64,000 bases of DNA. Origin: Gloeobacter kilaueensis JS1. Its GTDB lineage: Bacteria > Cyanobacteriota > Cyanobacteriia > Gloeobacterales > Gloeobacteraceae. The position numbers and the translations under genes are program-made. The notes beneath the pieces are model-generated. The model worked only from the letters and a program-made list of their open reading frames with translations. It had not been told where the DNA came from and searched no databases. This document shows, in pieces, positions 1 to 64,000 of the stretch. The DNA is taken from the NCBI RefSeq assembly GCF_000484535.1, contig NC_022600.1:2356001-2420000 (forward strand), read 5' to 3'. Position 1 is the first letter of the stretch, and every line of letters begins with the position of its first letter.

Positions 1-325
1 TTGCTACCTGGCCCGCGTCGAACATCTGCTCACAGACGAGCAAGCTCCTGCCAGCCTGGGGCGGGTAGCGGCGGGCGTCACCGGCACCGTGCAGGTGCTT
101 CTGCCCCTCGAAGGACTGGTGGATGTCCCGGCTCTGGCGGCAAAGCTCAAACAGTCGCTCGAAAAATTGGCCAGAGAAGCGAGCGTGCTCACCGCCCGGC
201 TGGATAACGCGAGCTACATCGCAAACGCCCCGGCAGAACTGGTGGCCGACAGCCGCGCCCGCCTCGCTGAATTGCAGACGCAATCGGCACTGTTGGGTGA
301 GCAGTTGCAGCGGCTCGAAGGTTAA
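1..325 (+). CDS. valS: Valyl-tRNA synthetase, C-terminal end (partial)
   Basis: The frame is open from the first bases of the window and stops at a TAA at 323-325. It encodes about 107 residues. The visible part matches the C-terminal coiled-coil tRNA-binding arm of ValRS: a short strand region with PLEGLVDVPA is followed by a heptad-rich helix beginning LAAKLKQSLEKL and containing the typical NASYIANAPAELV segment. ValRS charges tRNA-Val in the cytoplasm. The catalytic core lies outside the window, so the enzyme's integrity cannot be judged. A methyltransferase gene follows after 11 bases and is probably co-transcribed. Confidence 0.9.
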   Translation, partial: CYLARVEHLLTDEQAPASLGRVAAGVTGTVQVLLPLEGLVDVPALAAKLKQSLEKLAREASVLTARLDNASYIANAPAELVADSRARLAELQTQSALLGEQLQRLEG

Positions 326-336
326 GGAGGCGCAAA

Positions 337-1023
337 TTGCAGGCAGAATGGACTCCCATGCTCCAGGCCCTCGCCGAACACCGCGAGCGCGAGCACAGCG
401 GACGCAACCCCCTGGCGCTTCTTCCGGACGAGGTGCAGGCGCTGCCCTTCTGGCGCGAGGTGGTCTCAGGCAAATTGCGCGACCGGCTGGGCCTGCCCTT
501 CTGGCAACTGGTGAAGCCCAAAAAGAACGACCGCTGCCTCTATATCAACTGTGGCCCCAGCTTCCTCACCGATCCGTGGGTCGAATGGGGGGCGCTCTTC
601 TGGGGACTGGACCTGGACGGAACGATGGTACGGGCCGTGCGCGCCCGCGCTCCCCGGCTCAACTCTAAATTGTTCAAAGACATGCAGGAGGGCGCTCCCC
701 ACGACCTGGACCGCTACAGCGACGGGCAGTTCGACTGTGTGATCGCCGCCGGTTTCAGCTTCTTTTTGCCGCAGGTCTACGACGAGCAGGTGCTCACCGC
801 CATCCGGCGCGTCCTCAAACCGGAAGGCCACCTGCTCTGGGAAGCGGTCAACCCGGCTTCTCCCTGGTTCGAGGACTGGAGCATCGGCCAGATGTACCTC
901 GGGCTGGAAGTTGTTACCGCTCCTGCCCTTACCGGCTGGCAATCCCTGTTGTCCGAAATTGGCCCGGTGCGCAGCCGCAAGGGAGGCGAGCTATTCGAGC
1001 TATTCGATGTAGCGCGGCTCTAA
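337..1023 (+). CDS. Class I SAM-dependent methyltransferase
   Basis: This 228-residue protein looks like a class I methyltransferase. A degenerate motif I (LYINCGPSFL) lies near residue 68, an acidic strand end (GLDLDG) about 22 residues later, a motif IV-like FDCVIAAGFSFFLP follows, and a post-IV helix with RRVLKPEGHLLWE is typical of the fold. The substrate is unknown. The start is TTG: an AAGGAGG Shine-Dalgarno sequence at 324-330 sits six bases upstream and begins within the valS stop codon, which supports both this start and co-transcription with valS. Confidence 0.8.
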   Translation: MQAEWTPMLQALAEHREREHSGRNPLALLPDEVQALPFWREVVSGKLRDRLGLPFWQLVKPKKNDRCLYINCGPSFLTDPWVEWGALFWGLDLDGTMVRAVRARAPRLNSKLFKDMQEGAPHDLDRYSDGQFDCVIAAGFSFFLPQVYDEQVLTAIRRVLKPEGHLLWEAVNPASPWFEDWSIGQMYLGLEVVTAPALTGWQSLLSEIGPVRSRKGGELFELFDVARL

Positions 1024-1320
1024 CACCGCCAGGCGCGACCCGACTAGGACGGCAACGACGGCGACCAGAGCGACGGTAAGACCGCGAGGCGATGTCCGAT
1101 CCACTGAGCGGCAACCCCACCATCCAACTAGAAAATGCCCTGTACTTAGCGCACAGGAGTAGAGACAGACATTGCTTACCACTGCATTACTGCAACAAGG
1201 CTCCCAGGTGTTTTTCGGCTACCCATCTGCAGTAACTCTCAGCCTCGATTTCGATAATCGTGCCGTGATGCACCAGCCCCAACGGGAGACTCGGGACCGG
1301 TCAATCGCTGCCACTGCCAT

Positions 1321-1995
1321 CTACTCGAGAAAAGATTGTATTTCTTCAATCGTATAAGGCGGTACGCGACGATGGATGACCGCGTGACAGTTCGGGCAAA
1401 CCGGTCTGAGATCGGCAATGGGATCAACTTCATATTCCGCGCCGACACTAGATAGAGGTTGCAGGTGATGGACATGAATGAGCCCTTTAGCGACCGAACC
1501 GTACACGCTACTCAGCTCGATCCCACAAGCGCAACAGCGTGTACCGTAGTGCTTAATGCATCGCTGGCGGGCCTCTGAATTGCGCTCATAATTATTGACC
1601 GCAATTCTGGTTATCGCTCCTTCCCAAAATGCTTCAGCGGCAGGTACCTCTTCTGGAAGCAACGTTTTAGAGAGAGTGTTTTTGGGCAATGCTTTATTTG
1701 GTGCTAAGTTTGGGTACTGGCAGCAACACCATTCAAAGGCATTGTTGATTCTTGAAAACGTACTCTCGCCGAGGTGTTGACCAAACCGATACCCGAGGTT
1801 ACGCCAAGTTAGCCGTTCTAGAGTTTGTGCTGTGTAACATTTATAGCGGGTTGTCGCGTCCTCCCAGCCAGCTTTGAACTGCCCTCGACGACGCTCATTT
1901 GGTGGCTTACGGACATCAGCAATAACTGTGATATTTCTGCAGACCCGCTCGAATTGACTCGTATCATTCAAGTGATTATCTGTCTTTGTAGGCAT
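1321..1995 (-). CDS. HNH endonuclease (McrA-like)
   Basis: The C-terminal third carries an HNH nuclease domain: a zinc-ribbon CCACG pair, the core IHVHHLQPLSS, and the closing DLRPVCPNCHAVIHR with its second CxxC and catalytic histidine. The N-terminal part holds no domain that I recognise. The first ATG, at 1995, gives 224 residues; the frame stays open to a GTG at 2079, but those 28 extra residues look like translated spacer. HNH proteins of this type cut DNA in restriction, homing or unknown roles. No methylase or other restriction gene lies beside it, so it is probably a solitary accessory gene. Confidence 0.78.
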   Translation of the reverse strand: MPTKTDNHLNDTSQFERVCRNITVIADVRKPPNERRRGQFKAGWEDATTRYKCYTAQTLERLTWRNLGYRFGQHLGESTFSRINNAFEWCCCQYPNLAPNKALPKNTLSKTLLPEEVPAAEAFWEGAITRIAVNNYERNSEARQRCIKHYGTRCCACGIELSSVYGSVAKGLIHVHHLQPLSSVGAEYEVDPIADLRPVCPNCHAVIHRRVPPYTIEEIQSFLE

Positions 1996-2159
1996 GGCAT
2001 TCAGCCCTAAGCCTCTCCTTAAAAAGTGGAGCTGTACGCTCGCCTGAACTGCCTCAAGCGGAGGAGCAACAATCGCCACACCCAGATGCTCTGCCTACTT
2101 GCGCGGCTAACCAGAAAGGACGAATTCTCCGCCGCCTATCGGTGCAATGCTCACCAAAC

Positions 2160-3215
2160 TCACTTCACATTTCGGCAGGGCACGTAGTAGCCCGTCTCGT
2201 CGGACAGGTGGCAGTCGCGGACGATCGAGCGCAGCAGCGGCCAGGAAAATTCGGTCTCGTGCAGGTAGTCCGACCAGTGGGTGCGCAGGGCGGCGTGGGC
2301 GCGGCGCAGGTGGTAGCTCGGGATCGCGGTCGAGACGTGGTGCGGAATGTGGACGTTGATGTCATGGCAGAGAAATTCGACCCAGGCCGGGTAGGCGCAG
2401 TGGACGGTCGAAAAGAGTTGCGCTGTGACCGGTGTCCAGTGGGCAGCCGGATAAAAAGGAACGTCTGGATGGGTGTGGTGGACGAGGGTAAAGGTGCTCA
2501 TCCAGAAGTGGTAGACCAGCCAGGGGATAAGCCAGAAGCTCACGATCGCCCAGGGGCCGCCCAGAAGCCAGAGCCCCGGAAAGAGCAGGCAGGCAAAGCC
2601 GGCGACGACTGCCACCGACAGGCGAGCATCGGCCTGGTCTTTGGCTTGAAAGAGCGAGGGCCGAAAGTGAACGGTGAACTGGTGAACGGCTGAAGCGAAC
2701 CACCAGCCCCAGCCGCGAGCGAAGCGATAACCAGCTCTGGCTAGAGGCGGGAGGGCACGGTACTCTGCCACCGACAGGGGCCGCCAGGCGTTGTCCCGCT
2801 CGATCTGATTGGTGTAGGTGTGGTGCTGGTTGTGCTTGAGCCGCCAGCCGTGGAACGGATAGAGAAGCGGCAAAAGCAGCACGTGACCGACGATGTCGTT
2901 GGTGCGACGGCTGGTTGAAAAGCTGCGGTGGCCACAGTCGTGGGCGAGCACAAAAAAGCCGGTGAGGGCCGTGCCCGCATAAATCCAGGCGATCGGTAAC
3001 AGCCACCAGGGAGCGTAGGCGATAGCCAGATATCCGAGGCCCACCAGCACGACGTTGAGTGCCACACGGCTCCAGGCTCGCGGCGCGTCGATCTCAAAGC
3101 ACGCCTTGGGAATTGTGCGGATCACCGCGTTTAAGGAAGCTTGTTTTTCGAGGGCTGCGATGCGTTGCTGGTCCAGGTGGCGACGGGTGTGGGCGATACT
3201 CTTAGGCTGGACCAT
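2160..3215 (-). CDS. desA: Membrane fatty acid desaturase, DesA (delta-12) type
   Basis: This 351-residue membrane protein carries the three histidine boxes of acyl-lipid desaturases: HDCGH at about 92-96, HNQHH at about 128-132 and HIPHH at about 289-293. The form HDCGHRSF, the WRLKHNQHHTYTN stretch and the HIPHHVSTAIPSYHLRRAH ending resemble cyanobacterial DesA, which inserts the delta-12 double bond into membrane-lipid acyl chains with ferredoxin as electron donor. Four hydrophobic spans are arranged around the boxes as expected. The subtype is inferred from box sequences; an omega-3 desaturase is the alternative. It is transcribed away from chlH and has no operon partner here. Confidence 0.85.
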   Translation of the reverse strand: MVQPKSIAHTRRHLDQQRIAALEKQASLNAVIRTIPKACFEIDAPRAWSRVALNVVLVGLGYLAIAYAPWWLLPIAWIYAGTALTGFFVLAHDCGHRSFSTSRRTNDIVGHVLLLPLLYPFHGWRLKHNQHHTYTNQIERDNAWRPLSVAEYRALPPLARAGYRFARGWGWWFASAVHQFTVHFRPSLFQAKDQADARLSVAVVAGFACLLFPGLWLLGGPWAIVSFWLIPWLVYHFWMSTFTLVHHTHPDVPFYPAAHWTPVTAQLFSTVHCAYPAWVEFLCHDINVHIPHHVSTAIPSYHLRRAHAALRTHWSDYLHETEFSWPLLRSIVRDCHLSDETGYYVPCRNVK

Positions 3216-3599
3216 TCAGACTCCTGGTTTTCATGCTCCGCTCAGGGATCGGGCCGCTGAAGATGCCCGCTTGGGACTCTCACCTGTAAGGCTTGAGCAA
3301 CGCGCACGTCGCCTCGATCCCCACACTGAAAAGTAATGTAACAGACAACCGCCCCTTTTCAGCAGCAATCGTTTGTTCCAGTCTGAAGCGGCGCAGGTGA
3401 GTGCTTGAAGCAGGCTCGAATAACAAACTTGATGAAGATTCGTTTCACCTGCGTTGCTTTCGCCCATTCCGGCGGGACGATGCTTGAAGATTGAGCTTAC
3501 CTGGCTCCAGGCTGGGATCTCGCTTCTAGACCCGCAGGGCGTATCGGTGTAGGATACGCGCAATCCACCGGCAGGTCGTCACTCGTCGTTAAAGGATAC
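3216..3599. other. Intergenic region between desA and chlH
   Basis: This divergent gap must contain the promoters of desA and chlH. I see no RNA gene or convincing ORF. A possible -10-like TAGGAT lies near 3550, and an AAAGGA ribosome-binding sequence sits at 3591-3596 before chlH. The 110-codon open frame on the minus strand has no family features and looks fortuitous. Confidence 0.5.
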
Positions 3600-6500
3600 G
3601 TGCAACTTATGCTTGCTCATCTCCATACGCCATCCACCGCCCGCATCGCTCCGCAGAGCTTAAATGGCCGCACGCTGCTCAAACTGGTCTACGTGGTGCT
3701 CGAACCGCAGTACCAGAGTGCGGTGGCCGCCGGAGCCGAGCAGATCAACCAGACCAATCCGGTTCTGGCCGTCGAGGTGAAGGGCTACTTGATCGAGGAG
3801 TTGCGCGAGGCGGAGCGCTACGCCGAATTTTGCGCCGACGTGGCTGAGGCGGATATTTTCTTTGCCTCGATGATCTTTATCGAAGATCTGGCCAACAAGA
3901 TTGCCGAGGCGGTGCGTCCCCACCTCGACAACCTCAAGGCGTCGGTGATTTTTCCTTGTATGCCGCAGGTGATGCGCCTTTCAAAGGTGGGCTCGTTCTC
4001 GATGGCCAACATGGGCCAGTCCAAGGGGGCGATCGCCTCGTTCATGCGCAAGCGCAAACAGAACAACAAGGGCGGCAGCTTCCAGGAAGGGATGCTCAAG
4101 ATGGTCCAGACGCTGCCCAAGATCTTGAAGTACCTGCCGGTAGAAAAGGCCCAGGACGCCCGCAACTTCATGCTGAGCTATCAGTACTGGCTGGGCGGCT
4201 CCGCCGACAACATGGCCAACCTGCTTTTGATGCTCGCCCACCACTACTTTCCGAATCAGCGCAAGCTCGCCTTCAACCCGCCCATCGAGTATCCGGATCT
4301 GGGCATCTGGCACCCGCTCGCCCCCAGGATGTTCGAGGACATCCGCGAGTATCTGACCTGGTACAACAACCGCCGCGAGCTGGCCGAAGAAATCCGCGAT
4401 CCGCTCGCTCCCACCGTTGGCCTCATCCTCCAGCGCACCCATCTGGTCACAGGCGACGACGGCCATTACGTGGCGATGGTCGAAGAACTCGAATCGTCCG
4501 GGGCGCGGGTGGTGCCCATCTTTGCCGGTGGCCTCGACTGCTCCAAACCGGTCGAAAAGTTCTTTTATAACCCCGTCAACAATCAGCCCCTCGTCGATGC
4601 GGTCGTCTCTTTGACCGGCTTTTCGCTGGTGGGGGGTCCGGCCAAAAACGACCCGGAAGCGGCGATTGCGGCGATGAAAAAGCTCAACCGCCCCTACATG
4701 GTCTCGCTGCCGCTGGTCTTCCAGACCACCGAGCAGTGGGAAAGTTCCGACCTGGGATTGCATCCGGTGCAGGTGGCGCTGCAGGTGGCGCTGCCGGAAC
4801 TGGACGGGGCAATTGAGCCGATTATTCTTTCTGGCCGCGATGGGGCCACCGGCAAGGCGATCCCGATGGCCGACCGCATCGAGCTGGTGGCTGCCCGCGC
4901 CCTCAAGTGGGCCAACCTGCGCAAGAAGCCCCGGCTCGCCAAAAAAGTAGCGATCACGGTTTTTTCTTTCCCGCCCGACAAGGGCAACGTCGGCACTGCC
5001 GCCTACCTCGATGTCTTCGCCTCGATCTACAACGTGATGAAGGTTCTGGCCGACAACGGCTACGACGTGGAAGGGTTACCGGCGAACGGCCACGAGCTGC
5101 TGCTCGAAGTCCTCCACGACGTTAACGCCCAGATCCGCTCCAGCGAGATCAACGTCGCCGCCCGACTGAGCGTGCAGGAGTACGAGGCGCTCACCCCCTT
5201 CAGCGATCGGCTGGTCGATAACTGGGGACCGGCACCGGGGCCGTTCAACAACGACGGCACCAATCTGGTCGTCTACGGCAAGCACTACGGCAACCTCTTT
5301 ATCGGCGTGCAGCCTTCGTTCGGCTACGAGGGCGATCCGATGCGGCTGATGTTCTCCAAGTCCTGCTCGCCCCACCACGGCTTTGCCGCCTACTACACCT
5401 ACATCGAAAAAGTCTGGGGGGCGGACGCGGTGCTGCACTTCGGCACCCACGGCGCGCTCGAATTTATGCCGGGTAAGCAGATGGGACTTTCGGGCAACTG
5501 CTATCCGGACCGGCTGATTGGCACCCTGCCCAACCTCTACTACTACTCGGTCAACAACCCGAGCGAGGCGACGATCGCCAAGCGCCGCTCCTACGCCTCG
5601 ATCATCAGCTACCTCACGCCCCCGGCGGAGAATGCCGGACTGTACAAGGGTCTCAAAGAGTTGCAGGAACTGGTCGCCTCCTACAAGCAACTGCGCGAGA
5701 GCGAGCGCGGCGAGACGATCGCCCAGACGATCGCCGAGAAGGTGCGCCAGGTCAACCTCGACCAGGACGTGCCGGTAAGTGATCTAGCAAGCCTCGAAGA
5801 CCGGGACCGGTTCGTGGGCCTCGTCTACAAGTTCTTGATGGAGATCGAGGAGCGCCTCGTCCCCTGCGACCTGCACGTCGTCGGCACCCCGCCCACCGCC
5901 ACCGAGGCGATCGACACGCTGGTGGGGGTGGCGAGCTTCGATCGGCCCGAAAGGGAGACCGACGGCCTCGACCGGATGCTGGCGGTGAGCCGCAGCTGGG
6001 ACATCGAGGCGCTGCAGCGCGAGGCGGAAACGGGTTCGATCGAAGCGCTCGACAAATTGCGGCAGATCAAAACCGCCGCCAAAGCTTCGGTGCGGGCTCT
6101 GGTCGATACCCAGACCGACGCCAATGGCCGCGTCTCGCGGGTGTCGCTATTGAACTTCTTCAACATGGGCACCACCGAGCCCTGGGTAGAAGCGCTCAAG
6201 TCCCACGGCTTCGTGCTCGATCCCAAGCAGCTCAAGCCGCTTTTTGCCTTCCTCGAAGAAGTGCTGGAGCGCATCGTCGCCGACAACGAACTGGGGGCTC
6301 TGGTTAAAGCCCTCGAAGGCGACTACACCCTGCCCGGTCCGGGAGGCGACACCGTGCGCAACCCGATCGTGCTGCCCACGGGCCGCAACATCCACGCCCT
6401 CGATCCCCAGTCGATTCCGACGGCTGCCGCCGTCAAGTCCGCCCAGATCGTCGTAGACCGGATGCTCGCCCGCCACAGGGCCGAAAATGGCGGTGCCTGG

Positions 6501-7595
6501 CCCGAGACGATCGCCACGGTCCTCTGGGGCACCGACAACATCAAGACCTACGGCGAAGCCCTCGCCCAGATTCTCGCGATGATCGGCGTCCTGCCCGCCC
6601 CCGATTCGATCGGTCGGATGAACTGTATCAAGGTGATTCCCCTTGCAGAACTGGGCAGACCCCGGATCGACGTGGTCGTCACCTGCTCGGGCATCTTCCG
6701 CGACTTGTTCCCGAACCAGATGGAACTCATCGACCTGGCGGTCAAGACCGTCGCCGAACTCGACGAGCCGCTCGATCAAAACTTCGTGCGCAAGCACGCC
6801 CTCGATCAAGCCGCCGCCCTCGGCATCTCGCCCCGCAAGGCGGCCACCCGCGTGTTCTCCAACGCCAGTGGCTCCTACGCCGCCAACGTCAACTTCGCCG
6901 TCGAGACCGGTGCCTGGGAATCCGAAGAGCAGCTGCACGAGATGTACCTGAGCCGCAAGTCCTACGCCTTCGGCACCGAGGCCAACAACCTCCAGCAGCG
7001 CGAGATCTACGAGGCCGCCCTCAAGACGGTCGATACCGCCTTCCAGAACCTCGACTCCAACGAGACGAGCATCACCGACGTCGATCACTACTTCGACTAT
7101 CTGGGAGCGGTGACCGGGGTGGTCGAGAAGATGCGCGGCAAGCGGCCTGCAGTCTATATGGCCGATACCACCGCCGCCCAGGCCCGCATCCGCAGCATCG
7201 AGGAGATGGTCCGCCTCGACTCGCGCACCAAGATGCTCAACCCCAAGTGGTACGAGGGAATGCTCAAGCACGGCTTCGAGGGCGTGCGCGAGATCCAGTT
7301 CCGCCTCACCCACACCTTCGGCTGGTCCGCCACCGCCCACGCCGTCGATGGCTGGGTCTACGACGAGACCGCCGACATCTACGTCAACGACGCTCAGATG
7401 GCGGAGCGGCTCAAAAAGCTCAACCCCCACGCCTACCGCAAGATGGTCGGGACGCTCTTAGAGGCGAATGGCCGGGGCTACTGGCAGACCACGCCCGAAC
7501 AGCTCGACCGCCTGCAGGAGCTGTATCAGGACCTCGAAGACGACATCGAAGGGATCGCTGAGCTGCCCGCGCTCCAGCGCCCGCCGTTGCTCTAG
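3600..7595 (+). CDS. chlH: Magnesium chelatase subunit H
   Basis: At 1331 residues this is the standard length of the porphyrin-binding H subunit of Mg-chelatase. That enzyme inserts Mg2+ into protoporphyrin IX with the ATP-driven ChlI-ChlD motor, the first committed step of chlorophyll synthesis. The whole protein is collinear with cyanobacterial ChlH, from the FIEDLANKIAEAV region near residue 100 to the CobN-type core with HFGTHGALEFMPGKQ and the conserved C-terminal THTFGWSATAHAVD. The start is GTG at 3600; an ATG nine bases downstream is also possible and fits the AAAGGA spacing about as well. It is monocistronic, closed by an intrinsic terminator. Chlorophyll synthesis is also represented here by acsF at 53-54 kb. 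Confidence 0.97.
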   Translation: MQLMLAHLHTPSTARIAPQSLNGRTLLKLVYVVLEPQYQSAVAAGAEQINQTNPVLAVEVKGYLIEELREAERYAEFCADVAEADIFFASMIFIEDLANKIAEAVRPHLDNLKASVIFPCMPQVMRLSKVGSFSMANMGQSKGAIASFMRKRKQNNKGGSFQEGMLKMVQTLPKILKYLPVEKAQDARNFMLSYQYWLGGSADNMANLLLMLAHHYFPNQRKLAFNPPIEYPDLGIWHPLAPRMFEDIREYLTWYNNRRELAEEIRDPLAPTVGLILQRTHLVTGDDGHYVAMVEELESSGARVVPIFAGGLDCSKPVEKFFYNPVNNQPLVDAVVSLTGFSLVGGPAKNDPEAAIAAMKKLNRPYMVSLPLVFQTTEQWESSDLGLHPVQVALQVALPELDGAIEPIILSGRDGATGKAIPMADRIELVAARALKWANLRKKPRLAKKVAITVFSFPPDKGNVGTAAYLDVFASIYNVMKVLADNGYDVEGLPANGHELLLEVLHDVNAQIRSSEINVAARLSVQEYEALTPFSDRLVDNWGPAPGPFNNDGTNLVVYGKHYGNLFIGVQPSFGYEGDPMRLMFSKSCSPHHGFAAYYTYIEKVWGADAVLHFGTHGALEFMPGKQMGLSGNCYPDRLIGTLPNLYYYSVNNPSEATIAKRRSYASIISYLTPPAENAGLYKGLKELQELVASYKQLRESERGETIAQTIAEKVRQVNLDQDVPVSDLASLEDRDRFVGLVYKFLMEIEERLVPCDLHVVGTPPTATEAIDTLVGVASFDRPERETDGLDRMLAVSRSWDIEALQREAETGSIEALDKLRQIKTAAKASVRALVDTQTDANGRVSRVSLLNFFNMGTTEPWVEALKSHGFVLDPKQLKPLFAFLEEVLERIVADNELGALVKALEGDYTLPGPGGDTVRNPIVLPTGRNIHALDPQSIPTAAAVKSAQIVVDRMLARHRAENGGAWPETIATVLWGTDNIKTYGEALAQILAMIGVLPAPDSIGRMNCIKVIPLAELGRPRIDVVVTCSGIFRDLFPNQMELIDLAVKTVAELDEPLDQNFVRKHALDQAAALGISPRKAATRVFSNASGSYAANVNFAVETGAWESEEQLHEMYLSRKSYAFGTEANNLQQREIYEAALKTVDTAFQNLDSNETSITDVDHYFDYLGAVTGVVEKMRGKRPAVYMADTTAAQARIRSIEEMVRLDSRTKMLNPKWYEGMLKHGFEGVREIQFRLTHTFGWSATAHAVDGWVYDETADIYVNDAQMAERLKKLNPHAYRKMVGTLLEANGRGYWQTTPEQLDRLQELYQDLEDDIEGIAELPALQRPPLL

Positions 7596-7601
7596 CCCGT
7601 T

Positions 7602-7632
7602 GCCCGGTCTGCAGGCCGGGCTACTTTTTTTT
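7602..7632 (+). terminator. Intrinsic terminator of chlH
   Basis: GCCCGG at 7602-7607 pairs with CCGGGC at 7616-7621 and is followed by a run of eight T from 7625. The T-run lies inside the 3' end of the opposing hydroxylase gene, where it encodes that protein's C-terminal lysines. Confidence 0.85.
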
Positions 7633-8217
7633 GAGAAAACCAAAAAGCGAAGTGAGGCCCCTGTCCGCCGGTTTGGGCGGTTCGGACAGGAGCCCTGCCG
7701 GTGCTTGAAAGTCGAGCAGCAGCACGATGCGGGTGTGCGCGCCCCTGTTCCAGGCTTCGTGCTCGGTGGTGTCATCGAAGACCAGACAGCGGCCCTCCTG
7801 CCAGGAGCGGGTCTCGTCTCCCACCCGCAGGGCGCAATTTTCGGGCACGACGAGGCCCAGGTGACAGCGCAGAAGACCGTCGGGGTAGCCCGTGTGGGGA
7901 GCGATGTGGGTGCCCGGCTTGAGGGACGAAAAACCCGCCGTCGTTAGCCCCGGAATCTGCTCGACCAGGCGGGTCGTCTCGGGGCATTGCTCGCAGTTGG
8001 CTGCTACTTTGATGCCGAAGGCGTAGAGCCCAAAGATGTCCCAGCCTTTGCCGTAGAGGTACTTTTCGGGCCAGGCGATAAAGTCGCCGTCGCCCAACTG
8101 CTCCAGTTCGCGGCGAATTGTCTGCCAGTTCGCTTCGAGAGCGGCGGTAAAGGCAAACTGTCCGGCGTCGTAGTACAAAGTCTTTCTTCTCCAGGTAGGT
8201 GCCTGCTGTGAGGGCAA
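7621..8217 (-). CDS. Aspartyl/asparaginyl beta-hydroxylase family protein
   Basis: This 198-residue protein is the compact bacterial form of the Asp/Asn beta-hydroxylase family, a cupin-fold Fe(II)/2-oxoglutarate oxygenase. Expected metal and cosubstrate residues are visible: THIAPHTG supplies the first histidine, RCHLGLVVP follows, and the distal histidine is in FDDTTEHEAWN, followed by R in TRIVLLLDF. Bacterial members often modify peptides or lipids; the substrate here is unknown. The TTG start directly abuts the TAA of the small membrane protein gene upstream, indicating translational coupling. The protein ends in three lysines encoded by the chlH terminator's T-tract. Confidence 0.85.
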   Translation of the reverse strand: MPSQQAPTWRRKTLYYDAGQFAFTAALEANWQTIRRELEQLGDGDFIAWPEKYLYGKGWDIFGLYAFGIKVAANCEQCPETTRLVEQIPGLTTAGFSSLKPGTHIAPHTGYPDGLLRCHLGLVVPENCALRVGDETRSWQEGRCLVFDDTTEHEAWNRGAHTRIVLLLDFQAPAGLLSEPPKPADRGLTSLFGFLKKK

Positions 8218-8463
8218 TTACTTTTTAGACCAGCCCCACTGCACCAGCGTCCGCCGCACGAGCAGGGCAACGATAAAGGCGAGGGTGCGCAGGGTGGCGC
8301 GCGGTCCACCGAGGCGTCTGAGCATCTGCCAGACAAAGACGACCCAGGCCCAGGCCCGGTCTATCTCCCGGCGCAGGCTGTAGGGTTCGTCTGGCGGAGC
8401 AGTGGGGACAGGAGTGGATTTGACGGGCTGTTCCATGACAGGCGGCGATTCTCGCTGACCCAT
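8218..8463 (-). CDS. Small single-span membrane protein
   Basis: This frame encodes 81 residues from ATG 8463; a second ATG at 8436 would give 72. A proline-rich N-terminus is followed by a basic/aromatic helix (REIDRAWAWVVFVWQMLRR) and a hydrophobic stretch (TLAFIVALLV) before the basic C-terminus. I do not recognise a family. Its stop codon touches the start of the Asp/Asn hydroxylase gene, so the two are probably translated together. It may anchor or be modified by that enzyme, but nothing in the sequence shows this. Confidence 0.6.
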   Translation of the reverse strand: MGQRESPPVMEQPVKSTPVPTAPPDEPYSLRREIDRAWAWVVFVWQMLRRLGGPRATLRTLAFIVALLVRRTLVQWGWSKK

Positions 8464-8641
8464 CGTATCACCGCTGGGACCGGCTGTTGAGTCGGACGCT
8501 GCGTCAATTCTCCGGCAGCATCGCCGCCCTGGCATTGAGATGGATAAAGTATTTTTAGGGTTGGTAACGACTTAAACTTTGATGCTGCTGCCAGGCCCGT
8601 AGGATTGGGGCAGACGGGTGGACGGTCTGGCCGGGGGATGG

Positions 8642-10432
8642 ATGAAAATTTTGCTCGCAGAAGATGACGAGGCCCAGGCTGAGGCGATCCGGGCTTTTTT
8701 GAGCGCCCAGCGCTACAGCGTCGAGGTGGTACACGACGGTCGAGCGGCCCAGGATCTGGCGGCAATCTATAGCTTTGATCTGGCTTTGCTCGATGTCGGG
8801 TTGCCGGGGCTCAGCGGCATCGAGGTGTGCCGGTGGCTGCGCAAGGAGGGCCGGCGGTTGCCGGTGTTGTTGCTGACCGGGCGCGACGGGAGCGCCGACA
8901 AGGTGGCTGGTCTCGATGCTGGGGCGGACGATTATCTGGTCAAGCCCTGCGATCTGCCGGAGCTGGCGGCCCGGATCCGGGCGCTGCTCAGACGGGGAGC
9001 GGCGGGTAGTGCGCCGGTCCTTGGCTGGGGCAAGCTGCAATTCGATCCGAGTAACTGCCAGGTACACTGGCAGGACCAGCTTCTGCGCCTTTCTCCCAAG
9101 GAGTACAGTCTGCTGGAGTTATTTTTGCGCGGTGGCCGGCGGGTCTACAGCCGTGCGGCGATCATCGATCATCTCTGGCCGATGGAGGAGCCACCGGAGG
9201 AGGACACGGTCAAGGCCCACATCAAAGGTCTGCGCCACAAACTGCGGGAGGCCGGGGCACCGGCGGACCTGATCGAGACGGTCTATGGCCTGGGCTACCG
9301 CCTCAAATCGCCGGAGCCCAAACCCGACGAGGGGCTCCCGGCGGCCCTCGCTGCGGTCTGGGAGCGCCACAAAGAAACGATCTTTTTGCGGCTGGAACCA
9401 CTGGAAGCGGCCCGCCGGGCTGAATTGAGCGGGCAGTTGAGTGCTCAGTTGCGCGATGAGGCCAGGCAGGCTGCCCACAAGCTCACTGGCTCGCTGGGCA
9501 CCTTCGGTCTGGGCGAAGGATCCCGCCTGGCCCGCACCCTGGAGCAGGCTCTGCAGCGGAGTGGACCCCTCACCGACCGCTTTACGACGGATCTGGCGGC
9601 GCTGCGGCGCGAACTGGAACGGGCCGGTGGCAAAGCAGCCATCGCACCGCAGGAGGCCGGACGGGTGCCTGTTCTGCTCGCCGTCGATGTCGAGGTGCAG
9701 GTATGGACGCAGATCAGCGCCTTCGCGGCGGGGAACTACGCCCTACTCCACGTCCGGGGCGTTCCCGAGGCCCAGCGGGCGATCGAGAAGCAGCGGCCAG
9801 ATCTGGCGGCGATCGACCTGCATCCAGCCGGATTAGAGCCGGGCGATCGCTCCCGGCGCTGGGAACTCGTCGCCGCGCTGGTGGCGGAGGCGGTGCCGGT
9901 ACTGGTGCTGGGCGAGGCCGACGCTTTTTTGGAGCGCGTCGAGGCGGCCCGCCGTGGCAGCCGGGCCTTTGTCGAGCGGACGATCGAGGCGCGCTTATTC
10001 TGGAAGGTGATTCAGCGCACGCTCGCCCAACGGGGCACCCAGGCGAAGGTGATGATCGTCGATGACGACCGCGAACTGCTCGCGGCGCTTCAAACACTGC
10101 TTGCAGACTGGCCGCTGGAACTGGTCACCCTGAGCGACCCGCACCAGTTCTGGCCGCTCCTGGCATCAGCCCGGCCCGATCTGCTGGTGCTCGATGTCGA
10201 GATGCCCGACATCAGCGGCGTCGAGCTGTGCCGGATCGTGCGCGCCGATCCGGCCTGGCAGCAGTTGCCGGTGCTTTTTTTAAGCGCCCACACCGACGCT
10301 GCGACTGTGCAGCGGCTGTGGTTGAGCGGCGCTGACGATTACATCCAGAAGCCCGTCAGCGGAGCGGATCTGGCCGCGCGCATCCTCAATCGCCTCGATC
10401 GCCTGCACGCCCAATCGGAGTTGCTCAGATGA
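8642..10432 (+). CDS. Multidomain response regulator REC-wHTH-HPt-REC
   Basis: From ATG 8642 this gives 596 residues. An OmpR-type receiver (acidic AEDDE, phosphoacceptor in LLDVG, KP loop) is followed by a winged-helix DNA-binding domain ending in the characteristic TVYGLGYRL. An HPt domain with AAHKLTGSLGTFGL follows (His about 279), then a degenerate receiver-like segment lacking the acidic pocket, then a complete second receiver (MIVDDD, LVLDVEMPD, QKP). Thus DNA binding, phosphotransfer and phosphate acceptance are fused in one cytoplasmic protein. Its TGA overlaps the next gene's ATG by four bases, making the following PAS kinase its likely partner. The target genes are unknown. Confidence 0.9.
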   Translation: MKILLAEDDEAQAEAIRAFLSAQRYSVEVVHDGRAAQDLAAIYSFDLALLDVGLPGLSGIEVCRWLRKEGRRLPVLLLTGRDGSADKVAGLDAGADDYLVKPCDLPELAARIRALLRRGAAGSAPVLGWGKLQFDPSNCQVHWQDQLLRLSPKEYSLLELFLRGGRRVYSRAAIIDHLWPMEEPPEEDTVKAHIKGLRHKLREAGAPADLIETVYGLGYRLKSPEPKPDEGLPAALAAVWERHKETIFLRLEPLEAARRAELSGQLSAQLRDEARQAAHKLTGSLGTFGLGEGSRLARTLEQALQRSGPLTDRFTTDLAALRRELERAGGKAAIAPQEAGRVPVLLAVDVEVQVWTQISAFAAGNYALLHVRGVPEAQRAIEKQRPDLAAIDLHPAGLEPGDRSRRWELVAALVAEAVPVLVLGEADAFLERVEAARRGSRAFVERTIEARLFWKVIQRTLAQRGTQAKVMIVDDDRELLAALQTLLADWPLELVTLSDPHQFWPLLASARPDLLVLDVEMPDISGVELCRIVRADPAWQQLPVLFLSAHTDAATVQRLWLSGADDYIQKPVSGADLAARILNRLDRLHAQSELLR

Positions 10433-12060
10433 ACCCACCGGAGACAGACGCCCAGCACAAGATCTTGCAGGAGCTGGCGAATGTCCGCTTTGCCCTCGAT
10501 CAGTCCTCGATCGTGGCGATCACCGACGCGCGCGGCGAGATTATCTACGTCAACGACAAATTCTGCGAAATTTCGCGCTACCGCCGCGACGAGTTACTCG
10601 GCCAAAACCATCGGATCATCAACTCCGGCTTTCACCCGCCCGCCTTCTTTACCAATCTGTGGCGGACGATTCGCTCCGGCCAGGTCTGGCGGGGCGAGAT
10701 CAAAAATCGGGCCAAAGACGGCACGTTTTACTGGGTAGACACGACGATCGTCCCTTTTTTGGACGAACATGGCCGACCACAGCAGTACGTTTCGATTCGC
10801 AACGACATCACCGAGCGGCGGCGGGTCGAGGAGCAACTGCGCCAGGCCAAAGAAGAACTGGAGTACCGCGTCGCGGAGCGCACCTGGGAGCTGACTGAGG
10901 CCAACGCCCGGCTGTCGCTGGAGTTGACCGAGCGCAAGCGCACCGAGCGGGCGCTGGCCCTTTTAAGCCGCAAGAACGAACTGATCTTGATTTCTGCCGG
11001 TGATGGGATTGTCGGCCTCGACTTGCAAGGACGCATCAGCTTTGTCAATCCGGCTGCGGCGCGCCTGTTCGGTCGCGAGAGCAAGGAGCTGATCGAACAG
11101 CCGCTGCACGCCATCGCCCTCGCTGGTCGGCTAACGGGCTATCAGCCCGCTGAATTTCAGATCTATGCCTCGCTGGTGGATGGCCTGGTGCATCAGATGA
11201 GCGCCGTCTCCTTCTGCCGCCGCGACGGCTCGACTTTTCCGGTCGAGTACGTAAGCACGCCCATTCTCGACGAAGGGCAGGTGCTCGGGGCGGTGATCAC
11301 CTTCCGCGACATCACCGAGCGGCAGGCGATCGAGCGGCTCAAAGAAGAATTTATCTCGGTGGTGAGCCACGAACTGCGCACGCCCCTCGCCTCGATTCGC
11401 GGCGCTCTGGGGCTACTTCAAGGCGGGCTCATCGAGACACAACCGGCCCGCGCCGAGCGGATGCTCGCCATCGCCACCACCAACACCGACCGGCTGGTGC
11501 GGCTCATCAACGACATTCTTGATGTCGAGCGGATGCAGTTGGGCAAGACGCCGATGGTGCGCCAGCACTGCAACATCGCCGAGATTGGAGCCCAGTCGGT
11601 CGAGATGATGCAGATGATGGCAGCCCAGGAGCAGATCAGCCTGCGCACCACCCTGGAGCCGGCCCCACTGTGGGCGGATCCGGACCGGCTGGTGCAGACG
11701 CTCACCAACTTGATCAGCAATGCGATCAAGTTTTCTGCGCCGGGTTCGACCGTCTGGGTGCGCAGCCGCCTGGAGGGAGCGAGCGTGCGCGTCGAGGTCG
11801 AAGACCAGGGCCGGGGGATTCCAGCGGACAAACTCGAGACGATCTTCGAGCGCTTTCAGCAGGTCGATGCCAGCGATTCGCGCCAAAAAGGCGGCACCGG
11901 GCTGGGGCTTGCTATCTGCCGGGGCATCGTCGAACAGCACGGTGGTCGGATCTGGGCGGTGAGCACCCCGGATCTGGGCAGCACGTTTATTTTGACACTG
12001 CCGCTCACAGACGAACCGCCGGGCGACACTGCCCCTCAAGGGCGCTCCTCCAGCCTATGA
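10429..12060 (+). CDS. PAS-PAS sensor histidine kinase
   Basis: This 543-residue protein has no transmembrane segments. It contains a PAS/PAC domain at about 20-135 (DITERRRVEEQL end), a coiled coil, a second PAS at about 175-300 (ending FRDITERQ), a HisKA domain with VSHELRTPL (His about 314), and a HATPase_c domain with N, G1 (DQGRGIP) and G2 (GTGLGLAI) boxes. It is a complete soluble kinase sensing an intracellular signal. It overlaps the genes on both sides by four bases, so the receivers before and after it are probably its partners. Confidence 0.92.
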   Translation: MNPPETDAQHKILQELANVRFALDQSSIVAITDARGEIIYVNDKFCEISRYRRDELLGQNHRIINSGFHPPAFFTNLWRTIRSGQVWRGEIKNRAKDGTFYWVDTTIVPFLDEHGRPQQYVSIRNDITERRRVEEQLRQAKEELEYRVAERTWELTEANARLSLELTERKRTERALALLSRKNELILISAGDGIVGLDLQGRISFVNPAAARLFGRESKELIEQPLHAIALAGRLTGYQPAEFQIYASLVDGLVHQMSAVSFCRRDGSTFPVEYVSTPILDEGQVLGAVITFRDITERQAIERLKEEFISVVSHELRTPLASIRGALGLLQGGLIETQPARAERMLAIATTNTDRLVRLINDILDVERMQLGKTPMVRQHCNIAEIGAQSVEMMQMMAAQEQISLRTTLEPAPLWADPDRLVQTLTNLISNAIKFSAPGSTVWVRSRLEGASVRVEVEDQGRGIPADKLETIFERFQQVDASDSRQKGGTGLGLAICRGIVEQHGGRIWAVSTPDLGSTFILTLPLTDEPPGDTAPQGRSSSL

Positions 12061-12431
12061 AGCGCATTCTGGTGATCGACGACGAGGCGGACATTCGCGA
12101 GGTGATCGAGGCAGCTCTGGAGCTGACCCGCGACTGGCAGGTGCTGCAGGCCGCCTCCGCCGAGGCGGGGCTGAGCGTCGCCGATAAGACGCAGCCCGAC
12201 GCCATTCTGCTCGATGTAATGATGCCGGGAATGGATGGGCCGACTGCCTTTGCTCGCCTGCAAAAAGAAGCCCACACCCGGCTCATCCCGGTCGTTTTGC
12301 TCACCGCCAAGGTGCAGTCGGCTGACCGCCGCCGCTTCGCCGCCCTCGGCGTGGCCGGGGTGATCGACAAACCCTTTGACCCGATGCGGCTGGCCGAGCA
12401 GATCGAGGCACTCCTCGGCTGGGACGGCTGA
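12057..12431 (+). CDS. Stand-alone CheY-like receiver
   Basis: The product is 124 residues, a single receiver domain and nothing else. It has VIDDEAD, the phosphoacceptor Asp in ILLDVMMPGMDG, the conserved Thr/Lys pair (VVLLTAK) and a KPFDP loop. Its ATG overlaps the stop of the PAS kinase by four bases. A lone receiver beside a kinase and an HPt-containing regulator would fit an intermediate or sink in a phosphorelay, which is inference from the gene order. Confidence 0.9.
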   Translation: MKRILVIDDEADIREVIEAALELTRDWQVLQAASAEAGLSVADKTQPDAILLDVMMPGMDGPTAFARLQKEAHTRLIPVVLLTAKVQSADRRRFAALGVAGVIDKPFDPMRLAEQIEALLGWDG

Positions 12432-12680
12432 ATCTGTGCGTTTTTTAGCTCTGGCGGTGAAAGACGCATGGCGCAGTGCCAGGTGATCAGCAATCACCTC
12501 GCTGCTGTCAATAATTCTGAGGGGCCGGGCTGCTCCCCAGGAGGGCACAGTTTAGCTTTACGATCGCTTCTGTAAGAGCCTGGCGTACTATTTTAAGCTT
12601 GGTGAAGAAATATGCATCAAGATGTCCCGCAAAGAAGTATCTCTGCTACTTTGTTGAAATCTTGTTCTTAACCGTGCGCA

Positions 12681-15600
12681 ATGGCAGGACGCTCTTCGAT
12701 CAGCGATCTTGAATCGATCGGGGGCAGCGCCTGCGATCGGAGTTTTCTGGCCGGCGGCGGCGAGATGGGCGAGCGGATCCGCGCCTTCGATTGGGCAGGG
12801 ACGCCCCTGGGTCCAGTGTCCGTCTGGCCCCAGAGTTTGCGCACCGCCGCGAGCATCGTTCTCAATTCGCTCTACCCGATGTTTGTCTTTTGGGGACCGC
12901 AGCGGATCACTCTCTACAACGACGCTTACTGTCCGATGCTTGGAGCGGGCAAGCACCCCTGGGCGCTGGGCCGCTCGGGCGAGCTGGTCTGGCCTGAGAT
13001 CTGGAGCACGATCGGGCCGATGGTCGAGGAGGTGATCGAGGCGGGCCGGGCCACCTGGTCAGAAAATTTGCCCCTGTTTATCCGGCGCAGCAGCGATCTC
13101 GAAGAGACCTACTTCACGTTTTCCTACAGCCCGATCCGCGACGAATCCGGCGGGGTGGGAGGACTTTTTTGTGCCTGCACCGAGACGACCACCCGCGTGC
13201 TGAGTGAGCGCCGCCTGCGTACCCTCAGAGATCTTGCCGCCCAGACCGGCAGTGCCCACAGCGCCGAAGCGGCCTGCCACCTGGCCGCCCAGACGTTCGA
13301 GGCCAATCCGGCGGACCTGCCCTTTGCCCTGATTTATCTGTTGGACGGCGAGGGACAACGGGCGCTACGCACCGGGGCTGCCGGATCTAAGAGAGTAGTG
13401 GCGGCACTGCCAGGGGCGGTGGTGCTGGGGGAGCAGAGCGGTTGGGGTGCGGCGATGCGGGAGGCAATCCAGACTGGGCGGGCCGTCGTCGTCACCGATT
13501 TGCTCGCCGCCGCCGGTCCACTGCAAGCTGGATTGTGGCCCGAGGCGATTCGAGAAGCCCTTGTACTCCCTTTTACCGGCAGTGGCCAGGAGCGCCCGGC
13601 GGGCTTGCTCGTCGCCGGCATCGGTGCCCGGCGCGTGCTCGACGAGGAGTACCGGGGCTTTCTTGATCTGGCCGCTGCCCAGGTCGGGGCGGCAGTAGCC
13701 AATGCCCGCGCCTACGAGAACGAACGGCAGCGGGCGGAGGAACTGGCACAGCTGGACCGGGCAAAGATTGCTTTTTTTAGCAACGTCAGCCACGAATTTC
13801 GGACACCGCTCACCTTGATGCTCGGCCCGGTCGAGGAGTTGCTCGCTGCCGGACTGCCGGAGGCGATGCACAGCAAGGCGGAGACGCTCCATCGCAACGG
13901 CTTGAGGCTGCTGAAGCTGGTCAACGCCCTGCTCGATTATGCGCGGGTCGAATCGGGCCGCTCGGAGGCACATTTTGTGCCCACCGACCTGGCAGCCTGC
14001 ACCGCCGATCTGGCCGGTACGTTCCGCACGACGATCGAGAAGGCGGGGCTGGCGCTGGAGGTCGTCTGCCCGCCCGTGGGCGAGCCGGTCTACATCGACC
14101 GCAGCCTCTGGGAGCTGATCGTTTTGAACTTGCTGTCCAATGCTTTTAAGTTCACCTTCACAGGCCGGATCAGCGTGCGCCTCAGCCGCGAGGCAAAGAC
14201 GGTCCTGCTCGCAGTCGAGGACACCGGCACGGGTATCCCGGCGCACGAGCTGCCCCAGCTCTTCGAGCGCTTCCACCGGGTAGAAGGGGCGGTGGGCCGG
14301 AGCTTCGAGGGCAGCGGCATCGGCCTGGCACTGGTGGCGGAGCTGGTAAAACTGCACGGCGGCAGCGTCCACGTCGAGAGCGAAGTGGCAAAGGGCAGCA
14401 GCTTTCAGGTGCGCATTCCCCTGGGCACTGCCCACCTCCAGCCCGATCAGGTGGGCAGTGCGCCGGAGATTCTGGTAGCGACCGCAAAGCCGATCGCTTT
14501 TGTCGAGGAGGTGCGCTCGTGGCTGCCCACCGCTACCGTGGACGAGCAGGGCGGAGCGGGCGAGCAGACAGTGCTGCTCGTAGACGACAACAGCGACATG
14601 CGCGCCTACCTGTGTCGATTGCTCTCGCCGCGCTACCGCACCCTGGCCGTAGCCAACGGCCTGGAAGCCCTGGAGGCGATCCGCCGCGCACCGCCGGATC
14701 TGGTGCTCACCGACGCGATGATGCCCCGACTCGACGGCTCTGGGTTGATCGAAGCCCTGCGCGCCGATCAGGCGACACGGGATCTGCCTGTGATCATCCT
14801 TTCGGCGCGGGCCGGAGAAGAAGCAAAGGTAGAGGGCCTCGTTGCCGGGGCGGACGACTATCTGGTCAAGCCCTTCTCCGCTCGCGAACTGCTGGTGCGC
14901 ATCGAGGCGGTCTTGAAGATGGCGCACCTGCGGCGGGAAGTGGCCCAGCGCGAGCGCAAACTGCGCACCGAGGCGCAACTGGCCCGCCAGGAACTGGACA
15001 GTGTTTTATCGCGCATCGGCGATCTATTTTTGGCCCTCGATCGCGAGTGGCGCTACAGCTACGTCAACGAGCGCGTCTGCGAACTGGTCGGCCTGCCGCG
15101 CGAACAGTTGTTGGGCCAGTGCATCCAGGAATTGTTTGCGGAGGCGGGCGGCCTTCCCTTTGACCGTTATCTGCGCGCCGCACTGGACAAGCAACAGCCT
15201 GTACATTTTGAATATTTTTCTGAGCGCTGGCAGCGCTGGTTTGAAAACCGTGTCTATCCCTCCGAGGACGGGGTGTCGGTTTTTATCACCGACATCACTG
15301 AGCGCAAGCGCGCCGAGGAGCGGCTGCGACTCTGGAACAGCGCGCTGGAGCAGGCGGTGGTGGAGCGGACCGATCAGCTGCGCGAACTCAACGACGAGCT
15401 TGAAGGCGAGATCATCGAGCGCAAACGCACCGGGCAGCAGATGCTGCTCTCGCTTCAAGAAAAAGAGTTGTTGTTGCGGGAGATTCACCACCGGGTCAAA
15501 AACAATCTCCAGGTGATCGCCAGTCTTTTGAAACTGCAGGCTCACCAGCTTGCCAATGCCAAGTTGACGACTGCCTTTGCTGAATGTCAGCAGCGCATCC

Positions 15601-16085
15601 AGGCGATGGCGCTTATCCATCAGCACCTCTACCAGTCGGCCAATCTTGCCCGAATCGAGTTCCGGGCGTACCTCAAAGAACTGGTGGGCAGTCTGTTTCG
15701 AGCCTACAATGTTTGTCCCCAGCGGATACGGCTAATCCAGGAGATTGCCGAAGTACCTGTCAGTATAGATATAGCGGTGCCGCTGGGTTTGATTTTAAGT
15801 GAACTGGTGAGCAATGCTCTGAAGTACGCCTTTGTCGGCAGACGACAGGGACAGTTGCGGTTGCAATTTCGCCGTCTGCGAGACAATTTCTGTCAACTGG
15901 TGCTGGATGACGACGGCATCGGCCTACCCGACGATCTGGACTGGCGCTCGACGCAATCTCTCGGGCTGCATCTGGTCCGGCTATTGGTAGAGCAACTGGA
16001 CGGGAATCTGACGGTTCACCAGGAGACAGGCACCTGCTTTGAGATCACATTTACACTGCCGGATGACAGGGGGAAAATACGATGA
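12681..16085 (+). CDS. Hybrid sensor histidine kinase with two kinase modules
   Basis: This 1134-residue soluble protein has many domains in order. A PAS-like N-terminal domain (WPQSLRTAAS to EETYFTFSYSPI) is followed by a GAF-like domain at about 180-345. The first kinase core has VSHEFRTPLT (His about 371) and a HATPase domain, and is followed by a receiver with LTDAMMPRLDG (Asp about 678). A PAS domain (about 770-880) and a coiled coil lead to a second kinase core of the HisKA_2 type (EIHHRVKNNLQVIASLL, His about 936) with its own HATPase. Two phosphodonor cores in one chain are unusual. Its stop overlaps the next gene's ATG. Confidence 0.9.
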   Translation: MAGRSSISDLESIGGSACDRSFLAGGGEMGERIRAFDWAGTPLGPVSVWPQSLRTAASIVLNSLYPMFVFWGPQRITLYNDAYCPMLGAGKHPWALGRSGELVWPEIWSTIGPMVEEVIEAGRATWSENLPLFIRRSSDLEETYFTFSYSPIRDESGGVGGLFCACTETTTRVLSERRLRTLRDLAAQTGSAHSAEAACHLAAQTFEANPADLPFALIYLLDGEGQRALRTGAAGSKRVVAALPGAVVLGEQSGWGAAMREAIQTGRAVVVTDLLAAAGPLQAGLWPEAIREALVLPFTGSGQERPAGLLVAGIGARRVLDEEYRGFLDLAAAQVGAAVANARAYENERQRAEELAQLDRAKIAFFSNVSHEFRTPLTLMLGPVEELLAAGLPEAMHSKAETLHRNGLRLLKLVNALLDYARVESGRSEAHFVPTDLAACTADLAGTFRTTIEKAGLALEVVCPPVGEPVYIDRSLWELIVLNLLSNAFKFTFTGRISVRLSREAKTVLLAVEDTGTGIPAHELPQLFERFHRVEGAVGRSFEGSGIGLALVAELVKLHGGSVHVESEVAKGSSFQVRIPLGTAHLQPDQVGSAPEILVATAKPIAFVEEVRSWLPTATVDEQGGAGEQTVLLVDDNSDMRAYLCRLLSPRYRTLAVANGLEALEAIRRAPPDLVLTDAMMPRLDGSGLIEALRADQATRDLPVIILSARAGEEAKVEGLVAGADDYLVKPFSARELLVRIEAVLKMAHLRREVAQRERKLRTEAQLARQELDSVLSRIGDLFLALDREWRYSYVNERVCELVGLPREQLLGQCIQELFAEAGGLPFDRYLRAALDKQQPVHFEYFSERWQRWFENRVYPSEDGVSVFITDITERKRAEERLRLWNSALEQAVVERTDQLRELNDELEGEIIERKRTGQQMLLSLQEKELLLREIHHRVKNNLQVIASLLKLQAHQLANAKLTTAFAECQQRIQAMALIHQHLYQSANLARIEFRAYLKELVGSLFRAYNVCPQRIRLIQEIAEVPVSIDIAVPLGLILSELVSNALKYAFVGRRQGQLRLQFRRLRDNFCQLVLDDDGIGLPDDLDWRSTQSLGLHLVRLLVEQLDGNLTVHQETGTCFEITFTLPDDRGKIR

Positions 16086-17293
16086 GCGCCAGCATTTTAA
16101 TCGTTGAGGATGAGCGGTTGGTGGCCGAAGATCTGCGCATCAGCGTCGAATCCTTTGGCTATTATGTCTGCGATATTGTCGGCAGCGGCGAACTGGCAGT
16201 CGAGCGCTGCAACCAGTTGCATCCGGATCTCGCCTTGATGGACATTCAGCTGAAGGGTTCGTTGAATGGCATCGCCGCTGCCCAGCAGATCTGCCAGAAA
16301 AATGATGTTGCCGTCGTTTTTTTGACCGCCTTTTGCGACGCCCAGTTTCTGGAGCAGGCCCAGACCGTTCTGCCCTACGGCTACCTGCTGAAGCCCTACA
16401 ACGAAAATGAGCTGCGGGCGATGCTCCAGATGGCCCTCTACAAGCACACTGCCGAAAAGCAGATCAGAGAGCAACAGCAGCGCTTGAATGCGATCTTGAG
16501 CCGTCTGAACGACCCGGTAGTTCTGCCGTCGGCCTCCCAATCCCTTCAAGTCCAGGAATGGGAGACGGGAGCAGCCCGCAAAGCCAGCCGCGCTGTCGAG
16601 CGCAAGGCGCTGTTCGATGGATTGCTGCAGACGCTGGCCCACGAGTTGCGCACGCCGTTGCTGGCCTCGCGGTTGACATTGCGCTCGCTGATGCGCGGAG
16701 CGTTTGGTCCGGTCGATCAGGCCCTGCAGGAGGTGCTGAGCGAATCGGAGGGCACCAACGAAGAACTCATCAAGATGGTCGAGACCCTGCTCGAAATCTC
16801 CCGCTACGAGACCGGCGCGCAATTTTTGTTGCAAGAACCCCTCGACTGGCACAGGCTATCCAAAGCCGCGATCGAGGGGCTGCGGGCAACTTTTGGGTGC
16901 GAGCCCCCCAATATTCACTGCCGCATCGAGCCTGTGCCCGCTCAGGTCATCGGCGATCCGCAGCAGATTGTCTGTCTGCTGCGCTGCCTGCTCGACAACG
17001 CCCTGCGCGCCAGCGGACCCGGCGACAGCGTCGAACTGTCGGTCGAATTGCTGCCGCCGCGCCGGGTGAAGGTGAGTGTCAGTGACCAGGGCCAGGGCAT
17101 CGCGCCGAGCGTGCAAAAGCAGCTTTTTAAAAAGTTTCTTCCCAACCGGCGGCGCGGTTGGGGAGCCGGGCTCAGCCTCTACCTGTGCAATCGGATCGTC
17201 CAGGCCCACGGCGGTACGATCGCCGTCAACAGCACCCCTGGCTCAGGAAGTACCTTTTACTTCACCCTGCCTCTGGCGGGCCGACGGCGCTGA
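16082..17293 (+). CDS. Receiver-histidine kinase fusion
   Basis: This 403-residue protein begins with a receiver (VEDERLVAEDL, phosphoacceptor in LALMDIQLKG, KPYNENEL) of the type usually paired with HisKA_2 kinases. A short coiled coil links it to a HisKA/HATPase core with LAHELRTPLLASRLTL and DQGQGIAP plus GAGLSLYLCNRIV. It starts four bases inside the preceding hybrid kinase, so it is very probably that kinase's target and passes the signal on through its own histidine. Confidence 0.88.
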   Translation: MSASILIVEDERLVAEDLRISVESFGYYVCDIVGSGELAVERCNQLHPDLALMDIQLKGSLNGIAAAQQICQKNDVAVVFLTAFCDAQFLEQAQTVLPYGYLLKPYNENELRAMLQMALYKHTAEKQIREQQQRLNAILSRLNDPVVLPSASQSLQVQEWETGAARKASRAVERKALFDGLLQTLAHELRTPLLASRLTLRSLMRGAFGPVDQALQEVLSESEGTNEELIKMVETLLEISRYETGAQFLLQEPLDWHRLSKAAIEGLRATFGCEPPNIHCRIEPVPAQVIGDPQQIVCLLRCLLDNALRASGPGDSVELSVELLPPRRVKVSVSDQGQGIAPSVQKQLFKKFLPNRRRGWGAGLSLYLCNRIVQAHGGTIAVNSTPGSGSTFYFTLPLAGRRR

Positions 17294-17384
17294 TCTGGCT
17301 GCAGCTTCCCAGGTTTTTCACGATTGGCCCCTATTCTCGAAGGCAAGCCGGGGGACATTTTTTCTCTGGCGACGGGAGTCGAGC

Positions 17385-17867
17385 ATGTCCGGGCGCTTTT
17401 GGGATTGGATAGTTGTTTTTAGTCGCTTGTTCGCGCCGCCACCTGCCCTGCCGCGTGCCGCCACGCGCCACTCCCGCATCTACGTGCTGCACGATCTGGA
17501 GGCGCTGCGGGCGCTGCTGGTGCGGCTGCGGTGCCGCTTTGAAGAGCAACCGCTCCAGCTTGTGCTGCTGGCGGACGGGGTGGGCTGGCTATTGCGCGTC
17601 CTGCTGCCTGTGACCCACCGCATCGACAGCCGCGATCTGGCGGCCCTGCTGGCAGAATTTGCCCAGATCGAACCGTTTGAAGCGCAGTTGGAGAGTACCT
17701 TTGAGCAGCTGGAGCAGGGAGCGGACGACGATCTGAGGGGTATCCTGGCCCAGTGCCAGATGCGCGTGCTCTTTTGTGGTCCCCTCGCTGCCATCGAGCC
17801 ATTGCTCGCTACAGACCTCGCCCAGGGGCAGCCCCAGCCGCCGGATCAATCCGAGCAACCGCGCTAG
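17385..17867 (+). CDS. Conserved-looking protein of unknown function
   Basis: This 160-residue frame starts at ATG 17385, preceded by GGGAG. It has a hydrophobic/aromatic N-terminus (FWDWIVVFSRLF), a basic central part and a helical C-terminal half with acidic repeats (LESTFEQLEQGADDD). I recognise no family. It lies 91 bases behind the signalling genes on the same strand and may belong to their transcript. The codon choice matches the neighbours, so it is probably real. Confidence 0.55.
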   Translation: MSGRFWDWIVVFSRLFAPPPALPRAATRHSRIYVLHDLEALRALLVRLRCRFEEQPLQLVLLADGVGWLLRVLLPVTHRIDSRDLAALLAEFAQIEPFEAQLESTFEQLEQGADDDLRGILAQCQMRVLFCGPLAAIEPLLATDLAQGQPQPPDQSEQPR

Positions 17868-17951
17868 AGCGCAGCGGTTATCGCTTTGACTCGAGGCCGA
17901 CAGGAGGGGCAACAGGCGCGCCGGGCCCAGTTGTGTTGCCCTCTGTCTGGG

Positions 17952-18485
17952 TCAGCCGGTGGTCGCCGGTGTTTGCTCCTGCGCTTCGATGGCGGGGGCG
18001 GCGGTGCCCCTGCCCTGCAGTACCAGCACCGAGCAGGGCGCATGGTGCAGCAGATAGTTGCTGATGCTGCCTAAAAACATCTCTCCCAGGCCCGTGCGGC
18101 CCCGGCGGCCCAGGACGATCAAATCCGCCGGCCATTCGCGGGCCAGTTTGCCGATCGCGTGCTCCGGTAGACCGAGGTGCTGCACAAAGCTCGCCTCCAC
18201 CCCGGTTGCCCGCGCCTCGTCCACCAACCTCTGCAGGCGTTCGCTGCTTTTTTTCTGGAGGGTCTCGCGCAGCTCCAGGTAGCGCTCGAAGGCCGCTTCG
18301 CCGATAAAAGTGTACAGGTCCTCTGGAGGCGGTACGGGCGCTTCCGGAAAGCCATCGTCTTCGAGGGTCAGTACATGCACCAGGCGCAGGTGGGCACCGG
18401 CGAGCTTTGCCAGCGCCAGCGCTTCTGCGAAGACAGTGCGGCTGGTTGGGGAGTTATCGAGGGCTGCGATTATCTTTGTGAACAT
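17952..18485 (-). CDS. Universal stress protein (UspA family)
   Basis: This 177-residue protein is a single Usp domain. It opens with KIIAALDNSPTS and carries the ATP-binding pattern GRRGRTGLGEMFLGS near its C-terminus, followed by the closing HHAPCSVLVLQG strand. A charged helical insertion (about 45-85) separates the first strand from the rest. AGGAG lies six bases before the ATG. Usp proteins accumulate under stress and bind nucleotides; the exact role is unknown. A second Usp gene on the same strand lies 232 bases upstream. Confidence 0.9.
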   Translation of the reverse strand: MFTKIIAALDNSPTSRTVFAEALALAKLAGAHLRLVHVLTLEDDGFPEAPVPPPEDLYTFIGEAAFERYLELRETLQKKSSERLQRLVDEARATGVEASFVQHLGLPEHAIGKLAREWPADLIVLGRRGRTGLGEMFLGSISNYLLHHAPCSVLVLQGRGTAAPAIEAQEQTPATTG

Positions 18486-18717
18486 GGTGGACTCCTGTGG
18501 CAGGGCATCTTCCGACCGGATGTGGACCGGGGAAAGCTGAGGTCACGGTTACTGTAGCCAGCGAGTGTGAAAAAACTGGGAAGCCGGGCAGCGCTCTATT
18601 CTCGGTTTTTTCACCTCTACGTTCCGGAATCTGACACCTATCTCAGTCCGCGCGGTTGCTGAGGGAACCCGCGCAACGCAATCGGGGCAAACGTCCCAGC
18701 GGCGGGGACGCTCTATT

Positions 18718-19215
18718 TCAGGTGCTCTGGGCGGCGGCTGGCTGGAGGGTACTGACGACCAGCACCGAGCAGGGTGCATGGTGCAGGACGTAGTTGCTGG
18801 CGCTGCCTAAGAGTAGTTCGCTCAAGCCCGAGTGCCCCCGGCGGCCCATCACAACCAGATCCGCCTGCCAGCTTGAGGCCAGCTCGCACAGGCAGCGACC
18901 GGGATTGCCGGCCTGCTGCCGGACTTCGGCGTGAACCCCCTGTCCGGTGGCCCGTTCGGCGAAGCCCTGGAGCATATCGAGGCCAAATTTCTGGTACTGC
19001 TGCCACTGGCGCTGAAAATACTCGTAGACTGTCCCATCGGCTGCGAGCGGATAGGTATCGGCTACCGGCAGGTTGGCCCAGATGCCTTCATCGCCCGAAA
19101 GAATATGCACCAGTAACAAAGCCGCCCGATCACCTTGTGCCAGCTCCAGCGCTTTGAGAAAAACCGCTTCGTTTTTGGTGGAACTGTCGAGAGCAGCAAG
19201 AATGCGCGCGTACAT
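18718..19215 (-). CDS. Universal stress protein (UspA family)
   Basis: This 165-residue Usp domain protein starts at ATG 19215, five bases after a strong AGGAGG. It opens RILAALDSSTKNEAVF and carries the nucleotide-binding GRRGHSGLSELLLGS and the final HHAPCSVLVV. A longer in-frame extension runs into the ATPase gene, but the ribosome-binding site excludes it. It is the paralogue of the downstream Usp gene and lies just behind the cation ATPase, so all three may respond to a common stress. Confidence 0.9.
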   Translation of the reverse strand: MYARILAALDSSTKNEAVFLKALELAQGDRAALLLVHILSGDEGIWANLPVADTYPLAADGTVYEYFQRQWQQYQKFGLDMLQGFAERATGQGVHAEVRQQAGNPGRCLCELASSWQADLVVMGRRGHSGLSELLLGSASNYVLHHAPCSVLVVSTLQPAAAQST

Positions 19216-19286
19216 GATTGCCTCCTGGGGGCGGAACGCGGACTCTTTCAGGGTAGGTAAGCCAGGTGAAGAACTCGGGAAGCGCC

Positions 19287-21758
19287 CTAGAACTCTGGCT
19301 CGTCGATGCCCCACCGCCGGCCAACGGCTTCGCCCACCAGCCAGCTCACGAGCACCAGCGCTGCCATCACCAGCACGAGCGGCGGTTTTAAGGCAACCAG
19401 ATCGAGCAATTGTCTGAGGGGAGCCAGTCCGATCGCCACCAGCTGCAGAACGACGCCGAGGGCCACCGCCAGATGCACAAAAAGATTGGTGAGAGGTTTG
19501 CTGCCCATCCTGCGGGCCGGGTAGACCAGCAGCAGTTGCGCCAGCGCGGCGTAGAGAAAGACGGCGGAGCGGGCAGCGAGTGGTTCCAGGCCGAAGTATG
19601 GCAAAAAAGCCAGCAGCGTCAGGCTCACCGCCGCTGTGATCGAGGCGGTGATGAAGATAAAGCGCAGCGAGGCAGCGGTGAGCAGAGGGCTTGTGGCCGG
19701 ACGCGGCCTGCGGCGCATCGCACCTGGGTCGCGGTCGGCTCCGAGGGCAATCGCCGGTGGTCCGTTGGTGACGAAGTTGATCCACAGTAGCTGGGCGGCA
19801 CTCAAAGGCAGGAGCAACGCCCCGCTGCTTTCGCGCAGGGCAAGGACGAGGGCTCCCAGCGTGCCGCCCAGTACCAGCAGCACCAGCGCCAGATTGGCGG
19901 CGAACAAAAAGCGGAGGAATTTCTGGACATTGGCGTAGATGCCCCGGCCTTCCTCGATCGCGGCGACGATCGTAGCGAAGTTGTCATCGAGCAGCACCAG
20001 ATCGGCCACCTCGCGGCTGACATCCGAGCCGCGCTGGCCCATCGCCACCCCGACATCGGCGCGCTTGAGGGCGGGAGCATCGTTGACGCCGTCGCCGGTC
20101 ATCGCCACTACCTCCCCCTGGGCCTGGAGCGCTTCCACCAGGCGCAGCTTGTGCTCAGGCCGGGCGCGGGCGACAACGCTGGTACGGCGCAGCAGCTCGC
20201 TCAGGGCCGGTGGATCCAGCCTGTCCAGCTCGTCGCCTGTAAGCACCTCATCGACAGGGAGCGCGATCTGGCGGGCAATGGCCACTGCCGTCCCCGGATG
20301 ATCGCCTGTGACGATCAAGACACGAATTCCAGCGGCGATCGCCGCAGCGATCGCCGCCTGCACCTCCGGGCGGGGCGGATCCCAAAAAAGCACCAGTCCC
20401 AAAAAGAGGAGATCCTGCTCGCCCAGTCCGTCGCCCCAGGCGATCCCCAGTACCCGGTGTCCGGCAGTGGCTGCTGCCGTCGCCCGCGCCCTCCAGGCAT
20501 TTTTTTGGGCTTCCTCCAGCGAACAGCGCTCCAGCAGCACCTCGGGAGCGCCCTTGAGATAGCTGACCTCCCGCGCCCCCTCGCTCACGCGGACGTGCAT
20601 ACACTTAGAGCGACTGTCAAAACTCTGGGCGGCGCGGCGGGGCCGGGAGCGGCGCACCGCTACGGCATCCAGCCCACAGGTGCGGGCGTACTCCAGCAGC
20701 GCCACATCGAGGGGATCGCCCGCCTCCGCTTCGGCGTCGTTGGCCACCACCAGCGCCACCAGCGCCCGCTCGCTGTCCGGTGTATCCAGAGCGCGCACCT
20801 GCAGGCGGTTGGCCGTGAGCGTACCGGTCTTATCGGAGGCGATCACCGTCACCGAACCGAGGGCCTCCACCGCCGCCAGACGGCGGACAACCGCTCGCCG
20901 CCCGGCCATGCGCTCGACGCCGAGGGCCAGGGTGAGGGTGAGCACCGCCGGCAGCCCCTCGGGAATCGCCGCGACCGCCAGGGCAACCGCAAACAGCAGC
21001 ACATGGCCCAACTGGCCTATGCCCTCGATGAGCAGGCCCACCAGCACCACGAGGGCTGTCACAGTTAGAATCCAGCGGGCCACCTGATCGCCAAAGACGC
21101 GCAGGCGGCGCTCCAGAGGCGTCGGTTCGCTCTCCACTCGATCGAGCAGCGCCGCAAGCTGGCCCAGGGCACTCGCTTTTCCGGTGCGACTGACCTGCAG
21201 GTAGGCTCTGCCGCGCACTGTCAGGGTGCCGCTCAACAGTTCCTCGTCCGGCTCGTGCTCCACCGGCAGGCTCTCGCCGGTGAGCATCGACTCGTCCACC
21301 GCCAGATTCTCGCAGCTGCGCACAACCCCGTCTGCGGGCACCCGATCGCCCGCCTCCAGGCGCACCAGATCGCCAGGAACGAGGCTGCTGCCTGCGATCT
21401 GCTGCCAGCGCCCGTCGCGGTGCGCCCAGATGCGCGGCGCGGCCAGACGCTTCAGCCGGGCGAGGGCCGCCTCAGCCTTTGTCTCCTGATAGACCCCGAG
21501 AGCCGTATTGAGCAGCAGGATGACCGCAATCGCCAGCGATTCGAGCGGCAGCCCGTGGTGGCCATTGCCAAGCCACAGGGCCAGATCGACCGCGAGGGCA
21601 AAAAGCAGCATGTAGACGAGCGGACTGTGAAACTGGCGCACCGTCCGCCGCCACAGCGGCTCTGCCGCCTGCTCCGGCAGGGCGTTTGGTCCCACTGCCT
21701 GCAACCGCCGCTCCGCCTCGGCTTGCCCCAGTCCCTGCCATTCGATCGCACCAACCAT
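19287..21758 (-). CDS. P-type cation-transporting ATPase (PII, Ca2+-like)
   Basis: The 823 residues span a whole PII ATPase. There is an N-terminal cation ATPase domain, an actuator domain with MLTGESLPV, M4 with the IPEGLP ion-site motif, the phosphorylation motif DKTGTLT (Asp about 309), the hinge MTGDGVNDAPALK, and about ten membrane helices. The architecture resembles cyanobacterial PacL and SERCA calcium pumps, but M6 reads NFVTNGPPAIALG, with Asn at the position usually held by a Ca2+-binding Asp. Calcium specificity is therefore uncertain. The protein sits in the cytoplasmic or thylakoid-equivalent membrane. Confidence 0.88.
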   Translation of the reverse strand: MVGAIEWQGLGQAEAERRLQAVGPNALPEQAAEPLWRRTVRQFHSPLVYMLLFALAVDLALWLGNGHHGLPLESLAIAVILLLNTALGVYQETKAEAALARLKRLAAPRIWAHRDGRWQQIAGSSLVPGDLVRLEAGDRVPADGVVRSCENLAVDESMLTGESLPVEHEPDEELLSGTLTVRGRAYLQVSRTGKASALGQLAALLDRVESEPTPLERRLRVFGDQVARWILTVTALVVLVGLLIEGIGQLGHVLLFAVALAVAAIPEGLPAVLTLTLALGVERMAGRRAVVRRLAAVEALGSVTVIASDKTGTLTANRLQVRALDTPDSERALVALVVANDAEAEAGDPLDVALLEYARTCGLDAVAVRRSRPRRAAQSFDSRSKCMHVRVSEGAREVSYLKGAPEVLLERCSLEEAQKNAWRARATAAATAGHRVLGIAWGDGLGEQDLLFLGLVLFWDPPRPEVQAAIAAAIAAGIRVLIVTGDHPGTAVAIARQIALPVDEVLTGDELDRLDPPALSELLRRTSVVARARPEHKLRLVEALQAQGEVVAMTGDGVNDAPALKRADVGVAMGQRGSDVSREVADLVLLDDNFATIVAAIEEGRGIYANVQKFLRFLFAANLALVLLVLGGTLGALVLALRESSGALLLPLSAAQLLWINFVTNGPPAIALGADRDPGAMRRRPRPATSPLLTAASLRFIFITASITAAVSLTLLAFLPYFGLEPLAARSAVFLYAALAQLLLVYPARRMGSKPLTNLFVHLAVALGVVLQLVAIGLAPLRQLLDLVALKPPLVLVMAALVLVSWLVGEAVGRRWGIDEPEF

Positions 21759-21899
21759 CTTGTTGCCCTTCGCTTTCTGGCGTCACTTCTGACAGTAGGC
21801 CGCGAAGGTGAATAATCGGGGAAGCGGACCGCAGCAAGCTTCAACGACGGAGTTTCAACTCTCGAAGCGCTCAGAAAGTCGAGCGATTATCGATCGTGG

Positions 21900-23447
21900 C
21901 TAGTTCGGAGCGTGGACGCCGGTGCTCGTAAAGTCAAACGAGCCCTCAGTGTTGAAGTTATAGCCCGAGCCGTTGTCGGTGGCCGAGATCGTCTGCTTGA
22001 TCGAGCCGGGGAAGGGACGGGTCTGGAGGTTGGTGCCGTAGGGGTCGCTGTACCAGGTGGTCCGCCCACCGGCATTGTTGATCTCGATGTTGCCGAATTT
22101 GCCAACGACGCGGTGTGCGCCGTTGAAGGGCGAGTCCGGGTTGTCGTAGGTCCACTCGGGATGCTTGAGCACCTGGTTGCAGGCACTGCTGCCGTGGACG
22201 GTATCGCCGTTGGGCTCGACCAGGGTGCAGATGCCGATACTGTAGGCGAGGCTGTCGGACTGGGCCGGGTCGTAGTAGCGCACCGGATTGAGCACGGCAA
22301 ATTCGGGTGTGATAAAGACGATGGGCCCCGGTTCGTCCGGCGACACCAGCCGCAGGGTGGGCTGCCAGGATTCGTAGAGCCCGCCGAAGGTGCCCGCCGC
22401 ATCGTTGGGACTGAACTGGGACGTTTGCCCCTCGGGCACAAGGATGTATTGCTTGATGCAACTTAGATCCGGGATGGCGCGGGCGGTGCCGGTAAAGCCG
22501 TCGGGCGAATCCATCGGCATCGGCTCGGCAGTGGCGATCGTCTTGGAGCGGTTGCAGCCCTCGGTAAATTCACCCCCATTGCCGAAGGGCGAGAGCAGGT
22601 TGAGGGCGAGCTGGTTGCCGTCGCTGCAGCGGGCGTAGTAGCCGACCTCGTGCAGGTTGTTGCTGAAGGCGTCCGGCGAGTGGGTGCCCTGGTGGACGTG
22701 GGTGAGGATGCTGCACTTGATGCGCGAGTTGTTGAGGGCCCTGGTGTTGTTTGTCCAGTTGATCTTGTGGCCGACATGATCTTCGTGGCGCATATCGACC
22801 AGCCCCTGATTGGCGGCGTAGGTGTCGAGGGCTTCGTTCGCCGCCCCAAAGGGCACCCCGCCCGTCAGATCAAAGACGGCGGAGCCGCTCGGATCTTTGC
22901 CGTGCTCGTGGCCAAAGGTGCAGCCGGTGGCCGGATCGATGGGCGGGTGCCAGGTGGGATAGAGTTTGCCGCCCGGCCCAATAACCGCGTAGCTGTTGTG
23001 AATATCTACCGAACAGGTATCCCAGACGGTCGGCGTCCAGATGCCGTAAGCGGCGCTCAGGGGCACCGAGCGGGTGATCAGGGTGGCGCTCATGGGGGCG
23101 ATGGGACCGGCGGCGGTGGAGCCGTCGATCTTAAGCAGACTGCGGCCCGCGAAGGTCCAGGGCGTCGTCCAGACATAGAGCGTCGCCCGATCGCGCCCGA
23201 TCACAAAGCGGCCCTCCGCTCCCCAGGGCAGGCCGTGGACGGCCAGGCGCGCCCTTCGATCCAGGTGTTTGATCTGAAGTTCGTAGCGCGTGCGCGCACC
23301 GGCGGCGACCGTGCGGGTGAGGGCTGCCGGTGCCAGGCTATCGGCACTTACCGCACCGTTGCCGACAAAAAATAGACCCAAAATGCCGACAAAAACCAGA
23401 AAAGCTGTCGCCGTCGTGGCCAACAGCCAGAACTGCTTCGAGCGCAT
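21900..23447 (-). CDS. Large secreted protein of unknown function
   Basis: This 515-residue protein begins with a basic stretch and a membrane-spanning signal or anchor (LLATTATAFLVFVGILGLFFV). The exported part is rich in histidine, cysteine and tryptophan, with groups such as TFGHEHGKDP, VDMRHEDHVGHKINW and LTHVHQGTHSPDAF that could bind metal. There are about eight cysteines, some probably paired. I cannot assign a family or reaction. It has its own spacer on both sides and no evident operon. Confidence 0.75.
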   Translation of the reverse strand: MRSKQFWLLATTATAFLVFVGILGLFFVGNGAVSADSLAPAALTRTVAAGARTRYELQIKHLDRRARLAVHGLPWGAEGRFVIGRDRATLYVWTTPWTFAGRSLLKIDGSTAAGPIAPMSATLITRSVPLSAAYGIWTPTVWDTCSVDIHNSYAVIGPGGKLYPTWHPPIDPATGCTFGHEHGKDPSGSAVFDLTGGVPFGAANEALDTYAANQGLVDMRHEDHVGHKINWTNNTRALNNSRIKCSILTHVHQGTHSPDAFSNNLHEVGYYARCSDGNQLALNLLSPFGNGGEFTEGCNRSKTIATAEPMPMDSPDGFTGTARAIPDLSCIKQYILVPEGQTSQFSPNDAAGTFGGLYESWQPTLRLVSPDEPGPIVFITPEFAVLNPVRYYDPAQSDSLAYSIGICTLVEPNGDTVHGSSACNQVLKHPEWTYDNPDSPFNGAHRVVGKFGNIEINNAGGRTTWYSDPYGTNLQTRPFPGSIKQTISATDNGSGYNFNTEGSFDFTSTGVHAPN

Positions 23448-23676
23448 AGGTTTACCCCTACATAACTGTCAAGAGCACAAAAACAAGTACAGCAAGATCT
23501 AAAAATCTAGCTGCGACGACTTGCGTATAATTTTTTGCCCTGGCCTGCCGGCCCCAGGCAAATAAAAGCAGGAGAGCGGTCGATCCGTGGGTGGCGGCGT
23601 GGAAGATCGCCTTGTCTCTGCCAAGGAGTGTATCAGCCCCTTCGGACGCAATTTATTTTCCCGCCCATATAGGGGA

Positions 23677-23718
23677 GGGGCCGTAGCTCAGCGGACAGCG
23701 AGGACGCGCAGGTTCAAA
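23677..23718 (+). other. tRNA-like fragment (5' acceptor and D-arm)
   Basis: GGGGCCGTAGCTCAGCGGA beginning at 23677 reads like the 5' acceptor strand and D-arm of a bacterial tRNA, and continues with ACAG. A T-loop-like GGTTCAAA follows at 23711, but there is no anticodon arm and no matching 3' acceptor strand, so this is not a functional tRNA. The fragment contains the stop codon of the MFS gene read from the opposite strand. Confidence 0.4.
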
Positions 23719-24884
23719 AAGACGAAACCCAGCGCCAACAGGAGCGTCACTGCCCCGCCCCAGAAGGGCACCAGCTGCCCGAGATAGTCGTAGCTGCTGC
23801 TTGCGGCGAGGGGACCGAGTACCTGGCCCAGACTCACCAGCGACTGGGCACCGCCCAGTACCCGGCCCTGATCGCTGGCCGTGGCAGTATTCGAGAGCAG
23901 GCCCCTGAGCGAAGGGGTGGCAAGGCCCACCCCCAGGGCCAGCACGCCCTGGGTGAGGTAGAGCCAGCTACCGGCAGGAATCAGGGCAATCAGGGCAAAG
24001 GCAAAACAGATGCAGCCCAGGCCGCTCAGGGCCAGGCGCGGCTCGCCAAAGCGCGGCACCAGTTGACGGATGAGCCAGCCCTGGACAAAGGTCGAGACCA
24101 CACCGATGAAGGCAAAGACCCAGACCACCTGGGCCGGTCCCCAACCGAAGCGGTCCTTAATCGAGAGGGCAAAGATGCTCGTAAAACCGGCGAAGGCAAA
24201 GTTAAACAAAAAAAAGCCCACCAGCAGGCCCCGGATCTTCCCATCGCCCACCAGCCGCGACAGTTGCTTGAACGGGTTCAAGGCGTCGAGGCCGCTGCGG
24301 CGCTGGCGCTTTTCGGGCGGCAGGGACTCTTTGAGGGTAAAGCTGCCCAACAGCAAGTTAAAAAGCGCCAGCGCACCGGCAAAGTAGACCGGAGCGTTGA
24401 GGTCAAAGTGGACGAGTGCCCCGCCAATCGCCGGTCCAAGGATAAATCCGAGGCCAAAGGCCGCCCCGATGAGGCCAAACGCCCCGGTGCGCTTCTCAGG
24501 CGGGGTGGTATCGGCGATGTATGCCTGGGCGGTGGAGACGACGCCACCGGTTGCCCCGGCGATCGTGCGCGCCAAAAAGAGCACCCACAGCTGGTTTGCC
24601 AGGGCAAACAGAAAGTAGCCGACGCTGGTGCCAAAGACACAAATAAGCAGCACCGGTCGGCGGCCAAAGCGGTCGGAGAGCGTTCCGAGCACCGGTGTGG
24701 CAAGAAACTGGGCGATCGAGAAGCTCGATGTGAGTAGACCGATCGTCAGGGCGTCGGAGCGAAAGCGCTCGACCAGGTAGGGCAACACCGGTACCAGGAG
24801 GCTGCCGCCCATCAAGTCGATGAAGACCGTCAACAACACAAACAGCAGGGGCGACCTGGGCATTCGATACCGGGCAGCGCACAT
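23688..24884 (-). CDS. MFS transporter, TetA/multidrug-type
   Basis: This 398-residue protein has twelve hydrophobic spans and the MFS signatures: LSDRFGRRPVLL in the loop between helices 2 and 3 (motif A), and GATGGVVSTAQAYIAD plus GAAFGLGFILGPAIGG (motif C), which marks drug/H+ antiporters. The substrate is unknown. Alternative ATG starts exist at 24884 and 24863; the second gives the better family alignment. The last few codons lie within the tRNA-like fragment, so the C-terminus may have been replaced. Confidence 0.85.
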   Translation of the reverse strand: MCAARYRMPRSPLLFVLLTVFIDLMGGSLLVPVLPYLVERFRSDALTIGLLTSSFSIAQFLATPVLGTLSDRFGRRPVLLICVFGTSVGYFLFALANQLWVLFLARTIAGATGGVVSTAQAYIADTTPPEKRTGAFGLIGAAFGLGFILGPAIGGALVHFDLNAPVYFAGALALFNLLLGSFTLKESLPPEKRQRRSGLDALNPFKQLSRLVGDGKIRGLLVGFFLFNFAFAGFTSIFALSIKDRFGWGPAQVVWVFAFIGVVSTFVQGWLIRQLVPRFGEPRLALSGLGCICFAFALIALIPAGSWLYLTQGVLALGVGLATPSLRGLLSNTATASDQGRVLGGAQSLVSLGQVLGPLAASSSYDYLGQLVPFWGGAVTLLLALGFVFLNLRVLAVR

Positions 24885-24947
24885 TCATCGATCCTATGCC
24901 GGTTTGCCCTCCCCGAAGCGGTGTAAGCGCATACCGTCTGGGCGGCA

Positions 24948-24953
24948 GTATAA
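24948..24953 (+). promoter_or_regulatory. Consensus -10 box (TATAAT) for the PBP gene
   Basis: A perfect TATAAT lies just four bases before the first possible start codon of the penicillin-binding protein gene. A transcript would begin near 24960, so translation probably starts at the TTG of 24984 rather than the TTG of 24957. No good -35 element is visible. Confidence 0.5.
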
Positions 24954-24956
24954 TCG

Positions 24957-27077
24957 TTGAGCTTTCGCACCCTATCTACAACCTTGACGACAGAGACCAC
25001 TCCCCCCGCCGCACTGCCGGGTAAGCGCTCTTCGCTCATCAGCTGGCGAGTGGTGGGCCGGGTCGCGATGGCGCTATTTTTGCTTTTTGGGGCGCTCGCC
25101 GTCGGGGCACTGTTGGGGCTGGCCCTCAGTTTTCGCAATCTGCCGGATGTGCGCCAGCTCAAGTCCTTTAAACCCAGCGAACCGACCCGGATCACCGACA
25201 TCGCAGGCCAGCCCATCGCGATCGTGCGCGGGGAGGCGAACCGCCAGGTGGTGCGCCTTGCCAACATCTCCCCCTACTTGAGCCGGGCGGTGCTCGCCAT
25301 CGAAGACGACCGCTTCTACGAGCACTCGGGCATCCGCATCGACACGCTGCTGCGGGCGGCGGTCGCCAACTTCATGGAGGGCCGCACCGTCCAGGGCGGC
25401 TCGACGATCACCCAGCAGCTGATTAAAAATCTTTTTCTCAGTCCCGAGCGCTCGCTCGATCGCAAGGTGGCGGAGGCGGTGCTCGCCCTGCGGCTGGAGC
25501 AGTCCTTCGACAAAAAGCAGATCCTCGAGATGTACCTCAATCAGGTCTACTGGGGACACAGCTACTACGGCATCGAGACCGCCGCCCGTGGCTACTTCGA
25601 CAAGCCCGCCAAAAATCTCAATTTGGCAGAGGCGGCGCTGTTGGCCGGAATGCTGCGCGCTCCGGAGGTCTATTCGCCCGTGCGCAATCTCAATAAGACG
25701 ATCGTTCGTCAGCGGGTGGTGCTCGATCGGATGGTGGAGCTGGGCTGGATTACCAAAGCCGAAGCGGACAAAGCCAAACTCACAAAGCTCAAAGTGGCCC
25801 GCAGCAAGTCGCTCTTTACCCTGACCAAAGCCCCTTACTTCAGCACCTACGTCATCCAGGAATTGATCCGCAAGTACGGGCGCGACAGCGTGCTCAAAGG
25901 CGGCCTGCGCGTTCAGACAAGCATCGATCTGCGCCTGCAGAATATCGCCGAGCAGACCGTCAAGCGCGCTGCCGTCTCGCTGCGCGACCGCCGGGTGTCC
26001 CAGCTTGCCCTGGTGGCGATGGACCCGCGCACCGGCTATATCAAGGCAATGGTAGGCGGCGTCGATTTTAACAAAAGCCAGTACAACCGGGCGACCCAGG
26101 CGGCCCGCCAGCCCGGCTCCACCTTCAAACCCTTCGTCTACTACGCCGCCCTCGCCAGCGGCAGGTACACCCCCGACACGCCGATCGACGATTCACCGGC
26201 CTGCTTTGGCGGTTACTGCCCCAAGAACTACGACAGCCGCTACTGGGGCGGGATGACCGTGCGCTACGCCCTGGCCCAGTCGCGCAACGTGCCGGTGGTC
26301 AAGATCGCCAACAGCCTCGGCATGAATCAGGTGATCCTCCAGGCGCGCCGGGCCGGGCTTACCAGCCCCCTCGAACCGTACCTCACCACCGCCATCGGGG
26401 CGGGGGGGCTCTCACCCCTTGAGCTGGCACGGGGCTACTCGGCCTTTGCCAACGGCGGCTATCGGATCACTCCCACGGCGATCTTGCAGGTGACCGACCA
26501 GCAGGGCAATATTCTTGAGCAAAATTTGCCCGTGCGGGAGCACACCCTCAAATCCGGCTCCGTCAAGCTGCTCAACTCGATGCTGATGGGGGTGGTGAGC
26601 GGCGGCACTGGGACAGCGGCCCAACTGAATGGCGGCAGGCCGGTGGCGGGCAAGACCGGCACGACCTCCGACTGGCGCGACGCCTGGTTTGCTGGCTACG
26701 TTCCGCAACTGGTGACGGTGATCTGGGTCGGAAACGACGACTTTCATAAACCCCTGGTGCGCTCGACCACCGGCGGCACCTACGTCGCCCCGGTCTGGAA
26801 AGCCTTTATGGATCAGGCCCTCAAGGGCCAGCCCGTCCTGCCCTTTCCTGGCTACGAACCGGCCAAACCGGACGAAAAAGCGGACAAAGAAGCTAAGAGC
26901 GGCACGTCCGACGAAGAAGCCCCCAAACCGCGCCGCCGTCGCCGCCACCGCGCCGCACCGCCCGTCGATGCCGAGGCTGCCCCTGCTGCTCCTTCGACGC
27001 CTTCACCGGCAGCAGAACCCGCCCCTGCTGCTCCTTCGGAGTTGCCGCCCCAACAGCCCCAGGAGCCGTCGCCCTAA
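24957..27077 (+). CDS. Class A penicillin-binding protein (PBP1A-type)
   Basis: This is a bifunctional peptidoglycan synthase of up to 706 residues. A short cytoplasmic tail and one membrane anchor (MALFLLFGALAVGALLGLAL) are followed by a GT51 glycosyltransferase domain (EDDRFYEHSGI, GGSTITQQL) and a transpeptidase domain with STFK (Ser about 388), SRN and KTGTT. The C-terminal tail is low-complexity, rich in Ala, Pro, Glu and Arg. It polymerises and cross-links the cell wall in the periplasm. The first in-frame start is TTG 24957, but a TATAAT box at 24948 makes TTG 24984 more likely. Confidence 0.92.
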   Translation: MSFRTLSTTLTTETTPPAALPGKRSSLISWRVVGRVAMALFLLFGALAVGALLGLALSFRNLPDVRQLKSFKPSEPTRITDIAGQPIAIVRGEANRQVVRLANISPYLSRAVLAIEDDRFYEHSGIRIDTLLRAAVANFMEGRTVQGGSTITQQLIKNLFLSPERSLDRKVAEAVLALRLEQSFDKKQILEMYLNQVYWGHSYYGIETAARGYFDKPAKNLNLAEAALLAGMLRAPEVYSPVRNLNKTIVRQRVVLDRMVELGWITKAEADKAKLTKLKVARSKSLFTLTKAPYFSTYVIQELIRKYGRDSVLKGGLRVQTSIDLRLQNIAEQTVKRAAVSLRDRRVSQLALVAMDPRTGYIKAMVGGVDFNKSQYNRATQAARQPGSTFKPFVYYAALASGRYTPDTPIDDSPACFGGYCPKNYDSRYWGGMTVRYALAQSRNVPVVKIANSLGMNQVILQARRAGLTSPLEPYLTTAIGAGGLSPLELARGYSAFANGGYRITPTAILQVTDQQGNILEQNLPVREHTLKSGSVKLLNSMLMGVVSGGTGTAAQLNGGRPVAGKTGTTSDWRDAWFAGYVPQLVTVIWVGNDDFHKPLVRSTTGGTYVAPVWKAFMDQALKGQPVLPFPGYEPAKPDEKADKEAKSGTSDEEAPKPRRRRRHRAAPPVDAEAAPAAPSTPSPAAEPAPAAPSELPPQQPQEPSP

Positions 27078-27128
27078 AGCCTGGTGAGGGGCTATGCCTC
27101 CCGTACTGACCCATCCCCCGTACCAGAG

Positions 27129-28778
27129 TTAGACGGCGCTTGGCCTGTGGCCGGTTGTGGGCACTGCCGAGGTGACGCTCAAGCCGGCGGGCTGCCAGAC
27201 GCGCAGGGTGGCGTCGCGGATGCCGCCGTAGAGCAGATGGCCATCGGGGCTGAACTTGAGCGATAAGATCCACTCCGGCTGGCGGAAGGTGCGCAGCAGT
27301 CGTCCCGAGTCGGCCTGCCAGAAGCGGACGGTGCCGTCGATGCTGCCGCTTGCGACCAGTTTGCCGTCCGGCTCCAGGGCCACCGCCGTTACCCGGTCGC
27401 GATGGCCGCGCAGGCGGGTGCGCAGGCGGCGGGTGGGCACATCCCAGAGGGCCACCGTCCCGTCCCAGCTGGCGCTTGCCAGGGTGCGGCCATCCTGGCT
27501 CCAGTCGAGGGCGCGCACGGCGTCGGTGTGGCCTGTGAGGGTGGCGAGCAAGCTGCCGGTGGCCGGGTCCCAGAGGCGAATTTTGTGATCTTTGCCGCCA
27601 CTGGCGAGGAGGCGCTGGTCGGGACTGAAGGCGACTGCAAAAGTCCAGCTCCGGGTGCGCAGACCGCGCAATAGCCTGCCGGTGCGCAGATCCCAAAGCC
27701 GAATGGTCCGATCGACGCCGCCGCTTGCAAGCTGGTGGCCGTCGCTGCTGATTGCCAGCGACCAGACCGGCTCGGTGTGGCCGACCAGGCTCGCGAGCAA
27801 GCTGCCGGTGGCCGGGTTCCAGAGGCGAATCTGTTGATCGCTGCCGGCACTGACCAGCGTCTTGCCGTCGGGTGTAAAGACAACCGTGCGCACCGGCCCG
27901 CGATGGGCGCTCAGCTTGCGCAGCACCAGCCCACCGTCGGCGCTCCAGAGCTTGACCGCGCCGGTGGCATCGCCACCGGCGTAATAGTGGCCGTCGGGGC
28001 TGATCGCCGTCGCCCAGATCGGGCTGGTGTGACTGACGAGCAGCCGCTCGCTGGCCCGCACCCAGGGCTGTTGCGGCGGCAGGGCGGCAACAGTTGGTCT
28101 GGAGGGGACACTCGCCCTCGGGCCGACTGTTGCAGAAGAGCGATACAGGTTGACGAACCCCGTGGCACAGACGACGATTGCCGCTGCGCTCGCCACCAGC
28201 AAAAGCGAGGGCCGCAATCCGCCTGAGCGCTCCTGCGGCAGTACTGCCCCCACTGCACCGAGCCGCTCGCTGGGGGCGAACAGTCGAATCGGCTGCCGTT
28301 TGCGGTAGATCGCTACAGCACTTTCTTGCAGTGCCCTGGGCACTGCAATGCCGGGACGGAGGGCCGCGTGGGCGATCAGATCGGCGAAGGCGGACGGGGC
28401 AGGCGGCTGTTTTAGATAGCGGCGCTCGATAAATTGGGACGGACCTGCCTCCAGACAGGCAAAGATCGCCGAAAGTTGCTCCTCATCGAGCGGGGCACAC
28501 AGGCAGTAACACAGAAAGTACGGCACGTTGGCCCGGCCCATCTCATCGCGGCCATCGTTGAACAACCAGCCAAACAGTGTGCGCTCACTCGCCGGATCCC
28601 AATGCACGATCGCTGCTCGAAAATCTGGGGGCGGCGGTGCGTAAGCGTCCCAGTAGCGCGCCACGATCTGCTCGCTAAAAGCATCGACCGTATCCGCATC
28701 GACGCGGTCGCAGGCCAGGGTGACAAAACCTTTTTCTGGAAGGCTGGTATAGATCAGGGGTTCTAAGGAGACAGACAT
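27129..28778 (-). CDS. Membrane-anchored WD40 propeller protein with novel N-terminal domain
   Basis: From ATG 28778 this gives 549 residues. Residues 1 to about 180 form a mixed domain I cannot name, with conserved-looking pieces YTSLPEKGFVTLA, HWDPASERTLFGWLFND and RANVPYFLCYCL. One membrane span follows (LLLVASAAAIVVCATGFV), then seven WD40 repeats, each with a GH/D...W-like end, making one seven-bladed propeller. The propeller would lie on the opposite side of the membrane from the N-terminal domain, probably outside. The GTPase gene lies 34 bases upstream on the same strand, so the two are almost certainly expressed together. Confidence 0.82.
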   Translation of the reverse strand: MSVSLEPLIYTSLPEKGFVTLACDRVDADTVDAFSEQIVARYWDAYAPPPPDFRAAIVHWDPASERTLFGWLFNDGRDEMGRANVPYFLCYCLCAPLDEEQLSAIFACLEAGPSQFIERRYLKQPPAPSAFADLIAHAALRPGIAVPRALQESAVAIYRKRQPIRLFAPSERLGAVGAVLPQERSGGLRPSLLLVASAAAIVVCATGFVNLYRSSATVGPRASVPSRPTVAALPPQQPWVRASERLLVSHTSPIWATAISPDGHYYAGGDATGAVKLWSADGGLVLRKLSAHRGPVRTVVFTPDGKTLVSAGSDQQIRLWNPATGSLLASLVGHTEPVWSLAISSDGHQLASGGVDRTIRLWDLRTGRLLRGLRTRSWTFAVAFSPDQRLLASGGKDHKIRLWDPATGSLLATLTGHTDAVRALDWSQDGRTLASASWDGTVALWDVPTRRLRTRLRGHRDRVTAVALEPDGKLVASGSIDGTVRFWQADSGRLLRTFRQPEWILSLKFSPDGHLLYGGIRDATLRVWQPAGLSVTSAVPTTGHRPSAV

Positions 28779-28812
28779 AGCGATGAAGAGCGATACAGAA
28801 CAACGATAATCC

Positions 28813-29667
28813 TCAGCGGGTTTTGATGGGCACAGACTGCTGGGTGGGCGGCACCAGCAACTTTTCCAGCACACCCGGTTCTAGTGGCAGCGCCGTCTTG
28901 CCGCCTATCAGTCCAGCCAGCCAGCGACTCATCGCCTGTGCCCAACCGTCGCGCTCAGCAGCATAGATCTCAGAGGCCAGCCAGACAAATGCCTCCGCTG
29001 CGTGCTGTACCTCGATGGTAGACTCAGCAGCCTGGGTGCGAATATTGACTCCACTCAAAAAGCCCCGGCACTGACTGCCCAGCGCCTGCAACTGCTCGAC
29101 AAAAACCTGCAACTTCTGCTGCAGTGCAGCGTACGGATCGCTCGCCTGCAGCTGATCGCACTTGGTAAGCACGATCGCAAAGGGATAGCGCAGGTGATTG
29201 AACGCCGCCAGCCGGGCAATCGTCAGCGCCTGATCGCGGATGTCGGCTGTTTTTTCGAAGTAGCCTTCCTCGTGCAGTAGCGCCTGGGCATCGAAGAAGA
29301 TGCAGCAGCCGTGGGAAGCCCAGGTCAGCTCTTGAAACGCAGCGCTCTGCTGATGGCAGATTTCGCCCGGAACATCCTGCCAGCGAAAGTGGCAGAGGGT
29401 GCGCCTGCCAAAAACTCCCCGGCCCTGGAGGGTGAAATAAAAGCTGCTGATACTGGCGGTGGCGGGCGGATACTCGCCGGTGCGGACCATGTAATTTAAA
29501 AGTTTGTCGATCCGCTCTTGCGATTCTAGATTGCGGCATTCGAACCAGAAGGGCCGTGCTCGATCCGGGCGGGTGCGTGAGCAACTGGCAGCCAGAAAGA
29601 CTGTCTTGCCCACTCCCCGCTGACCAATGCTCAAAAGGGTGAAGGTTTTATGGTTTCTGGGGGGCAT
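28813..29667 (-). CDS. P-loop GTPase partner of the WD40 protein
   Basis: The product is 284 residues from ATG 29667; upstream in-frame codons lack a good start. It has a Walker A G1 motif GQRGVGKT near residue 15, a G3-like WQDVPGE near 105, and a G4 TKCD near 165, which together indicate a small TRAFAC-type GTPase. There is no membrane span. The C-terminal third (about 200-284) is helical and specific to this family. It lies directly before the WD40 gene. A role as a switch that controls the N-terminal domain of the WD40 protein is inference. Confidence 0.8.
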   Translation of the reverse strand: MPPRNHKTFTLLSIGQRGVGKTVFLAASCSRTRPDRARPFWFECRNLESQERIDKLLNYMVRTGEYPPATASISSFYFTLQGRGVFGRRTLCHFRWQDVPGEICHQQSAAFQELTWASHGCCIFFDAQALLHEEGYFEKTADIRDQALTIARLAAFNHLRYPFAIVLTKCDQLQASDPYAALQQKLQVFVEQLQALGSQCRGFLSGVNIRTQAAESTIEVQHAAEAFVWLASEIYAAERDGWAQAMSRWLAGLIGGKTALPLEPGVLEKLLVPPTQQSVPIKTR

Positions 29668-29819
29668 AAGCGTCGTTGCGCCGTGACGATAAGCTGAACG
29701 TTGCGCAGAGCTTACGAAGGTGGAAGGGCAAACTCCCCTCGCCCAGATGTTAGCGCGCATCGCCGCAGTTGATGCACCCTGCCGACAATCTCAATGACTG
29801 TTAACGTTCATCGGCGCAC

Positions 29820-29846
29820 AAAAAAACCGGTGGAGTGTCCACCGGT
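29820..29846 (-). terminator. Intrinsic terminator of rplB-rpsS
   Basis: ACCGGTGGA at 29826-29834 pairs perfectly with TCCACCGGT at 29838-29846 around a three-base loop. On the minus strand it is followed by a run of seven T. It closes the two-gene ribosomal transcript 18 bases after rpsS. Confidence 0.92.
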
Positions 29847-29863
29847 CCTTGCGTGTGGCTCTC

Positions 29864-30142
29864 TTAGCGTTTGCCCTTTTTGTCTTTGCCTGCGTGGCCT
29901 TTGAAGATGCGGGTGGGCACAAACTCGCCCAGCTTGTGGCCGACCATCTGCTCGGTGACGTAGACCGGGATGTGGTCCTTGCCGTTGTGGACCGAGATGG
30001 TGTGGCCGATCATCTGCGGTACGACCGTCGAGGCGCGCGACCAGGTCTTGATGATCCGCTTTTCGTTTTTGCTGTTTAGCGTCTCGATCTTGCGCAGCAG
30101 GTGATCGGCGACGAATACGCCCTTTTTGAGTGAACGTCCCAT
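29864..30142 (-). CDS. rpsS: 30S ribosomal protein S19
   Basis: This 92-residue protein is full-length S19. It opens [16 protein letters not shown], contains [23 protein letters not shown] and ends with the basic tail GKDKKGKR. S19 binds the head of the small subunit with S13. It follows rplB after eight bases and is followed directly by a terminator, so the usual downstream S10-operon genes (rplV, rpsC and others) are not here. Confidence 0.97.
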
Positions 30143-30150
30143 GACTGTGA

Positions 30151-30993
30151 TTAACCCCGACCGGAGACGGTTTTACGACGACGAATGATGAACTTGCCCG
30201 AGGGCTTTTTGCGGTTGCGGGTCTTGGTGCCGAGGGCACTCTTGCCCCAGGGGGTCTGGGGTTTGCCGCCGATCGGGCTTTTGCCCTCTCCACCACCGTG
30301 GGGGTGATCGACCGCGTTCATGACCACGCCCCGGTTGTGGGGCCGCTTACCGAGCCAGCGCTGCCGACCGGCCTTGCCGATCGAGATGTTTTTGGCATCG
30401 AGGTTGCCGACCTGACCGAGGGTGGCGTAGCACTCCTTGCGGACGATGCGCACCTCGCCGGAGGGCAGCCGCAAGGTGACGTAATCGCCCTCTCTGGCCA
30501 CCAGCTGGGCGACAGCCCCCGCAGCGCGGGCCATCTGGCCGCCCCGACCGGGCAACAGCTCGATGTTATGAACGTTGGAACCGAGCGGCATCTTCTCAAG
30601 GGGCAGGGCGCAACCGAGTTCGATCGGCGCGTCCTCGCCGGCACTGATCTGCGCTCCTACCTTCAACCCGACTGGATGAAGGATGTAGCGCTTTTCGCCA
30701 TCGGTGTACTGCACCAGGGCGATGCGGGCGTTGCGGTTGGGATCGTACTCGATGGCGAGCACCTCCGCCGGGATGCCCCGCTTGTCGCGCTTGAAGTCGA
30801 TCAGGCGATACTTGCGCTTGTGGCCGCCACCGCGAAAGCGGCTGGTGATCACACCCTGGTTGTTGCGGCCCTGCTTGCGGTGGTTGTACTTGGTGAGCTT
30901 TTTTTCGGGCTTGCTCTTGGTGACCTCGGCAAAGTCTGCACCGGAGCGCTGGCGCGTGCCCGGTGTCATTGGCCGATATTTACGAATGCCCAT
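30151..30993 (-). CDS. rplB: 50S ribosomal protein L2
   Basis: This 280-residue protein is full-length L2. It has the N-terminal [16 protein letters not shown], the SH3-like domain, and the C-terminal [18 protein letters not shown] loop that reaches the peptidyl transferase centre. ATG 30993 is preceded by AGGAG; longer in-frame sequence upstream is spacer. Genes normally preceding it (rplC, rplD, rplW) are absent, so L2 and S19 form a separate two-gene unit. Confidence 0.97.
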
Positions 30994-31013
30994 AGTGCAT
31001 CTGCTCCTACTTA

Positions 31014-31062
31014 CTGCCAGACAGGCAGTTCCGGCGGGCGGCTGGACCGGCTTGTTGCCGGT
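31014..31062 (-). promoter_or_regulatory. Two hairpins in the rplB leader
   Basis: ACCGGC at 31046-31051 pairs with GCCGGT at 31057-31062, and CTGCC at 31014-31018 pairs with GGCAG at 31024-31028. Both would form in the mRNA leader just before the rplB ribosome-binding site. They may be an autoregulatory ribosomal-protein leader, but this is not shown. Confidence 0.35.
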
Positions 31063-31113
31063 GCCACCACAATAGCGACAATGCACAAGTGTACAGAATT
31101 TTGAGACGTTCGT

Positions 31114-31380
31114 CTAGATCGACGCGGCCTTCTTGTTGAGAAACTGAATATCCGCCGGGTTGACGAAGTGGCAGCGCGCGTGAAAACCGTCTTCGGAATC
31201 ATCCACGCAAATATAAGCCCAGCCCGCCTCCGTTTCTTCGATGAGCGTATAGGTCTCCTCGGAGACGAAAAATCCCTGGTGGTTGCGCGTGTCCGGCAAT
31301 ACCTTGACGTGGGGCTTGACGCCGTGGACACGGTTTTCGGCCAACTCACCCGCACGCATCTGGATGATCTTGCTCTCCAT
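31114..31380 (-). CDS. Small soluble protein of unknown function
   Basis: This 88-residue protein starts at ATG 31380, eight bases after GGAGGTG, a strong ribosome-binding site that rejects the longer frame. It is a mixed alpha/beta polypeptide with one aromatic strand (EAGWAYICVDD) and a short basic turn (VKVLPDTRNHQG). The compact, acidic composition suggests a small folded cytoplasmic domain. I do not recognise the family. It is transcribed towards rplB, 120 bases away, and may share its transcript. Confidence 0.7.
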   Translation of the reverse strand: MESKIIQMRAGELAENRVHGVKPHVKVLPDTRNHQGFFVSEETYTLIEETEAGWAYICVDDSEDGFHARCHFVNPADIQFLNKKAASI

Positions 31381-31658
31381 AGCTCGACACCTCCGAGTAT
31401 TCCTGGATACCAAACTGGGTGCTGTCAGAGTACCATTCGCCTGCTTCATATGCGCTCACAATCAAGGCATTTTTAATTAAGTTTGAATACGTTTTCAACC
31501 TGTGGACTCCGGACATCGATCGCGGTCGTCCCTTTGATCCCCGCGCCCAGATGCCGCTCCAGGTAAGCTGGACGGCAGCGGGACTGTGTTAAACTGTCTG
31601 CGGCCCCATCCGGCAATTTGACTGGTGGTAGCGCCTGGCTGGTTCGACACCTCTATAT

Positions 31659-32672
31659 ATGGAGTCCGAAGTGGTTCTACCTGCTGATTTGCTGCCGCGC
31701 CGGTCGGCCCTGCAACCGGTCCGCCTGATGGGCGACGAGCGCCTGCGCCTGTTCTCCGGTTCAGCCAATGCGGAGCTGGCGCAGCTGGTGGCCCGCTATC
31801 TGGGGCTGGCACCGGGGCCGCTGGTGCGCAAGTCCTTCGCCGACGGCGAGGTTTATGTACAGATTCAAGAATCGATTCGTGGCTGCGACGTCTACTTGAT
31901 CCAGCCCACCTGCGCGCCGGTCAACGATCACCTGATGGAGATGCTGATCTTGATCGACGCCTGCCGCCGCGCTTCGGCCCGCCAGATCACAGCGGTCATT
32001 CCTTACTACGGTTACGCCCGCGCCGACCGCAAGACCGCCGGGCGCGAATCGATCACAGCCAAGCTCGTCGCCAACTTGATTACGGCAGCAGGGGTGGACC
32101 GGGTGCTGGCGATGGACCTGCACTCCGCCCAGATCCAGGCGTACTTTGACATTCCCCTCGATCACGTCTACGGCTCGCCGGTGCTTTTGCAGTACATCAA
32201 GGACCGCCAGCTCGAAGATATCGTGATCGTCTCCCCCGATGTGGGCGGTGTGAGCCGGGCGCGGGCCTTTGCCAAAAAGCTCGACGACGCTCCCCTGGCC
32301 TTTGTCGATAAGCGCCGCCAGGCCCACAACGAAGTCGAAGTGATGAATCTGGTGGGCGACGTTCACGGCAAGACGGCGATCCTCGTAGACGACATGATCG
32401 ACACCGCCGGTACGATCTCCGAGGCGGCCAGAGTGCTCTTAGAGCGCGGTGCCCGCGAGGTCTACGCCTGTGCCACCCACCCGGTCTTTTCGGCCAACGC
32501 CATCGAACGGCTCTCCGACGGCACCTTTACCGAAGTGATCGTCACCAACACGATCCCCGTCGCTCCCGAGCGCCGCTTTCCGCAACTGCGCATCCTCTCC
32601 GTAGCTGATCTGCTGGGTGAGGCGATCTGGCGCATCCACGAAGATTCTTCCGTAAGCAGTATGTTCCGCTAG
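31659..32672 (+). CDS. prs: Ribose-phosphate pyrophosphokinase (PRPP synthetase)
   Basis: This 337-residue enzyme makes PRPP from ribose-5-phosphate and ATP for nucleotide, His and Trp synthesis. It has the RKSFADGEVYVQI and IPYYGYARADRK regions that bind ATP, the Mg-binding MDLHSAQIQAYF, and the PRPP motif VDDMIDTAGT. It has about 25 extra N-terminal residues relative to short bacterial forms, as in many cyanobacteria. The next gene begins 76 bases later on the same strand. Confidence 0.96.
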   Translation: MESEVVLPADLLPRRSALQPVRLMGDERLRLFSGSANAELAQLVARYLGLAPGPLVRKSFADGEVYVQIQESIRGCDVYLIQPTCAPVNDHLMEMLILIDACRRASARQITAVIPYYGYARADRKTAGRESITAKLVANLITAAGVDRVLAMDLHSAQIQAYFDIPLDHVYGSPVLLQYIKDRQLEDIVIVSPDVGGVSRARAFAKKLDDAPLAFVDKRRQAHNEVEVMNLVGDVHGKTAILVDDMIDTAGTISEAARVLLERGAREVYACATHPVFSANAIERLSDGTFTEVIVTNTIPVAPERRFPQLRILSVADLLGEAIWRIHEDSSVSSMFR

Positions 32673-32748
32673 CCTGTCTGAATTTTTTGTTGCCCAGATT
32701 TGCTGCCGGACCAGGCTACCGCCCACACAAGCGAGGGGGCATCAGCCG

Positions 32749-33468
32749 ATGCAGAGTGTCACCAACTGGCTCGCTGCCCTTGTTGTCAACACGGTTCTGC
32801 TGTTGCCGGCGATCCCGGCAAAGTTGCTCACCAACTGGGGCCTTCTCAACGCCTGGATCTTGGGAGTGATCGTCTGGGGCGGTCTGGGCTGGCGCGGCTA
32901 CTCGATCGTGCTGGTGTACTTTGCTGCCGGTACGCTCATCACCCGCGTCGGCTTTGCGCGCAAGGCCGCCAGGGGCATCGCCGAAAAGCGCGGCGGACAG
33001 CGCGGACCCGAGAACGTCTGGGGTTCAGCGGCGGTCGCTGCCTTCTGCACCCTGGGCTATCTGGTCCATCCCCAGCCGCTCTGGCAACTCGCTTACACGG
33101 CGAGCCTCGCCACCAAGCTCTCCGATACGACGGCTACCGAGGTCGGCAAAGCCTACGGCAGAACCACCTTTTTGATTACGACCCTCAGGCCCGTCCCAGC
33201 CGGTACCGAGGGGGCGGTGAGCGTCGAGGGCACCCTTGCCGGGATCGGGGGTTCGCTCGTCATTGCACTGTGTGGCCTGCTGGTAGGCTTTGTCGATAGC
33301 TGGGGCTTCTTATGGTGTCTGGTGGCCGCCTTTGTCGCCACCACCTGCGAAAGCCTGATCGGAGCGACGATTCAGCAGCGCGGCTGGCTCACCAACGAGA
33401 TGACCAACGTGCTCAACACGGCCATCGGTGCTCTGGTGGCTGCCGCTCTCGCCATCTGGACGCGTTAA
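32749..33468 (+). CDS. DUF92 / TIGR00297 membrane protein, VTE6-like phytyl-phosphate kinase
   Basis: This 239-residue integral membrane protein has six or seven hydrophobic helices and the DUF92 landmarks: RKAARGIAEKRGGQRGPENVWGS, LATKLSDTTATEVGKAYG, GAVSVEGTLAG and the C-terminal LTNEMTNVLNTAIGA. Plant and cyanobacterial VTE6 of this family phosphorylate phytyl-phosphate to phytyl-diphosphate, which recycles phytol from chlorophyll into tocopherol or phylloquinone. The assignment comes from the family; activity is not proven for this protein. Confidence 0.85.
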   Translation: MQSVTNWLAALVVNTVLLLPAIPAKLLTNWGLLNAWILGVIVWGGLGWRGYSIVLVYFAAGTLITRVGFARKAARGIAEKRGGQRGPENVWGSAAVAAFCTLGYLVHPQPLWQLAYTASLATKLSDTTATEVGKAYGRTTFLITTLRPVPAGTEGAVSVEGTLAGIGGSLVIALCGLLVGFVDSWGFLWCLVAAFVATTCESLIGATIQQRGWLTNEMTNVLNTAIGALVAAALAIWTR

Positions 33469-33613
33469 TCGCGTTAGCAACACTGCCAATCTACGACATC
33501 CTTACTGCGATCCCGTTCAGATGTAATAGACAGTGTTCTTTCGCAGGAGGGAAGAACGGCTCTGTAACCTCTCTTAGGGTGGTAGTACAAGCAATTCAGG
33601 AGAGCCATTCTTT

Positions 33614-34267
33614 ATGGACGAACAACAGAAGAATCCAGTAGATGTCGAGCGCACCTACGAACAGGCGGCAGAATTGATGCAACCGGCAAAAGAACGGACC
33701 GGTCAGACGTTTGCTCCAGCAGGAGAGGGTACCCGCATTTCCAGTCAAGAAGTCTCCGATATCGTCGATAAGGCTCTCGACAGTGAAGCTCCGGAAGCCG
33801 CTCGTTCAGAGGTTGTTCAGCAAACGGTCGAGCAATTCAAGACCCTCGATGTCGATAGCAAACTGGCGGTCCTGTACTACCTGTACGAGGCGATGGGCGA
33901 ATCCGTGACCCCCGCTGCCCCCGGTGCTGCTGATATAGAATTGACCAATGCTTTCTTCAGCGAATTCAATGCTCTACCCCAGGGCGAAGCGCAGTTAGAA
34001 GCGATGCGTTCCCTCGTGCGCTGCGACGACAACGCCCTCGGTCGCGAGTACGGCAAGCTCAGCGAGAACAACAAGCTCCTTATCTGGTACCTGCTTGCCG
34101 AGCGGATGGGCAAGGACGTGATCGCGATGCCGGAGGACTACCAGCTCAACGACATCGGGCAGCAAAATCTTGTTCACGTCAAGGAACTGGACTTTGAGCA
34201 GCAGATCACTTTCCTGCGGGATGTGGTCGAGCCGATGGGCCGCAATCCGATTCAAAGGGCAGTCTAA
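33614..34267 (+). CDS. Helical carotenoid protein (OCP N-terminal domain homologue)
   Basis: The product is 217 residues. From about residue 68 on it aligns with the all-helical N-terminal domain of OCP: FKTLDVDSKLAVLYYLYEAMG, the APGAADIEL segment, NNKLLIWYLLAERM and LDFEQQITFLRDVVEPMG. Such HCPs bind a carotenoid and quench reactive oxygen or phycobilisome energy. The Tyr of the OCP pocket (Y44 equivalent) and the Trp (W110 equivalent) are kept, but the W41 equivalent is Tyr. The acidic ~65-residue N-terminal extension is unusual. A CTDH gene follows, the typical partner that delivers carotenoid. Confidence 0.88.
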   Translation: MDEQQKNPVDVERTYEQAAELMQPAKERTGQTFAPAGEGTRISSQEVSDIVDKALDSEAPEAARSEVVQQTVEQFKTLDVDSKLAVLYYLYEAMGESVTPAAPGAADIELTNAFFSEFNALPQGEAQLEAMRSLVRCDDNALGREYGKLSENNKLLIWYLLAERMGKDVIAMPEDYQLNDIGQQNLVHVKELDFEQQITFLRDVVEPMGRNPIQRAV

Positions 34268-34281
34268 ACTCCTTCGATCAA

Positions 34282-34312
34282 GACTGGGGCTATTTGTCAG
34301 ATGGCTCCAGTC
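34282..34312 (+). promoter_or_regulatory. Hairpin between HCP and CTDH genes
   Basis: A nine-base stem (GACTGGGGC with GCTCCAGTC, one G-U pair) lies 14 bases after the HCP stop and about 58 bases before the CTDH start. There is no T-run. It may stabilise the HCP message or set different levels of the two proteins. Confidence 0.4.
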
Positions 34313-34370
34313 CTCGCTGAAAAAAGTTGCATTCATTTTGCCAGCCACTACCAGTCAGGGAAGGCCACAG

Positions 34371-34754
34371 TTGGAACCACTCACCAGCGAAAAAGCGACC
34401 CATTACCCCAGGACCGTTGCCCGCTACGTCGAGGCTTTCAATACTCAGGATCTGGAGACTCTCGGTGCGTTATTTTTGCCGCAGGCGGTGCTTGTAGCAC
34501 CCGTCGATGTCCAGGTCCGGGGCCGCGAGGCAATTGTCGATTACATCGCCCAAAAGGGCCAGGGAATGCGCATCGAACCGCTCGACATCGAACTGGTAGA
34601 AGACACGATTTGCCTGAGCGGCAGAATCCATGCTCCTGCCTTTCACCTGCGCGCCCGCTGGCACTTTCGCCTTATAGACGAACAGATTGCCCGGCTGCAC
34701 CTGCGCCTTTTGGCCTCGCTGCAGGAGTTGCTGCCGCTCAAAGACCAGGCTTAG
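34371..34754 (+). CDS. OCP C-terminal domain homologue (CTDH)
   Basis: From TTG 34371, six bases after AGGGAAGG, this gives 127 residues of the NTF2/SnoaL fold that forms the OCP C-terminal domain. Matching elements are RYVEAFNTQDLETLGALF, GREAIVDYIAQKGQG and the closing LRLLASLQELLPL. The Trp corresponding to OCP W288 is present in ARWHF, and the Tyr at the start of helix 1 is kept. The W277 equivalent and the cysteine found in many CTDHs are absent. CTDH binds carotenoid as a dimer and hands it to HCP. Its stop overlaps the convergent secreted-protein gene. Confidence 0.85.
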   Translation: MEPLTSEKATHYPRTVARYVEAFNTQDLETLGALFLPQAVLVAPVDVQVRGREAIVDYIAQKGQGMRIEPLDIELVEDTICLSGRIHAPAFHLRARWHFRLIDEQIARLHLRLLASLQELLPLKDQA

Positions 34755-35611
34755 CGCAGGCGCAGGGGTTCTGCGAGGGTGAGGGTGAGCGGCTTATCGG
34801 ATTTGACAATCACGACCGGGGAACTGGCGCTCGCTGCACCGGCTCCGGCTCCGATGCCACCGCCCACCAGAATCGGAATCAGGCCGAGGCCGCCGGTAAA
34901 AAGCGAGATGATCGCCCCACCCGCCGCGCCGATCAAAGCGCCGTTGCCCGCCTCCGCCCCGACATTGCGGCGCGGGTCGGTCTGGGTAGGCAGGGTCTCC
35001 GTCTGGGCCTTGAAGTTATAGATCCGATCACCTATCGCCACGCGCTCGGCGACAAAGCGCGAACCCTCCGGCCAGTGGGAGCGGTCGCGGAGTTCCCGCC
35101 GGGCGGTGGCAGGATCTTCTTCTTTCTCGTTTTTGACCGGCTGGAAGGAGCCCCAGACGGTGCTGCCTTTGGGGATGACCACATCGCCCAGCGTATCGCG
35201 CACGTCGTCAGCTACCTGCAGGGTCATCGCCAGGGTGTCGGTCGGGCTGTAGGTCAACTCGCGCAGGACCGAGGCCGTAAACTGGGTGCCCTTCGGCAGA
35301 TCGTACTGGGTGGTGGTGACCTCGAATTTGGGCACCGCCGGTACCAGCGGCTGGGCGGTCGCCGTCGGTTGAACGGGGGCGGGCGACGAAGTATCGTTTG
35401 TGGTACCCGGTGAGGCAGGCTGCGGGGTACGCGGCTGCAGATTCGGCGGCGGCGGGATGATCCGCGTCGCTCCGGGAGACGTCAAAGTGGGTGGATTGGC
35501 GCTGCTGTTGGCTGGGGCGGGTGGCTTGGTGAAGTTGAACTCCCGCGCCCAGGCGGCCAGCGGTGCCGCCAGATAGCTCGCGAACAGGGCAGTGGCGATG
35601 GCCCGACGCAT
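34751..35611 (-). CDS. Secreted protein with Pro-rich region and Gly-zipper C-terminus
   Basis: This 286-residue protein has a cleavable signal peptide (ATALFASYLAAPLAAWA) from ATG 35611, four bases after GGAGG. A proline/threonine-rich linker (about 25-90) is followed by a compact domain with LPKGTQFTASVLRELTYSP and DVVIPKGSTVWGSFQPV, a pattern resembling TrbI/VirB10-like or other outer-envelope beta domains. A glycine-zipper segment (GALIGAAGGAIISLF and GGGIGAGAGAA) precedes the end. The function is unknown; a periplasmic or outer-membrane location is likely. Confidence 0.75.
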   Translation of the reverse strand: MRRAIATALFASYLAAPLAAWAREFNFTKPPAPANSSANPPTLTSPGATRIIPPPPNLQPRTPQPASPGTTNDTSSPAPVQPTATAQPLVPAVPKFEVTTTQYDLPKGTQFTASVLRELTYSPTDTLAMTLQVADDVRDTLGDVVIPKGSTVWGSFQPVKNEKEEDPATARRELRDRSHWPEGSRFVAERVAIGDRIYNFKAQTETLPTQTDPRRNVGAEAGNGALIGAAGGAIISLFTGGLGLIPILVGGGIGAGAGAASASSPVVIVKSDKPLTLTLAEPLRLR

Positions 35612-35782
35612 AATGCCTCCACAAACATCGACTGTAAGGGGTCGGTCAACCAGAACGAATGACAAAAACTTACGCCAAGACTACCAGAAAAACTAGATGT
35701 GGTGGAACATTTCATTAGACAAGGGGGTGAATCCCTACTTGTAGGCTTCCATTTTTCGCTGACTATTTCGCTCGAAAAAATG

Positions 35783-36195
<413 letters not shown>

Positions 36196-36251
36196 AATCC
36201 GGGCGCTCTTTGTACCGGATTCGTCGATTTTCTGCATTGCCGACCGCCGCC

Positions 36252-39200
36252 ATGTTTACGAAAGTGCTCGTCGCCAACCGTGGCGAGATCGCCTGCCGCA
36301 TCATCCGTACCCTCGAACGGCTGGGGATCGCCTCGGTAGCGGTCTACTCGGAGGCGGACGCCTACGCGGCCCATGTAGCGGCGGCCAGCGAGGCGGTGGC
36401 GATCGGACCTGGGCCGGTGGCCGAGAGTTACCTGAGAGCCGATCGGATCATCGAGGCAGCCCGGCGCACCGGTGCTGAGGCTGTCCATCCGGGCTATGGT
36501 CTTTTGAGCGAGAACGCCGATTTTGCCGGGGCGTGCGAGGGGGAGGGGCTTGTCTTTATCGGGCCGACGCCGGCCCAGTTGCGCAGTTTTGGCCTGAAGC
36601 ACCGGGCGCGGGAGCTGGCGGCTCAAAGCCAGGTGCCGCTGTTGCCGGGAACGGCGATCCTGCAGAGCCTGGAGGAAGCGCAGCAGGCAGCATCCCGCAT
36701 CGGCTACCCGGTGATGCTCAAAAGCACTGCCGGTGGCGGCGGTATCGGCCTGCGCCTCTGCCGCAGCGAGGCGGTGCTCGCCGAATCGCTGGCAGCGGTC
36801 CAGCGCTTGAGTCGCAACAACTTTGCCGAAGAAGGTGTCTACCTCGAAAAGTTCGTCGAGCGGGCCCGCCACATCGAGGTGCAAATTTTTGGCGACGGTC
36901 AGGGGCGGGTGGTGGCTCTGGGCGAGCGCGACTGCTCGATCCAGCGGCGCAACCAGAAGGTGATCGAGGAGACGCCGGCACCGCACATCGATGCAGCAGC
37001 CCGCCAGGCGCTCTTTGCGGCGGCGGTGCGGCTTGCTCGCTCTGTAAACTATCGCTCCGCCGGCACGGTGGAATTTATCTTTGATGCCCAGGGGGAGGCA
37101 TTTTATTTTCTGGAGATGAACACCCGCCTGCAGGTGGAGCACGGCGTCACCGAGGCGGTGACAGGTATCGATCTCGTCGAGTGGATGGTGCGGCTGGCAG
37201 CCGGAGACGCTTCTTTTTTAGAGGAGCGGGTTAAAAGTACTGGCCATGCAATCGAGGTGCGCCTGTACGCCGAGGATCCCCTCCGGCAGTTTCGGCCCAG
37301 CACCGGCACCCTGAACGAGGTGCGCCTGCCCACCTCCGTCCGCTGCGACGGCTGGATAGAACGGGGAAGCGAGATTACACCGTTTTACGATCCGCTCCTG
37401 GCCAAGCTCATCGCCGCCGGTACCACGCGCCCTGAGGCGCTTGCCCGCCTTAGAGGCGCACTGGCGGAGTGTGCCATTGCCGGGGTCGAGACCAACCTCG
37501 ACTACCTGCAGCAGATTACAGCCGACCCCGCCTTTACCCAGGGCCAGCTCACCACCCGCTTTCTCGATCACTTTCACTACGCGCCCCGCTATCTTGAAGT
37601 CATCGAAGCCGGTACCCAGACCACGATCCAGGACTATCCGGGCCGGGTCGGCTACTGGGATATCGGGGTGCCGCCCTCTGGGCCCATGGACGCCCTCGCC
37701 TTCCGGCTCGCCAACCGCGCCGTGGGCAATCCCTCCTGGGCGGCGGGCCTTGAATGCACCCTCCAGGGGCCGGTGCTGCGCTTTTATACGGACGCACTGA
37801 TCTGTCTTGCTGGGGCGGCGATGGCTGCGGAGCTGGACGGTGAAGCTGTGCCTTTCTGGCAACCGGTGGCGGTGGCCGCCGGGAGTTGTCTGCGGCTGGG
37901 AACGGTCGGCTCGGGCGGCTACCGCACCTATCTCGCGATCCGGGGCGGCTTCGATGTACCTGCCTACCTGGGCAGCCGTTCGACTTTTACCCTGGGCCGC
38001 TTCGGCGGCCACCGGGGGCGGACGCTGCTGGCCGGGGATCTGCTGCCGGTGGGCGAGGAGCCAGAAGAGGGCACCGCACCGGCGGCGCTGCCGGCGGCGC
38101 TCATTCCGGACTATCCGGGTGCGTGGGAGATCGGGGTGATGTATGGACCCCACGGAGCACCGGACTTTTTTAGTGACCGCGACATCGAGGTTTTTTTTGC
38201 CAGCGCCTGGCAGGTCCACTACAACTCCGCCCGCACCGGTGTGCGCCTCATCGGCCCCAAACCCGAATGGGCGCGCAGGGACGGCGGTGAGGCCGGGTTG
38301 CATCCTTCTAATATCCACGACAACGCCTACGCGATTGGCACCATCGACTTTACCGGCGACATGCCCGTGATCCTCGGCCCCGATGGGCCGAGTCTGGGGG
38401 GCTTCGTCTGCCCCGCAACCATCGTTCAAGCAGAACTGTGGAAAGTCGGTCAGCTCAAACCCGGCGACAGCGTGCGCTTTTTTCGCCTGAGCTTTGAAGA
38501 CGCCTGTGCCCGCGAGCGCGCCCAGGACGAAAGCATCCGCACCCTCAAGCCTGCCTCGATCGCATCGCAGATTGCCGGTCCCACCGATCGGGCGGTGCTG
38601 GGGCAGATCGAGGCTCCCATCGCCGTCGTCTATCGCCAGTGCGGCGACAAGTACCTGCTGGTCGAATACGGGCCGCCGGTGCTCGACCTCAACCTGCGCT
38701 TTCGCGTCCACGCCCTGATGGAGTGGTTAAAGGCCCGTCCGCTGCCGGGGATGAAGGAGCTGACCCCCGGCATCCGCTCGTTGCAGGTCCACTTCGACAG
38801 CCGCCTGCTCTCAGCACAGGCGCTGCTGGAAGCTCTGGTGGCCGCCGAGGCGCAACTACCGGCTATCGACGAGCTGGAGGTGCCCAGCCGCATCCTGCAC
38901 CTGCCCCTGAGCTGGGAGGACGAATCGACGCTGCTTGCCATTCGCAAGTACATGCAGTCGGTGCGCGACGATGCCCCCTGGTGCCCGAGCAACATCGAAT
39001 TTATCCGGCGGATCAACGGCCTTGAAAGCATCGACGAGGTGCGCGAGATCGTCTTTGCTGCCAGTTATCTGGTGCTCGGACTGGGGGATGTCTACCTGGG
39101 AGCACCGGTGGCCACGCCCCTCGATCCGCGCCACAGGCTCGTGACGACCAAGTACAATCCGGCCCGCACCTGGACGCCTGAGAACGCTGTGGGCATCGGC

Positions 39201-39848
39201 GGAGCGTACCTGTGCATCTACGGGATGGAAGGTCCGGGCGGCTACCAGTTCGTGGGCCGCACGGTTCAAGTCTGGAACCGCCTGCGCTCGAGTGCCGACT
39301 TCGAGGCCGGTAAACCCTGGCTGTTGCGCTTCTTCGATCAGATTCGCTTCTATCCGGTCACAAGCGCCGAACTGCTGCGCTTTCGCGACGCTTTTTTGCA
39401 GGGCCGAGAAAAACTGCGCATCGAAGCAGAAACCTTCAGCCTGCGCCGCTACAACCAGTTTCTCCAGCAGATTGCCCCACAGACGGCTGCTTTCAAAGCG
39501 AGACAGCAGGCCGCCTTCGAGCAGGAGCGGGAGCGCTGGCGGCTGAGGGGCGAATTTGACCGGACGGCGACAGAAACGGTGGACCTGCCCGCAGATTCTG
39601 CCGACGAACAGGTTGCACTCCCTGCCGGTGCGGTTGCCGTGCGCGCCACTTCCACGGCCAACGTCTGGCAGATCGCCGTAAACAAGGGGGACCGCGTCAG
39701 CGAGGGCGACACCCTGGCGGTGCTGGAGTTGATGAAGATGGAGATGACGGTTGCCGCTCCCGTTGCGGGGGTGGTGCTCGACATCCTTTGCACCCAGGGG
39801 CGGCTGGTCAGTGCCGACCAGGTGCTCTTTGCACTGCTGCCTGAATAG
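36252..39848 (+). CDS. uca: Urea carboxylase (biotin-dependent)
   Basis: This 1199-residue enzyme has the full urea carboxylase architecture. A biotin carboxylase domain (1-445: [12 protein letters not shown]-grasp loop and [15 protein letters not shown]) is followed by a KipA/KipI-type carboxyltransferase pair ([13 protein letters not shown] near 485; HFGSRLL-like and [17 protein letters not shown]), then a biotinyl domain with [15 protein letters not shown] (Lys about 1162). It carboxylates urea, or guanidine in some relatives, to allophanate with ATP and bicarbonate. Allophanate hydrolase is not in the window. Its position behind glnB suggests nitrogen-regulated expression. Confidence 0.9.
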
Positions 39849-39849
39849 G

Positions 39850-39888
39850 AGCCGCCAGGGGGCGCTCAAGCATCGCCCCCTGGCGGCT
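39850..39888. terminator. Bidirectional terminator hairpin between urea carboxylase and OCP
   Basis: A perfect 15-bp stem (39850-39864 with 39874-39888) around a nine-base loop starts two bases after the urea carboxylase stop and lies ten bases beyond the OCP stop on the other strand. It lacks a T-run, but its position between convergent genes points to transcript termination or 3'-end protection for both. Confidence 0.75.
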
Positions 39889-39897
39889 GGTTGGGCG

Positions 39898-40866
39898 CTA
39901 GCGGTAGCTGGGGGGCCGCAGGTTGAGCAGCTCCTCAGGAGAGCCGAGCATGTCGATGGCGACGAAGAAGATCTTGCCGTCCGGGTTGAGGGCAAAGCGC
40001 CAGGCGAGGTTCATCGCCACGTTCACCCCAAACCAGGGCGTCTGGACTTTGCCGGTGACGCGCAGTTGCTTCGAGCCGTCCGGCAGCACCTCGGCGATGC
40101 CCTGGGCCGGTCGCATATTGAGACCTTGAGCCTCCTCGCGCATGTACTTCAAGATCGCTTCGCGGCCAACGATCGGCTTTTGAAAAGGCGGCTGCAGGGC
40201 ACCGTCCTCGGCAAACAGATTCACCGCCGTCTCAAAGTCGTCGCGGTTCATCGCCTCGAAGTAGGCGAGCGGCGTCGGATCGTTGATGCCATCCACCTTC
40301 AAGCCCGAGACCACAGGCTCGGTGCGCTCGAACTGGAACTCTTCGGCCTTCGGAGCGGGAGCCGGAGCGACGCTCGCATCGAAGCCCATGTTCACGACGA
40401 TGTCGCGCAAAACCTGGATCTGCTGGCCGCCGTCGAGCTTTTTGATCGTGTTGAAAAGATCGTTGGCAGCAGACGACAGCTGGTAGTCCTTCGGTGCGGG
40501 GGCGACCAGACCCTGGGCCATCCACTCCGCTAGCTGGTACCAGAAGCCCAGCTTGGTGTTGGCGCTGAAGTAACCGTAGGAGCGGCTGATGGGCGTATCG
40601 GCCCGGCTGGCGATGTCGATCATCACCTGGGTCTGCTCGGCACGGGACTTCTGCTTGATCTCGTTCAGCAGGTTTTCCACCAGGCTCATGCTCGCCGCAC
40701 CTAAAGCAGCACGGGTGATCGAGCGGCCTGTCTCGGTGTAGGCGAACCAGAGCAACCCCAGCCGATCCTCGATGCTCAGACGATTGAACTCTTCGAGGAT
40801 GGCGGGAATGCGGCTGGGTGCGACACCGGCAAAAATCGCCTGTGCCGACGCGAGCGTAAACGGCAT
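39898..40866 (-). CDS. ocp: Orange carotenoid protein (full-length)
   Basis: This 322-residue protein is a complete OCP. The helical N-terminal domain has LGLLWFAYTETG (W41/Y44 equivalents) and NTKLGFWYQLAEWM (W110 equivalent). A proline-rich linker (APAPAPKAEEF) leads to the NTF2-like C-terminal domain with VQTPWFGVNVAMNLAWRF (W277/W288 equivalents) and the closing IDMLGSPEELLNL. OCP is a blue-light sensor that, when activated, quenches phycobilisome energy. Which OCP clade it belongs to cannot be fixed by eye. No gene for the recovery protein FRP is seen nearby. Confidence 0.96.
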   Translation of the reverse strand: MPFTLASAQAIFAGVAPSRIPAILEEFNRLSIEDRLGLLWFAYTETGRSITRAALGAASMSLVENLLNEIKQKSRAEQTQVMIDIASRADTPISRSYGYFSANTKLGFWYQLAEWMAQGLVAPAPKDYQLSSAANDLFNTIKKLDGGQQIQVLRDIVVNMGFDASVAPAPAPKAEEFQFERTEPVVSGLKVDGINDPTPLAYFEAMNRDDFETAVNLFAEDGALQPPFQKPIVGREAILKYMREEAQGLNMRPAQGIAEVLPDGSKQLRVTGKVQTPWFGVNVAMNLAWRFALNPDGKIFFVAIDMLGSPEELLNLRPPSYR

Positions 40867-40885
40867 ATTCGAGACCTCCAGTTGG

Positions 40886-40916
40886 GTTCGGTGGCAAGGG
40901 CAGCCCGCCACCGAAC
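40886..40916 (-). promoter_or_regulatory. 5'-leader hairpin before ocp
   Basis: GTTCGGTGGC at 40886-40895 pairs perfectly with GCCACCGAAC at 40907-40916. In the ocp mRNA this stem ends five bases before the GGAGG ribosome-binding site (40875-40880), a position where it could affect translation or message stability. Confidence 0.5.
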
Positions 40917-41223
40917 TGCCCGGACAATCGGGGCTATTCGGCGCGCAGCTGCTGCTAATAGCAATGGGAGAAAAAGAGGACTACAAGGACAAAGCCACGA
41001 CGCTCAATCTAGTAAGAAAGCCATCGGATAGAACATCGGCGGCAAGCGCAACTGCAGACCCCTTACCTCCAAAAGGAACGCTTTGTAGGTTTGCTCGTGC
41101 AAGAAGGGCAAGGAGTGGAACGCCTGATAAACATTTATTAACTTTTGTTAACCCTTCTAGATGCAACTTATCGCGGATAGGTAGGACTGTCAACCTCCTG
41201 ACTGGTCGTCGTCGATCCGGGCA
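40917..41223. other. Intergenic region upstream of ocp
   Basis: This AT-richer spacer separates ocp from the end of the PLP enzyme gene on the same strand and must contain the ocp promoter. A stretch ATAAACATTTATTAAC near 41130 and a GTTAACCCTTC block are notable but match no element I can name. No ORF or RNA gene is supported. Confidence 0.45.
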
Positions 41224-42456
41224 TTACTCGCCCAGGGCTTCAAGGGCAGCCTCCAGGGCGATTTCGACGTGGGCCAGGTGGGTGCCGCCCTGCAGGTAGA
41301 CGACGTAGGGTTCGCGCAGGGGACCATCCGCCGACAGTTCGATGGTGCTGCCTTCGATAAACGTGCCCCCCGCCATGACGACGCTGTCGGCGTAGCCGGG
41401 CACCACGTCCGGCACTGGCTCTACGTAGCTGTCGATAGGCGAACTGCGCTGGATCGCCCGGCAAAAGGCGATGAGCTTGTCGGCAGAACCGAGGCGCAGT
41501 GCCTGGATGACATCGGTGCGCGCTTCGGTTGGACGGGGCTGCACGGCGTAGCCCAGTCGATCAAAGATGAAACTTGCCAGTTGAGCACCCTTGATTGCCT
41601 CGCCCACCACCTGGGGAGCCAGAAAAAGCCCCTGCATCAACAGCCGGTTGAAATCGAGCGAGGAGCCGCCTTCGCTGCCGATGCCGGGGGCGGTAAGTCG
41701 GGCACAGGCCCGCTCCACCCACTCGCTGCGCCCCGCCAGATAGCCGCCTGCCGGGGCGATCGTGCCGCCGGGGTTTTTGATGAGCGAACCGGCCACCAGG
41801 TCCGCTCCGACGTGGGTCGGTTCGCGATCTTCACAAAATTCGCCATAGCAGTTATCGACAAAGCAGACCGTGGCAGGGTTCTGGGCTTTGACGCGCTCGA
41901 CGATGCGTTCGATCTGGTCGATCGAGACGCTCGCTCGCCAGCTGTAGCCGCAGGAGCGCTGAATGGTCACCAGGCGCGTCTCAGGCCGCACGGCGCGATC
42001 GAGGGCTTCCCAATCGATCTTTCCTTCGGAGGTCAGAGCCAGTTCGCGGTAGGAGACGCCAAAATCCCGCAGGGAGCCCTGCCCATCGCCGCGCAGGCCG
42101 ATCACTTCCTCCAGCGTGTCGTAGGGAGCCCCAGCGACGGACAGTAGCTCATCCCCTGGGCGCAACACGCCAAAAAGGGCGCAGGCGATCGCGTGGGTGC
42201 CCGAGACGAACTGCACCCGCACCGCCGCCTGCTCAGCGCCAAAGACGCGGGCAAAGACCCGATCGAGGGCGTCGCGTCCCCGATCGCCGTGGCCGTAACC
42301 GCTCACCCCGGCAAAGTGGTGGGCACCGATCTGCTCGGCTTGAAAAGCAGCGAGGACGCGCTGCAGATTTTTTTTGACGCGGGCATCGACCGCAGCAAAG
42401 ACCGCTGCCAGCTCCCGGCGAGCCCCGGTAAACAATTCGACGTAGGACACAGACAA
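41224..42456 (-). CDS. PLP-dependent methionine gamma-lyase family / aluminium-resistance protein
   Basis: This 410-residue fold-type I PLP enzyme belongs to the family annotated as methionine gamma-lyase-like or aluminium-resistance protein. Typical segments are HHFAGVSGYGHGDRGRD, SGTHAIACALFGVLRPGDEL and the cofactor lysine in VAGSLIKNPGGTIAPAGGY. The C-terminal domain includes TDVIQALRLGS. The reaction is unproven in cyanobacteria. The TTG start at 42456 is the first; a GTG six bases later is possible. It is transcribed in the same direction as ocp with a large gap between. Confidence 0.88.
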   Translation of the reverse strand: MSVSYVELFTGARRELAAVFAAVDARVKKNLQRVLAAFQAEQIGAHHFAGVSGYGHGDRGRDALDRVFARVFGAEQAAVRVQFVSGTHAIACALFGVLRPGDELLSVAGAPYDTLEEVIGLRGDGQGSLRDFGVSYRELALTSEGKIDWEALDRAVRPETRLVTIQRSCGYSWRASVSIDQIERIVERVKAQNPATVCFVDNCYGEFCEDREPTHVGADLVAGSLIKNPGGTIAPAGGYLAGRSEWVERACARLTAPGIGSEGGSSLDFNRLLMQGLFLAPQVVGEAIKGAQLASFIFDRLGYAVQPRPTEARTDVIQALRLGSADKLIAFCRAIQRSSPIDSYVEPVPDVVPGYADSVVMAGGTFIEGSTIELSADGPLREPYVVYLQGGTHLAHVEIALEAALEALGE

Positions 42457-42511
42457 CCTCGATTTTCAGCGATCCTGCAGGCCGCTATCGACAAAGCTGT
42501 CCTACTTTGCC

Positions 42512-42955
42512 CTATTTGGGCGGATCGGGGCTACCGAGATCGCTGATGACCTTCCAGCTGCCGTCCGTCTGTTTCTTCCAGACCGTGAGGTACGAGCCGC
42601 TGCTTGTGACCGGCTTGCCGCCGGGACCGACGAAGGACGATTCGTAGCGGCCCAGCGTGTAGCCGTACTCGCCGCTGCCTTCGCCCTTAATCGGCTTCCA
42701 CTTCAACTGAAAACCGGGTTGGCTGAACCCGGCCCCGTAGTAGGCCCGCAGGTCTTCTTTGCTGGTAAGGGGCCGACCGGCCATCACCGTCGCATCCGCT
42801 GCAAAGTACGAAAGAAAGCCCTCCAGTCCCCGCTTTGCCGTCGCTTCCGCAAAGTCGGTGTCGGTGCGCACCAGTCCGTCACCGACGGACTGGGCAAAAA
42901 CGGGCAGCGGTCCCAGTGCCAGCCCGACGATCCCCAGGGCGATCCAGTAGCGCAT
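42512..42955 (-). CDS. Secreted SnoaL/DUF4440-like protein
   Basis: This 147-residue protein has a signal peptide (GIVGLALGPLPVFA). It is followed by an NTF2-like fold domain with the characteristic RTDTDFAEATAKRGLEGFLSYFAADATVMAG opening and the SWKVISDLGSPD ending. DUF4440 proteins bind small molecules or carry out simple isomerase-like reactions. No active site can be named. It lies 55 bases upstream of the PLP enzyme gene in the same direction and may be in its transcript. Confidence 0.75.
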   Translation of the reverse strand: MRYWIALGIVGLALGPLPVFAQSVGDGLVRTDTDFAEATAKRGLEGFLSYFAADATVMAGRPLTSKEDLRAYYGAGFSQPGFQLKWKPIKGEGSGEYGYTLGRYESSFVGPGGKPVTSSGSYLTVWKKQTDGSWKVISDLGSPDPPK

Positions 42956-43113
42956 CCGCTCTCCTTGCTGCTATCCGGCCCCCTGGACAGCAGGAGCCCG
43001 ACTACGGTTCCTGATTCTACCTCCAGTGAAGCGGCGATCTCTTTCTATCGGTGGTGGAGAGCAGCGCACTGGGTTAGGAGGATCGATATAACTGTGAGAA
43101 ATGGTCTTTTGCT

Positions 43114-43479
43114 ATGCCTTCTTCGATCAAAGCTATTGCCCTGCTCACTGGCCTGGTTCTGACGGTGGTCAGCCCCCTGAGCGCTCAGGAAAGGCCGCCC
43201 AGTCCGATTGCTCCGTCCAGCGCGCCGACTACTCCCAGCAAGACCCTGCCCGAAATCGTTCCCTGCGACGGGAACACCAGTTCTACCGGTGCCCCCAAAG
43301 ACAAGATCGCTGTCACACCGCCCGCCGACAGCCCTGCTACCGATCGCGGTGCGGTCGTGAAGCCGCCGTTTGCGACAAAAGGGGATCGCGGAGCGGTGAT
43401 CTCTCCTGACAAACAATCCGGTATGCCCGACAACCTGCCCAAATGCACCCTTCCTGCTCAGCCGAGCCAACCGAAGTAA
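43114..43479 (+). CDS. Small secreted proline/serine-rich protein
   Basis: This 121-residue protein starts at ATG 43114. Its signal peptide (AIALLTGLVLTVVSPLSA) is followed by a low-complexity mature part rich in Pro, Ser and Thr with two cysteines. I recognise no domain. It may be a periplasmic or extracellular linker-like protein. The base composition matches neighbouring genes. Confidence 0.6.
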   Translation: MPSSIKAIALLTGLVLTVVSPLSAQERPPSPIAPSSAPTTPSKTLPEIVPCDGNTSSTGAPKDKIAVTPPADSPATDRGAVVKPPFATKGDRGAVISPDKQSGMPDNLPKCTLPAQPSQPK

Positions 43480-43574
43480 CAGCCCGGCCCGCGAATCTGT
43501 ACGTGCAATTACGAATTTGGGGAACGATCGAAGCGACCGGAGGCGCAGGCTGAGATTTGACGCTACCTGTCGCA

Positions 43575-44048
43575 TTAGCCTTTCGTCTGGTCAGAATGGG
43601 TTGCACTGGAGCCACAACGGCTTGCCAGTGGGCGATTAACCGCTGAGATGCGGATGCTGCCGGAACAGACTTCGCCCTCGGGCACACCTTCTACCCAGCG
43701 CTTGAGAAACTGGATGCGCTCGCGGGTCAGTTGCGTCAGTTCCTGGCAGCGACACATCGGATAGACGCTGCCGTATTCGAGCTGAGGATTGTTCGACGGA
43801 AAGCGCGAATCTAGATGGGCGTCTCGGTAAGCGATCCAGGCCCGCTCGGCGCGGGTGAGCTTGTCTAGAAACTGTTTCTGGCCGCTGTACTGCCTGCGGA
43901 TCTGCTGATAGACGCTGTTGAGCTGGCCGTCCGCTTTTTGATATTCCCCGCACGCCTGGGTGTTGAGTTCAAGCTGGCTCTGGCCATGGGCAGCAGGAAG
44001 TACCAGGCAGGTCAAAAGCGATACGAGCAAAAGAGGATGGAATTTCAT
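43575..44048 (-). CDS. Secreted LprI/DUF1311 (lysozyme inhibitor-like) protein
   Basis: The 157-residue frame has a signal peptide (LLLVSLLTCLVLPAAHG) and the DUF1311/LprI pattern: an ADGQLNSVYQQIRRQY helix, LTRAERAWIAYRDAHLDSRF, and paired cysteines (CGEYQ, CRC, CSGS). Members inhibit lysozymes or act as periplasmic proteins of unclear role. The C-terminal ~20 residues beyond the domain are unstructured. The function here is inferred from the domain only. Confidence 0.8.
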   Translation of the reverse strand: MKFHPLLLVSLLTCLVLPAAHGQSQLELNTQACGEYQKADGQLNSVYQQIRRQYSGQKQFLDKLTRAERAWIAYRDAHLDSRFPSNNPQLEYGSVYPMCRCQELTQLTRERIQFLKRWVEGVPEGEVCSGSIRISAVNRPLASRCGSSATHSDQTKG

Positions 44049-44110
44049 CTGACGGCATCGACGGATGGACCAATTGTCCCATCTCGACGCTCAGAAAGTC
44101 GCACTCGGCG

Positions 44111-44626
44111 CTAGCGGTGGCCGCCGCTCGGGGCATAGAAATTGATCCGCCCGAAGCTCAAAAATTGCAGGTGCGGTGCCGGTCCGGCTGGGGCGGCGCT
44201 CACCTCAAAAAGATAAGTGCCACCGAGGCGGGGGTTGCGCATCGGGTAGAACTGGATGTTGATCTTGCTGCCTGGCGGCACTGGCTGGGCAAAGTTCAGT
44301 TGGGCCGTATTGTTCTGGACTGCGTAGTTCTGCAGCGCAATCGCCTTGCCTGCGCTGTCGCTCACCGACACCATGTCGGCACTCGGCACTGCGATCCGAT
44401 CTGGAAAGCCGATATACAAACTACCCACCGCTTCACCGTTGGCCGGTACCGCCACATCGAAGCTGTAGCGGGCGTAGTTGTAGGTCGTGCTGTAGTTGTC
44501 GGTTCCAGCGTGCAATAGCGTCGGGATATGTTCAAAGTACGTCTCGCCCCGCACGTCTACTGCCATTGCCGGAGCGGCAACGGCCACGAGAACACCCGTC
44601 AGAATAAGCGCAATCAGTTTCAACAT
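44111..44626 (-). CDS. Secreted DUF2808 protein
   Basis: This 171-residue cyanobacterial protein has a signal peptide (IALILTGVLVAVAAPAMA). Its mature domain has the DUF2808 features SFDVAVPANGEAVGSLYIGFPDR, PVPPGSKINIQFYPMRNPRLGGTYLF and an aromatic C-terminus (FLSFGRINFY). The function is not known for the family. Its ATG lies seven bases inside the end of the Rieske gene, so the two are translationally coupled. Confidence 0.85.
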   Translation of the reverse strand: MLKLIALILTGVLVAVAAPAMAVDVRGETYFEHIPTLLHAGTDNYSTTYNYARYSFDVAVPANGEAVGSLYIGFPDRIAVPSADMVSVSDSAGKAIALQNYAVQNNTAQLNFAQPVPPGSKINIQFYPMRNPRLGGTYLFEVSAAPAGPAPHLQFLSFGRINFYAPSGGHR

Positions 44627-44937
44627 ACCTGGATATAGAGCTGGCCTTCCTCGATCGTAACGGGATAGGCGCGAGTGTCAAAACCGGCCCGGTCACAGCG
44701 GCCTGTCGCCGGATCGAACAAAAAGCGGTGCCACGGGCAACTCACCCACGTCTGCCCATCCTCAAAGACCTGGCTGCCGGCCACCAGCGGCGCTTCCTTG
44801 TGGGGACAGAGATTATCGAGGGCATAAAAAGCTCCATTTACCCTGAACACAGCGATCTCACCGCCTGCCCATTCGACGAGATGGGGTTTTTGAGCACTCA
44901 CCTGTGCAGCCGGTCCTGCCCAGAGCCTCTGCGTCAT
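44620..44937 (-). CDS. Rieske [2Fe-2S] ferredoxin
   Basis: This 105-residue protein is a small soluble Rieske domain. Its cluster ligands are CPHKEAPL and CPWHRFLFD, with the fold ending in TRAYPVTIEEGQLYIQV. It resembles the NirD/BphF type, which carries electrons to oxygenases or reductases rather than to cytochrome bc complexes. No dioxygenase or nitrite reductase large subunit is adjacent. It is translated together with the DUF2808 protein. Confidence 0.9.
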   Translation of the reverse strand: MTQRLWAGPAAQVSAQKPHLVEWAGGEIAVFRVNGAFYALDNLCPHKEAPLVAGSQVFEDGQTWVSCPWHRFLFDPATGRCDRAGFDTRAYPVTIEEGQLYIQVC

Positions 44938-45048
44938 TCTTCACAGATTGTGGAACTGCGTCGAATCCAGGCTACCGCATCGCCCGCGATCGCAGCTTCA
45001 GCAAACAGGTCTGCTAGCATACTGCCAGCGACTGCCGGTGCTACTCTC

Positions 45049-45297
45049 ATGGCCGATATTCTGGTACGCGACCTTGATCCTGAAACAATTGAGCGGTTAA
45101 AACAACTTGCTCAGAGCCACAATCGCTCATTGCAGAGCGAGTTGAAAGCGATCCTCGAAGTAGCAGCCAGAACACAGCGCATACACGCGGAGGTCGTAGC
45201 AAGTATCGACGCCCTCAGAGCTAGCCTCAAGCCAAGCAACCGCACCGCTGTCGAACTGTTGCGCGAGGAGCGGGACAATAACGAGCCTTATCGTTGA
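45049..45297 (+). CDS. FitA-like ribbon-helix-helix antitoxin
   Basis: This 82-residue protein begins with a FitA/Arc-type ribbon-helix-helix (ADILVRDLDPETIERLKQLAQSHNRSLQSELKAILE), whose strand binds DNA and the helices dimerise. The C-terminal half is the flexible toxin-neutralising tail. It overlaps the PIN toxin frame by 20 bases. Antitoxins of this type repress their own operon together with the toxin. The start ATG gives the standard FitA N-terminus. Confidence 0.85.
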   Translation: MADILVRDLDPETIERLKQLAQSHNRSLQSELKAILEVAARTQRIHAEVVASIDALRASLKPSNRTAVELLREERDNNEPYR

Positions 45298-45706
45298 TGC
45301 AAGCGTTGCTGCTGGCTGGTTCTTTCCAGAAGTTTACTCTGAGTCGGCAAGGCAGCTTCTAAATGAACCCTACAGGTTGATCGCACCAGATCTTTTCTTA
45401 CACGAGTTGGGCAATATTGCCTGGAAGAAAGTGAGACACAGAGAAATGGCCTCAACTCAAGCCGTTCAATTGATGCGAGATTTGCGCGATCTTTCAATGC
45501 TGCAAATTCGTGCAGCCACCTCAGTGGCTGTTGCCGAGCAGGCTCTGGAAATTTCCATGCGCTACGATCGAAGCTTCTACGATAGCCTCTATCTTGCCCT
45601 TGCGTTAGAAGAGCAGCTTCCACTGATCACTGCCGATCGCAAACTCTATAACGCATTACAAGGAACTGACTTAAGCTTCACTATTCTTTGGGTCGAGCGA
45701 GTCTAA
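45278..45706 (+). CDS. PIN-domain (VapC) toxin with AUA start position
   Basis: The frame encodes 142 residues if translation begins at ATA 45278. That start gives the classic PIN N-terminus (TSLIVDASVAAGWFF), with the catalytic Asp in VDAS, Glu in LHELGN, Asp in FYDSLYLALA and Asp in ITADRKL all present. A perfect GAGGAG lies seven bases before the ATA. The first normal start, TTG 45377, would remove the first catalytic Asp. Either AUA serves as a weak start or an ATG-to-ATA mutation has silenced the toxin. PIN toxins cleave RNA. The stop overlaps the convergent Uma2 gene. Confidence 0.75.
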   Translation: MTSLIVDASVAAGWFFPEVYSESARQLLNEPYRLIAPDLFLHELGNIAWKKVRHREMASTQAVQLMRDLRDLSMLQIRAATSVAVAEQALEISMRYDRSFYDSLYLALALEEQLPLITADRKLYNALQGTDLSFTILWVERV

Positions 45707-46272
45707 TTTTCCTGGCCAAGAATTCGTTCTGCACTCAGATGTAAGTCCGCAAAAGTCGGCGAGATAATTGCCTGAGTGCTTTCAAACATGGTTTCCTCGT
45801 AGAGCCCTTCTACGAGAACCAGGACGCTCACCTTCTGTTCCAGTGGATCGATGATCCAGTACTCACCCACCCCGAAACCTGCATATTCCGAACGCTTGTA
45901 GCGGTAGTCGCGGGTGATCGATTCAGGACTCACCACTTCCACGACCAGCGGCGGTGGTGTTTGAAGCACAGCGGCAGTGTTTTCGATGTCCTCCAGCTGT
46001 TGGGCAGTAAGAATGCACAGGTCTGGAATACGCACCCGCCTTGCAGTGGTCTGGAGGCCCGTTCCGCTCTGCCGTACCTGCCAGTCCCTTTTGGAGCGAT
46101 CGATCTCAGCCTGCAAGCGAAACAGCAAAAATCTCAAGATGCGCTCGTGCCTGCCGGTGGCCGGAGTCATTGCCGCGAGGGCTCCATCAACCAGTTCATG
46201 GCGGTAGTCGGTGCCGTCGTCATAGTGCAGATACTCCTCGTAAGTGAGCAGACGACCGGTGGGAACCTCCAT
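45703..46272 (-). CDS. Uma2/DUF820 family restriction-endonuclease-like protein
   Basis: From ATG 46272, following AGGAAG, this gives 189 residues. The PD-(D/E)XK-like Uma2 fold is visible: LTYEEYLHYD at the start, PDLCIL with the catalytic Asp, and LVVEVVSPESITRDYRYKRSEYAGFGVGEYWIIDP with the Glu and Lys. Cyanobacteria carry many such genes of unknown purpose, often beside toxin-antitoxin loci as here. An in-frame ATG at 46287 adds five residues. Confidence 0.85.
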   Translation of the reverse strand: MEVPTGRLLTYEEYLHYDDGTDYRHELVDGALAAMTPATGRHERILRFLLFRLQAEIDRSKRDWQVRQSGTGLQTTARRVRIPDLCILTAQQLEDIENTAAVLQTPPPLVVEVVSPESITRDYRYKRSEYAGFGVGEYWIIDPLEQKVSVLVLVEGLYEETMFESTQAIISPTFADLHLSAERILGQEN

Positions 46273-46621
46273 ACTTCCTCTGAACACAGGTTGAGATCAC
46301 CATAGCCCTGCACACCTGCTCACGTCCACGAAGACCGGCAAATTTCGGGACGCGCCTACTGAGTGCCGCCCCACGGATCGAGGACAGACAAATTAGAGCT
46401 TTGATGGGGCTATCAGTACTTCGACGCTCTCGCTCCCCATACCAGCCAGGCAAACATGGAGCTAGCCGGAGATTGTACCGTTTGGACCTCCAGGAAAAAA
46501 TTGAACTGAAACCCGTTTTGATTCTAGAGCACCGCTCTCGCCAGCAGGCCATGCACTACGAGTGTTTCAGCAAAGCGCTGCTTACCTGCCTAAGTCTCAA
46601 AGTCCGGTTCGTAACCGAACA
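46273..46621. other. Intergenic region without supported gene
   Basis: Between the Uma2 gene and the esterase gene I see no coding sequence with family features. Short open frames on both strands are arginine-rich shadows without good starts. A small inverted repeat (GTTCG...CGAAC) lies near 46603. Confidence 0.5.
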
Positions 46622-47365
46622 CTACTTGAACTCATAATGTACATACTTTGGTGCATTAGAAAGTTGATGCTCCTTGAGGAAATTCCAGGCGTCCTGATTG
46701 ATCTGGTCGGCGATGGCATAGTAGTTGTGGTTGTGGTCCGGTATTTCCTTAAGTTCAATGGGAAAGCCACGTTTTTTTAGGACATCTCGGGTCGCCCGTA
46801 CAAATTCCATTGGAAAAAATTCATCGCGTGTTCCCACCTGAATAAAGATTGGAATCTTACGATCGGCGCTGTCGATGATTGAGTACTGTTGCGGCAAAAG
46901 AGCACCAGCACTAACTGCCGCTGCTGCGAAATATTCTGACTCATCCAGAGCCATAATCAGACCAAAAACGGCTCCAGCAGAATGGCCGAACAGGTACACG
47001 CGCTGCGGATCGATCGGGTAGCGTTTCTTGAGCGATTCGACGAGGTTGAAGAGAAATTCAGGCCCGTCTACCGGTGTGGTCCACCCCGCCCGATCGCTGG
47101 CATCCGGACCAACCAGAACAATGCCTTCCTTGCTAGCACAATCTCGCCATTTTTCTAAAAGCAGCCTGCCGTCCCGCCCGGAGCCATGCAGCATGACAAT
47201 CAGCGGGGCAGGAGCTTTGACATTATCAGGGACAAATGTGTAGTAAGTTCGGTCTCTGCCTTCAGAACTTATACTCTGTCTAGTGATTTCTGCAGCTGAT
47301 ACCGGAAAAGCAATGCATAAAAGTAAAGTGAAGCATAGAAGAAACCGTGCGATTGTTTTTGGCAT
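46622..47365 (-). CDS. Secreted alpha/beta-hydrolase (PHB depolymerase/feruloyl esterase-like)
   Basis: This 247-residue esterase has a signal peptide (LLCFTLLLCIAFPVSA). The alpha/beta-hydrolase core follows: an oxyanion-loop VMLHGSGRDG, the nucleophile GHSAG (Ser about 127), an Asp in VGTRDEFFP and the His of DHNHNYY near the end. The arrangement resembles the LpqC/poly(3-hydroxybutyrate) depolymerase-feruloyl esterase group, enzymes that cut exported esters. The true substrate is unknown. Slightly lower GC than the neighbours is noticeable. Confidence 0.85.
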   Translation of the reverse strand: MPKTIARFLLCFTLLLCIAFPVSAAEITRQSISSEGRDRTYYTFVPDNVKAPAPLIVMLHGSGRDGRLLLEKWRDCASKEGIVLVGPDASDRAGWTTPVDGPEFLFNLVESLKKRYPIDPQRVYLFGHSAGAVFGLIMALDESEYFAAAAVSAGALLPQQYSIIDSADRKIPIFIQVGTRDEFFPMEFVRATRDVLKKRGFPIELKEIPDHNHNYYAIADQINQDAWNFLKEHQLSNAPKYVHYEFK

Positions 47366-48212
47366 CTATAAAGCTCCAAAAGTGTCCAATCATTTGCTGC
47401 TGTTCACCTAAAAAACGTAATTGGAGAGGAGGATCAGAACACCTCCTCTCCAAAGCTAGGGAAGCGGTTGGGCTCAAGGTAGTACTTGGAAGATCACATC
47501 CCAAGCCCATCTGCCGACACTGTTTTCTGCTCCATCGAAAACCCTCGAGCGGTATCTAAACTGATTACCGTACTGATCGACTTTTCTGGACTCCTTGTAG
47601 TTCAAGCTGATCCGGCTGACATCCGAGCTGCTAAGTGGAAGCATCTCACTCGATTCAGAGATGCCATTGTGGTTGATGTCAGTCCACAGAAGCAATGACG
47701 AATAAATCTTGTCTGCTGCGGTTATGAAGCCGTCACTGTCACCACCATTTTCAGATTTGTCGTACTCCGCAAGTGCGGCAAAACCATTGGGTGAGCCTGA
47801 GTCAGGCTGAGGTGAGAAATTACCGAACAGCTCTGTTCCATCGTCAATGATGCCGTTTCCATTTCTATCTAGTACTAGAAATGCATCATCTGAGCCAACA
47901 ATTGGCCAAGCCGTGTGAACCTTTTTGCCGTTGCCAGCAAAGTCAAACCACACGCCCTCTTTTGCGCTAGTTAGCGCGAATCCGTTGTTGGCCATATCTA
48001 TCAGAAGCGGAGTGCAGCCAGTTGGACTTGGTATGCAACTACTACAATCCGTAATGATCCCTCCTTCTGGTGTGATCACATCAACACAGCCGCCTGAACC
48101 GCCTCCAGTTGGGAACTGGACATTTAAAGGTGGATCATTATCAACAGATATATTGAATGTACTATTTCCATTATAGCCGGTTGCAGAATCCAACTTGAAA
48201 TCATTTGGCGTA

Positions 48213-48220
48213 GTGTCTGG
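48213..48220. repeat. Target-site duplication (left copy)
   Basis: GTGTCTGG lies directly outside the left end of the IS66 element and is repeated exactly at 49718-49725. Eight bases is the duplication length expected for IS66. Confidence 0.93.
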
Positions 48221-48244
48221 GTAACTGTTCAGGTGCTGGTTTCC
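48221..48244 (+). repeat. IS66 terminal inverted repeat (left)
   Basis: The repeat starts GTAA and contains GTGCTGGT. It matches the inverted right end at 49694-49717 in 17 of 24 positions. Confidence 0.85.
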
Positions 48245-49662
48245 GGGATCAGTGACGGTTGAGCAAAACCCCCATGATAGGTTGCCTGCAACGCTCGCAC
48301 GAAAAACTCCATCGCCGAGCGGCCCTGCCGCCGACACGATTGGATCACACTCAACAAGTCCGCCGTCTGGGCATACCCTGCCTGCGACCGGCTTCCTCCC
48401 GACACTTTGCGCCGGGTCACAGCCAAGCGTAAGTTCCGCTCCGACAGATTGTTGTCCGGACGCACCGCCGGATTCGACAAAAACTGCCACCACTGCCCAG
48501 CGCGCTCCTGCAACGAGCGCAGCAGTTTGCTCCCTGCATAGGCTGCTTTCGGTTGCCAGGTGCGGATCGCCTGCTCCACCCGCACCCGAAACTGCTGCCC
48601 CCAACTTTGCCAACTCGCGCTGTCCCCGTCCTGCTGCCACTGCCGGTAGCGCTTGAACGCTTCGTCAATCAGCTCAATGAAGACCGCGCCGATGCCTGCT
48701 GGCTCGGCTGGATGGAGGGCGAGTTTTTTGAAATGCCGCCGCAGATGGGCCAGACACTTTTGCTGCGCCTGCACCTGATAGCCGTTGTAGGCACTGAAGT
48801 CATCACTGACGAGGGTGCCACAAAAGCGCTCGCCCAACCGACCACGCAGTTCCAAACGCGAGCGCGTCTGCCCGGCATGAAATAGACTCAGCCGCTCGCT
48901 GCCAAAGTGCCACAACCACTCTTTACACCCAGCCACCGGCCAGGGCGTCTCATCCACATACACCACCGCCTCAGTGGCCAGATGCTGCCAGGCCGCCTGC
49001 ACACTGGCAGCGACCGCCAGGGCCGTGCGCTCCTTGACTGCCGCCAGCGTCCCCACCGCAGGCCGCCAGCCGCACAAGCTCTCGACGAATTCGGCTTGTT
49101 TGTCCAGACTGAGATGGCCGTAGTGGCCCAACCAACTCAGCACCGCCATGAGCGTGGCATCCAGCTCAAAGTGACCGACCAGACGGCTGGGCCACTTTGG
49201 GGTGTGGGTGCTCCGGCAGTGCGTACAGCATCCAGTCGGGCGGCGAAACTCGACGATTTCGAGAGGCCGCTCGGCAAAACAGGCCACCTGCCGCGCTTCG
49301 ACGCTCAGGGTCTGCCACTGCCTCCCGCCGCACTGGGGACACTCCCCCAGCGAGACCGCTTCCAAACGGTCTGGGGTGCCGAAGCCTTTGCGGGTTTTGC
49401 CCTGATGGCCGGGCTGAGCACCCGGTTTTCTTTTCGGAACCTTGGGTTCTCCTTCGGGCTTGGGTTTGGGTGATTCGGGCTTTGTGAGGAGGTCTGCGGA
49501 GGGGGGACGGCTTGAGGTGGTGCTGTCGGTGGCCAGACGGGTTTGCAACTGTTCAACGATGCCCCCCAGGCGGGTAATGTACTCCAGCAACAAGTCAATC
49601 GCCTGCGGCTGGGGCATCTGCAATAACTCGTCACGGCTGGGCAGGGGTGGTAACGCACTCAT
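48229..49662 (-). CDS. IS66-family transposase
   Basis: The 477-residue transposase is full-length. It has an N-terminal coiled-coil region with the SRPPSADLL segment, a zinc-finger part with CPQCGG and CTHCRS, and a DDE core. The core includes [22 protein letters not shown] and the closing [22 protein letters not shown] that provides the Glu and the IS66-type C-terminus. The stop lies only eight bases from the left end of the element. All expected catalytic motifs are intact, so the element may still be able to move. Confidence 0.95.
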
Positions 49663-49693
49663 ACCGAAAGCGTACAGTCTGTTATCGCTCCGT

Positions 49694-49717
49694 CAAGACC
49701 AGCACGTGAATGCTTAC
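49694..49717 (-). repeat. IS66 terminal inverted repeat (right)
   Basis: This end reads inward from GTAAGC at 49717 and matches the left repeat, including the GTGCTGGT core. Confidence 0.85.
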
Positions 49718-49725
49718 GTGTCTGG
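49718..49725. repeat. Target-site duplication (right copy)
   Basis: GTGTCTGG here is identical to 48213-48220. Confidence 0.93.
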
Positions 49726-50309
49726 ACCATCTGCTGCTAGGCTCACGCCGTCTAGAACTAAAAACGATATTTCAGCAACTTGCACTGGCCCGATTGGCTG
49801 AGATGCAAAGGCGTAAGAAAAATTTGGAGAACCATTATTTGCGTTTATAGCTAACTCTTTCGGGTCGTATGAAATCTTGAAGTCTAGTTTGGTTATGGCT
49901 TCTCCACTGCTAGGTTCATAAACTACTCTAATTGTTACATGCTGGCCAGGACTTGCTTCAATCAAGCTTTGCTGATAGTAAAGTCTCCCTGCCTATGCTG
50001 AGGCTTTAGATAGGCATGAGAGGCAAAAAAATAAAGTAAAAGTATGAATGGAGATACAGAGAGGATTTCTGATTACTTTTAAGATGCTCATCTGCTTATT
50101 GCTCCGCTGCTAAGGAATGTGAGATTTTAGTTCAACTCTTCAGTTCTGTGTCTGTCAGCACAAACTGGTGAATATCGCTTATTCAAATTGGAGAAGGGCT
50201 TTGACTGCCTTTCAAAGAACATACTTCCATGTTTGTGTCTTCTGACTTTAGCTACATGATGGTGACTGACGTTATGATGCTAATTTAGCATCATCCTACT
50301 TACATATGG

Positions 50310-50885
50310 TTATTGACAAGATTCCTGTCTGTACCTAACAGGATAAGGAGTATCACTATCAGGAATGCAACCACCTTCTTGCAGAACTTTTAGTGTTTGA
50401 ATTGCTTCTGAGCGAATTACAGGATCGCTCGAGTGGGTCAGCATTTTTACTGCTGAAATCGCCTTGCGTGCCGGTAAACCAATATTTCCAAGCGCAGAGA
50501 GTGCGTTTGCACGAACACTAGTATCTTCATTCTTCAAAGCGGCAGCGCTGAGTGCATCAACAGCATTATCCGGTGCTTGCGCTGCGAAAAATCCCATGGC
50601 AAGTGCGGCATTCGCTCGGACAAGTGAATCAGGATCGGTATCCAAAGTCTTGATAAGAGCATCCACTGCCTCCTGATTTATTGGTCGGATACTTCCCAAC
50701 CATGACACTGCAGCGATGCGGCTAGAGGGCTCACTCTTACGAAGATTTTGAAGTGAAGGTTCAAGCATTTCTGTCGTTGCTTCTTGAGCGTAGCTCTTCT
50801 TCACCTCAATAGTTGCCGCGCTCAAACAGAGCGATGTAGTAAGGAGTGCCAGAAGCAAACCGTGCCAATTACGCTTGCCATTCAT
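50310..50885 (-). CDS. Secreted HEAT-repeat protein
   Basis: This 191-residue protein has a signal peptide (LLLALLTTSLCLSAAT) and three or four HEAT/PBS-lyase-like repeats (RIAAVSWLGSI, VRANAALAMGFFA, VRANALSALGNIG, IRSEAIQTLKVL). Such repeats make a protein-binding superhelix. The C-terminal tail (GGCIPDSDTPYPVRYRQESCQ) has two cysteines that may pair. Its GC content is lower than that of the surrounding genes and, together with the IS-bearing pseudogene next door, suggests a locally foreign or fast-changing segment. Confidence 0.78.
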   Translation of the reverse strand: MNGKRNWHGLLLALLTTSLCLSAATIEVKKSYAQEATTEMLEPSLQNLRKSEPSSRIAAVSWLGSIRPINQEAVDALIKTLDTDPDSLVRANAALAMGFFAAQAPDNAVDALSAAALKNEDTSVRANALSALGNIGLPARKAISAVKMLTHSSDPVIRSEAIQTLKVLQEGGCIPDSDTPYPVRYRQESCQ

Positions 50886-51111
50886 AAATTTATTACTCTC
50901 ACAATTTATGGGAACAGCTTATTTCTGGAAAGTTGCCTTGTCAATGCCACAAAAGAAAATTCACAAGAATTGAGGGTACAAGATAGGAGATCTAAATACT
51001 CAACACTGGTTGAGCGCCAAGAAATACTCACCCTGGCTGCAGTAATCAGCTACTGCTTCCCAACGAAGTTGGTGTTCCAGCAAACCTGCACCGCGTTCCA
51101 ACTTGATGTGC

Positions 51112-52311
51112 TTAAACCTCGGGCGGTTCGACCCAGCGACCGTCGGCTTTGATCAGATTGATGAGTTCGGCGACGCCCTCGCTTTCGGGCACTTTTTTGA
51201 TCTCCTCGCGGCCCCGGTAGAGGGCAATAATCCCCGGTGTGCGACCGACGTAGCCGTAGTCGGCGTCGGCCATCTCGCCAGGACCGTTGACGATGCAGCC
51301 CATGACGGCGATGTTGAGGCCGGTGAGGTGCTTTGTTGCTTCGCGGACGCGGTGGAGAACGGTTTCGAGGTTAAAGAGCGTGCGCCCACAGCTCGGGCAG
51401 GCGACGTACTCGACCATCGTCCGCCGCAGGCCGAGAGCCTGCAGGATGCCATAGCAGACCGGAATTTCTTTGATTGGATCTTCGGTGAGCGAGACGCGGA
51501 TCGTGTCGCCGATGCCGTCGGCCAGCAAGGTGGCGATCCCGGCGGTGGACTTGATGCGTCCGTATTCGCCGTCGCCCGCTTCGGTGACGCCCAGGTGAAA
51601 GGGGTAGTTGAGGCCGCGCTCGTCGAGCATCTTTGCAGCGAGGCGGTAGGCAGCGATCATCACCGGCACCCGCGAGGCTTTAAGCGAGACCACCAGATTG
51701 TGAAAGTGCATCTGCTCGCAGATTTCGAGAAACTCGATCGCCGATTGGACCATGCCCTCGGGGGTGTCGCCGTATAGATAGAGCATCCGCTCCGAGAGCG
51801 AACCGTGGTTGACGCCGATGCGCATCGCCTTGTCCTGCTCGCCCAGGACATCAATCAAAGGTTTGAGATCTTCGCGGATCTGAGCTTTTGCCCGCTCGAT
51901 GTCTTGAGGGGTGTAGTCGCCCAACCGGGCGCGGCGGAAGATAAAAAGCCCCGGATTGATGCGCACTTTATCGACGTGGCGGGCCACCTCCAGGGCGATC
52001 GGTCCGCCGTCGTGGTGTACGTCCGCTACCAGAGGTACCGGCTGGTAGGTGTCTTCGAGGCTCTTGCGGATGCGCTCCAGGGCGCGGGCGTGGGCGATGC
52101 TCGGCACGGTGACGCGCACCAGTTCGCAACCGGCCCGGTGCAGGTTGGCGATGGCTGTGACCGCCGCCGCCGTATCGAGGGTGTCCTCGTTGATCATCGA
52201 TTGAACGACGACGGGGGCGTTGCCGCCGATCGTGACGGTACCGACTCGCACCGCTCGGGTGCGGCGGCGGGGAGCAAGCAGGGCGGGAGCGGTCGAATCG
52301 AGCGTCTGCAT
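51112..52311 (-). CDS. ispG: 4-hydroxy-3-methylbut-2-enyl diphosphate synthase
   Basis: This 399-residue enzyme (GcpE) converts MEcPP to HMBPP in the plastid-type isoprenoid pathway. The TIM-barrel N-terminal domain opens [22 protein letters not shown]. The [4Fe-4S] domain has CPSCGRTLF and the third ligand in [19 protein letters not shown]. It uses electrons from ferredoxin, whose gene stands divergently 158 bases away. No other MEP-pathway genes are in the window. Confidence 0.97.
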
Positions 52312-52442
52312 CGGTTTGCTGGCGATTACTTTCTTTTAGATTGACACGAAATCTCGCCGCAATCAGGTGAGGAAAAATACCTAGCTCAATCTCGCCAATC
52401 CCTGAAGGGCATGTGGTACCTTGAAAAGTTGTGGCTTCTTAG

Positions 52443-52763
<321 letters not shown>

Positions 52764-52779
52764 GGCTTTACGACGACCT

Positions 52780-52801
52780 GCAGGGGAGTCGTCTCCCCTG
52801 C
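52780..52801. terminator. Hairpin between ferredoxin and YtxH genes
   Basis: GCAGGGGAG pairs perfectly with CTCCCCTGC around a TCGT loop, 16 bases after the ferredoxin stop and just before the convergent YtxH stop. There is no T-run; it probably ends or protects both messages. Confidence 0.7.
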
Positions 52802-52811
52802 GGCAGCATCT

Positions 52812-53153
52812 TCAGGCATTTTCGGGGGCGGGCGGCACGGTGCCCTGCCCATTTTTTTCTTGGCTCAGGGAAACTCCGTCGTTCGGGGCACTCGCCCGGC
52901 TTGTCTCGATCGCCTCGTTGAGCCTGGCGATCGTCTCATCGAGACTCTGACGGGCAGATTCGACGAGCTTATCGATGCGCTCCTGGGCGTTTTCGCTCAC
53001 CTCCCCGGCAGTGCCTGGCAGAGCATCGAGCGAGCGCTTGAGCAGTTGGCGCGTCTGTTCGCCGGAACGGGGAGCGAGCAGCAAGCCGAGCACGCTGCCC
53101 ACCGCCGTCCCCAGGAGCAATCCCCCAACAAATGCACCGGCACCTCTGGCCAT
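52812..53153 (-). CDS. YtxH-domain membrane protein
   Basis: This 113-residue protein starts at ATG 53153 behind GGGAGGGG. Its glycine-rich membrane span (GAFVGGLLLGTAVGSVLGLLLAPRSGEQTRQ) is the YtxH signature; a coiled coil (QERIDKLVESARQSLDETIARLNE) and a disordered tail follow. YtxH proteins are small stress-linked membrane proteins of unclear role. Orientation after acsF with a 45-base gap suggests read-through from that gene. Confidence 0.88.
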   Translation of the reverse strand: MARGAGAFVGGLLLGTAVGSVLGLLLAPRSGEQTRQLLKRSLDALPGTAGEVSENAQERIDKLVESARQSLDETIARLNEAIETSRASAPNDGVSLSQEKNGQGTVPPAPENA

Positions 53154-53198
53154 GGTTGCCCCTCCCTCGATTGTGAAAAACAGCAACGGCTGCTGGTT

Positions 53199-54245
53199 CT
53201 AGCGTACTGTCTGGGGAGCGGGTGCTGCCAAGGGTTTGAGCAAGAACAACTGCACAATTGCAGCGATGAGGCCGAGGTAGATCGGTAGCTTTGCCAGGCG
53301 GCTTTTCGCTTTTAAAGCCTCCAGCTGCAGGTTGTAGTCGGCACAGCGATCGAGCAGGGCTAAAAAGCGCGGGTTGTCGAGATCGAGGATGATCGGAAAG
53401 ACTTTGCCGCTGTCGAGGTTGGTCTTGCGCAGCACATCCATCGCGTAGTGCGAAGCGTCGAGGCCCAGGGCAGCGTAGAGGTTGTGTGGCTTGCGGTCGT
53501 TGAGGTACATCGTCAGGCAAAACGACAGCAAGAAAAAGCGTATCCACAGCCGGTTGATCGTGCCCTGCAACAGATGCGGCTGGCTTTTGAGCACCAGGCC
53601 AAAAAAGTCGCCGTGGCGGTTCTCGTCCTGGCACCAGTTTTTGAAGTAGCGAAAAAGCGGGTGGATGCGGTTTTGAGGCTGGGTCTCCAGATGCCGAAAG
53701 ATGGCGATGTAGCGCCAGTAGCCAATTTTTTCAGATAAGTAGGTGGCGTAGAAGATGAACTTGGGTTTGAAGAAGGTGTACTGGCGCTGGCGGGCCAGAT
53801 AGGGCAGATCGAGGGCGAGATCGAGGTCGGCCAGCGACTTGTTGAGAAAACCGGCGTGGCGGGCCTCGTCGCGGGACATGCACTTGAAGCACTCGGCCAG
53901 CAGCGGGTTGCTGTCTTTGAGGCGGCGGGAAATTTCTTTGTAGAGCAAAAAGCCCGAAAATTCGGAAGTACAGGAGCGCTCAAGAAACTCGACCATCAGA
54001 TCGCGCCAGCGCGGATCGAGGGCAGCGGCTTCGGCCTCGAAGCTGCCGTCGGCGGGCCGCTCGAAGTGCTTGCGGTTGTAATCGACTCGAAATTCAGCGA
54101 GCATCGCCTCGAAGTCGGCCCGCATGGGGGAGATGTCAAGTCTGGCCATCGCCTCGAAGTCGGTGGTGTAAAAGCGGGGCGTCAGCAGTGTCTCTTTTTT
54201 TTGGAGCGGCGCTTCGCTCTTTGCCTCGCGCAGGGCGTCTACCAT
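53199..54245 (-). CDS. acsF: Mg-protoporphyrin IX monomethyl ester (oxidative) cyclase
   Basis: The product is 348 residues and matches the aerobic cyclase AcsF (ChlA/CHL27). This diiron oxygenase forms the fifth ring of chlorophyll with O2 and NADPH. The diiron ligands are in the ferritin-like helices: [28 protein letters not shown], and [15 protein letters not shown]-terminal hydrophobic segment ([15 protein letters not shown]) may attach it to the membrane. It acts after ChlH in the same pathway, but the genes are 45 kb apart. Confidence 0.96.
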
Positions 54246-54386
54246 AGCAGCCAGTTTTATCGAAGATCACGGTGCTAATCAGTCTACCAGCAGCGGCGCT
54301 GCTTTCTTGATGGCCGTGACAGAACGTAAGTGATAGGTCGGCCACAATAGAAAAAAGACGGCGTGAGCGCCGCAGGTGGTATCGGT

Positions 54387-54527
54387 ATGCGTGGCAATTT
54401 GATCTTCGCTGCAGTGTTGTTGGTGTTTTTGTTTGCACTGGTGCTGGTCAGCTCGCGGGCCTTTTTGCCGGCGGATATGAAGGCACCAGCGCGCATGGAT
54501 GCTCCTGCTGCCGGCAGTGGGCCGTGA
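54387..54527 (+). CDS. Very small single-span membrane protein
   Basis: This 46-residue frame has ATG 54387 seven bases after AGGTGG. It is almost entirely one membrane helix (LIFAAVLLVFLFALVLVSS) with a short Ala/Pro-rich tail. Its TGA overlaps the GTG start of the acetyltransferase gene (GTGA), so the two are translationally coupled. Function unknown; the overlap and ribosome-binding site support reality. Confidence 0.6.
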   Translation: MRGNLIFAAVLLVFLFALVLVSSRAFLPADMKAPARMDAPAAGSGP

Positions 54528-54982
54528 AGGGGCTGCCGGAGGGCTATCACCTGCGCGGCGGCAAAGCCCAGGACCGGCGGCTGTTGCGCCGCTTTTTGCT
54601 CGCACTTTTTGCGGAGCAGTGGCCGGGGCAGACTGCTGCCCGGAGCGTCGATGGCCTGCTCGCCCGCGTGTTCGACCTGCGCCTCACGCCGCTGTGGTGG
54701 GTGATGCAGGGCAGCGAGGCGATCGGCTGTCTGTGGCTGGGGCGGGCCTGGGACCAGTTCAGCGGTACTCAGAATAGCTACATCCACCTTCTTTATGTGC
54801 AGCCGGAGCACCGCCGCCGGGGGATCGGTCGCTTTTTAATTGAATGGGCCAGCGAGATTGCCCGCGATCAAGGCGATAGCCAGCTTACGCTCCAGTCTCT
54901 CCCTGAGAACACCCCTGCCCTCTCGCTTTATAGGGCGATGGGCTTTCAGACGCGGGCCCTGTTTTTAACTAAGACGCTGTGA
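54524..54982 (+). CDS. GNAT-family N-acetyltransferase
   Basis: This 152-residue protein has the GNAT core: strand 4 with YIHLLYVQPEHRRRGIGRFLIEWA, which contains the acetyl-CoA-binding RRRGIG, and a later LTLQSLPENTPALSLYRAMGFQTR typical of motif B. The acetyl-group acceptor is unknown. It starts at GTG overlapping the small membrane protein's stop and ends one base before a minus-strand small gene. Confidence 0.88.
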   Translation: MKGLPEGYHLRGGKAQDRRLLRRFLLALFAEQWPGQTAARSVDGLLARVFDLRLTPLWWVMQGSEAIGCLWLGRAWDQFSGTQNSYIHLLYVQPEHRRRGIGRFLIEWASEIARDQGDSQLTLQSLPENTPALSLYRAMGFQTRALFLTKTL

Positions 54983-55144
54983 TTAAAAATCGAGCAGATT
55001 GAACAGGGAACCTACGACCTCCCAGGCGTGCATCCCGACGACCAGGTCGATGCCGAGGGCACTTTTGATAGTGTACAGCAGCATCGCAAAACAGAGGCAG
55101 GCCAGCACAAGGTCAAGAAGACCCGAGGAGGAAGAAGATTTCAC
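54983..55144 (-). CDS. Very small membrane protein, 53 residues
   Basis: Read from GTG 55144, the frame gives a serine-rich start, one membrane span (GLLDLVLACLCFAMLLYTI) and an amphipathic C-terminal half (GMHAWEVVGSLFNLLDF). The composition and the TAA placed right against the end of the acetyltransferase gene look like a real gene. The ribosome-binding site is weak. It is too short for standard ORF cut-offs and I recognise no family. Confidence 0.5.
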   Translation of the reverse strand: MKSSSSSGLLDLVLACLCFAMLLYTIKSALGIDLVVGMHAWEVVGSLFNLLDF

Positions 55145-55315
55145 CGGTACAACTCGTCAGGTGTTGATATCTTTAGTTTCGCGCCGGCTGCCCCAACCAA
55201 GATGAAGGAAGTGTAAGGGCCATATCAATTTTGTGTGTGGTTTGGCTTCGGAGGCTGCCGCTTCCAGTTGCAGCGGGGCAATCTACGATAGAAAAGTTGA
55301 TCTGCGGTATTGTTT

Positions 55316-56938
55316 GTGACCGTCCGCGTCCGCATCGCTCCCAGCCCCACCGGCTATCTGCACATCGGCACTGCCCGCACGGCTATCTATAACTATTTGT
55401 TTGCCAGACAACGGGGCGGCAAGCTCATCCTGCGCATCGAGGACACCGACCGCGAGCGCTCCGAGCCGCGCTATACCCGCTCGATCCTAGAAGGGTTTGC
55501 CTGGCTCGGGATCAGCTTCGACGAAGGCCCGGTCTACCAGTCCGACCGGCTCGGGCGCTACCGCGAGGTCATCGAAAAGTTGCTTGCCGGTGGCCATGCT
55601 TACTACGACTACACCAGCGAAGCAGAACTGGAGGCCCTGCGCGACGAGCAGCGCGCCGCCGGTCTGGCTCCGCGCTACGACAACCGTCACCGCGATCTGA
55701 GCGCCGAAGAGCGGGCGGCCTTCGCGAGGGAGGGACGCCTGCCGGTGATCCGCTTCAAGATCGAAGCGTCCCGCGAGGTGCGCTGGAACGACCTGGTGCG
55801 CGGCGAGTTGAGCTGGAGTAGCGCCGATCTCGGTGGAGACATGGTGATCGCTCGGGCCGATGGGATGCCCCTCTACAACCTGGCGGTGGTGATCGACGAC
55901 ATCGACATGGCGATTACCCACGTCATCCGGGGCGAGGATCATATCGGCAACACCCCCAAGCAGATTCTGCTGTATGAGGCTCTAGAAGCAGCGGTTCCTG
56001 CCTTTGGCCATGTGCCGCTCATCTTCAGCCCCGAGGGCCGCAAGCTCTCCAAGCGCGAAGGGGCGACGGCGGTGATCGACTTTGAGCGCATGGGCTACCT
56101 GAGTGAGGCGATCGTCAACTACCTCGCCCTGATGAGCTGGACGCCCGCCGACGGCCAGGAACTTTTTAGCCTCGACAGGGCGGCGGAGAGCTTCGACATC
56201 GGTCGCATCAGCCACTCGCCCGCCCGCTTCGACTGGGACAAGCTCACCTGGATGAACGGCCAGTACCTCAACGCCCTATCGGCTCGCGAGCTGACCGAGC
56301 GGGCGACGCCCTTTTTGCTCGCCTCCGGTTTTACCCTGCGCCCCCAGGACGGACCGTGGCTGGAGCGGGTCGTCCCCCTGACTGGCCGGGGGCTGGGGCG
56401 GTTGAGCGAAATTGGCAATGCCAGCCGCTATCTATTTGCCGAAGCGGTGAGCTTCGAGGCCGAGGCGCTGGGCATTCTGCGCCAGTCGGGTATCGCAGCT
56501 ATCTTGACTGGCTTTCAGCAGGCGGTGGCCAGCCTCGATGGCCAGTTGCGCCAGCACTTCGAGGCGCACTTTGCTCAGATTGCAGCCCCGGTCGAGACCG
56601 ACGAAGCGCTCTTCGAGCGGTTGTTCTTTGAGCAGGCACCGCTGCGCACTGTGCTTTCTAGAGAGGCGAGTGACGAGCAGCTCGAAGCGGTGGGCGCTCT
56701 TGTAGGCGATCTGCACCGGCAGGCGGAAGCAGCGCTGCCACAGCTGCTGCCGGCTCTGGCAAAGGAACTGGGCCTCAAAAAAGGCGCGCTGATGCGGCCT
56801 GTGCGCTGTGCGCTCACCGGCTCAGCCCACGGGCCGGATCTGGTCGAATCGATCGTGCTGTTGCACCGGCGCAACCGGATCAGGGGCAGGCTTGAGCAGG
56901 CGCTCGCACTCGTGAGCGCCCCTGCGGTCGTTCCATGA
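55316..56938 (+). CDS. gltX: Glutamyl-tRNA synthetase
   Basis: This enzyme charges tRNA-Glu, the substrate for both translation and chlorophyll (ALA) synthesis. GTG 55316 gives the usual TVRVRIAPSPTGYLHIGTART start with the HIGH-like motif; KLSKREG is the KMSKS equivalent. At 540 residues it is about 55-60 longer than typical cyanobacterial GltX. The extra part is a predicted helical block around residues 400-460 (QQAVASLDGQLRQHFEAHF and following) inserted before the conserved KKGALMRPVRCALTG. A TTG at 55310 is an alternative start. Its TGA overlaps the next gene's ATG. Confidence 0.95.
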   Translation: MTVRVRIAPSPTGYLHIGTARTAIYNYLFARQRGGKLILRIEDTDRERSEPRYTRSILEGFAWLGISFDEGPVYQSDRLGRYREVIEKLLAGGHAYYDYTSEAELEALRDEQRAAGLAPRYDNRHRDLSAEERAAFAREGRLPVIRFKIEASREVRWNDLVRGELSWSSADLGGDMVIARADGMPLYNLAVVIDDIDMAITHVIRGEDHIGNTPKQILLYEALEAAVPAFGHVPLIFSPEGRKLSKREGATAVIDFERMGYLSEAIVNYLALMSWTPADGQELFSLDRAAESFDIGRISHSPARFDWDKLTWMNGQYLNALSARELTERATPFLLASGFTLRPQDGPWLERVVPLTGRGLGRLSEIGNASRYLFAEAVSFEAEALGILRQSGIAAILTGFQQAVASLDGQLRQHFEAHFAQIAAPVETDEALFERLFFEQAPLRTVLSREASDEQLEAVGALVGDLHRQAEAALPQLLPALAKELGLKKGALMRPVRCALTGSAHGPDLVESIVLLHRRNRIRGRLEQALALVSAPAVVP

Positions 56939-57405
56939 GCGGCGGAGCTTCCAGGCGGATCTGGGTCAGCGCCCTGCTCACAGCGAGCCTCGCTGCCCTC
57001 CCTCCCGCTTTCTCCCAGGCCACATTCCAGCCCGTCAAGCCCGAGGAAGCGGTCGGTTCCATCCTCTCCCTCAAGCAGTTCAAGCGCCAGATGCGGACTT
57101 TGTTCTCGCGGCGCAACGACTGCCAGGACGCCCCCTGCCTCAATGCGATCGGCACCCAGATCTGCGAAGCGCTCGGAGCGCTCGACGTGCGGATCGCAGG
57201 TCAGCTTACGGGGCAACCCACCGGCGGCACCAACCTGCCCACCCTCTCGATCGCCCAGGGCGATTTGAGCCTGATGCGGCTCATCTACAGCCAGTGCAGG
57301 CCCACCAACGCCCAGTACTGGCAGTTCGCTTCGGTGCTGCACGTGAGTTACCAGCCCCAGCCCGCCATCGACTCGCAGGTGCAGCGCGCCTTTGGCCTGC
57401 GCTAA
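56935..57405 (+). CDS. Small secreted protein of unknown function
   Basis: This 156-residue protein has a signal peptide (ALLTASLAALPPAFS) and a mature domain with four cysteines in C-x4-C-like spacing (CQDAPCLNAIGTQIC). Its ATG overlaps the gltX stop by four bases, a clear sign of coupled translation although the products act in different compartments. I recognise no family. Its stop overlaps the convergent transporter gene. Confidence 0.72.
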   Translation: MSGGASRRIWVSALLTASLAALPPAFSQATFQPVKPEEAVGSILSLKQFKRQMRTLFSRRNDCQDAPCLNAIGTQICEALGALDVRIAGQLTGQPTGGTNLPTLSIAQGDLSLMRLIYSQCRPTNAQYWQFASVLHVSYQPQPAIDSQVQRAFGLR

Positions 57406-59363
57406 TCGCTCAACAAAAAGATGAGAGGCCGCACGTCCTCGGCGGCGGTCCACTCCCAGTACCTGACCAGGATCTGATAGACCATCAGTCCCGTCTCGCC
57501 CTGGCCGGTGAGGATGTAGTTGAGCGACTGCTCGGTCATGTTCTTGCGCGTCAGACCCAAAAAGATCGACACCGGATCCATCAGTTCACTGATGTAGGCG
57601 ATCGTGTTGGCGATCGCCACTGCCCCCTCTACCTCGATCGTAAAGTTCTTGCCCTCCTGGCGGATGAAGAGCCGCAGGCCGCCGGAAAAGTCGCTGCAGT
57701 CGTCGCGCAGGTTGACGTGCAAAAAGGCGAAGGGATGCTCGGTGGTGTAGTAGGTGCGGATCTGGTTGGCCTTGCGCTCGCGGGGGGCGGCGGCGTTGCT
57801 GATGAGCGGCACCAGGCTGACCTGCTTGCAGCAGAGCTTTGGCCACAGCGCCGCCGATTCGTCGTCGGCAAAGGTGACCCGCTCGACCCGCAGCTCGGTC
57901 GCTCGCCTCAGGCGCGTGCCGATACCGACGGCCAGGATAAAGATGATAAAGAAGCTCGCGATGATAAGACCGTCCGGGCGCTCGCGGATGTTGTCGAGGA
58001 GCGTGTAGGCAAAGACAGCGACCAGGGCCCAGAAATAATAGCTCAGGTTGCGCAGTCGCCGGTTGCCGGTGAGGGCTGCTTCGCTTCTGAGGGCCAGGGA
58101 GACCGCCACCGCCGCCGAGAGGATGAGCACCAGCACCCCGGTGGCGTAGGCTCCGCCCTGGGCGTTGACGTTGGCTCTAAAGATGCTCACGACCACCAGA
58201 TCGATCACCAGCAACGCCAGCACCAGCGGGCGGTTAAAGCGCACCCAACTCGGTGCCATGCCAAAGCGCGGCAGATAGCGCGGAATCAAATTGAGCAGCC
58301 CCGCCATCGCCGAAGCGCCGGCAAACCAGAGAATCGCGATCGTCGAGATGTCGTAGACCGTGCCCCACCCCTCGCCCAACAGCCGGTGGCAGAGGGTCGA
58401 AAGGGCGTGGTCTGAAACTGACTTGTATTCTGCTGGTGGAATCAGCAGGGTCGTAATAACGCTGGAGGTAATCAACAAAAAGCTCATCAAGACCGCCGCC
58501 GTCGTCAAAAGCGCCCGGCTGGCCCGAATCCGTCCCTCCGGCACGGGTTTGCGCGCATCGTCGGCATCGCCTCTAATCAGCGGCATCACCGCCACCCCCG
58601 TCTCAAAGCCGCTCAGGCCCAGGGCCAGTTTCGGAAAGGTGAGCCCCGCCAGAATCAGGATCATCGTCCAGTCGCCCTTGAGGGTAAGCGCCTGCTGCCA
58701 GTTGGCGAGCAGCTGCGGCTGCTGCAGGATGACGGTGAAACTCTTGAAGATGACCAGCACGTTGAGCAGAATGTAGGGCACTCCGACCGCCACCGCCAGG
58801 CCAATCGCCTCGCGAAAACCCAGCAAGAAAACCAGCGCGAGCAAGACCAGCAGCACGACGGTCACCGGGAACTGGCCGCTACCGAGGTACGGCTCGACGA
58901 GCGGGTTATCGACCAGGTGGGCGGCGGCGTCGGAGGCCGACAGCGTCATTGTGATCACAAAGTCGGTCGAGGCAAAACCGATGAGCACGAGCACGAACAG
59001 CTTGCCGTACCAGCCTGGCAGCAGTCGTTCGAGCATGGCGATCGAGCCCTGGCCGATGTAGGAGCGCCTCGCGACCTGGATGTAGATCGGCAGGGCACCG
59101 GCGAGGGTGACCACCACCAGAAGCAGCGTCGCCAGAGGCGAGATTGCCGCCGCTGCCAGCAGGGCCAGCCCCGGCTGATAGCCCAGGGTCGAAAAATAAT
59201 CGACGCCAGTGAGCCAGAGTACCGCGTACCAGGGCTGGGTCTGCTCACCGTGGTGGTCCCCTCCCGGACCCCCCTCCGTCAGCCAGCGCCCTAGAGGCGT
59301 CTTGGCTGGGACTGAGTCGGGAACCGGTAACAGCGGCAGCGATTTGATGCCGGAAGTCGTCAT
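57402..59363 (-). CDS. APC-superfamily transporter with C-terminal soluble domain
   Basis: The product is 653 residues from ATG 59363. Twelve hydrophobic helices cover about 45-480, with the APC/KUP-like features VDYFSTLGYQPGLALL, GLTFPKLALGLSGFETGVAV and GGAYATGVLVLILSAAVAV. A 150-residue hydrophilic C-terminal domain follows, ending in TGQGETGLMVYQILVRYWEW. The family includes amino acid and K+ permeases; the substrate is unknown. The domain may be regulatory. A terminator separates it from the glycosyltransferase gene upstream. Confidence 0.82.
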   Translation of the reverse strand: MTTSGIKSLPLLPVPDSVPAKTPLGRWLTEGGPGGDHHGEQTQPWYAVLWLTGVDYFSTLGYQPGLALLAAAAISPLATLLLVVVTLAGALPIYIQVARRSYIGQGSIAMLERLLPGWYGKLFVLVLIGFASTDFVITMTLSASDAAAHLVDNPLVEPYLGSGQFPVTVVLLVLLALVFLLGFREAIGLAVAVGVPYILLNVLVIFKSFTVILQQPQLLANWQQALTLKGDWTMILILAGLTFPKLALGLSGFETGVAVMPLIRGDADDARKPVPEGRIRASRALLTTAAVLMSFLLITSSVITTLLIPPAEYKSVSDHALSTLCHRLLGEGWGTVYDISTIAILWFAGASAMAGLLNLIPRYLPRFGMAPSWVRFNRPLVLALLVIDLVVVSIFRANVNAQGGAYATGVLVLILSAAVAVSLALRSEAALTGNRRLRNLSYYFWALVAVFAYTLLDNIRERPDGLIIASFFIIFILAVGIGTRLRRATELRVERVTFADDESAALWPKLCCKQVSLVPLISNAAAPRERKANQIRTYYTTEHPFAFLHVNLRDDCSDFSGGLRLFIRQEGKNFTIEVEGAVAIANTIAYISELMDPVSIFLGLTRKNMTEQSLNYILTGQGETGLMVYQILVRYWEWTAAEDVRPLIFLLSD

Positions 59364-59440
59364 GGCAGAGCCCACGTAAGACGAACGGACTGTATCTAAA
59401 GGTAGCGGATTGACTGGGGCAAAAACCTCTACCCCCAAAC

Positions 59441-59469
59441 AAAAACACCGAAGCTGGGAAGCTCCGGTG
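59441..59469 (-). terminator. Intrinsic terminator of the glycosyltransferase gene
   Basis: A ten-base stem with one mismatch (59446-59455 with 59460-59469, GGGA loop) is followed on the minus strand by TTTTTG. It lies 57 bases past the glycosyltransferase stop. Confidence 0.75.
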
Positions 59470-59525
59470 ACAAACTAGCATCGAGGGGGTTGGGGTCTGT
59501 ACACCGGTATCTAGGCACGAGCATT

Positions 59526-60641
59526 CTAAAAATTAAGATCGCCCCGCAGAGCCCTCTCGATGCAACCGCGCACCGATTCTAAAAAGCGCTCCTGCGAGAA
59601 GCCCTCGGCGTGGGCGCGGATGATGCGGGAGGACCAGTCGCGCTGCTCGGCGCGCCAGACCGCCGACATCAGCGACTCGACCGATTGCTCGCTAAAGAGT
59701 ACCCCCGTCTCGTCGGGGACCACCGTCTCCGTCGCTCCGCCCCGGCCAAAGGCGATCACCGGACGCCCGCACGCCTGCACTTCCACCGGCAGAATGCCAA
59801 AATCTTCTTCGCCCGGAAAGATCAAAGCCCGGCAGTTGGCAAAAAACTCCGCCAGTTGCGCGCGCGGTTGGTGGGGATAAAAGACGATATTTTGGCGCGC
59901 CACCGAGCGCAACCGCTCCAGTTCTGGCCCTTCGCCCACCACCCACAGGGGCAGGCCGAGTCTATTGAACGCTTCGACAGCCAGATCGAGGCGCTTGTAG
60001 GGCACAAAGCGCCCTGCCACCAGATAGTAGTCGAGGCTGGGCGTAGCAGCGGGGACAAAAAACTTGGTGTCCACCGGCGGATAGACGAGGGTCGAAGAGC
60101 GGCGGTAAAACTTGGCGATCCGCTGCTGGATGTAGCGGGAGTTGGCGATCAGATAATCGGGCCGCTGGGCGGCCTGGTAGTCCCAGGTGCGCAGCAGGCT
60201 CAGCACCGGCGGCATCAAAGACCCGAGGAGCGGCTTGCGAAAGTTGCGCTGGTACTCCCAGGTCATATCCCACAGGTAGCGGGTGGGGGTGTGCATGTAG
60301 CTGACGTGCAGGGCGTCCTGGCGGGTGAGCACGCCCTTGGCGAAGGCGTGGGCACTCGAGATGACCAGATCGTATTCGCGCAGGTCGAAGTTCTCGAAGG
60401 CTACCGGCAATAGCGGCAACAGGTACTGCAGGCGCTGCTGGTAGTTGGCCGTTTTGCCCAGGGGAATTTTTTGGAGAAACGACGTGCGGATGTCACGGCT
60501 GCGCCAGCACGCCGGCAGGGTCTCGGCGCTGTAGTAGCTGGTGTAGATCGGCACATCGGGAAAAAGCTGCAACAGTGCTTCGAGGACGTTCTCGGAGCCA
60601 CCGTGCTTGATGAGGTAGTCGTGGACGAGGGCAACCTTCAC
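59526..60641 (-). CDS. Family 4 glycosyltransferase
   Basis: This 371-residue GT-B enzyme has the N-terminal KVALVHDYLIKHGGSENVLEALL and the GT4 C-terminal donor site: VAGRFVPYKRLDLAVEAF, VVGEGPELERL, and FPGEEDFGILPVEVQACGRPVIAF with the EX7E glutamates. It resembles WbaZ-like mannosyltransferases of polysaccharide synthesis, so a role in LPS or exopolysaccharide is likely, but the sugar is unknown. The start is GTG. The S41-like gene lies 12 bases upstream on the same strand. Confidence 0.92.
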   Translation of the reverse strand: MKVALVHDYLIKHGGSENVLEALLQLFPDVPIYTSYYSAETLPACWRSRDIRTSFLQKIPLGKTANYQQRLQYLLPLLPVAFENFDLREYDLVISSAHAFAKGVLTRQDALHVSYMHTPTRYLWDMTWEYQRNFRKPLLGSLMPPVLSLLRTWDYQAAQRPDYLIANSRYIQQRIAKFYRRSSTLVYPPVDTKFFVPAATPSLDYYLVAGRFVPYKRLDLAVEAFNRLGLPLWVVGEGPELERLRSVARQNIVFYPHQPRAQLAEFFANCRALIFPGEEDFGILPVEVQACGRPVIAFGRGGATETVVPDETGVLFSEQSVESLMSAVWRAEQRDWSSRIIRAHAEGFSQERFLESVRGCIERALRGDLNF

Positions 60642-60653
60642 CAGGTGCTCCCA

Positions 60654-62069
60654 TCAGCTGCCAGGCTTATAAATACCAATTTCGCGAACGACATTGGTCC
60701 CAGTCTCCAGCCCAAAACTCACTCCTATGGCATCGTAGTTGACATAGTAGCGATCTGGGCGGTTTGCGCGCGATCGTTCTGGAAATGGAAACAGTTCGTT
60801 ATAGCCGCCGGTGCCGGGAGGGCCGTAGGCTTCGACGATGTCGCTGTAGGTCGAACCGATGCGGATACCCTTATCGGTGGCGGCCCCCGGTGCCGTCGTG
60901 TAGATGCGGTCAGCAAAAAAGTTGATGAGCGAGGAGGCCGGCTTGTAGTTGAGGACGATGTAATCGGGGACAAACCAGATCTTCAGCTCGTCGTTGGGCC
61001 TCATGACGTTGCTCTGGCCGCCCGGAAAGTACTCCACTGCTCCAGCGAGGCCCAGATCGCCCGTCCCGGCGTTAAAGCCCAGCTGTTTGTCGCCGATCGT
61101 GCTGCGCGCCGGAAAGACGGTCGGCTGCAGCGTCTTGCCTGGCTGGGAGGCGAGCAGTTCGACCGCCCTGGCGAGGGGATCGGCTCCTGTCTGCTCGGTG
61201 GGCTCGACGCCGTCGGCAAAGCCCCGCCCATCGCCGGTGCGCCAGCGACCGCTCACCAGCCTGACCGCCGCGCCGCTGGGCAGGGCGAACGTTTCCGAGT
61301 AGAGGTCGGCTCCCGCCGTCGTGCTGCCTAAAACCTGGGCCCGGCCACTGCGGCCCAATAGAGCCGCAAGCGCTTCTGCCCCGGTGCGGGTGTTCTTGCT
61401 CACCAGTACGACCAGAGGCGTATCGTAGGCGATCCCGCGCAGTTTGCTGTCCCAGCGCCGGGTTCGGTTGCGCGCCCCGGCGGTCTGAACGAGGGGTTTG
61501 ATGCTGGCCGGAAGAAAGTAGCGGGCTACGTCCGCCACCGACTGGGGATCGCTGCCGCTTGCCCCGCGCAGATCGAGGATGACGCCCCGATGATAGTCCG
61601 CCTGGTGCAGCGCCTGGCTCACCTGAGAAGACGATCCCGCTCCCAATAGCGAAATGCGAATTTGAGAGATTCCGTCGCCCACCGGCGTCACCTCCACCGC
61701 CGAGCGGTCGCGCTCGCGCTCGGCGCGCCACTGCTCGGCACTCAATAGCGCGTCGCCCCGATTGCCGTACTTGCCCAATAGCCGCTCGATCACCTCGTGC
61801 TCGACTTTGAGCGGGTCGCGGCCCTTGTTCTCGACATCTTGAGCGACGATGAGTTCCCGGTAGCTGCGCTCACTACTTAAAGAAGCGGTGCGGCCACCCT
61901 CGTCGAGGGACTGCTCCTGCAGCAGGTGGACCACCGTCTCCAGGTCCGTTCCTGACTGGTAACTGCTCGCAATCTGAGGCGCTGGCTGAGCTGAGGCCGG
62001 TAGAACCGGTCCACCGATAAGCAACACCAGCCATAAGCTTGTCCCGGCTCTCCAGGAAAATCTGGCCAT
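60654..62069 (-). CDS. Exported S41-like (C-terminal processing protease-related) protein, catalytic residues absent
   Basis: This 471-residue exported protein has a signal peptide (LWLVLLIGGPVLPASA), a helical region and an S41-like beta/alpha core (GVILDLRGASGSDPQSVADVARYFLP, TPLVVLVSKNTRTGAEALAALL, GSTTAGADLYSETFALPSGA). At the place of the CtpA catalytic Ser the sequence has Ala (TGAEAL), and the Lys is not found in the following TTAGADLY. It is therefore probably a binding or scaffolding protein. A C-terminal domain (KIWFVPDYIVLNY and following, about 110 residues) is unassigned. It is co-oriented and close to the glycosyltransferase. Confidence 0.75.
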   Translation of the reverse strand: MARFSWRAGTSLWLVLLIGGPVLPASAQPAPQIASSYQSGTDLETVVHLLQEQSLDEGGRTASLSSERSYRELIVAQDVENKGRDPLKVEHEVIERLLGKYGNRGDALLSAEQWRAERERDRSAVEVTPVGDGISQIRISLLGAGSSSQVSQALHQADYHRGVILDLRGASGSDPQSVADVARYFLPASIKPLVQTAGARNRTRRWDSKLRGIAYDTPLVVLVSKNTRTGAEALAALLGRSGRAQVLGSTTAGADLYSETFALPSGAAVRLVSGRWRTGDGRGFADGVEPTEQTGADPLARAVELLASQPGKTLQPTVFPARSTIGDKQLGFNAGTGDLGLAGAVEYFPGGQSNVMRPNDELKIWFVPDYIVLNYKPASSLINFFADRIYTTAPGAATDKGIRIGSTYSDIVEAYGPPGTGGYNELFPFPERSRANRPDRYYVNYDAIGVSFGLETGTNVVREIGIYKPGS

Positions 62070-62168
62070 CGCAGCTACCCTCCGGGCTCTTCCCCTTTAA
62101 TCTAGATGTAGGGGTTGAGAGCAGCATAGCTGATGATCGGCCACCAGGACAAGTGTAGAACCCTCTCG

Positions 62169-63845
<1,677 letters not shown>

Positions 63846-63889
63846 TTATAGCAATCCGAGTCCGGGCTTTTGTGCGTGGAGAACGGCGC

Positions 63890-64000
63890 TCAGCTTTTGG
63901 AACCGCCCACCTGCGGACGGCCCATGCTGAAGTTGAGGACGCGGCTATCGAGGTTGTAGGCGATCTCGCCTTTTTGCAGCAGGCTACGAATAAAATTCTC
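63890..64000 (-). CDS. Unrecognised protein, C-terminal end (partial)
   Basis: An open frame enters from the right edge and stops at TGA 63892-63890, giving the last 36 residues: an amphipathic helix (ENFIRSLLQKGEIAYNLDS) and a basic, glycine-rich tail (MGRPQVGGSKS). The codon choice and length look like a true gene end. The protein cannot be identified from this fragment. Confidence 0.55.
   Translation of the reverse strand, partial: ENFIRSLLQKGEIAYNLDSRVLNFSMGRPQVGGSKS

Follow-up and report, generated by a model that had tools for sequence, protein, structure and literature searches.

A DO-GTPase2-type GTPase and a single-span WD40 protein with a predicted longin-type domain form a conserved two-gene module in cyanobacteria

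A P-loop GTPase gene and the gene that adjoins it in Gloeobacter kilaueensis JS1, which encodes a membrane protein with a WD40 propeller, form a dedicated two-gene module, a conclusion well supported by adjacency in 21 of 30 named loci and by co-occurrence in 28 of the 36 genomes that hold the partner domain. That partner is not the propeller but the first 174 residues of the 549-residue WD40 protein, here called domain X, which are predicted to adopt a longin-type fold and which carry different C-terminal parts in different relatives. We propose, with about equal weight for and against, that the pair is a signalling module, in which the GTPase would be a switch acting on a longin-type adaptor that carries interchangeable sensors or effectors.

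Both genes are on the minus strand of the window, the 64,000-nucleotide stretch of DNA analysed, which comes from a genome of one contig (4,724,791 bases). The GTPase gene (28813–29667, 284 aa) belongs by its relatives to the DO-GTPase2 group (see below) and contains the motifs GQRGVGKT, WQDVPGE and TKCD. It is separated by a 34-base gap (28779–28812) from the gene for the X-TM-WD40 protein (27129–28778), which is composed of domain X (residues 1–174; 28257–28778), a single hydrophobic span assigned by hydropathy only (residues 191–209; 28152–28208), and a WD40 β-propeller at about residues 243–549 (27129–28052; PF00400, E 1.2e-69, seven Pfam stretches). The coordinates, motifs and spacing given by an earlier sequence-only reading are all confirmed, as is the build that it described for the WD40 protein, with an N-terminal domain outside any Pfam family, one span and seven WD40 stretches.

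The pair is flanked by rpsS (29864–30142, name assigned by eye) and a penicillin-binding-protein gene and, judged by eye, is not part of a defence island. A terminator-like hairpin with a T-run is found between rpsS and the GTPase gene (29815–29850, minus strand; −18.2 kcal/mol, z −4.9); it is absent from the list of a terminator consensus scan, and a promoter scan found 0 sites, with 0.4 expected. Because this stable hairpin and T-run separate rpsS from the GTPase, the pair is probably a transcription unit distinct from the ribosomal operon. The gene rpsS also precedes the pair in loci L054 and L107 (L denotes loci and G genomes of our survey). Compared with their counterparts in L054, the window's GTPase is 52%, its X 53% and its TM-WD40 part 54% identical, whereas five neighbouring genes are 70–95% identical: L2 (95%), S19 (91%), prs (90%) and DUF92 (79%), all named by eye, and a fifth at 31114–31449, provisionally labelled L23 (70%). 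The low identity of the pair may mean either that it has diverged fast or that a distant copy has taken over the locus.

The window's genome contains four copies of the GTPase, one of them degenerate, and four of X, two of each being arranged in adjacent pairs. We searched named genomes with a 16-member X alignment and a single peptide pattern and located X in at least 30 loci from 26 genomes, all cyanobacterial by title; the count is a lower bound, and X may also occur outside the cyanobacteria. Far from being rarely found together, the two genes share the locus in 23 of these 30, and in 21 the open frame of the GTPase lies within 250 bp of that of X, measured stop to stop; in L077 the distance is about 1.5 kb, and in L083 the frames of the two genes are broken. 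The GTPase was not found in L062, L064, L065, L070, L076, L078 and L081; sequence extends less than 1 kb upstream in L064 and L065, and L070 and L078 share an assembly with the pair in L079. A GTPase remnant is present just upstream of X in L076 (Microcystis aeruginosa LEGE 91341), as is a GTPase fragment beside X in L020, both of which fit an ancestral pairing.

The association is also seen at the level of whole genomes, in two samples that overlap with each other and with the 30 named loci (for example at L018 and L076). Among 292 genomes of the phylum, X was detected in 12 and the GTPase model matched 20 at E≤0.001; X is present in each of the nine genomes whose match is strong (E<1e-20; co-occurrence by Fisher test, p 6e-15, uncorrected for kinship). 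Among 388 genomes of the class, 36 have X and 30 have the GTPase at E≤1e-10: X and a strong GTPase match coincide in 28, including G472, which has stops in the gene, and eight have X only (G005, G095, G097, G316, G340, G352, G380 and G405). The co-occurrence that the sequence-only reading named as a check holds in one direction, none of the 388 genomes having a strong GTPase match without X, but not in the other, as the eight genomes show. The GTPase matches in G125 and G155, which do not have X, are weak and correspond to other DO-GTPases. Over 30 linked pairs (21 named loci, seven later regions and two from this genome), the pairwise distances of X and of the GTPase correlate with r 0.89, a value that includes shared species history and was reached in 0 of 5000 permutations; the nearest neighbour is the same for both in only 14 of the 30. 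Desmonostoc vinosum has two pairs (L071 and L080), and in each of them X and the GTPase share their nearest relative.

The part that follows X is variable. In the 30 X proteins of loci L054–L082, surveyed for their C-terminal parts, an X-WD40 arrangement confirmed by Pfam is found in 17. Overall, Pfam recognised WD40 in 26 of 27 candidates, namely the 17 just mentioned, nine from later regions and that of the window; the remaining candidate is taken to be L100, rejected as a WD40 protein because it shows five matches to a WD-repeat regular expression and no propeller in its sequence. In L055 and L065 the position of the WD40 is occupied by PBP_like_2, and L064 has by eye a shortened domain of this type, with no Pfam match. 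Roadblock-like tails were recognised by eye in seven proteins (L058, L062, L072, L076, L077, L105 and L109); Robl_LC7 matched six of 12 tails scanned at E≤0.01, L077 being over the family cut-off and L058 and L109 under it. X is joined to Peptidase_C14 in L070, the proteins of L059 and L081 end after the span, and L078 and L079 carry other tails. A further 15 regions from the 388-genome set, a non-random choice guided by unusual length or kinship, contributed 16 X proteins, and the GTPase is present in eight of these regions. Their arrangements are X-caspase-span-WD40 (L097 and L098), X-caspase-span (L099 and L100), X-pentapeptide (L102), X-WD40 (six), Roadblock-like (two) and other tails (three). 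The WD40 is thus one of several exchangeable C-terminal parts and the module is not tied to it; of the GTPase–WD40 pairing first suggested for the window, the link of the GTPase to X stands, while the WD40 is swapped for other parts in relatives.

Domain X has no named sequence family. Residues 1–174 of the window protein gave a single Pfam listing, NA-iREase3 (E 0.05, below cut-off), which we take as chance, as we do a match to RA_3 in six of 30 members (best 0.016). The 30 members matched seven Pfam families at E≤10, none convincing and neither TagF nor GAP1 among them, and Roadblock/LC7 (PF03259) gave no match to X itself in the same 30. A well-known family, which would have spoken against a new system, was accordingly not encountered. 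No solved relative was found by sequence at E≤10; X was also not detected in plasmids at E≤1, and none of 91 pattern matches in viral contigs was confirmed. Conserved positions include D78, G81, R82, P86, Y87 and F88.

An AlphaFold2 model of X, built from 30 sequences, has a mean pLDDT of 89.7 and shows the order β-β-α-β-β-β-α, which we take to be that of longin domains. Foldseek returned no PDB match at E≤1e-3; the first three hits were TagF (2.5e-3), one chain from the FLCN-FNIP2-Rag-Ragulator complex and one from a Commander/DENND10 entry, and folds of no relation, GFP-like barrels among them, appear from E about 0.1–0.4 onward. With VIA-align, the closest solved fold is again TagF (structures 9t0n, 6iz8 and 2qnu; Z 8.8, rmsd 3.4, 153 residues aligned, 13% identity). 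Folliculin complexes, TagF again, the Lst4 longin, TRAPP, Ykt6, KICSTOR-GATOR1, Sec22b, SEDL and SRX follow at Z 4.7–6.9, and LuxR-type, GAF and LOV domains at Z 3.7–4.6; all matches but TagF are below Z 8, where a match may reflect merely a common arrangement. In our assignment, 23 of the first 24 rows are presumably TagF or proteins with longin- or Roadblock-related domains, the exception being a designed protein. A longin-type fold nearest to TagF is therefore likely for X, as judged from the model, so that the domain that the sequence-only reading could not place, and for which it had pointed to Foldseek, may now be placed by predicted fold while still belonging to no named sequence family. 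TagF is described as a regulator that represses type VI secretion and has Fha as a binding partner (PMC5995506). By eye, no type VI genes were seen beside the window pair.

The GTPase was assigned to a family through its relatives. Of the 22 aligned members, 20 match DO-GTPase2 (PF19993) at E≤0.01 (best 4.5e-10); L003, L055 and L056 are above the family cut-off of 27 bits and a paralog in the same genome, L002, is just below it, at 26.6. For the window GTPase itself PF19993 is not among the Pfam listings at E≤10, which comprise Ribonuclease_T2 and NACHT, both under the cut-off; the former (E 4e-4) is taken as chance, the protein being a P-loop protein. The window GTPase shares 30–50% identity with 21 relatives and, since 20 of these match PF19993, is by sequence kinship a member of the DO-GTPase2 group. 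A conserved glutamate in Walker B has been reported for DO-GTPases (PMC7159879), and it would correspond to the glutamate in the set D98, P100, G101 and E102, which is invariant in all 22 GTPases. No solved relative was found by sequence at E≤1. The structure model (mean pLDDT 80) retrieves RagD first with Foldseek (E 2.9e-6) and aligns to the G domains of Rab, Ras, Gtr1 and RagA with Z about 15; since the translation GTPase BipA ties with these small GTPases (Z 15.4), the fold is no specific pointer to Ras or Rag. Twenty of 22 GTPase relatives have a predicted C-terminal span, in some of them followed by TPR repeats; the copies of the window, L054 and L072 do not have it.

Longin and Roadblock domains bind Rag, Rab, SR-β and MglA GTPases. 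By a reasoned proposal, the GTPase would be an on–off switch with a G domain of the small-GTPase type, and X a longin-type platform that binds it on the inner side of the membrane. The single span would join X to an exchangeable module on the far side, here the WD40 propeller, which may bind a protein or other ligand, and this binding would alter how X loads, unloads or recruits the GTPase; contact between X and the GTPase, direction of the signal, ligand and output are all part of the proposal. Both genes, their conserved pairing and the swapping of parts are direct observations, and the two folds are good predictions. The close spacing, co-occurrence, correlated distances, longin order of X, small-GTPase fold and fusion of X in some relatives to Roadblock/LC7, a GTPase-partner domain, count for the module; the genomes with X alone, the modest Foldseek score of X, the weak charge bias around the span and the BipA tie count against it. 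Longin and Roadblock domains are already on record in bacteria (PMC4917890). The arrangement resembles MglA–MglB, Rag–Ragulator and longin–GTPase pairs in combining a GTPase with a partner domain of the longin or Roadblock class, which in some X relatives is itself fused to Roadblock. Unlike in MglA–MglB and Rag–Ragulator, X is not Roadblock by sequence, and it belongs to a membrane protein that has one span and an interchangeable module and that would bind the GTPase.

The alternative that survives best, possible though somewhat doubtful, is a nutrient or envelope sensor, in which extracytoplasmic modules on X would report solutes or the state of the envelope and the GTPase would tune a housekeeping response. 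The replacement of WD40 by PBP_like_2 fits this reading, as do the PBP_like_2 and Tll0287-like genes found about 4 kb or less from two other X genes in the same genome, the position of the pair after rpsS in three loci, and the occurrence of a DO-GTPase in phage-shock operons, with a predicted role in membrane-related stress (PMC11237479). The caspase fusions, the patchy distribution of X and the divergence of the pair, faster than that of its neighbours, argue against it, as does the fact that L055 alone of the X-PBP genes has an adjoining GTPase.

Less probable, and in our view unlikely, is a conflict or cell-death system, in which an invader or a damage signal would flip the GTPase via X, and caspases or other effectors, whether fused or separate, would kill or arrest the cell; it would be a cyanobacterial variant of DO-GTPase conflict systems, with X in place of GAP1. 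Membership of the DO-GTPase2 group, the variable parts on a constant X, the contrast in identity between the pair and its five neighbours, and Peptidase_C14 fused to X in five relatives (L070 and L097–L100), two of them also with WD40, point in this direction, and in L097 the X-caspase gene is 12 bases from a GTPase gene. However, it is the only one of the five with an adjoining GTPase, which is absent from the stretches around L070, L098, L099 and L100, and three X-caspase genomes (G340, G405 and G380) have no GTPase at E≤1e-10. The position of the catalytic His is Tyr in four of the five proteins, L098 keeping His, a pattern seen in the caspase pseudo-variants known in cyanobacteria (PMC8283722). 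Because four of the five genes have no adjoining GTPase and four proteins have a substituted catalytic His, these fusions argue weakly for a conflict role. In addition, no caspase is found in the X proteins of this genome, the PADLOC matches are confined to HEAT-ARM_XIII, over the WD40 region, and the window pair lies, by eye, outside any defence island. Cyanobacterial orthocaspases with accessory domains also combine Peptidase_C14 and WD40 in one protein (PMC8283722), but here X precedes the caspase and the WD40 of L097 and L098 follows the span.

The likeness to GTPase-associated conflict systems noted in the sequence-only reading holds for the GTPase family and fails for the partner. Kaur et al. 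(2020; PMC7159879) described GAP1-associated DO-GTPases, chiefly from other phyla; cyanobacteria do not appear among the main phyla listed in that account. Shared features are a DO-GTPase2-type GTPase, a neighbouring multidomain partner gene, membrane association, and variable effector or sensor parts fused to a constant core, caspase-superfamily peptidases being among the GAP1-N1 effectors (PMC7159879). The partner domain here is X, not GAP1: GAP1-M was found in none of 59 and GAP1-N2 in none of 39 cyanobacterial genomes at E≤0.001, that of the window included, and GAP1-N2 in neither of two actinobacterial plasmids. A GAP1-N identity of X, suggested by eye, was unsupported by hmmscan of 30 members. 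The pair is hence not a member of the GAP1 systems and combines a known GTPase family with a different partner. In other cyanobacterial loci (L084–L087) a DO-GTPase1/2 also adjoins a partner gene, and the partner in L087 has by eye WD repeats, like the window protein; homology of X to partner domains of this type was rejected, no profile match being obtained (E 0.9 and 0.77, shallow alignments). Two partner groups of other DO-GTPases do match each other (E 1e-4, also by profile comparison of shallow alignments).

A cytoplasmic role for the propeller is still less likely. The WD40 would then be a scaffold at the membrane and the span an anchor, with no signalling across it, as might be expected from WD40 propellers being mostly intracellular scaffolds. 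The weak charge bias around the span agrees with this: among 21 relatives, the residues ahead of the span are the more positive in 13 and the less positive in seven, with one tie, and the window protein has three K/R on either side. The stretch of residues 205–549, which contains no cysteine, is compatible with an extracytoplasmic position, a weak indication against the scaffold. Relatives bear on the side that the WD40 faces: because a periplasmic-binding-type domain (PBP_like_2) takes its place, and caspases sit after X and ahead of the span, the favoured topology puts X inside and WD40 outside. Finally, that the two genes are unrelated neighbours, as the occurrence of X and GTPase also apart in this genome could suggest, is contradicted by conserved adjacency and genome co-occurrence, and is extremely improbable.

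The two-gene signalling module is the reading that we retain. No published description of an X–GTPase pair was found among the titles and abstract openings listed in searches of the open-licence PMC literature. We tentatively suggest that the pair could represent an undescribed type of transmembrane GTPase signalling, with a longin-fold adaptor, WD40 or PBP sensors and caspase-like effectors, serving signalling or regulated death. In eukaryotes, trafficking and nutrient sensing depend centrally on longin and Roadblock platforms that govern small GTPases. If the proposal is true, this compact bacterial pair would be a simple system for testing how such platforms link a signal with a GTPase, and it would add a GAP1-free branch to the DO-GTPase systems.

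The pair formed by the GTPase gene and the gene for X, the N-terminal domain with a predicted longin-type fold, is found directly after rpsS at three loci, namely that of the window, L054 and L107. In the window, the L2 and S19 genes, named by eye, occupy positions 29864–31086, and rplV (L22) is located at G000:C1:2781735–2782046 of the same genome, ~0.4 Mb from them. In this arrangement, the S10 ribosomal operon of this genome appears divided.

In a fourth GTPase paralog of the window's genome (L004, G000:C1:3487001–3487630), the P-loop is altered and DxPGE has been lost, but TKCD is retained; judging from these motifs, this paralog is possibly a pseudo-GTPase. Elsewhere in cyanobacteria, DO-GTPase1/2 genes adjoin a partner gene at four loci (L084–L087, in G111, G125, G155 and G103), the unnamed N-terminal domain of the partner differing from X; by eye, this domain is fused to WD repeats at L087, and AAA and HSP70-like genes are also present at L084.

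At L091 (7573–10002) and L094 (10653–12597), two further X genes of the window's genome lie close to a PBP_like_2 gene and to a gene for a Tll0287-like membrane protein that matches HAMP and TPR. By eye, the L017 gene of genome G005 has an X–span–PBP-like architecture, and the GTPase was not found in that genome at the threshold used (E ≤ 1e-10).

At L020 and L076, only a fragment of the GTPase gene remains, adjoining an open X–Roadblock gene, whereas at L072 (Microcystis novacekii) the GTPase frame is still open; the contigs of L018 and L076 are equal in length. X may persist after the loss of its GTPase. The X–caspase genes L098, L099 and L100 are located in genomes without this GTPase at E ≤ 1e-10, where X may have a different partner.
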